The notes under the pieces: generated by a model
Told to the model about the DNA's origin: nothing
Databases searched by the model: none
The model's input: the letters and a program-made list of their open reading frames with translations, nothing else
Source of the DNA: a virus
Virus record (IMG/VR): IMGVR_UViG_3300048834_001310
Span: 1-26,185 of that record
Strand: one strand, 5' to 3'
Length of the DNA stretch: 26,185 nt
Position numbers and translations under genes: made by a program
Shown here: piece by piece, positions 1 through 26,185 of the stretch
How positions within the stretch are numbered: the first letter of the stretch is position 1
Layout of the letters: the number at the start of each line of letters is the position of its first letter

Positions 1-510
1 ATGAGAATCAAATCATCTGCAGTCTTAGTTACTTTCATTCTTTTAATGAGTCAAAGCGTTAATGCCCAAAGCTTTGGGCTAAGCATCGGTGGATCAACTT
101 CACCAAGTTTTACCATGGATGGATACATAACAAAAGGAATGGAATCATATCATTTAGGTCTTAGCTACAAATTCTCAAACCGAACTGGGAAAGCCGTCAG
201 CGAACAATTGCCCAACTATGGTAGAACCGTTGATGGTACCGGAGATTACTTTTGGACGATGGACTTCATTTATGGATACTGGTTCAAAGACTTAGCCGTT
301 TTTGGCGAAATTGGAGCTGGAGAAATCGTTGACTTCACAAACTATGAGGACAACAGATTTAATGGTGGTGGATATCACATGATAGACAGAAGAGAGATTA
401 CTGCCGGCATAGGGGCCAGTGCTGGAATAAAGCTGTCAAATACAGTTCTATTTTATGCTGGATATCATACTCTTAAAGAAGTCACGTTCGGGCTAAGGAT
501 AACTAACTAG
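1..510 (+). CDS. Secreted outer-membrane beta-barrel-like protein, convergent to the phage operon
   Basis: A 169-residue protein begins with a typical Sec signal peptide: basic MRIK, a hydrophobic stretch, and a cleavage-like SVNAQ at about residues 19-23. The mature part is rich in aromatic and glycine residues in alternating strands (for example FWTMDFIYGYWF and VLFYAGYHTL). It ends in a strand with no other domain, which fits a small outer-membrane beta barrel. The NAQ ending of the signal is common in Bacteroidota. The ATG is the first base of the window, so a start further upstream cannot be excluded. It is the only convincing plus-strand gene and faces the phage late operon across about 155 bases, so it may be a host gene flanking a prophage or a phage accessory gene. 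Its exact function is not recognised. Confidence 0.7.
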   Translation: MRIKSSAVLVTFILLMSQSVNAQSFGLSIGGSTSPSFTMDGYITKGMESYHLGLSYKFSNRTGKAVSEQLPNYGRTVDGTGDYFWTMDFIYGYWFKDLAVFGEIGAGEIVDFTNYEDNRFNGGGYHMIDRREITAGIGASAGIKLSNTVLFYAGYHTLKEVTFGLRITN

Positions 511-518
511 AAATGGTC

Positions 519-561
519 GGGCCAGGTACTTGAGCTTGCGCCCTTGCAGTTTCCCTGGCCC
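519..561. repeat. Inverted repeat downstream of the barrel gene
   Basis: Perfect 8-base arms GGGCCAGG (519-526) and CCTGGCCC (554-561) flank a 27-base loop. No T-run follows on either strand, so it is not a classical terminator. It lies in the 155-base gap between the convergent genes, which otherwise contains only the terminator at 610-644. It may be a 3'-end RNA structure of the plus-strand gene, or part of a junction if this is a prophage edge. Confidence 0.45.
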
Positions 562-609
562 TTCCGGGAGAATACAAGGATACTAATGCATACAAATATT
601 TTATGCAAC

Positions 610-644
610 AAAAAAAGGGGTGAAATTTGTGTATCACCCCTTTT
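610..644 (-). terminator. Rho-independent terminator of the phage late operon
   Basis: Perfect 11-base arms AAAAGGGGTGA (613-623) and TCACCCCTTTT (634-644) enclose a 10-base loop. Read on the minus strand, the second arm runs into a tract of seven T (616-610), giving a strong intrinsic terminator 22 bases after the lipoprotein stop codon. On the plus strand the same hairpin has only four T, so it may also stop the convergent gene less efficiently. Confidence 0.88.
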
Positions 645-665
645 GCTACTTCAGACCGACTATTC

Positions 666-1010
666 TTATCTCAAGTCGTAGAATGTGTTCACCACTTCGA
701 ATGTATTATCTGGAGGCCTATTACGCCTCAAATTGGCTGTGAATGGCTCAGCGAAGTTAGTTGGCAGTGTACCACTCCTTGAGTTCAGATAGCTCGTAAA
801 ATCGACAAGAATCACTTCTTCAATGACTCGATTTGAGCTCACTACATTTGCTTCATAGACAATACGAGGCGCGTAGCCAGGAACAATTGAAGTGCTCTCC
901 AATTGAATCGTGACTTGGTACTCAGCACTGTCATTATTTGAGTCTGCTATCCCACAAGCCGGCAATAACGCGACAGCCATTAGAATAGCAATGAATGCTA
1001 TTTTTTTCAT
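666..1010 (-). CDS. Small phage-encoded lipoprotein
   Basis: A 114-residue protein has a lipoprotein signal: MKK, a hydrophobic core, then the lipobox LLPAC with the lipidated cysteine at residue 19. Residues +2 and +3 are Gly-Ile. The mature part, about 95 residues, is beta-rich with no recognised domain. An AAAGGA sequence seven bases before the ATG supports the start. It is the last gene of the late operon, directly after the 1345-residue fibre gene and directly before the terminator, so it should be expressed late or from the prophage as a moron. Phage lipoproteins in such positions sometimes block superinfection at the receptor (Llp of T5 is the known example). Applying that role here is only inference. 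Confidence 0.75.
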   Translation of the reverse strand: MKKIAFIAILMAVALLPACGIADSNNDSAEYQVTIQLESTSIVPGYAPRIVYEANVVSSNRVIEEVILVDFTSYLNSRSGTLPTNFAEPFTANLRRNRPPDNTFEVVNTFYDLR

Positions 1011-1032
1011 TATTGAATCCTTTAACTAGTTA

Positions 1033-4000
1033 TTAATTCACCGTAATGATCTTCACGGTACTTCGCCTAGTCTCGTTGAGATCTTCAAAAACAACAAACA
1101 CGTAGTACTCTCCAGCTGGAAGAGTCCCTACGAATGAATAATCACCATTCACATCGGTAACTGTTGTATAATTGGTTGATAAATTTGCTCTATCTATTGC
1201 AATTACAGTAGCGCCTTGTACTACATCACCATTATAACTTACATTACCTTCAGGTAGAGAAGGATCCGGATCCGGATCTGGATCCGAAGCGATCTCAAAA
1301 CTCAATACACTACCCAAACCAGTTCCGGCTGAATTCTGTGCAAACGCCCTGTAATAGTAAGTCCCTGGACTCAGGCTATTCAAGACCTTTGTAATAGCCG
1401 GCAAAGTACCATCATTCGATGTACTTAGATTCAGGTTCTCAGAGTCGGTTCCATAATAGAACCCCGATGAAATTGATGTTTCACCACCATCATTTGACAC
1501 GGACCCAGATAAGGTAACAGATGTCCCGGTTACAGATGAAGATGTAGTACTGACAGTTGGAGTTGATACTGAACTACTGACTACAACAGAGATCACGCTT
1601 GAGTACCCTGTACCCTCAGTATTAACACCATAAGAGCGAACATACCATGTGCCCGGTGCCAAAGCAGGGGAATGTGAAAAGTTAGCTCCAGATAATGTTG
1701 CTGTTGCAGAATCTGACCAAGTAGCTGGATTCGGATTGTCACCCCACTGGAAACCTACCTCTGTCACTGTTTTACCATTCTCATTAAGTACGAACCCTGA
1801 AAATTGCAAAGGTTCTGTTTGAACTGAAACCTGCATAGTTGGCGGTGCAAATGCAGAGATCCCAGGAAGCTGATATTTGATAACACCCGATGGGCTTCCC
1901 CAAATGAAAGAGTGAAATACATCATTCTCGTCTACTTTTGCTTCATTTGGAACCCCACTAGTATAAGCACCATCTGCAGATTTTAATCTAAATACACCTG
2001 TCGTAAACTGGCCTATTGGTGAATTCAACGACCACTGCGATGGATCGCTTTTATCAATCACATATAGATGCTTGTTAGTTTTATAATCCAATAGATAATT
2101 ACCAAAAATTAAACTTGCATAACTACTGAATTCCGGGCGTGAGTCCGAGCTGTGAAGGATTGGGAGTCCTCGAATAGTGCAGTTGAATGAGTTTTGAATA
2201 ACGTCATTTTTGTTAACTGCGTAAGTTCCCCACATCCCACCATAATCAGCAACATTAGATTCCCTAACCTCTATTCCAAAGAATAGCCAAGATTCATCTT
2301 GAGTCATATCGTCAGTCGCTTGAGGTATAAAACACCATGAAACAGGTAACATAGTGACCTTATCAATTACATGAAGAACGGATGCTCCATTAAACTGCTC
2401 ATAGCCTTGTGGTAAGTCGTAATATTTGGCTCCTGTTGTATAGGCACTAAAAATATACTGACTGTCAATTACGATTGAGTGGCAGGGATATGGGTTAATT
2501 TGCTGAACACCAGATATATCAACATGGGGGCCTTGTAATTCAGCATTATAAACAAAGCCAGACTGGTTATAGTTTTGAGGTGTAAAGGCTTCGCTTACAT
2601 AAAATTGATTCGGGGCATTAATGAACTCAGAAGGATCTAACTTATGGATAACATTATTCGCAGGCTGGTAGAGATAAACACCATCTGTACCAATTGGATC
2701 TGATGTGATACTGAAAGGCATTCTAAAAACCTTGTAGGAGTTATCGATCGAATTTATCACGACTAAGTATGCACTTTGAGGGAGATCCGAGTTAGGGTAT
2801 GGTTGACCCGTCGAGAATAAGTAATCACCAACTTTTACTATAGCCTCAAAGTCGCGGAGCTTGGGTAGGGTGTAACCAGGGATATCTATGGTTATTAGTG
2901 AGAAATTGGGATAATCATTAATTGGAACCGAAACAAAAGACGCTCTGTCAGCTCCACCTGAAACGAAGGAATTCCGGGGCGAACCAAAGTATTTACCATT
3001 TGCAATTACATCACCATGAACCGCAATCGCACGATTTTCGTTAACTTGCAAACTACTCACTAAGTCCAAGGCGATAACGTCTTGGACTTGAACTTGAGAA
3101 ACCTCATAATGGGTATAATCAACGAATGGAGCGTAGCTAATATCCCCATTCAAATCAGAGTAGGGTTGTAATTGCAACTCAACAGTTTCTGGGACTGCGA
3201 GAGTCAAAGTGTGCGACAGCCCAAGTGAGTTATACACCTCTGCCTGAGTATCCTTTCGAATAATTCTCAGGCCTACACTACCCGACCCAACAATTCTTCG
3301 AATTTCAATTGATGATTGGGTACTGTTAACTCTGAGAGCCGAATCCACCACAATCAGAGATGCATCAAAATTCTCCGAATAGGTTAATCTTGGCTTTGGA
3401 ATGCCCTCCACCATCTGCCAATCATTTACAAAATCAAAGTTTTGATAGCTAGATTCTTGATCTGCCAAACTAGATGTTACATATTGATTACCAGCTCTTC
3501 CAACTGAACCTAATTCTAATGTTGGATATACTGAGTTCAAATCTGACTCAACAGAATTAACAGCAGTAAAGTAGTTATTTTGAAACCTAGCGGAAGATGT
3601 AATTGGCGATCCAACTGCGTCCCATTGAAAGTCAAAAGGTTGGACATAATTTTCCCAGTATGCCGCATCACCTGGGGCACAAACACCTAACATAGCTTGA
3701 GTATTTGCATATCCCGCTCCTACCGCACCGTCGCTTGATACCGACACTCCGGAGGGACTGTGTTTAAAAATAGGATATCCATTAAAAACAGGTTTTTTAG
3801 CAGCACCAATCCCACTAGTTCCGTCTTTATACACCACAACTACATCTTCATATTCATCGCCAACTTGTATTTCTGGGGGGATATCAGATAGGTTAGTACA
3901 TAATAAAAGTGAAGCTAAAGTAGTTGGTGTCGGAGATTTTGAAAGTGACGATAGTGAACCTCCTGATGTTACTACACGAAATAAGGTTGAACTAAACTCA

Positions 4001-5070
4001 TTAGAAGCAAGAGGTAAGAACCATGAGGTATTACTATTTAAGGGTGAAACCGATGCCCAACGTGTTCGAATTATCTCATCAAACAGTAAATTGGTTCTGA
4101 TAGATGCGACTAACTGCAGCTCACCAGAAGAAGGAATAAACCACTCCTTTCCTTCAAAATAAGGGTCAATTTGTATACCATATGACGTTAAATCATATCC
4201 ATTGTACACAACCAAGTTTCTTGAGCAATTTCCATTTTGCACATAGTCAGTGACGATGTGCCTGTTATTGAACGCACCGTGGGCTGGCATTATGGGAATT
4301 AGTGTTGATGAACTACGATTCACATCTATTCGGCTATCTTGAATGGTTTGACCAGTTGAAAGCCGGTCACAAAATGCCACTGATGCATCACCAATAAGCT
4401 CATGAATGTAAATATAACAACTCTGTACTGTGGATCTAGAACCGAACAAGAAATGTGTAAATGATATAGTTGATGCGTTAAATTTTGATATATATGCTTC
4501 GCATCTTAACCAGGTACATGATAAGTTCGATGTACCGTTAAATTTGAAATTCACAGGACTACCATTAGGACTGTATATAAACGCTTTTATATCAGATATG
4601 GTCAATACACTTGAGCTAAATTGTGGAATGAATCCTAAAATAGGTCCTTCTAGGACAAATCTTTGAACCGTCCAACTTGACCTTACCCCCCTAAGAACCC
4701 CGGACAAGGATACGCCGACTGATACTATTCGTATATCTGTAAACAAACAATTTTCACCGGTAGTTGAGGGCAATAAATAAGTAACTGCACTTGTAGCATT
4801 GAGATAAAGTGCGATGTTATATAATTGACTGCCAGCATCTAATTTATTTATAAACGACCCGCCACTAGACCAATTGAATAATCTATAGCCATCACCATTA
4901 ATTATTTGACCGATCATAGGAAGAGTCGCAAATCCACCCATGTCAATATCACTACCAAGTTTGAAATAAGCACCCGTGTAAGTACCCGATTGGTCCATAT
5001 CGGTTATATCCTGCACAGTTGTAAGGATATAAGGGTCTAGTTCGGTGCCGGATCCGCCTGAAAATGCCAT
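1033..5070 (-). CDS. Large mosaic tail fibre / adhesin with fibronectin-like repeats
   Basis: This 1345-residue protein carries several segments. The N-terminal part starts with GGSGTELDPYIL and KLGSDIDM motifs, typical of GLUG/right-handed beta-helix repeats in surface proteins. Residues about 680-1065 hold repeating blades with alternating hydrophobic strands (IVKVGDYLFST and similar), which suggests a beta-propeller. Two fibronectin-III-like modules follow (about 1070-1170 and 1170-1260; GTWYVRSYGVN and GTYYYRAFAQN). Then comes a Pro-Asp linker (about 1262-1270) and a C-terminal carboxypeptidase-regulatory-like beta sandwich (about 1271-1345; GDYSFVGTLPAGEYYVFV). There is no signal peptide. 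Its position at the end of the tail genes makes it a likely receptor-binding or host-surface-binding fibre. The exact ligand is unknown, and the propeller call is the weakest part. No Shine-Dalgarno is visible; translation may couple to the preceding gene, whose stop is two bases away. Confidence 0.75.
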   Translation of the reverse strand: MAFSGGSGTELDPYILTTVQDITDMDQSGTYTGAYFKLGSDIDMGGFATLPMIGQIINGDGYRLFNWSSGGSFINKLDAGSQLYNIALYLNATSAVTYLLPSTTGENCLFTDIRIVSVGVSLSGVLRGVRSSWTVQRFVLEGPILGFIPQFSSSVLTISDIKAFIYSPNGSPVNFKFNGTSNLSCTWLRCEAYISKFNASTISFTHFLFGSRSTVQSCYIYIHELIGDASVAFCDRLSTGQTIQDSRIDVNRSSSTLIPIMPAHGAFNNRHIVTDYVQNGNCSRNLVVYNGYDLTSYGIQIDPYFEGKEWFIPSSGELQLVASIRTNLLFDEIIRTRWASVSPLNSNTSWFLPLASNEFSSTLFRVVTSGGSLSSLSKSPTPTTLASLLLCTNLSDIPPEIQVGDEYEDVVVVYKDGTSGIGAAKKPVFNGYPIFKHSPSGVSVSSDGAVGAGYANTQAMLGVCAPGDAAYWENYVQPFDFQWDAVGSPITSSARFQNNYFTAVNSVESDLNSVYPTLELGSVGRAGNQYVTSSLADQESSYQNFDFVNDWQMVEGIPKPRLTYSENFDASLIVVDSALRVNSTQSSIEIRRIVGSGSVGLRIIRKDTQAEVYNSLGLSHTLTLAVPETVELQLQPYSDLNGDISYAPFVDYTHYEVSQVQVQDVIALDLVSSLQVNENRAIAVHGDVIANGKYFGSPRNSFVSGGADRASFVSVPINDYPNFSLITIDIPGYTLPKLRDFEAIVKVGDYLFSTGQPYPNSDLPQSAYLVVINSIDNSYKVFRMPFSITSDPIGTDGVYLYQPANNVIHKLDPSEFINAPNQFYVSEAFTPQNYNQSGFVYNAELQGPHVDISGVQQINPYPCHSIVIDSQYIFSAYTTGAKYYDLPQGYEQFNGASVLHVIDKVTMLPVSWCFIPQATDDMTQDESWLFFGIEVRESNVADYGGMWGTYAVNKNDVIQNSFNCTIRGLPILHSSDSRPEFSSYASLIFGNYLLDYKTNKHLYVIDKSDPSQWSLNSPIGQFTTGVFRLKSADGAYTSGVPNEAKVDENDVFHSFIWGSPSGVIKYQLPGISAFAPPTMQVSVQTEPLQFSGFVLNENGKTVTEVGFQWGDNPNPATWSDSATATLSGANFSHSPALAPGTWYVRSYGVNTEGTGYSSVISVVVSSSVSTPTVSTTSSSVTGTSVTLSGSVSNDGGETSISSGFYYGTDSENLNLSTSNDGTLPAITKVLNSLSPGTYYYRAFAQNSAGTGLGSVLSFEIASDPDPDPDPSLPEGNVSYNGDVVQGATVIAIDRANLSTNYTTVTDVNGDYSFVGTLPAGEYYVFVVFEDLNETRRSTVKIITVN
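1262..1286. repeat. Hexanucleotide tandem repeat encoding a Pro-Asp linker
   Basis: Four consecutive GGATCC-type hexamers (one reads GGATCT) encode alternating Asp-Pro between the last fibronectin-like module and the C-terminal domain of the 1345-residue fibre. The repeat unit is a multiple of three, so slippage would change linker length without breaking the frame. Confidence 0.8.
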
Positions 5071-5072
5071 AG

Positions 5073-5438
5073 TTAGAATAGATTAAAGTTGTTGCCAGAT
5101 CCTTCTGAGATACCACCGTTTGCTATTGCATTGTAGATGTCATAGAAGGTTTTTTGAGTTGGTACCATGAGAACAGACCATGTTACACCTGCAGTTTTTT
5201 CAGATGCTGCAGTACCTTCCTGCGCTCTTTGGACCGTAATAATGTCACCACTTTTAGCCGTTACTCGGACTATCTCCGGATCAAATCCAACTGCAGTAAT
5301 CACCAAGTTATATTGACCATCCACTGCCGGATTGGGCAATTTTGCTCCAGCTCCAGCTTGTAATGTTATACTGGTTGCACCTATTGCCACTGGTAAAGTG
5401 GCGATGTTTGTCTGAAAGAAGTTTACAATTGGATCCAT
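5073..5438 (-). CDS. Small beta-rich tail-associated protein (fibre adaptor-like)
   Basis: A 121-residue protein with strands of the type VAIGATSITLQAG, NLVITAV and EIVRVTAKSGDIITVQRAQEGT. The pattern 'E-I-V-R-V-T-x-x-x-G-D-x-x-T-V-x-R-x-x-E-G-T' is frequent in small phage proteins encoded beside tail fibres, which usually act as adaptors or tail-spike head domains. The C-terminus (about residues 92-121) looks more helical, with a glycine/serine/asparagine tail. It sits one base from the upstream gene and two bases from the 1345-residue fibre gene, so it probably joins that fibre to the tail. The function is inferred from this pattern and context, not from a recognised catalytic or binding site. 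Confidence 0.65.
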   Translation of the reverse strand: MDPIVNFFQTNIATLPVAIGATSITLQAGAGAKLPNPAVDGQYNLVITAVGFDPEIVRVTAKSGDIITVQRAQEGTAASEKTAGVTWSVLMVPTQKTFYDIYNAIANGGISEGSGNNFNLF

Positions 5439-5439
5439 G

Positions 5440-5775
5440 TCAGCTTATGTTTGGTGCTTGAATTGTGTAGTAGTCTTTTGATCGGATCGAGATAAATGGT
5501 GAAGACAATATCCACTTGAACCGATAGATGTAGTTTGTGTTCGGATTAGGTACTGTATCGACAAAGGTTGCCCCGTATCCAATTCCAATGGACTCGAATA
5601 AACCGAGCTGGCCGGACGCACGAAACACTTCAAAACTCTTTCCTTCTGGATTGAGAGTTAATGTGTATTGCGTTCCATCAATTGATCTGGAAATTGTTGG
5701 ATCCGGAGGCGCAACAAAGATCAACCCTGCTACTCCAATCCCTCCGTATGGTATTGTACCTAATGCAGAAATCAT
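5440..5775 (-). CDS. Small beta-sandwich-like protein of the distal tail
   Basis: A 111-residue protein with a glycine-rich, hydrophobic N-terminus (about residues 1-22) followed by a run of strands (QYTLTLNPEG, FEVFRASG, ATFVDTVPNPNTNYIYRFKW). The 'D-T-x-x-x-P-N-T-x-Y-x-Y-R' motif is what fibronectin-III-like modules show at their last strands, so an immunoglobulin-like fold is plausible. The start overlaps the stop of the preceding gene as ATGA (5772-5775), and the stop lies one base from the next gene, so it is translated in a coupled series. It probably belongs to the baseplate or fibre network. It is not recognised as a named family. Confidence 0.6.
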   Translation of the reverse strand: MISALGTIPYGGIGVAGLIFVAPPDPTISRSIDGTQYTLTLNPEGKSFEVFRASGQLGLFESIGIGYGATFVDTVPNPNTNYIYRFKWILSSPFISIRSKDYYTIQAPNIS

Positions 5776-6032
5776 TTCTTCTTAGTTTGAACTTCAGCCT
5801 CTGCAGGCAACTCTTTTAACTTTTGGATTTCTTTCCTGGCATCTTCAAGCTGCTTAATCAAGTTTGCCATCTCTTTTCGATAATCATCAACTCGATTCTC
5901 ATGGATCCGCTTGATGATGTCAAGCCGGCTGATCTGAGTTTGATGATCAATTGCAGTTGCTTCCCTGGACTCGATCCAGGATTTCAATAGAATGATTTGT
6001 TCATCCATCGATAACCTCATATTTCTTTCCAT
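5772..6032 (-). CDS. Small coiled-coil protein
   Basis: Up to 86 residues, almost entirely charged helix with heptad-like leucine/isoleucine spacing (about residues 10-75; ANLIKQLEDARKEIQKLKEL) and a lysine-rich end. No membrane segment or signal is present. Three in-frame ATG codons compete: 6032 (overlaps the preceding gene by 32 bases), 6020 (preceded by GGAAAG) and 6008 (overlap of eight bases, 78 residues). The middle one has the best ribosome-site spacing, but none is decisive. It lies between the tail hub and fibre genes; a chaperone or oligomerisation role for fibres is possible but unproven. Confidence 0.6.
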   Translation of the reverse strand: MERNMRLSMDEQIILLKSWIESREATAIDHQTQISRLDIIKRIHENRVDDYRKEMANLIKQLEDARKEIQKLKELPAEAEVQTKKK

Positions 6033-6393
6033 TAAACTTTATTCTTCCGAGTGCTCGTAATCGATCAACTTTCGGTTTTAATTCTTCTCTCGTAATACTC
6101 CCACCCCAGCGCTTTTGCAATAAACTGTAACTAAAAGTCTTATATGGCCAGTTAATCAGATCCACTAAGATCATTGCCTCTACTGGGTCTAAGTCCAACA
6201 TTGATCCATCCTCACACTTCTCTTTTACTGCCTGCCAATACTCTGGACCTTCATTAGTTGGCAGTAATATTAATGTGTCAAGCGCACCAATCAGATCACG
6301 TCTCCATCGGTCTTCATAGAACCTTGGAAGCTTATACTTCTTTGCTCTTTGAGCTATGTGAGCTGGGAGTTTATCAAAGTGAGATAATGCCAT
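6001..6393 (-). CDS. Hypothetical protein with possible winged-helix C-terminus
   Basis: A 130-residue protein, basic and helical at the N-terminus (HFDKLPAHIAQRAKKYKLPR). The C-terminal half (about 75-130) resembles a winged-helix pattern: a helix with WPYKTFSYSLLQKRW, a second helix with REELKPKVDRLRALG, then a beta hairpin RIKFNGKKYEVIDG. DNA binding is therefore conceivable, but the gene sits among tail genes, where such a fold would be unusual; a structural role is equally possible. The ATG at 6393 has AGGGG about nine bases upstream. The family is not recognised. Confidence 0.55.
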   Translation of the reverse strand: MALSHFDKLPAHIAQRAKKYKLPRFYEDRWRRDLIGALDTLILLPTNEGPEYWQAVKEKCEDGSMLDLDPVEAMILVDLINWPYKTFSYSLLQKRWGGSITREELKPKVDRLRALGRIKFNGKKYEVIDG

Positions 6394-6398
6394 GACAT

Positions 6399-6605
6399 TT
6401 ACCCCTGATTTTTATTCGCTCGACCTCGAGGTGGAAACTTGATATCGGGCATCTCAATCTCTTCACCACGTTCGATCTTATCGATGATTGGCTGAAGTCC
6501 GATGATTTCATTTTCGATCGTCTCGAGCCGGAACAGCAATTGTTCTCTTTGCTTTTGAAGCTCTTGCATCCTCTCGAATCTTAATTCATTTCTAAGTTCC
6601 TTCAT
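6399..6605 (-). CDS. Very small coiled-coil protein
   Basis: A 68-residue, highly charged helical protein (residues about 5-45, RMQELQKQREQLLFRLETI) ending in a basic, proline-rich tail. The start at 6605 is chosen because AAGGAG lies six bases before this ATG; a TTG further upstream in frame would add seven residues but has no such support. The ribosome site overlaps the stop codon of the 1316-residue tail protein, implying translation coupled to the tail hub. No function is recognised; it resembles the helical small proteins often found between tail tip and fibre genes. Confidence 0.6.
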   Translation of the reverse strand: MKELRNELRFERMQELQKQREQLLFRLETIENEIIGLQPIIDKIERGEEIEMPDIKFPPRGRANKNQG

Positions 6606-6611
6606 TTTGCT

Positions 6612-6617
6612 CTCCTT
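6612..6617 (-). promoter_or_regulatory. Ribosome binding site deciding the 6605 start
   Basis: AAGGAG on the minus strand, six bases before ATG 6605 and overlapping the TAA (6618-6616) of the upstream tail gene. It favours the shorter protein over the TTG at 6626. Confidence 0.75.
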
Positions 6618-9600
6618 ATACTTCAACTGCGATTTTTACTAACGTACCATTGATATTTACTGTCAAAACTTCGTTTGGCTGAACTGTATATTGGCCATCA
6701 AAATCAAAAGATTCCTCAAGTAAGACCGTACCACTCAACTGAGGAAAGTCAATACTTCTATTTCCTGAGGCACCTTCATAACCTAGATCCACATAATTCG
6801 TTTTGGCACTGTTGTATACCCGAATCTTTTCCCTGAAATCAGATCTCTTAAGAAAGTTCTTTATTCCATCGACATCCTGGTTGTTGTTTCCAGTACGGAC
6901 GAATCTAGAGTCCGAGATTGTTTGAGTATGAAACCTACCATCTGCATCTACTCTTCTAAGAAAATGATTGTCTGCTGAAGCTGCTGCAGTACTAGAAACC
7001 ACTCGATTAAAGCTTACACTCTTTCCAGATGCTATGTCAAAAACCAGGTCCCCTTGTGAAATAAACTTTAAGAATGTCGGGTCTGTGAATTCAAAGTACC
7101 CACCATCAAAGGCCGGATCTCCATCAACTCCATAAATCCTGATCCTGTTACCCACTCGAAGGGCAGTTGCCTGGTCATAAGCATTTTGTCCTGCGCCAAG
7201 ATAAATACCGTCTTTGTCGATTACCCACTTACCATCTATGTGTTTTAAAACTCCGGATGTATTATTGCCACCAATCGTTAAAGTCCCTGCAACATTGGCA
7301 TTCTGAGCGAACAACCAAACAACATCTAGCAAGACTGTATTCAGAAGACCACCATTAATAATGGTTTTCCCAGCTACTGCCTCGGAAACCATGGCGTCAT
7401 AGTCGGCATATCCCATCTGCGATGCGATGTTGTTACGTGCAGCTCTCTTTTGATCTTCTGCATATAACTCTGCAGCTGCTTGTGCTGCAGCGGAAACTAC
7501 ATCTGCATGGTCCTTAGCATTATCTTCAGCTGTGTTCGCTTTGTTTTGGGCACCAGTTGGTGTCTCTTTCGTAGATGGATCATATCCAGAACTAAATGTC
7601 GTTAATCCACTAATTTCTACCTGATCTGCTTTGACTCCAGCGAATGATGAAATAGTTCCGGATAGTAACTCTATAATTGCCAGGTTACCATTAGTATCTG
7701 CAAACATAGCGGACCTTGCACCGATAGTTCCTAGACTATCCGATAATCCACCAATATCTGTAACGGCATCTCCAACTTGTAGCTCAAGCCCTGCTACAGA
7801 ATCTATCAGATCATCTGTGTACTGTGCCAGCGCAAGAATCTCTCCTCGACGAAGCGTTAATTCTGACGTTATCTGATATCCAGCCTCATACACATAAGCT
7901 GGTGTGATTGTGAAATAGGAGTGAGTGAATGTCTTTGGTTTAATTGCCAACACTCCGGAACCGGGGCCAATAACCTGGTCACCATCTACATTGATAATCT
8001 CTCCTACTTGCTCTAGGTCTTCTCGAGCAATACGTTTGATGTAGAGTTTCTGATTGTCGTACAATGAGACTTGATCACTGATTGACGACAAAGAGATTTG
8101 CGTGGTCTCGATCCCTTCTATTACTACAGCACTTACCCGGCCAATGGAATTCTCTTCAGCGGACTCTTCGACAGAAGCGCGGACACTACCGGGCTCTATT
8201 GAGAGTCGAGCTGATAACTCTCGAGTGGACTGATAAACCAAGGCTCCGTTGGGAGCTATAATCAATTCTTCCTGTATTCCGACTTCGTGTTCACCCAGAG
8301 AGATAGTCTCTGTTAGTTTTGCATAGAATCCCTGATTCAATTGCTCATTAAAGATTGCAATCGTGGATCCTTTACGAATCAGTGTGTAAGCGTAAATGTT
8401 CAGCGAGGAAACGACACCACTGACAGGTTGTGTCAAAACCGCAACGGCACCAAGATCACTGAAAAATTCAGCTTTATTTCTTCCCAATGCCAAGCCAGTT
8501 GTTACACTTCTCTGAGATATATATACCGGTGATCCATCTGGGTAACGTCTGTCTATTGTGAGTGGAATAACATTGATGATGTTGGATCCTGGCTGATGAT
8601 TTTCCCGAACCGTGAACTCAACTCTCTTCAAAGTCTGTGGATGACTTACCGCAACCTTATAGTCTTTAAGCACCACTGTATCCAAGTTTACAAGGTCATT
8701 AGAAACGAGCTGTGAAACCTCTCCTTCTATAGGAAGTGACAGCCGAAATAGATATCCGGAGATACCTTCAACGGTTTCATTTCGAGCCAGATCAATAGCA
8801 GTTAGAATCCCACCATTTAAGAGCGCTGGTCCCTGGACAAGTCGGTAATCAAATTCATCATTATCGGTGACCAAGTTGAGATTAAAAAGTACCGGTGTGA
8901 ATTGCCCAGTTTGGCCATTGAAAGTTCCACCTAGATAATACTGATAGTTACCATTGTACAGCAGTACTTTGCGACCGGTGTAGTTACCATACAGTGTTGG
9001 ATTCAGTTTCTCAGTATTCACACGCTGAATATCCATGATATTCTTTGATAGTGCTTCTGCAAAACTAACCCACTCCGAGTCCCCTCTTCGTCTCCAGGAC
9101 AAGTTCGTTAGATCCGTTGTCGTAGTTGAGAATCTCATTGCCGAATGAGCGTACTGCGCTGGACCATCACCGTACCAAAATGCCGGATGATTGTACAACG
9201 CTTTGTAGTTGCCATTCTGCCGGAGAATATATTGAAGTGATGTCGACTCTTCCTCACCAGATCCGGATAACTCAAACTCACAGTCTCGATATACAGTGTG
9301 CGAGTTCGCCTGTGATGGGAATTGAAAGAACTTTATCACAATATCACCTGAATCAACGACAGGAATCTCTGAAGTCTGAATATTGATCCTTGCCGTGAAG
9401 TTTCTTCCTTGCCCAAAATCCTCTCGGCTTTCAGCATTACGCATGTCTATTCTATTCTCATACTGCTGAAGCTGCCATTGCTGCAGATCATTATTCCACC
9501 ACAGATCACCACTCTTTAACTCGATATTGGCGTATGGGATTTCAGTGACCAATTCTTCAAAGAGTGTAAATGCAAACCCCGCAATAGAGATCCTTTCCAC

Positions 9601-10566
9601 TCCAGTTGACTGGAAAAACTGAGTAAATTCCTCGACCCCATCTGGACGTGTATCAATAACTTTAGGCAGTACTATACCTGATACCGGAGTTCTATGATCA
9701 AACTGGAGAGTAACTTGCTTGATCCCCTCATTAAACTCCGTGTAAGAATCTCCTGCAAGTACCCGAAGATTCGATGTATTGGCAGTAACTACCAGGTTCT
9801 CATTTGTTCGAGATACAAAATCACCGCTGGAGTTATAGGTATTGACAGGAACACTTGCAGGATTCACGTAACCAGAAATCTGATCCAGCAAGAAACAACC
9901 TTCATCAATCTTACATACCAGACCGTAGTTTGCCAGGAGTTTCTTCAATGCAAAGAGATAGGTTACCTTAACATCTTGCTGTGATTCCTCTTTTGCATAC
10001 TGACGAATAGCATGTGCATCGATGTAGATTTGCCGGAGGAAGTCATGAGCTGTGTCCGTATTTAACTCTTCCAGATCCGTCACCGTTTTGATAGGAAGAT
10101 TAAAACCAAGACCACTAAAGAGCATCGCAAAAACTTTAATGATGGTAAGACGATCACTGATTAGTGGAAAGTCAATCCCTTCCAGATCGTTGAAGTCCTT
10201 AAAAACAAGCATGGCCGAATACGGGAAACTGTCTTCATAAAATTGTGACAGATTCGGATTAAGATATCCGTGCCAGCGTTCAACCGAGTTCATTCTCCAG
10301 ACTATCTTGAAATCACGATTCTGTGATGCCTTGACTTCACCGAAGAAAAGCTCCTGTGCTGCAGAGTCAATGAGAAGTCCCATCTCTAAACGACCGTATA
10401 TCAGCCCTTCTTCTAATGGTTTTGTCGTATCCAAGGCTTCATGCTCAAAGTGAAATGGCCGTTCATTAGCATCGAGCTCGAGCACACTGCCAACATACCC
10501 GGCCTTATAGATCTCCAGCTCTTGGAAGTTGCCTTCATCATCATGATATCGAAGTCTAGCTCTCAT
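6616..10566 (-). CDS. Large tail hub / central tail fibre protein
   Basis: A 1316-residue protein encoded immediately after the tape measure gene with a TAATG overlap, the place of the tail-tip (hub) genes in siphophages. Residues about 1-330 are a mixed alpha/beta region rich in aromatic residues (WRMNSVERWHGYLNPNLSQF), plausible as a Dit/hub-like base. A long beta-rich body follows. Residues about 1003-1043 form an alanine-rich helix (SAAAQAAAELYAEDQKRA). The section at about 1070-1150 (AGTLTIGGNN, KDGIYLGAGQNAYDQ) resembles the terminal region of lambda J-type tip proteins. The end (about 1226-1316) has a fibre-like NQDVDGIKNFLKR motif and beta strands. No separate distal-tail or tail-lysin gene exists in the window, so this protein probably combines hub and fibre. 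Receptor contact by its end is inferred. Confidence 0.75.
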   Translation of the reverse strand: MRARLRYHDDEGNFQELEIYKAGYVGSVLELDANERPFHFEHEALDTTKPLEEGLIYGRLEMGLLIDSAAQELFFGEVKASQNRDFKIVWRMNSVERWHGYLNPNLSQFYEDSFPYSAMLVFKDFNDLEGIDFPLISDRLTIIKVFAMLFSGLGFNLPIKTVTDLEELNTDTAHDFLRQIYIDAHAIRQYAKEESQQDVKVTYLFALKKLLANYGLVCKIDEGCFLLDQISGYVNPASVPVNTYNSSGDFVSRTNENLVVTANTSNLRVLAGDSYTEFNEGIKQVTLQFDHRTPVSGIVLPKVIDTRPDGVEEFTQFFQSTGVERISIAGFAFTLFEELVTEIPYANIELKSGDLWWNNDLQQWQLQQYENRIDMRNAESREDFGQGRNFTARINIQTSEIPVVDSGDIVIKFFQFPSQANSHTVYRDCEFELSGSGEEESTSLQYILRQNGNYKALYNHPAFWYGDGPAQYAHSAMRFSTTTTDLTNLSWRRRGDSEWVSFAEALSKNIMDIQRVNTEKLNPTLYGNYTGRKVLLYNGNYQYYLGGTFNGQTGQFTPVLFNLNLVTDNDEFDYRLVQGPALLNGGILTAIDLARNETVEGISGYLFRLSLPIEGEVSQLVSNDLVNLDTVVLKDYKVAVSHPQTLKRVEFTVRENHQPGSNIINVIPLTIDRRYPDGSPVYISQRSVTTGLALGRNKAEFFSDLGAVAVLTQPVSGVVSSLNIYAYTLIRKGSTIAIFNEQLNQGFYAKLTETISLGEHEVGIQEELIIAPNGALVYQSTRELSARLSIEPGSVRASVEESAEENSIGRVSAVVIEGIETTQISLSSISDQVSLYDNQKLYIKRIAREDLEQVGEIINVDGDQVIGPGSGVLAIKPKTFTHSYFTITPAYVYEAGYQITSELTLRRGEILALAQYTDDLIDSVAGLELQVGDAVTDIGGLSDSLGTIGARSAMFADTNGNLAIIELLSGTISSFAGVKADQVEISGLTTFSSGYDPSTKETPTGAQNKANTAEDNAKDHADVVSAAAQAAAELYAEDQKRAARNNIASQMGYADYDAMVSEAVAGKTIINGGLLNTVLLDVVWLFAQNANVAGTLTIGGNNTSGVLKHIDGKWVIDKDGIYLGAGQNAYDQATALRVGNRIRIYGVDGDPAFDGGYFEFTDPTFLKFISQGDLVFDIASGKSVSFNRVVSSTAAASADNHFLRRVDADGRFHTQTISDSRFVRTGNNNQDVDGIKNFLKRSDFREKIRVYNSAKTNYVDLGYEGASGNRSIDFPQLSGTVLLEESFDFDGQYTVQPNEVLTVNINGTLVKIAVEV

Positions 10567-13115
10567 TAATCGTATAACCTCAATGTCTTCTGGATCTGTG
10601 CAATAAGTTTTGGATAAGAACCCTCAAGCTCACCTTTAAGATGGATAACAATTTCTTTTCTGGCAGCAGTTGGCATACTTCCGGCACCAAGCTTATGATT
10701 CGGAATGATGGTTCCAGGACCATCCGGAACAAACAACTCTGGTCCCCTTTCTCCGACTATGGAGGGAACTCCAACAGGAGGCCGCCCACCATCTGCAAAT
10801 CCTAAAAGCCCAAACAGTCCACCACCATCTCCAAAGAATCCAGTTCCTGCAGATGCCAGTCCACCGGTAAGGAAAATGGTTGAAAGCTTTTGGAATGTCG
10901 CTGAAAGAACATATTTACCCATATTCCGAAGTACTCTCATGGCATTCTCTCCCTCAATCGCAATATTTGCAAGCCCTTGACTGAATGATGATGTGAAAGC
11001 ATCCACAGCAGGACGCATGAGCTCAATACCCAGTGATATCTCTGTGCTCATTCCCGTGACCCCATTACCAGCGCCCTGGAATCCGGATCGAAGATCCTCC
11101 AACACTGATATCATAGCTCGAAGTTGTTCACGTTGTTCTGGAGTATTCGCCTCATCGAACATTCGAGAGTATTCAGAAAGCGCATCATTAACCTCTCTGA
11201 TTGAAGTTGGAATACGCCCAAGACCACCGTATGTAACCGAAATATTCATTTTTGCATCCGGAGTACCGGCAAGTAAGGCATCAAGCTCATCATTACTCAT
11301 AAGAGTCCTAGCATTTGCCAATCGTTCACGAAGTGAAATTTGCTCCTGAAGTTCTCCACGAAGTAACACAAGTCGATTAAGTTCGGCAATGTCTTCAGCC
11401 GACAGATCTTCTTTCTTATTGATAATCTTTTCAATCTGATCACTATATCTCTGTACTTCACCAGACAGACCATTGTAAGAGTTCATCAGTGGCTCAACTT
11501 CATCAAGTGCGCCCTTCAGCAACTCCTCAGCTTTAGCCAATTCGCTATTCATCTCTTCTTGAGCATTAGTCGCCTGGATGGATTCATCATGGAGCAATCT
11601 CAACGCAGTTTGGAGCTGTATAATCTGATTGATTCGAGTACGTTCAAAAGTTGGGCCAGTTGAGTACGATGCTGATGCTTTCTTTTGAAGCTCGGCTTTC
11701 TCGGCCTCTAATTTCAGAAGTTCCTCCTGGATCTTCTTACGCTCTTCCAGAGAACCGATTAACTCTTTCCCATCAAACATATCAGAACGTAGTGTGTTGG
11801 CCAATGATGTGATTTTAGTTTCTGTCAAAGAAGCTGCCACACCCAATGAGATAAGACCAGTAACAACCGCACCACCAACTACCAGCAATGGATTCTTTTT
11901 CATGGTAATCGTTAGAATCCTGATTGCTGCAGTTACTTTGGCCACACCAATGGCCGTTGGACCGGTGATCGCTGCAAAACCAGCCATCCTTGTAATCAAT
12001 CGAAGCGTATCAGAATCGAGTTCTGAGACTCGATTGATTAGATTTGTAAGTCTTCCTACCGTTTCAGTTGCGAAATCATTGATACCTTGATCAGCAAGCA
12101 CAAGATTCATTTCTTCATAAGCACCTTTCAGTTCTTCAATAGCGCCATTGAGACCCTGCATTTGCTTCTCCGCAATTTCTTTCGCAGTGCCTCCGGAGTC
12201 TCGAAGATTAGAAGTGAAATCCCTGAGAGCTTGAGAACCTCGACCTAGAAGGACTTGCATGGCTGGTCCACCCCGTTCACCAAACACTGCCATAATCTCA
12301 GCTGCCGATAGCCCTCTTTTCTCAAGATCCTGAATAATATCAGCAAGAGGACGCATTGCTCCACTGGCAGTATACACGCTTACACCAAGTTTGTCTGCTT
12401 CGCTGGAGAGCTTAACAATCACATTTCTAAGACCGGTACCGGCATTAGACCCTTGTAGACCAGCATCAGAGAGAAATCCGATCGCAGCTGTAGTTTCCTC
12501 GATGTCTACACCAAAACCCTTTGCTACCGGACCCACATACTTCATTGCTTCACCAAGCATGACAAGGTCTGTATTTGAACTTGTGAATCCTTTGGCCAAC
12601 ATGTCCACTGCACCATCCAACTGATCAGCTGTCATCCCAAAACCGGACATGATGTTTGAGGCAATATCCGCTGCAGTTGCAATATCCAGTGTTCCAGCTG
12701 AAGCTAGATTCAAGACAGCCGGCATTGAAGCAATGATGTCCTTAGTCTTAAAACCGGCCATCCCCAGAAATGTCATTGCATCAGCTGCTTCACTAGCAGA
12801 AAAGACCGTAGACTTACCCAAGTCCCTGGCAGTCTTTTCCATCATTTTGAGCTCTTCATCTGTCGCTCTAGTAATTGCTGCAACCTTGTTCATGGAAGCT
12901 TCAAAATTACCTGAAGTCCTAAGCATCAATCCACCAAATCCAAGTATCGGAAGTGTCAGCGCCTTTGTGAGCGACTTGCCTACTTTATCGGCATCTCGCT
13001 CAAATCGTTTAAGCCGCTTAATACCATTATCAAGCACCTTTTCCATCTCCTTGGAATCACCACCAAGTAGCAGGAGCATATTAGCAATTGGCGATGTTCC
13101 TCCGGATTTACTCAT
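10566..13115 (-). CDS. Tail tape measure protein (TP901-type core)
   Basis: This 849-residue protein has the conserved TP901-type tape measure core at about residues 60-260 (MLRTSGNFEASMNKVAAITRA, ATAADIASNIMSGFG, DAGLQGSNAGTGLRNVIVKL). A hydrophobic segment at about 406-428 could be a membrane-crossing piece used in DNA ejection. A long coiled-coil region follows, and the C-terminal GERGPELFVPDGPG motif (about 786-804) is typical of the family. It sets tail length and chaperones DNA passage. At roughly 1.5 angstrom per residue the length predicts a tail of about 125 nm, which is an upper guess because not all residues span the tube. Its ATG overlaps the stop of the frameshifted chaperone frame as ATGA. 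Confidence 0.93.
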   Translation of the reverse strand: MSKSGGTSPIANMLLLLGGDSKEMEKVLDNGIKRLKRFERDADKVGKSLTKALTLPILGFGGLMLRTSGNFEASMNKVAAITRATDEELKMMEKTARDLGKSTVFSASEAADAMTFLGMAGFKTKDIIASMPAVLNLASAGTLDIATAADIASNIMSGFGMTADQLDGAVDMLAKGFTSSNTDLVMLGEAMKYVGPVAKGFGVDIEETTAAIGFLSDAGLQGSNAGTGLRNVIVKLSSEADKLGVSVYTASGAMRPLADIIQDLEKRGLSAAEIMAVFGERGGPAMQVLLGRGSQALRDFTSNLRDSGGTAKEIAEKQMQGLNGAIEELKGAYEEMNLVLADQGINDFATETVGRLTNLINRVSELDSDTLRLITRMAGFAAITGPTAIGVAKVTAAIRILTITMKKNPLLVVGGAVVTGLISLGVAASLTETKITSLANTLRSDMFDGKELIGSLEERKKIQEELLKLEAEKAELQKKASASYSTGPTFERTRINQIIQLQTALRLLHDESIQATNAQEEMNSELAKAEELLKGALDEVEPLMNSYNGLSGEVQRYSDQIEKIINKKEDLSAEDIAELNRLVLLRGELQEQISLRERLANARTLMSNDELDALLAGTPDAKMNISVTYGGLGRIPTSIREVNDALSEYSRMFDEANTPEQREQLRAMISVLEDLRSGFQGAGNGVTGMSTEISLGIELMRPAVDAFTSSFSQGLANIAIEGENAMRVLRNMGKYVLSATFQKLSTIFLTGGLASAGTGFFGDGGGLFGLLGFADGGRPPVGVPSIVGERGPELFVPDGPGTIIPNHKLGAGSMPTAARKEIVIHLKGELEGSYPKLIAQIQKTLRLYD

Positions 13116-13483
13116 GATATCAGTCCAAGCTCTTTGTAACGATTAGCGATTGTTTGACCTTCAGATTTCGAGATCAATCTGATTGCTTTTTTCGGCTGTG
13201 GTACATCTCCAGGCAAGTGCCACAGTTCTTGTTCTTCAATTCTATCCTTTTTCTCCAGCTGAATATTGTACAGATAGAAAGTCATAGTCCGAATTGATTT
13301 AGCGATCAGTATTGCTCTGTCATCTTCTGCTTTAGCTTTTTCCCGACAACCGGCAATGTATGCCTTTAGCTCTACCAAGCCCATGCACCAGAACTCATCT
13401 GGTTTGAGCCCGACAGTGGCAGCGAGTTTCAAAAGTCTGGATGGTTCCCAGGCTTCGTCCCGACTGCCGGGATCTACTCCCCC
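13112..13483 (-). CDS. C-terminal extension of the tail assembly chaperone, reached by -1 frameshift
   Basis: This frame is open from just after a TGA at 13486-13484 down to 13112, about 123 codons. It has no ATG or GTG near its beginning; only a TTG at 13432 could start it independently. The segment before that TTG (DEAWEPSRLLKL) continues directly into AATVGLKPDEFW, and such a 'W-x-x-S/R-L-L-x-L-A-x-x-x-G-L-x-P-D-E-F-W' block is a hallmark of second-frame tail chaperones. The sensible reading is a fusion of the upstream chaperone with this frame, analogous to lambda gpG-T. The full frameshift product would be about 235 residues. It binds the tape measure protein during tail assembly. The stop overlaps the tape measure start by ATGA. 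Confidence 0.8.
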   Translation of the reverse strand, partial: GGVDPGSRDEAWEPSRLLKLAATVGLKPDEFWCMGLVELKAYIAGCREKAKAEDDRAILIAKSIRTMTFYLYNIQLEKKDRIEEQELWHLPGDVPQPKKAIRLISKSEGQTIANRYKELGLIS

Positions 13484-13818
13484 TCAGATTCCTCCGGATC
13501 ATCTTCATCAACAGAGTCACCATACTTTCTAGCATTGTACTCATAGAACACCTTGAGGATCTCTGTTTGCGCTTTTGGACTTTCATCCAACCATTCACAA
13601 ATAGTGATCACCTTGTGATTTACTGGTTTCCCTGCAAGTTCTGACCCGCGATCAAGTCCAGCTTTAACAAGCTGAATGATATCGGCTAAGTTCAATGAGG
13701 CCATGACCATGAGAGCGCCAAGTCTTTTTTGAGTAGCCTCGGACCATTTGTACAATGCGTACATATCAAAGACTACAGGCCTCATTGAACCGCCAATTTC
13801 AACAAAGTTTTTCACCAT
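13474..13818 (-). CDS. Tail assembly chaperone, upstream (G-like) frame
   Basis: A 114-residue acidic helical protein (FDMYALYKWSEATQKRLGAL at about 19-38). It is located between the tail tube and tape measure genes and ends in an acidic tail with Asp-Glu-Asp-Asp-Pro and Glu-Ser-Glu-Gly-Glu. The ATG at 13818 is used; a TTG two codons upstream is less likely. The stop TAG (13474-13476) follows immediately after the run of five G that marks the probable -1 slip site. Lambda G-like chaperones bind the tape measure protein and recruit tail tube subunits. Position and size fit this well; sequence identity to lambda is not obvious. Confidence 0.78.
   Translation of the reverse strand: MVKNFVEIGGSMRPVVFDMYALYKWSEATQKRLGALMVMASLNLADIIQLVKAGLDRGSELAGKPVNHKVITICEWLDESPKAQTEILKVFYEYNARKYGDSVDEDDPEESEGE
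13477..13485 (-). promoter_or_regulatory. Probable -1 programmed ribosomal frameshift window
   Basis: The zero-frame codons are GAG-GGG-GAG followed by stop TAG; the -1 frame is closed by TGA just upstream and open afterwards. The two frames are both open only across this stretch, which contains five G (13479-13483). A P-site tRNA on GGG can re-pair perfectly after a one-base back-slip. The A-site GAG re-pairs only partly, so this is an imperfect slippery heptamer (GGGGGAG) rather than the lambda GGGAAAG. Confidence 0.7.
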
Positions 13819-13820
13819 GA

Positions 13821-14234
13821 TCAAGCAGCTTTATTATTTACCGTTGGCGTTCCGGAGTTCTGAAGAGTCACACTCCACTGAACATCCTCACCATCGTTCA
13901 TATTCAGACTCCAGGTCTCAACAAGTAAAGTACCGGTGATACTTTCCCTTTGACCAACTGCAGCATCTTTGTAGAATATGGTGAACGGACTTTTTGTTTT
14001 GCCGATCATGAAAGCGATCACATCTGCAACGGTAGTATCACTAGACTTATCAAAGTTGCCATTCACGTTTACTTTCAGATCTTTCTTCGATGCTTTGATA
14101 CGCTCCCAACCCTCTGAGTCCATGTTGGTTGTATCAATTTTCTCGCTATTGATCTCGAAAGAAACACCCTTCATGTCATTCAAAGCATCAGAGTCTATCC
14201 TGAATTCAACTGCATTATCAACTAATTTTCCCAT
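13821..14234 (-). CDS. Tail tube protein-like, second copy
   Basis: A 137-residue beta-rich protein with the layout of TP901-1-type major tail proteins: an N-terminal strand, the segment EKIDTTNMDSEGWERIKASKK (about 31-51), a 'V-N-G-N-F-D' turn and a C-terminal strand ending in VQWSVTLQNSG. It follows another tail-tube-like gene of nearly equal size (14245-14649), and the two share the order of motifs (a 'Ser-x-x-x-Ile-x-Thr-Thr' element, an aromatic 'W-x-G' or 'V-N-G' turn, a long insert, and a G-x-G or N-S-G end). Either could be the major tube subunit and the other a tube initiator, terminator or decorated variant. No Shine-Dalgarno is visible before its ATG. Confidence 0.72.
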   Translation of the reverse strand: MGKLVDNAVEFRIDSDALNDMKGVSFEINSEKIDTTNMDSEGWERIKASKKDLKVNVNGNFDKSSDTTVADVIAFMIGKTKSPFTIFYKDAAVGQRESITGTLLVETWSLNMNDGEDVQWSVTLQNSGTPTVNNKAA

Positions 14235-14244
14235 GATATTTTAA

Positions 14245-14649
14245 TTAAGCTGTTACTGTTTGAACCAGTGGACCATTCCCCCGGAAAGAGATGTCCAAGG
14301 CCGAGTCAGACCCCTCCGTGTAAGCTTCTCCGTGCTTGTCAATTTTGACATTTCCAGAGTAGACCAAGTCACCAGTGGCAGGCACAGACTTGCCAATAGT
14401 TACTGATAAATCACCTCCACTTTGAACTGCAGCAAACAAAGATGTCTGCCCTACGTCAGCGAGATCCACAAGACCTGAGATAGACCCATTCCAACTTGAA
14501 CGGCCATATTCATACTCGTTATACTCGTTCTCCTTTGTTGTTGTCCTGATCAGTTTATTGGATCCAGAAAGCGACAGGTTACGACTGGCACCAACGACGT
14601 TAGCGCCGACTTTAAAAAGCACTAGTGAACCACTTTCAACATTCTCCAT
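14245..14649 (-). CDS. Tail tube protein-like, first copy
   Basis: A 134-residue beta protein starting MENVESGSLVLFKVG, with RNLSLSGSNKLIRTTTKE (about 23-40), YGRSSWNGSISGLVD (about 48-62) and ISFRGNGP near the end. This is the standard pattern of TP901-1-type major tail proteins. It has the strongest ribosome binding site of the tail module (AAAGGAG, seven bases before ATG) and is followed ten bases later by a related gene. High expression fits a main tube subunit, so I favour this copy as the major tail protein, but that is inference. Confidence 0.75.
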   Translation of the reverse strand: MENVESGSLVLFKVGANVVGASRNLSLSGSNKLIRTTTKENEYNEYEYGRSSWNGSISGLVDLADVGQTSLFAAVQSGGDLSVTIGKSVPATGDLVYSGNVKIDKHGEAYTEGSDSALDISFRGNGPLVQTVTA

Positions 14650-14831
14650 TAGTTATCTCCTTTCGTGATGAGCCTTTTTAAAGCTCGATAGTCGTTAATA
14701 CTTTTCCCCGATAGCGCCCAACCATCAGAACCAAGACTCAACTTTACATGAGTCGAGTCTATCCGGAGTAACTGTGCAAGTTGCTCCAATGTCAACTGCT
14801 CCCGTTTCTCATTCTTTATACTCTTTGCCAT
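14649..14831 (-). CDS. Small hypothetical protein between completion and tube genes
   Basis: A 60-residue protein, basic at the N-terminus (MAKSIKNEKREQLTLEQLAQ) and helical, with two short helices separated by a turn (DSTHVKLSLGSDGWALSG). Its ATG overlaps the end of the DUF3168-like gene by 16 bases, and its stop overlaps the tube gene start (TAATG). No domain is recognised; a tail-terminator accessory or a regulator of tube translation are both possible. Confidence 0.5.
   Translation of the reverse strand: MAKSIKNEKREQLTLEQLAQLLRIDSTHVKLSLGSDGWALSGKSINDYRALKRLITKGDN
14657..14663 (-). promoter_or_regulatory. Strong ribosome binding site of the first tail tube gene
   Basis: AAAGGAG seven bases before the ATG at 14649, the longest Shine-Dalgarno match found among the tail genes. 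Confidence 0.75.
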
Positions 14832-15196
14832 AGTTGAAACTCCTGCATTATTCTATATCCACCGTCTTCTTTATCAAAATCATCAAGCAACCGTACTAAC
14901 CGACAATGATGACAATCTCCAAATGTCTCCTGATCTAATTGCTCTCGAACAAGTTCCGATAGTTCTTCAACCTGGTCTAAGTCCGGACCCATCACATCGA
15001 TTTGTACCTTGAGATCATCAGTCGTTGATTTCGTGACTTTTGCAGATACCGGCCTTCCATCGTATCCAAAGAAGCGAATCACCAATTGATCATTATACTC
15101 TGCAGGAACTTGTCCGAAGAATATCCTGGTACCAACGAGCGCACTAATTGAGGCATTAGATGACAAGCGATTCACTATGTCCGTTCTGTAACTCAC
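14816..15196 (-). CDS. Tail completion / terminator protein (DUF3168-like)
   Basis: A 126-residue protein in the place of the tail completion protein, with the DUF3168-like pattern: SALVGTRIFFGQVPAEYN (about 18-35), LVIRFFGYDGRPVSAKVTKS, and a late LDDFDKEDGGYRIMQEF strand. Such proteins cap the tail tube and join it to the head. The start is a GTG at 15196 that overlaps the stop of the upstream gp10-like gene as GTGA, so translation is coupled and the non-ATG start is supported by the geometry. Confidence 0.75.
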   Translation of the reverse strand: MSYRTDIVNRLSSNASISALVGTRIFFGQVPAEYNDQLVIRFFGYDGRPVSAKVTKSTTDDLKVQIDVMGPDLDQVEELSELVREQLDQETFGDCHHCRLVRLLDDFDKEDGGYRIMQEFQLWQRV

Positions 15197-15678
15197 TTCT
15201 TCCTAGCCTTCCTTAGTGCCCGCTTTAGCTTTCTATCGAGTCGAACCCGAAGCACTTCGGCAGCTCTCTCGAATATCAACTCACGCTGTGATTCGTAAGT
15301 CTTTCTCAGAAAAGGCTTTGGAGTTACAAGCCCAGTTGACATACGCTTTCCGTTTTTGGATTTACGAGTACGAGGACCCGTACCATACTCTATCAAATGA
15401 GCATGAGGTGCATAACTGTAGTTAGCACCCAGGTAAAACCCAGCATAGTATCCATAACGTCTACGCATTGCTGGACTCATTTTTCGAACTTCCAAAGAGC
15501 TTTCAAGATTACCGGTGCCTCGCTTAACCATTGAACGCAAGTTTGATACCGCAACCGGAAGAGCCGGTTGCAGCGCAGCTTCAGAAGCTTTTTCAATATC
15601 CATCCGGGAGATCGATTTTTTGAACTCCTCGAGGGCATTGATTAGCTCTCTAACGCCATCAAACTTAGCGGTGATCAT
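15193..15678 (-). CDS. HK97 gp10-like neck / tail completion protein
   Basis: A 161-residue basic protein of the HK97 gp10-like family. It opens with the usual MITAKFDGVRELINALEEF helix; the middle has 'A-L-Q-P-A-L-P-V-A-V-S-N-L-R-S-M-V-K-R-G-T-G', and Y-A-P-H-A-H-L-I-E-Y-G-T-G (about 91-103) is the family's signature. It ends in an Arg/Lys-rich helix. These proteins act at the neck between head and tail. The ATG overlaps the preceding stop as TAATG. It is separated from the other neck genes by the lysis-like cassette. Confidence 0.88.
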   Translation of the reverse strand: MITAKFDGVRELINALEEFKKSISRMDIEKASEAALQPALPVAVSNLRSMVKRGTGNLESSLEVRKMSPAMRRRYGYYAGFYLGANYSYAPHAHLIEYGTGPRTRKSKNGKRMSTGLVTPKPFLRKTYESQRELIFERAAEVLRVRLDRKLKRALRKARKK

Positions 15679-15932
15679 TACTCAGGTATCCTGTTTTTCT
15701 GATCTGCAGGAACCGGTAGCTTTCCAGTGAAATACATCAGCAAACCGGATATGATTACAATGATCACATCAGTAACAGTGTCACCGGTTAGATCAAACAG
15801 TAAGCCAGTACCGAGTACAACATCAGCTGCACCACCAATACCCACCAAACCACCCAAAGCCTTCACAATTTTACCCAAAGCGGTGTCTGGCAAATTGATT
15901 CTAGACTTGATTCGTCTCAAAAACTTTTTCAT
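15678..15932 (-). CDS. Small membrane protein, candidate holin
   Basis: An 84-residue protein with a basic N-terminus (MKKFLRRIKSR) and two hydrophobic segments (about 19-46 and 53-69) separated by a short polar turn, ending in a charged tail. This is the usual size and layout of a small two-span holin. It follows the lysozyme and a coiled-coil membrane gene, and its stop overlaps the next gene as TAATG. AGGAG lies six to seven bases before the ATG. Holin function is inferred from layout and neighbours only; a spanin-like role is the main alternative. Confidence 0.6.
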   Translation of the reverse strand: MKKFLRRIKSRINLPDTALGKIVKALGGLVGIGGAADVVLGTGLLFDLTGDTVTDVIIVIISGLLMYFTGKLPVPADQKNRIPE

Positions 15933-16249
15933 TAGTTTCTCCTATTACTTACTTCAGTGATGATCCGCTCGATTCGTGGCCAATCTTCACGCCAAAAGCG
16001 TAGATTTTCCGATTCAACCAGATCCATTTTTCTCTCGAGTTTGGTTACTCTATCATTGATTGCAGACTGATTGGCAATCTGTAGACGAATAGCGTTCAGC
16101 TCTTCGCGATACAACTTGCTGTCCGCTCTTAACTCAGTAATCTGAGCCGACATGTACTGAATACTTGCTACATAAACCCCGACGTTTATTGCAGCTATTA
16201 TCAGTAACTGTATGATGTTGGGAGCGTACTGTTTAATTACATTCATCAT
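15932..16249 (-). CDS. Membrane-anchored coiled-coil protein of the lysis cassette
   Basis: The preferred start is the ATG at 16249, overlapping the lysozyme stop as ATGA, giving 105 residues. One membrane segment (about 11-29, IIQLLIIAAINVGVYVASI) is followed by a long charged coiled coil (about 36-90) ending near WPRIERIITEV. One membrane anchor plus a coiled-coil outer part fits an i-spanin-like or holin-regulator protein, or a small DUF2730-type phage membrane protein. Its place directly after the lysozyme supports a lysis role, but no rz-type partner lipoprotein is seen next to it. Confidence 0.65.
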   Translation of the reverse strand: MMNVIKQYAPNIIQLLIIAAINVGVYVASIQYMSAQITELRADSKLYREELNAIRLQIANQSAINDRVTKLERKMDLVESENLRFWREDWPRIERIITEVSNRRN

Positions 16250-16668
16250 CCCACCCTCATCATCTCTGCCAGTCTCCTGGCTCTCTTTGGTGTTTGTTCT
16301 GACCACTGCGACCGTAGCATTTCTTTAGATGCATTCTCGAAGTCCCCTAGTGCTACAAAAGCCAAGGTTCTGCGAAAGCCTAAAAGACCATTAAGCCCCA
16401 GCTGGAAAGCCATGCTAATTAGCACGACCTTCCGAGCTGGAGTGAGCTGGGCGAAGTATGGTAGACGTTTTTTAAGTTCAGAGTCGACCTTCTCGATGTC
16501 GTTATGCATCAAGATTTCAGCCTCTGATGGAGTAAGTGGATTCGCCTCCAGGTTACGTCCGTAACCAATTGTCAAGTAACCCGCTGGGCACTTGTATGGA
16601 ACACCACTAAAGCCCTCATCGACTTTGATCAGTTCTCCGGCCTGTAGTATGTAATCACTCTGTGTCAT
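16246..16668 (-). CDS. Endolysin, T4-type lysozyme with E-8-C-5-T motif
   Basis: A 140-residue muramidase that cleaves the glycan chain of peptidoglycan. The T4/P21-type active site is visible: Glu18 in KVDEGF, Cys27 in VPYKCPAG in place of the usual Asp, and Thr33 in YLTIGYGRN, with exactly eight and five residues between them. The Cys variant is a known alternative in this family. Further along are SEAEILMHNDI and the C-terminal WSEQTPKRARRLAEM helix typical of the fold. No signal peptide or membrane segment is present, so it needs a holin. The start at ATG 16668 overlaps the upstream stop by 14 bases; an in-frame start further right would bury much of the adaptor gene and lacks support. 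Confidence 0.93.
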   Translation of the reverse strand: MTQSDYILQAGELIKVDEGFSGVPYKCPAGYLTIGYGRNLEANPLTPSEAEILMHNDIEKVDSELKKRLPYFAQLTPARKVVLISMAFQLGLNGLLGFRRTLAFVALGDFENASKEMLRSQWSEQTPKRARRLAEMMRVG

Positions 16669-16981
16669 CGATATATGCGCGAATAATGGTGTATTCTCCG
16701 TTGTCCGTTGGAATAGCCGAATCAATTCGATACTCCTTACCTTCACATTCAAGTACATCGGTTTTTTTGATGTCGTCGTTACGCCTGGTAGAGAAGATCG
16801 GTCTCTGGGACACGCTCTCAACCCTACCATTTACATTTCTTTTCTCTTCACGAAACTGCAGCCTAGCCCAGAATTCATCATAGTTGACAAACACTGGCTT
16901 TGCTTGACCATTCACGTTTGATGTAGAAGTCACTCTTTTCTGAATGACACGCTTATCAAATTGGTGTGATGTGATAATCAT
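16655..16981 (-). CDS. Head-tail adaptor (head closure) protein
   Basis: A 108-residue protein matching the head-tail adaptor family (SPP1 gp16-like). It has FDKRVIQKRVTS near the start, NYDEFWARLQF (about 33-43), then SQRPIFSTRRNDDIKKTDVL and a late EYRIDSAIPTDNGEYTIIRA strand. These proteins close the head after packaging and present the surface that tails join. It lies directly after the connector with an ATGA overlap, the normal order in HK97-like heads. Confidence 0.85.
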   Translation of the reverse strand: MIITSHQFDKRVIQKRVTSTSNVNGQAKPVFVNYDEFWARLQFREEKRNVNGRVESVSQRPIFSTRRNDDIKKTDVLECEGKEYRIDSAIPTDNGEYTIIRAYIDDTE

Positions 16982-17559
16982 GGCAGATACCTCCGAATGT
17001 GGTCCCCCAGAAATGATCTGTAATTGTTCATCACATTATCAAATCGTGAGTCTGCCAATCCTTCTGGACTGACGAACACATGTCCAATGAGCGTCTTCAG
17101 ATAAACCTTCACATCATCTGGAATCTTAGCTATACCATCTTCAACTGGATAACCGGCAAAGAAAGTGATCGATATCGGATACATTTTATTCCTGGACAAG
17201 TTCAAATACAGATCATTATTCCAGTATATCTTCGATGTCAATCGATGCTTAACCAACTCATAGCTTCCAGTGCTTAACGTTTGTTCTTGGTCATTAGAAT
17301 CAAAGTACTTAACCTCAACAGTCGAATGATCCACAACCGGAAGTGGCAGATCCATTCCCTGGACAACCTTACTAATTGTATACTTCCACTGTGCTCTAAC
17401 AAGCTGAATGCGAAACTCAGACTCAACTCGAGATGTGACCCCTTTGATGTATGACAACAATAGTGTATCAAGTGATGTACCACCCTTACGAAGATGATCT
17501 TTCACTTCTTGAACACTAATTGGATCTACATCCGGAGCTGTAAGTCTGACCTGTGGCAT
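16978..17559 (-). CDS. Head-tail connector protein (HK97 gp6-like)
   Basis: A 193-residue protein of the gp6-like/phiE125 gp8-like connector group. The N-terminal PISVQEVKDHLRKGGTSLD (about 13-31) followed by LLLSYIKGVTSRVESEFRIQ (about 33-52) is the family signature. A beta-rich C-terminal half follows, with ITFFAGYP and a final helix containing NYRSFLGDHIRRYLP. It forms a ring under the portal that links head to tail. It starts with TAATG overlap of the preceding small gene and ends ATGA into the adaptor gene. Confidence 0.85.
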   Translation of the reverse strand: MPQVRLTAPDVDPISVQEVKDHLRKGGTSLDTLLLSYIKGVTSRVESEFRIQLVRAQWKYTISKVVQGMDLPLPVVDHSTVEVKYFDSNDQEQTLSTGSYELVKHRLTSKIYWNNDLYLNLSRNKMYPISITFFAGYPVEDGIAKIPDDVKVYLKTLIGHVFVSPEGLADSRFDNVMNNYRSFLGDHIRRYLP

Positions 17560-17825
17560 TACTTGAGGGCTTTAGAGATTTTCTCGAACTCTTCCGGAGA
17601 TACAATCTCCTTGATTTCTTCCAATCCTTCAGTGATTTCATCGATAGTCTGGAACCCAGCTTCAATGAGTTTTTCACGTGCTGGAAACTTTGTCGGAAGC
17701 ACTGGCGTGGAAGCCGAAGCTACTCCTTCAGCAATGAACTTTTTTGCCAGTTTGTCTGGGACATCATACTCATAAGGAGCCGTGTAAGAGTATCCAGCTG
17801 GGGATCGTTTGAATGATATTTTCAT
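17559..17825 (-). CDS. Small head protein with helix-hairpin-helix-like end
   Basis: An 88-residue protein located right after the major capsid gene. The N-terminal half is short strands (SYTAPYEYDV). The C-terminal half (about 45-88) has KFPAREKLIEAGFQTIDEI followed by SPEEFEKISKALK, a pattern common in small phage head-module proteins with a helix-hairpin-helix-like element. Its role may be in connector assembly or as a minor head protein; no specific function is established. The terminator-like hairpin at 17856-17881 lies between it and the capsid gene. Confidence 0.6.
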   Translation of the reverse strand: MKISFKRSPAGYSYTAPYEYDVPDKLAKKFIAEGVASASTPVLPTKFPAREKLIEAGFQTIDEITEGLEEIKEIVSPEEFEKISKALK

Positions 17826-17855
17826 AACTACTTTCTTATTTTATGACAAGAAAAG

Positions 17856-17881
17856 AGTCCGGAGCCTTCACACTCCGGACT
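17856..17881 (-). terminator. Hairpin after the major capsid gene (probable partial terminator)
   Basis: Perfect 9-base arms AGTCCGGAG (17856-17864) and CTCCGGACT (17873-17881) enclose an eight-base loop. On the minus strand the hairpin is followed by CTTTTCTTGTC, a weak T-rich tail. It lies 22 bases after the capsid stop. A leaky terminator or 3' stabilising hairpin would let capsid RNA be made in excess of the downstream genes. Confidence 0.75.
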
Positions 17882-17903
17882 ATTGTGTGTCAATTATTGG
17901 TCA

Positions 17904-19184
17904 TCAAGTTGTGATGATGTCTTTCTTCGCAGCGAAGCTCTTAGCACGCTGTACCAAGACATCTACATAAGCGTTGACAATCATTTCAGTCATTCCGGAT
18001 TTCGCTTTGGTATATGGGTTTGCCATGATTTCAATTGGTCCCCACTGTCCGATCAACAGATCGTTGAAGTTTCCAAAGATCATTGCTGAGAGGACTCCAC
18101 TGGATGAACCTTTTGTTAAGTTGGATGGGACAAGATTCGTGGCACCAACACGATAGCCGTTCACAGTTCCATCATTGTCCCAGATAAATCCATTTTGACC
18201 GGATACCTTGGATGTAGTTTTCATTTTTCCACGAACCTTAGCATTGGTCAAATATCCAAGAGTTCCAAGATTGGCGTTCTCAACTGATACCTTAGTCTCA
18301 AGATCAACTACATCAGCCCAAGTTAATGCAGATCCGTCGGTAGCACCGGCAACATCACCAATTCCAGCGGTTGCCAAGATGCCCAAAGGCTCATCATTCG
18401 TTCCGGAACCAGAGATACCTGCACGCTCGATACCGATCGATACTGCATTGATCAATTGTCGAGCCAAACGAGCTTGCATTGCTCCAGCGGTCTGAATCAA
18501 CACTTGATTGGAAACATCCATGTAAGTCGATCCACGTTTCGGCTTCATTTTGTTGATACCAAACGTTGGAGAGGATTGGTCCGCTTCACCTGTCTCAGTT
18601 CCCCAGGTCATTGCCGGCACAGTTGATTCTTTCGGGAAATCGATGTCTCCAACAAGCCCCGGAATATAATCAGCTCCAAGACCGGTCAACACCATGGCAT
18701 CCCAGAGATAATCAACAAACGAGCGAAGCTCAGTTGCAACTGCGTATCCACCGGCACTTGGAGTACCAACGACAACAGCATTGTTCTGGAAGATCTTAGC
18801 TGTCTGAATGGCTGTTGGAATCAATAATGATCCTTCAGCACCAATCAATGAGATACCCGAACTGCGAGCTTCTTTCTCACCTTCCTGGTGCATCTCCAAG
18901 ACAAATCCGTCTAATGATTTGTTTTTCGCTTGACGCATGGCCTCAACAAAGTTCCAGTTCTTCTGGATCTCTTTGGTCTCAGAATCTGTGACTTGGTTTG
19001 CTGCTTGATTAGCACGAAGTGCATCTACAGCTGCAATGTTCGAAAGCTGCTTATCAATGTCTACAACTTCATTCTTGTACTGATCATACGTCGTCTGATC
19101 ATCACTCGAAAATCCTTCTTTTTCATTGAGCGCCTGCATCTTATTGAGCAGATCAGCACGCTTCTCCATTAGCTTCTTTTTCAT
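17904..19184 (-). CDS. Major capsid protein (HK97 fold)
   Basis: A 426-residue protein with the HK97 layout. An N-terminal coiled-coil scaffold-like delta domain (about 1-105; KRADLLNKMQALNEKEG, NEVVDIDKQLSNI) is followed by the mature domain beginning near SSGISLIGAEGSLLIPTAI. Other signatures are LRSFVDYLWDAMVLTGLGADY, GSTYMDVSNQVLIQTAGAMQ, SGTNDEPLGILATAGIG and the late FGNFNDLLIGQWGPIEI. The upstream ClpP-like protease probably removes the delta domain near residues 105-115. AAGGGA precedes the ATG, which overlaps the protease stop as ATGA. Confidence 0.95.
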   Translation of the reverse strand: MKKKLMEKRADLLNKMQALNEKEGFSSDDQTTYDQYKNEVVDIDKQLSNIAAVDALRANQAANQVTDSETKEIQKNWNFVEAMRQAKNKSLDGFVLEMHQEGEKEARSSGISLIGAEGSLLIPTAIQTAKIFQNNAVVVGTPSAGGYAVATELRSFVDYLWDAMVLTGLGADYIPGLVGDIDFPKESTVPAMTWGTETGEADQSSPTFGINKMKPKRGSTYMDVSNQVLIQTAGAMQARLARQLINAVSIGIERAGISGSGTNDEPLGILATAGIGDVAGATDGSALTWADVVDLETKVSVENANLGTLGYLTNAKVRGKMKTTSKVSGQNGFIWDNDGTVNGYRVGATNLVPSNLTKGSSSGVLSAMIFGNFNDLLIGQWGPIEIMANPYTKAKSGMTEMIVNAYVDVLVQRAKSFAAKKDIITT

Positions 19185-19939
19185 GATACTTTCCCTTTTA
19201 GTTTTATGAGTTCGATTTCTCTGCTGCGAGCACTCTTCAATGATGCTGCCAGTTTCTCTTCCGGGATCTCCGGAAGATTCATTGTGGCATGAAGTAGGCT
19301 CATGCCTGCCTTATTTGTTGCTGCAGTGGACTCGCCCTCATCATCACGCTGCGAAGCATAATCAATCACTTCATCGATAAGACCACACTCCAAGGCCTGA
19401 TCTGCCGTCAACCATTCTCCATCACCATCGGCCCTATCCATGAGTTCACGGTAATACTGCTTGTCATTATCAGACCTATTTGCGTAGATCTGAGCTACAT
19501 GGTCCGTAAGCTTTTCAACTTCATCTGCGATCCGTCTAGCCTTATTTGCATTCAAATAGGTACAGACACCTTGCATAACTTGGTGTACAAGGAAGACGGC
19601 ATTTCTGCTCATTTGACGTTTCCCCTTTGATGCACCTTGAGAGATCAGAGTGGCTGCACTGGCAGTCATTCCTTCAACGATCGTGGTCACTTCACCATTG
19701 AACTTTGTCAGTTCGTCCATGATCGAAATACCATCCCTTACATCACCACCATAAGAGTTGATCACAACAACCAGCTTTGTAGTTGTAACTTCTTTTAACT
19801 TCTTCCGGAAAGCTTCAATGGTGTTCTCAGGTTTTTCACCAAACATGTATTCATTCCAGAAATCTCGTCCTATGGTTCCATCCACATAGATGGTTGTCGT
19901 ATCGGAATCAGCATTATTAACAAACTTGAGCTTAAACAT
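19181..19939 (-). CDS. Head maturation protease, ClpP-like
   Basis: A 252-residue serine protease of the ClpP/SppA-like phage head protease family. The strand VVVINSYGGDV (about 57-67) forms the oxyanion part, the nucleophile is Ser94 in MTASAATLISQG, and the general base is His119 in FLVHQVMQG. The acidic partner probably lies in the MDRADGDGEW stretch (about 167-176), followed by LTADQALECGLIDEV. It processes the capsid delta domain during maturation and is encoded between portal and capsid as usual. I prefer ATG 19939 to an upstream TTG; the gene overlaps the portal end by eight bases. The last 50 residues are charged and helical, a likely assembly tail. Confidence 0.92.
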   Translation of the reverse strand: MFKLKFVNNADSDTTTIYVDGTIGRDFWNEYMFGEKPENTIEAFRKKLKEVTTTKLVVVINSYGGDVRDGISIMDELTKFNGEVTTIVEGMTASAATLISQGASKGKRQMSRNAVFLVHQVMQGVCTYLNANKARRIADEVEKLTDHVAQIYANRSDNDKQYYRELMDRADGDGEWLTADQALECGLIDEVIDYASQRDDEGESTAATNKAGMSLLHATMNLPEIPEEKLAASLKSARSREIELIKLKGKVS

Positions 19940-21146
19940 TGGCAACTCTTTCAGATTGGCGGTTATAATTCATTGGTTTGAATAGTTTATCCTCGTCAAT
20001 TGGATCTCTATCCTCGAGCGCTCTCACTTCATCGGTAGATTGGAATCCGACGCCTTGACCAAGCGACATTGAATGAGCCTCATACCTAGTCTTCATATCA
20101 GCTCGAACAAGTGAGTCCAGGTTAAACTTTGAGTAGTGATCATCCTTTTGATCTTCGCGAAGGAGCTTATCATTAATCTCTTGCTCCCAGTTGGTAGCCC
20201 ATGGAAGTATAGCTTCCTGGACAAACTCAATTCCCTGGTGTTCGATGTTGTTAGAGTTAGTAGCACGCTCCAGCTCAAACAATTTCGAGAGTGAAGTATC
20301 AAACATCCGAGCAACTTCAATAACCTGGAATTTTCTGGATAACAGAAATTCAGCATCCTTCAGTGGCATCGTCAATCGCTCAAACTTCATGCCTGGAGGA
20401 AGCAACATAACTTTGTGGAAGTTGTCAGCTCCAGTGTATGGATCCGTAATCATCTTGCGGATCTTATTCATTTCAGCTTCTTCTTCCTCCGGAGTTTCAC
20501 CAAAATTTATTCCGGCTTCCTCATCTACATAAACAACTCCACCCTGATGAGCTCCCTTGCCGAAGAATGAAGACTGGAATTTCTCTGAAACTAAACCAAG
20601 GCCAATTCCTTGACGATACTGAGAAACCCGAGACATGCCTTCAATTCCGTCTTTACTCCAATCCTTGATATGGAAAATTTCATCTGGAGAGTAAGTTTTA
20701 CCATTGCGACGATTAACATAAACTAGATCACCATCTATCAGAACTGGTTTTATCACTCCATCTGGAAATCGAACGAGTGACACTGGATTGAAATCCAAGT
20801 CCCTCTTGATTAACGCATAGAAATTCCCCCAGAGCAACACAGATAACTGTGCATTATTGAAGAAATCAAAAGCCTTAGTATAGACATTCGGCTTTCTGGA
20901 GATGAGTCTTTGAGCTGGATGATTGGACTGCCTCTCTCGCTTTCCATCAGTTTTGCGATAGATATGCTTCGATACCAGGGCAATAGGATTTGCAATAGCT
21001 CTAACAGCACGCCCGACAGCACTCAGATTCAGAGCATTGTCAGTACTAACATTGATTCCGGAGTCATTTGAGTAGGGACCCTGCAGCACCTTCAGGAATT
21101 CCTGAGGCGGATTATCAATGCTGAATATTTGCGTTAGGCTTGTCAT
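19932..21146 (-). CDS. Portal protein (HK97 family)
   Basis: A 404-residue portal protein. Visible family signatures are ALNLSAVGRAVRAIANPIA (about 38-56), VLLWGNFYALIKRD (about 102-115), the EIFHIKDWSKDGIEGMS region, FGKGAHQGGVVYVD and FQVIEVARMFDTSLSKLF (about 279-296). It is the dodecameric channel for DNA entry and exit and the dock for terminase and connector. No Shine-Dalgarno precedes the ATG. Instead the start codon lies within a small hairpin, and a six-codon reading frame ends on it (see the separate entry). Confidence 0.94.
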   Translation of the reverse strand: MTSLTQIFSIDNPPQEFLKVLQGPYSNDSGINVSTDNALNLSAVGRAVRAIANPIALVSKHIYRKTDGKRERQSNHPAQRLISRKPNVYTKAFDFFNNAQLSVLLWGNFYALIKRDLDFNPVSLVRFPDGVIKPVLIDGDLVYVNRRNGKTYSPDEIFHIKDWSKDGIEGMSRVSQYRQGIGLGLVSEKFQSSFFGKGAHQGGVVYVDEEAGINFGETPEEEEAEMNKIRKMITDPYTGADNFHKVMLLPPGMKFERLTMPLKDAEFLLSRKFQVIEVARMFDTSLSKLFELERATNSNNIEHQGIEFVQEAILPWATNWEQEINDKLLREDQKDDHYSKFNLDSLVRADMKTRYEAHSMSLGQGVGFQSTDEVRALEDRDPIDEDKLFKPMNYNRQSERVANV

Positions 21147-21164
21147 GGGTGCAAACTACCCATG
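21144..21164 (-). promoter_or_regulatory. Hairpin and mini-frame covering the portal start codon
   Basis: The arms CATGGGT and ACCCATG enclose seven bases, with the portal ATG at the end of the second arm in the RNA sense. The upstream ATG in the first arm opens a six-codon frame whose TGA overlaps the portal ATG (ATGA). Together these could make portal translation depend on RNA opening or on coupling from a leader. The element is short and could be chance. Confidence 0.4.
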
Positions 21165-21182
21165 AACCTATAAGCCTATCAA

Positions 21183-21234
21183 TGGAACAATGTTCCACTT
21201 CTACTTATTAGAAAAGAAATGGAACATTGTTCCA
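21183..21234. repeat. Twin palindromes upstream of the portal gene
   Basis: Two 15-base perfect palindromes around a single central base, TGGAACAATGTTCCA (21183-21197) and TGGAACATTGTTCCA (21220-21234), have centres 37 bases apart. The second is the reverse complement of the first, so the whole forms a 15-base-arm inverted repeat with a 22-base spacer. They fill the gap between the AT-rich insert and the portal gene. A double operator for a dimeric regulator is plausible; an RNA stem is an alternative. Confidence 0.7.
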
Positions 21235-21235
21235 G

Positions 21236-21517
21236 TTAGATTGAACTATATGTCCACTTTCTCCAAGTCTTAATCTCAAATTCAACTAATTCACCTTTGT
21301 TTAAAATGATTGGCAGTTTTTGAGAAATAACCAATGCCGCTGTCATTATAACCATCGTTGTTTTCCTGTCAATCACAGCAGGTCCAGCATAGATAAATTT
21401 ATTTTCATTATCTAGAACAATTTTCTTTAATGCTCTAAAAGTACCCTGATAATTTTGTTTCAATTTAATTGATCCGACAAGAGAAATATCAGTATTACTC
21501 AACTCTAAAATGCTCAA
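21236..21517 (-). CDS. AT-rich small unknown gene, insert copy 2
   Basis: A 93-residue, strand-rich protein (TMVIMTAALVISQKLPIIL, ELVEFEIKTWRKWTYSS) without signal or membrane anchor of normal length. The start is a TTG at 21517, which has AAAGGG about ten bases upstream; no ATG is available until far into the protein, so the start is uncertain. It overlaps the preceding unknown gene by about 23 bases. The region is AT-rich (a sampled 60-base line is about one-third G+C, against about 47 per cent in a portal line), so it looks like later DNA. It is not recognised. Confidence 0.55.
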   Translation of the reverse strand: MSILELSNTDISLVGSIKLKQNYQGTFRALKKIVLDNENKFIYAGPAVIDRKTTMVIMTAALVISQKLPIILNKGELVEFEIKTWRKWTYSSI

Positions 21518-21782
21518 AATGGTTACCCTTTATTATTAAGTAGATAATATTTGCAGCATCTTTTTCGTGCACAACAGCTGATATAACACCTTTTCCACTA
21601 CCAAAAATAGGGACTTCATTTATTATGAAATTTCCCGTAAATCTAACTTGCTTACCAATGATGAAACCATCATCTGGACTCACACCTATCATCTTAATAT
21701 CAGCAGTCCATTTATATTTTTGACTATCATCAAATACCTTAGCTGACCCAATAACCAGATCTGATGCAACGATTTCAATCAT
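21495..21782 (-). CDS. AT-rich small unknown gene, insert copy 1
   Basis: A 95-residue protein of mainly beta strands (LVIGSAKVFDD, KQVRFTGNFIINEVPIFGSG, VISAVVHEKDAANIIYLIIK) with no signal peptide and no recognised domain. The ATG at 21782 is preceded by a very AT-rich 41-base gap in which a sigma-70-like -10 may sit. It and the next gene lie between terminase and portal, where most HK97-like phages have neither, which suggests a moron. It may be a small single-domain protein expressed from its own promoter. Confidence 0.6.
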   Translation of the reverse strand: MIEIVASDLVIGSAKVFDDSQKYKWTADIKMIGVSPDDGFIIGKQVRFTGNFIINEVPIFGSGKGVISAVVHEKDAANIIYLIIKGNHFEHFRVE

Positions 21783-21823
21783 AATATCTCTAATTGAAAA
21801 TTATTAGTTTATACTTGGATAAG

Positions 21824-22048
21824 TTAAGCAATTTCTTTTAAATTTTGTCGAATTCGCCTTACTCTAGACTTTCTAAAACTCTCATAATTCTTATATCGCC
21901 TGCTTCCAAATTGCTCTGAGAACTCAGACTCCAATTTTTCATACGCTTCTTCATAGGTCGCACTTTTGCCGGTCAACTCCAGGAATCGTTTATCAAAATC
22001 AGTGATCTTAAATAGGTTCAATTTACTTTCCGTTGCTTTATGCGACAT
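21824..22048 (-). CDS. Small helical protein after the large terminase
   Basis: A 74-residue, strongly charged helical protein. Its end (about 50-74) has a basic pattern SRRYKNYESFRKSRVRRIRQ that resembles small conserved proteins found downstream of terminase genes in Bacteroidota phages. The ATG at 22048 overlaps the terminase stop by 11 bases, so expression is coupled. It could bind DNA or aid packaging, but no function is established. Confidence 0.6.
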   Translation of the reverse strand: MSHKATESKLNLFKITDFDKRFLELTGKSATYEEAYEKLESEFSEQFGSRRYKNYESFRKSRVRRIRQNLKEIA

Positions 22049-23726
22049 ACACCCTCGCTCTTCTTTTTAATGTAGGTTTGATTGGTTTTATTAAATGCAG
22101 GCCAATGCCCATAATCAGAGCTATTGCCGGATCTATTTTGTTGTCCTTCCCATCCTTGGTTGGGAAAATGTTGTCTTTCCTATCATACTTGACAACAACA
22201 TTACTCACAGCCCATCGGAGGACTGGATCTTTCTGAAATTCAATACCACTGGATACCACTAGAGCTTCTAGCTCTTTCGATGGTTCACTTAAGTTTTTAA
22301 CCGTCTGACCAAACTCAATAGTCTTGACTTTTCTCTTCTGGAGACCCTGTACCAAAGTAATTGCCTGGAATGGGTCAAAGCCAACTGCTTGCACATCGTA
22401 GGTTGAAATATCAGTTGTGATGTCCTCTAGTATCTGATCATAGTCGATCACTTCCCCAGCACAAGTACGAATCCACCCTGCTGTCTGCCAGGCTTTGTAC
22501 ACAGACTTCTTTCCAATGAGGTTCCTCTCAATTGTCAACTCCGGAAGATAATTTCGTGTGAATGCCACGAGTTTCTTACTATCTCTGAACAACAATGCAT
22601 AGCTGGCCAAATCTAGCTTGGAACTTAAGTCCAGGGTGATGTAGCAAGGCTTCCCCTTGAACTTTTCAATATCCAACTGATCATTCTCGTTTTTATACCA
22701 TGAATCCATATTCATCCATGAGCTATAGCTCGATATCCAAATATTCAGACGTTTGGTCTTAAAATCATTCTTCTTGGCCTCAGACTCTCGAGCTTTATTT
22801 ACAAGTGCAAGAAGGTCTTCCTCAAAAAGTGATATCCCAAAATTCGGATTCGCTTTACGCCAAACATCCGGCTGGTCCCATCGATCTTCGTCACCCTTAT
22901 CAATTGTAAAGATTATACCGAAGAATCGTTCATCTTCAATGATACCTTCAAGCACTTTGATAAGGTAGTCCCTAGTTTCATAGCAGATACCTTCGCGGTT
23001 ATCTCCGGCAGTAGTAATGGATATAAGCAATGGTTGCTGTCTAGATCCAGTACTGGTATCAATCACATCGTACAAATCCCTTGATGGCCATGCGTGAAGC
23101 TCGTCAAAAATACCACAATGAGTGTTAAACCCATCCATACGCTTTGACTCTTTAGACAACGGCATAAACTTGGATTTCATCCGATTGGAGACGATAGTTG
23201 ATTTGCGAAGTGTCAGCTCCCTGCGAAGCTTATCACTCTGTGAAACCATCTGGTATGCATCGTTAAAAACTATCATCGACTGGCTTCTCGATGTTGCAGC
23301 TGAATAAATCTCGGCACCAGGTTCATTATCAAAATCCATCATGTACAACCCAATACCAGCCAACATAGTAGTCTTTCCATTCTTTCTACCAACCTCATTA
23401 TAAGCCTCTCGAAATCGCCTTAGATTATTATCCTTTCGGAGCCAACCAAAAAGCGACCCAACAATAAAAACTTGCCAGGGCTCGAGCACAACAATCTGTC
23501 CAGCCCATTTTCCCTTCCAATGTCTGAGGTTGTTGAAATAGTTTAGAGCATGAAGTGCAGCGTCCGGATTGAAATAGTATTCGAAGGTATCATCATCGAA
23601 ACGGTTCAAATCCCGGATGTGTCGCGTTATTGCCAACTTGACAAAACGACATACCACTATACGCCCTGATGAAACGCCCTCAACATACTGATCAAATTTT
23701 TCAATACCGGTCTTAATATCCTGCAT
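22038..23726 (-). CDS. terL: Large terminase subunit
   Basis: A 562-residue packaging motor of the Terminase_1 type. The ATPase half has the Walker A-like GRKNGKTT (113-120) and Walker B IFDE (206-209), followed by SITTAGDN. The nuclease half shows acidic residues Asp366 in ITLDLSSK, Asp451 in AVGFDPFQ and Asp532 in KIDPAIAL. It cuts concatemeric DNA and pumps it through the portal. The ATG overlaps the small subunit stop by 14 bases. Confidence 0.96.
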   Translation of the reverse strand: MQDIKTGIEKFDQYVEGVSSGRIVVCRFVKLAITRHIRDLNRFDDDTFEYYFNPDAALHALNYFNNLRHWKGKWAGQIVVLEPWQVFIVGSLFGWLRKDNNLRRFREAYNEVGRKNGKTTMLAGIGLYMMDFDNEPGAEIYSAATSRSQSMIVFNDAYQMVSQSDKLRRELTLRKSTIVSNRMKSKFMPLSKESKRMDGFNTHCGIFDELHAWPSRDLYDVIDTSTGSRQQPLLISITTAGDNREGICYETRDYLIKVLEGIIEDERFFGIIFTIDKGDEDRWDQPDVWRKANPNFGISLFEEDLLALVNKARESEAKKNDFKTKRLNIWISSYSSWMNMDSWYKNENDQLDIEKFKGKPCYITLDLSSKLDLASYALLFRDSKKLVAFTRNYLPELTIERNLIGKKSVYKAWQTAGWIRTCAGEVIDYDQILEDITTDISTYDVQAVGFDPFQAITLVQGLQKRKVKTIEFGQTVKNLSEPSKELEALVVSSGIEFQKDPVLRWAVSNVVVKYDRKDNIFPTKDGKDNKIDPAIALIMGIGLHLIKPIKPTLKRRARVYVA

Positions 23727-24228
23727 TTCCTAGTAAGAATGGTTTTGGTCTTTCTCCATTGTATGGGTCTGATCCGGGTGATACAGCATCATCCGGTAGC
23801 TCAATGCCTTTGATGTCTGAAAGTGTAAATCCAAACTTAGCCCCCAGCGTCAAAGCATTTTTCAGAGCATCGTCACGCATTCGAAGTTCAATAACCTTCT
23901 TAGCATCCTTACCCATTGCCTGGGAATAGAGTCGCTGTCCCTTCTCCTGCTTTTCTTTGATGATCACACTCATGTCCTGATACATGGCAACTTCACCGCA
24001 ATACATTGCAAGCAGTTCCAGGTGCAGATCGTAAAGAACTCCGAGTTTGAAGAGCCGGTCAACCACTACTCTCCACACCTTTTGTCCAGTCTTGGTCAAG
24101 TATCCAGGAGCTTTAGGTAATGATTCCAGCGACTCAAGAGGCAGGGGATTAGTGGGCTCTCGGTCCTTTCTATAAGTACCTTCCAGAATTTTCTGATGTG
24201 TTGGCTTTTTTGGTCTTCCTCTACTCAT
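23713..24228 (-). CDS. terS: Small terminase subunit (P27 family)
   Basis: A 171-residue protein of the P27 small terminase family, with the N-terminal signature SRGRPKKPTHQKILEGTYRK and the central helices LGVLYDLHLELLAMYCGEVA and later DALKNALTLGAKFGF. It recognises phage DNA and starts packaging. I place the start at ATG 24228; a TTG two codons upstream (24234) has an AGGA at better spacing, so it cannot be excluded. The 90-base gap upstream of it contains no gene. Confidence 0.9.
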   Translation of the reverse strand: MSRGRPKKPTHQKILEGTYRKDREPTNPLPLESLESLPKAPGYLTKTGQKVWRVVVDRLFKLGVLYDLHLELLAMYCGEVAMYQDMSVIIKEKQEKGQRLYSQAMGKDAKKVIELRMRDDALKNALTLGAKFGFTLSDIKGIELPDDAVSPGSDPYNGERPKPFLLGNAGY

Positions 24229-24229
24229 A

Positions 24230-24249
24230 AACAACTGTTCCTACTTATT
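24230..24249 (-). promoter_or_regulatory. terS leader element shared with the portal leader
   Basis: On the minus strand AATAAGTAG is followed by GAACAGTTGTT, directly before the terS start. The portal leader has AATAAGTAG-AAGT-GGAACATTGTT (21210-21188), identical apart from four extra bases and one changed base. The shared sequence may be a regulator half-site with its flank, or a common leader used for expression. Confidence 0.4.
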
Positions 24250-24317
24250 TTTCCCTAATTTTGACAGTGAAAAAAACTACCTAGGAATACGGTTACAAGA
24301 AACCGCCTCCAGAAAGT

Positions 24318-24593
24318 TTAAACCCCGCCCCCCTTTTTTGATTCTTTGGCAGAAGCAAACTTAGGATCATAGTTTCGACTGGTGTAGTAGCTACTAATGA
24401 TCACAAAAGCGAGAAGCATGAACATTCTCGCTGCCACTTGAAACTGATCCAATAGATCATCAAGCAATATGATTTCAACTGCAGACCAAATCAGTCCAGC
24501 GATACAGAACACTTCAAAGATGTATGCAAGTATGCCAGTGAGGTTCATAGCAACCTTGATTCCTACTTGCCTATGCTTATCATTTACCTTCAC
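24318..24593 (-). CDS. Small membrane protein next to HNH gene
   Basis: The GTG at 24593 is chosen because GAGAGG lies seven bases upstream, giving 91 residues; an in-frame ATG at 24548 would give a shorter protein. Two hydrophobic segments are visible (GILAYIFEVFCIAGLIWSAV, then MFMLLAFVIISSYY), followed by a positively charged tail with KESKKGGG. It overlaps the HNH gene stop by 14 bases. It may be a holin-like or accessory membrane protein, but the lysis genes lie elsewhere, so its job is open. Confidence 0.55.
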   Translation of the reverse strand: MKVNDKHRQVGIKVAMNLTGILAYIFEVFCIAGLIWSAVEIILLDDLLDQFQVAARMFMLLAFVIISSYYTSRNYDPKFASAKESKKGGGV

Positions 24594-24990
24594 GATTAAA
24601 CCTCTCCATAGCTGATTTAGATTGGTGATGATGGTTACACAACCACTGGAGATTACTCGGATCCAAGGCAGCTCCACCATCTTCGATTGCTTTGATGTGA
24701 TCCAACACAAATGCTGGTTGTATTCTATTCCCTTTGATACACTCTCGGCAGTATGGTCGAAATGGACTTTGAGATGAGTATACCTGAAGATCTGTGAATG
24801 GGATCTCTTTGTTCTGATTGTAGATCTTAGTTACTGCAGCCAGATCATTCGCCTGTGCTTTCTTCAGCTCTCGAGCTCTCAACGCTCTCCAGTACTTTCC
24901 TTGATAGAACTTCTTACGCTCGGTTCTTTCGATGGACTCAGTGTACTTCGCGATAGGCTCGTGCCTTCTATAAACTTCCGACTTTTCCAT
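24580..24990 (-). CDS. HNH endonuclease
   Basis: A 136-residue HNH nuclease. CxxC (Cys81, Cys84 in YCREC), DH at 97-98 in FVLDHIKAIEDGG, Asn113 in SNLQWLC and the final CNHHHQSKS (118-126) form the metal site and the zinc-binding knuckle. HNH proteins encoded beside terminase genes (HK97 gp74 is the known example) assist in cos cleavage and packaging. Position, two genes before terS, fits that. AAAGGA lies five bases before the ATG. Confidence 0.9.
   Translation of the reverse strand: MEKSEVYRRHEPIAKYTESIERTERKKFYQGKYWRALRARELKKAQANDLAAVTKIYNQNKEIPFTDLQVYSSQSPFRPYCRECIKGNRIQPAFVLDHIKAIEDGGAALDPSNLQWLCNHHHQSKSAMERFNREGK
24601..24606 (-). promoter_or_regulatory. Ribosome binding site supporting GTG 24593
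   Basis: GAGAGG on the minus strand, seven bases before the GTG. It lies inside the HNH gene and is the main support for this start. Confidence 0.55.
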
Positions 24991-24991
24991 C

Positions 24992-25156
24992 TTAGTCCTT
25001 TCTAGACCCTTTTATGATGTCCCAGCAAAAACGAATTCTGTAGGACAACGGTTGCTCTCGAACCCATTCAAGAAACTGCACAGCGATGGCAGTTCGATTA
25101 CGATTCGTAGCCTTATCAATTGTTCTTTTGTACTTCTTGATTTGCTTCTGACTCAT
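24992..25156 (-). CDS. 54-residue basic protein before the HNH gene
   Basis: A small frame, MSQKQIKKYKRTIDKATNRN at its beginning and FCWDIIKGSRKD at its end, is open across what would otherwise be a 160-base gap. Its ATG overlaps the stop of the upstream gene as ATGA (25153-25156), and its stop TAA ends one base before the HNH ATG, so the geometry strongly supports a real gene. It is basic, helical and unrecognised; similar small basic proteins occur near replication and HNH genes in Bacteroidota phages. Confidence 0.7.
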   Translation of the reverse strand: MSQKQIKKYKRTIDKATNRNRTAIAVQFLEWVREQPLSYRIRFCWDIIKGSRKD

Positions 25157-25425
25157 GCCACCTCGACTAATTTTTGAGTTAATAAATCTGCACTTTCACA
25201 TCCAACAAGGCAAACACGATTGACACTACTTGTCAATGTTTTCTCTTGTTCGATTCTTTTCTTGAACCTGAAAAACTCTCGATCAACAAGCTCAATCCTA
25301 TTCGGATATTTAAGTTTGTACATTTGAACCGTCTCCAGGACTTCAGATGTATTTCCAGTTGCTAACCACTTCGCTCTCAATGCAATGGATACTCTGTCAC
25401 TAAACATTCTTTCACCAGCTGACAT
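25153..25425 (-). CDS. Hypothetical protein with strong ribosome site
   Basis: The start at ATG 25425 is fixed by a perfect AGGAGG six bases before it, giving 90 residues; a longer version from 25461 would overlap the helicase gene by 50 bases and has no such site. It is mainly helical and charged (FSDRVSIALRAKWLATG, DREFFRFKKRIEQEKT) and ends with VCLVGCESADLL. No domain is recognised. It overlaps the helicase end by 14 bases. Confidence 0.65.
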   Translation of the reverse strand: MSAGERMFSDRVSIALRAKWLATGNTSEVLETVQMYKLKYPNRIELVDREFFRFKKRIEQEKTLTSSVNRVCLVGCESADLLTQKLVEVA

Positions 25426-26185
25426 GTGGTTCCTCCTGTTTTGTGAGAATCTCAAGACCATGATCCAAATGGATCAACTGGAGTCTCTTGATCTCTTGTT
25501 TACCTTTCCTCACTTTACACTGTCGTACATAAACACTATCGAGTGGCTGATGTCTGCCTTCCCAGTCCAGGACATTGTCACTTTCTATAAGACCATCAAC
25601 CATCTTGGGCCGGAACACACTAGTGATGATGTGAGCATCTTGCTTCAGCTGTTGGGACCAACGAACATCACCATAGTTCGGCTCTTGTCTCCAGCCATGA
25701 CGTTTACCATAATCAATAGTAACCTGGCTAAGTGGATGACAGACCACGTTGAGATCTTGAGCCAGCCTAGTGATCTGTTGTGAGATGTACTCTACATTAC
25801 CAGATCTCTCTTTCTTGTTCGCATCGATGTTCTGAACATAATCGAAGACGATGTAGTCAGTCTTGAACTCTTTCTTCACTCGACGGCATTCACGCTTGAT
25901 GTCCTCGATGTCACGAAGACTATGACAGATTCGAACATTATCCATGCTGTCACCACAGACTCTAGCAAAGTACTCAGCTGTAGAAGTATCATAATCCTCG
26001 AGTTGGATCCAGTGTACCTTATAACCACGCTTCATCAATCTGGAAGCTTTCCACATGGCATATTGAGTCTTTCCATGACCAGAGTCAGCAATTGTCAGCT
26101 CAACTTGACCGCGAACCAATCCACAGCTCTCATAAAGCACCTCATCAAGCTTTCGAACTCCGGTGTAAAGCCTCTCTGCAACAGG
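25412..26185 (-). CDS. DnaB-type replicative helicase, 5' end beyond the window
   Basis: The reading frame runs off the right edge, so only the C-terminal 257 codons are present. YTGVRKLDE (8-16 residues from the edge) resembles the conserved 'G-x-x-x-L-D' entry of the helicase domain. Then come the Walker A ADSGHGKTQ (GKT), the H2-like YIVFDYVQNID (Walker B), and SQVTIDYGKRHGWRQEP. A GTG at 26140 inside this frame is not a start because the family motif continues upstream. The protein would unwind phage DNA during replication and marks the transition from early to late genes. There is no matching intein or insertion in the visible part. Confidence 0.85.
   Translation of the reverse strand, partial: PVAERLYTGVRKLDEVLYESCGLVRGQVELTIADSGHGKTQYAMWKASRLMKRGYKVHWIQLEDYDTSTAEYFARVCGDSMDNVRICHSLRDIEDIKRECRRVKKEFKTDYIVFDYVQNIDANKKERSGNVEYISQQITRLAQDLNVVCHPLSQVTIDYGKRHGWRQEPNYGDVRWSQQLKQDAHIITSVFRPKMVDGLIESDNVLDWEGRHQPLDSVYVRQCKVRKGKQEIKRLQLIHLDHGLEILTKQEEPHVSW
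25432..25437 (-). promoter_or_regulatory. Perfect Shine-Dalgarno deciding the 25425 start
   Basis: AGGAGG, six bases before ATG 25425. The strongest ribosome site in the window. Confidence 0.85.

What the first reader, a model, noticed from the sequence alone, without database searches (positions are those of the whole stretch)
13474..13490. Tail chaperone made by -1 frameshift at GGGGGAG
Zero frame ends in TAG right after a five-G run; the -1 frame is closed just before and open just after it, and its conserved W-x-x-x-R-L-L block precedes any ATG or GTG. The window for slipping is only nine bases. The heptamer is imperfect compared with lambda GGGAAAG, so an unusual P-site-driven slip is implied.
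Basis: partly seen in the sequence, partly recalled or inferred. Interest (0 to 1): 0.62.

Follow-up and report, generated by a model that had tools for sequence, protein, structure and literature searches.

The report
Phage tail chaperone made by frameshifting
This tailed phage almost certainly makes its two tail-assembly chaperones from one message by letting a few ribosomes slip back one base, a long-known trick; the slip site GGGGGAG is a close cousin of one (GGGGGAA) already reported for about a thousand phage chaperone genes, so it is ordinary with a small twist.

Summary
On the minus strand the zero frame ends GAG GGG GAG TAG (13485-13474); the -1 frame has TGA at 13486-13484 and is then open to 13112. 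Upstream lie two tail-tube-like genes and downstream the tape measure gene: the classic G / GT tail-assembly-chaperone order. The upstream protein is a G chaperone (profile E 8.6e-12 with homologues; fold match to annotated tail assembly chaperones, E 1.7e-5). The -1 frame encodes a T domain (E 2.4e-4 with T proteins chosen by position alone), whose conserved start lies before any ATG, GTG or TTG. In two homologous G/T pairs (L080, L066) a canonical A_AAA_AAG sits in the same phase directly before TAG, where the window has G_GGG_GAG. Within 7,743 codons of the window's genes, G_GGG_GAR occurs only here. The heptamer is not exotic: GGGGGAA is reported for about a thousand actinobacteriophage chaperone genes, explained by G:U re-pairing of the Glu tRNA, and I found it at three more G/T junctions. 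GGGGGAG differs only in the wobble base, so a special P-site-driven slip is not implied. No paper found in the held library names GGGGGAG. The fusion was not observed; a 235-residue GT is inferred. New member of a known kind, low interest.

The parts
13474..13818 (-). G gene: tail assembly chaperone, zero frame, 114 aa from ATG 13818, ends TAG
   Evidence: profile of homologous G proteins E 8.6e-12; AlphaFold model pLDDT 83.8 matches annotated phage tail assembly chaperones.
13477..13483 (-). Slippery heptamer G_GGG_GAG in X_XXY_YYZ phase, enclosed by the -1 frame TGA (13486-13484) and the zero-frame TAG (13476-13474)
   Evidence: only in-frame G_GGG_GAR in 7,743 codons; same place and phase as A_AAA_AAG in L080 and L066.
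13112..13483 (-). T frame, open -1 frame; after the slip it adds about 121 residues (from GTA 13477) to give a GT fusion of about 235 aa
   Evidence: PF09550 Phage_TAC_6 E 6e-4, under the curated cut-off; T profiles E 2.4e-4 (chosen by position) and 4.3e-9 (all).
13458..13472 (-). Possible stimulator: hairpin UCCCG-GCAGU-CGGGA starting 4 nt after the heptamer
   Evidence: the 30-nt fold is among the most stable 0.6% of windows of this record, but z is only -1.5 against shuffles; weak evidence.
13491..13495 (-). Possible stimulator: GGAGG, Shine-Dalgarno-like, 7 nt before the heptamer
   Evidence: Read from the sequence; not tested, and only 9 of 28 genes of the window carry such a motif before their start, so its role is doubtful.
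10566..13115 (-). Tape measure protein gene; its ATG overlaps the T-frame stop (ATGA)
   Evidence: PF10145 E 3.7e-47.
13821..14234 (-). Tail tube protein gene upstream of G
   Evidence: PF06199 E 9.7e-7.

Best explanation
G and T encode the tail assembly chaperones of a siphovirus-like tail. Most ribosomes read G and stop at TAG, giving a 114-residue G protein. A small share, with peptidyl-tRNA-Gly on GGG and tRNA-Glu on GAG, slip back one base together: Gly re-pairs perfectly with GGG, Glu re-pairs with GGA through G-C, U:G and U-A. Reading goes on as GTA GAT CCC, giving a 235-residue GT fusion with the junction S-E-G-E-V-D-P. By the lambda model, G and GT bind the tape measure protein and the T part recruits tail tube subunits. 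Shown here: the two frames, the enclosed heptamer, G and T homology, gene order, and canonical slip sites at the same place in homologues. Inferred: that slippage happens, its rate, tandem rather than P-site slip, any role of the hairpin or GGAGG, and the function in assembly.
For: Sequence and frames. Gene order tail tube, G, T, tape measure. G homologues L080, L066, L072, L073, L075-L077 with T in the -1 frame and A_AAA_AAG at or 3 nt before the TAG stop. T homology from profiles, including the part before any start codon, which adds about 7 bits; a T-frame relative passes the PF09550 cut-off (L059). G model fits annotated tail assembly chaperones. GGGGGAA in the same role: PMC10885494, PMC5506516, L061, L086, L089, L093. 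G_GGG_GAR unique in the window's genes.
Against: No peptide or reporter data. No close relative was found, so conservation of the G run itself could not be tested. The heptamer fails the strict X_XXY_YYZ rule. The window T scores below the curated PF09550 cut-off (20.6 against 23.4 bits). The downstream fold is not beyond shuffles.
Confidence: 0.9

Rival explanations
1. Only the P-site tRNA slips: either Gly on GGG before GAG is read (fusion ...E-G-G-V-D) or Glu on GAG while TAG waits in the A site. The fusion is still made.
For: GGG to GGG is a perfect P-site re-pairing; TAG ends this gene alone among 28 listed, and a stop directly after the heptamer recurs in L010, L064, L066, L080, L113, L116 and L120.
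Against: Tandem re-pairing is possible through one G:U pair and is the explanation proposed for GGGGGAA (PMC10885494). A stop right after the site is also found with fully canonical heptamers.
Confidence: 0.2
2. T is made as a separate protein from TTG 13432 or another start, with no frameshift.
For: TTG starts occur in the mechanical ORF list; T genes of some phages are annotated as separate genes.
Against: TTG 13432 is residue 18, inside the conserved block; residues 8-17 add about 7 bits to the T profile match. Homologues have the same slip-site layout. No Shine-Dalgarno-like motif stands directly before TTG 13432 in the sequence.
Confidence: 0.05
3. Assembly error: the true run has six Gs and G-T is one continuous gene.
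For: The record is an uncultivated virus contig, and one added G would join the frames.
Against: Homologous and position-equivalent G/T pairs are also split by a -1 step; a continuous GT would be against the rule for this gene pair; a five-G run is short for such an error.
Confidence: 0.03
4. RNA polymerase slippage on the G run, not ribosomal slippage, makes the fusion.
For: A homopolymer run is present.
Against: Five bases is short; known transcriptional slippage uses longer runs (PMC3711429 gives about 8 or more A or T).
Confidence: 0.02

Closest known systems
Lambda G / GT tail assembly chaperone frameshift (GGGAAAG), conserved across tailed phages (Xu, Hendrix and Duda 2004, cited in PMC5009743)
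   Same: Gene order, -1 direction, slip near the end of G, T domain in the -1 frame without its own early start
   Different: Heptamer GGGGGAG instead of XXXYYYZ; zero-frame stop directly after it; T domain resembles PF09550
Actinobacteriophage 'fivetwo' motif GGGGGAA (PRFect, PMC10885494) and corynephage phi16 (PMC5506516)
   Same: Gly GGG then a Glu codon in the same phase; the same G:U re-pairing on GGA; phi16 also reported with an upstream SD-like element and downstream structure
   Different: Glu codon GAG instead of GAA; no detectable relationship of G or T by the searches run here; structure here weak
G/T pairs of viral contigs L080, L066, L072 (this work)
   Same: Homologous G protein, T in the -1 frame, slip site at or next to TAG
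   Different: A_AAA_AAG instead of G_GGG_GAG

Membership tests
G/GT programmed -1 frameshift of phage tail assembly chaperones | Two overlapping frames between the tail tube and tape measure genes | tested here: met
G/GT programmed -1 frameshift of phage tail assembly chaperones | Downstream frame is -1 and lacks its own start before the conserved T domain | tested here: met
G/GT programmed -1 frameshift of phage tail assembly chaperones | G protein is a tail assembly chaperone | tested here: met
   By homology and fold only: homologues in the same gene place and fold match to annotated chaperones
G/GT programmed -1 frameshift of phage tail assembly chaperones | Slippery site in phase in the overlap | tested here: met
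   G_GGG_GAG, of the GGGGGAA type
G/GT programmed -1 frameshift of phage tail assembly chaperones | Both G and GT are made, GT as the minor product | not testable with these tools
   Needs peptides or a reporter
Strict X_XXY_YYZ slippery heptamer | XXX and YYY triplets | tested here: not met
   GGGGGAG; positions 4-6 are GGA
Pfam PF09550 Phage_TAC_6 | Score over the curated cut-off | tested here: not met
   20.6 bits against 23.4; called TAC_6-like only. Relative L059 passes with 32.2 bits

The most novel reading that the evidence does not exclude
GGGGGAG is an undescribed efficient -1 shift site that works by combining a middle-position G:U re-pairing of tRNA-Glu with the UAG stop set directly after it, in a phage lineage not visibly related to the actinobacteriophages where GGGGGAA is common.
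Probability: 0.25. Interest if true: 0.3.

Novelty: new member of a known kind. Interest (0 to 1): 0.17.

Why it matters
It adds one more phage lineage that uses a G5-Glu slip site, and it suggests that G_GGG_GAR rather than GGGGGAA alone should be in frameshift finders; strict XXXYYYZ searches would miss this GT protein. It does not change what is known of tail assembly.

Tried and rejected
Direct searches with the G or T protein in viral contigs, genome contigs, phages and plasmids found no true relatives. Terminase and portal relatives led to phages with other tails, such as BgVeeders33, and were dropped. Profile comparison of the window T with the L080/L066/L072 T set alone gave nothing, and an HMM of that set plus L120 put the window T only second among the window's ORFs; the broader T set did better. 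The PDB second look gave no match above Z 3.3, which is no evidence against the fold. RNA structure downstream is not beyond shuffles in the window or in homologues. Automatic G/T calls include some spurious pairs, so no overall percentage is quoted from it. A text search for GGGGGAG with frameshift found no paper. Considered and rejected: separate T start, assembly error, transcriptional slippage.

Full report
What is there. The window is an uncultivated virus record of 26,185 bases with a head and tail gene cluster on the minus strand: terminase, portal, capsid, two tail-tube-like genes, G, T, tape measure. At 13485-13474 the zero frame reads GAG GGG GAG TAG. The -1 frame is closed by TGA at 13486-13484 and then open to a stop ending at 13112, which overlaps the tape measure ATG at 13115. 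Between the two stops lie exactly seven bases, GGGGGAG, in the X_XXY_YYZ phase, so the slip, if it occurs, can only occur there.

Is it more than chance? Runs of five Gs are not rare in the window (12 against 22 expected). But in 7,743 codons of 28 listed genes the in-frame motif G_GGG_GAR occurs once, at this place, and X_XXY_YYZ 26 times. TAG ends only this gene among the 28.

Is T real? The -1 frame has no ATG, GTG or TTG before TTG 13432, which is residue 18. It matches PF09550 Phage_TAC_6 with E 6e-4, under the curated cut-off. A tape measure alignment pulled in 80 viral contigs. A profile of T proteins picked from these by gene position alone finds the window T frame best among all its ORFs with E 2.4e-4; with T proteins picked by similarity added, 4.3e-9. 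The second figure is partly circular, the first much less so (the set was still picked by eye). Cutting T at the TTG loses about 7 bits (31.5 to 24.8), so the conserved domain extends into the stretch that has no start codon.

Is G a chaperone? Contigs L080, L066, L072, L073 and L075-L077 carry homologous G proteins (phmmer E 4e-7 to 3e-6; profile E 8.6e-12). The AlphaFold model (pLDDT 83.8, pTM 0.77) best matches 'Tail assembly chaperone protein' of Siphoviridae sp. ctqpo8 (E 1.7e-5, TM 0.71), with more chaperones further down the list. The annotation of those records is itself probably by prediction.

The slip site in relatives. L080 and L066 read AAA AAA AAG TAG, L072 reads AAA AAA AAG GTT TAG, with T in the -1 frame. 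So where the window has G_GGG_GAG against TAG, its homologues have the canonical A_AAA_AAG in the same phase. Among less related G/T pairs the slip site also stands directly before the stop in L010 (AAAAAAG), L012, L064 and L120 (AAAAAAC), L113 (GGGAAAC) and L116 (AAAAAAA). GGGGGAA is found at the junction in L086 (GAG GGG GAA TCC TAA), L089 and L093.

Known or new. PRFect (PMC10885494) reports GGGGGAA in about a thousand motifs of SEA-PHAGES chaperone genes and notes that the second tRNA (CUU) can rebind GGA if G:U pairing is allowed; those sites were inferred by annotators, not tested one by one. Corynephage phi16 is reported with GGGGGAA (PMC5506516), and I confirmed the phase in its record. 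GGGGGAG changes only the third base of the Glu codon. A Glu tRNA with U at the wobble position would even gain a U-A pair on GGA; this last point is reasoning, not a test. No paper in the held library names GGGGGAG with frameshift. The heptamer therefore fails the strict XXXYYYZ definition but belongs to a recurrent class, and no special P-site mechanism is needed, although it is not excluded.

Stimulators. A 5-bp hairpin starts four bases after the heptamer, and a GGAGG lies seven bases before it. The hairpin region is among the most stable 0.6% of 30-base windows in the record but not unusual against shuffles. Nine of 28 genes have an SD-like motif before their start. I give both elements little weight.

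Verdict. A programmed -1 frameshift making a GT fusion of about 235 residues (114 of G plus 121 of T) is very likely. It is a new member of a known kind with a slightly unusual heptamer. Production of the fusion was not observed.

Noticed in passing
13821-14234 and 14245-14649: Two neighbouring genes on the minus strand both match the tail tube family PF06199; possibly a duplicated tail tube gene.
   Followed up: no
16246-16830: An ORF with a lysozyme-like stretch (GYLTIGYGRN) starts well inside the next upstream gene (16655-16981); its real start is probably further downstream.
   Followed up: no
L002 (7,732 bases): A contig from IMG/VR encodes a terminase identical at 100% to the window's, so the same or a nearly identical virus was probably assembled twice; it does not reach the G/T region.
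   Followed up: partly
13474-13476: TAG is the stop of only one of 28 listed genes, this G gene; G homologues L080, L066 and L072 also end in TAG.
   Followed up: partly
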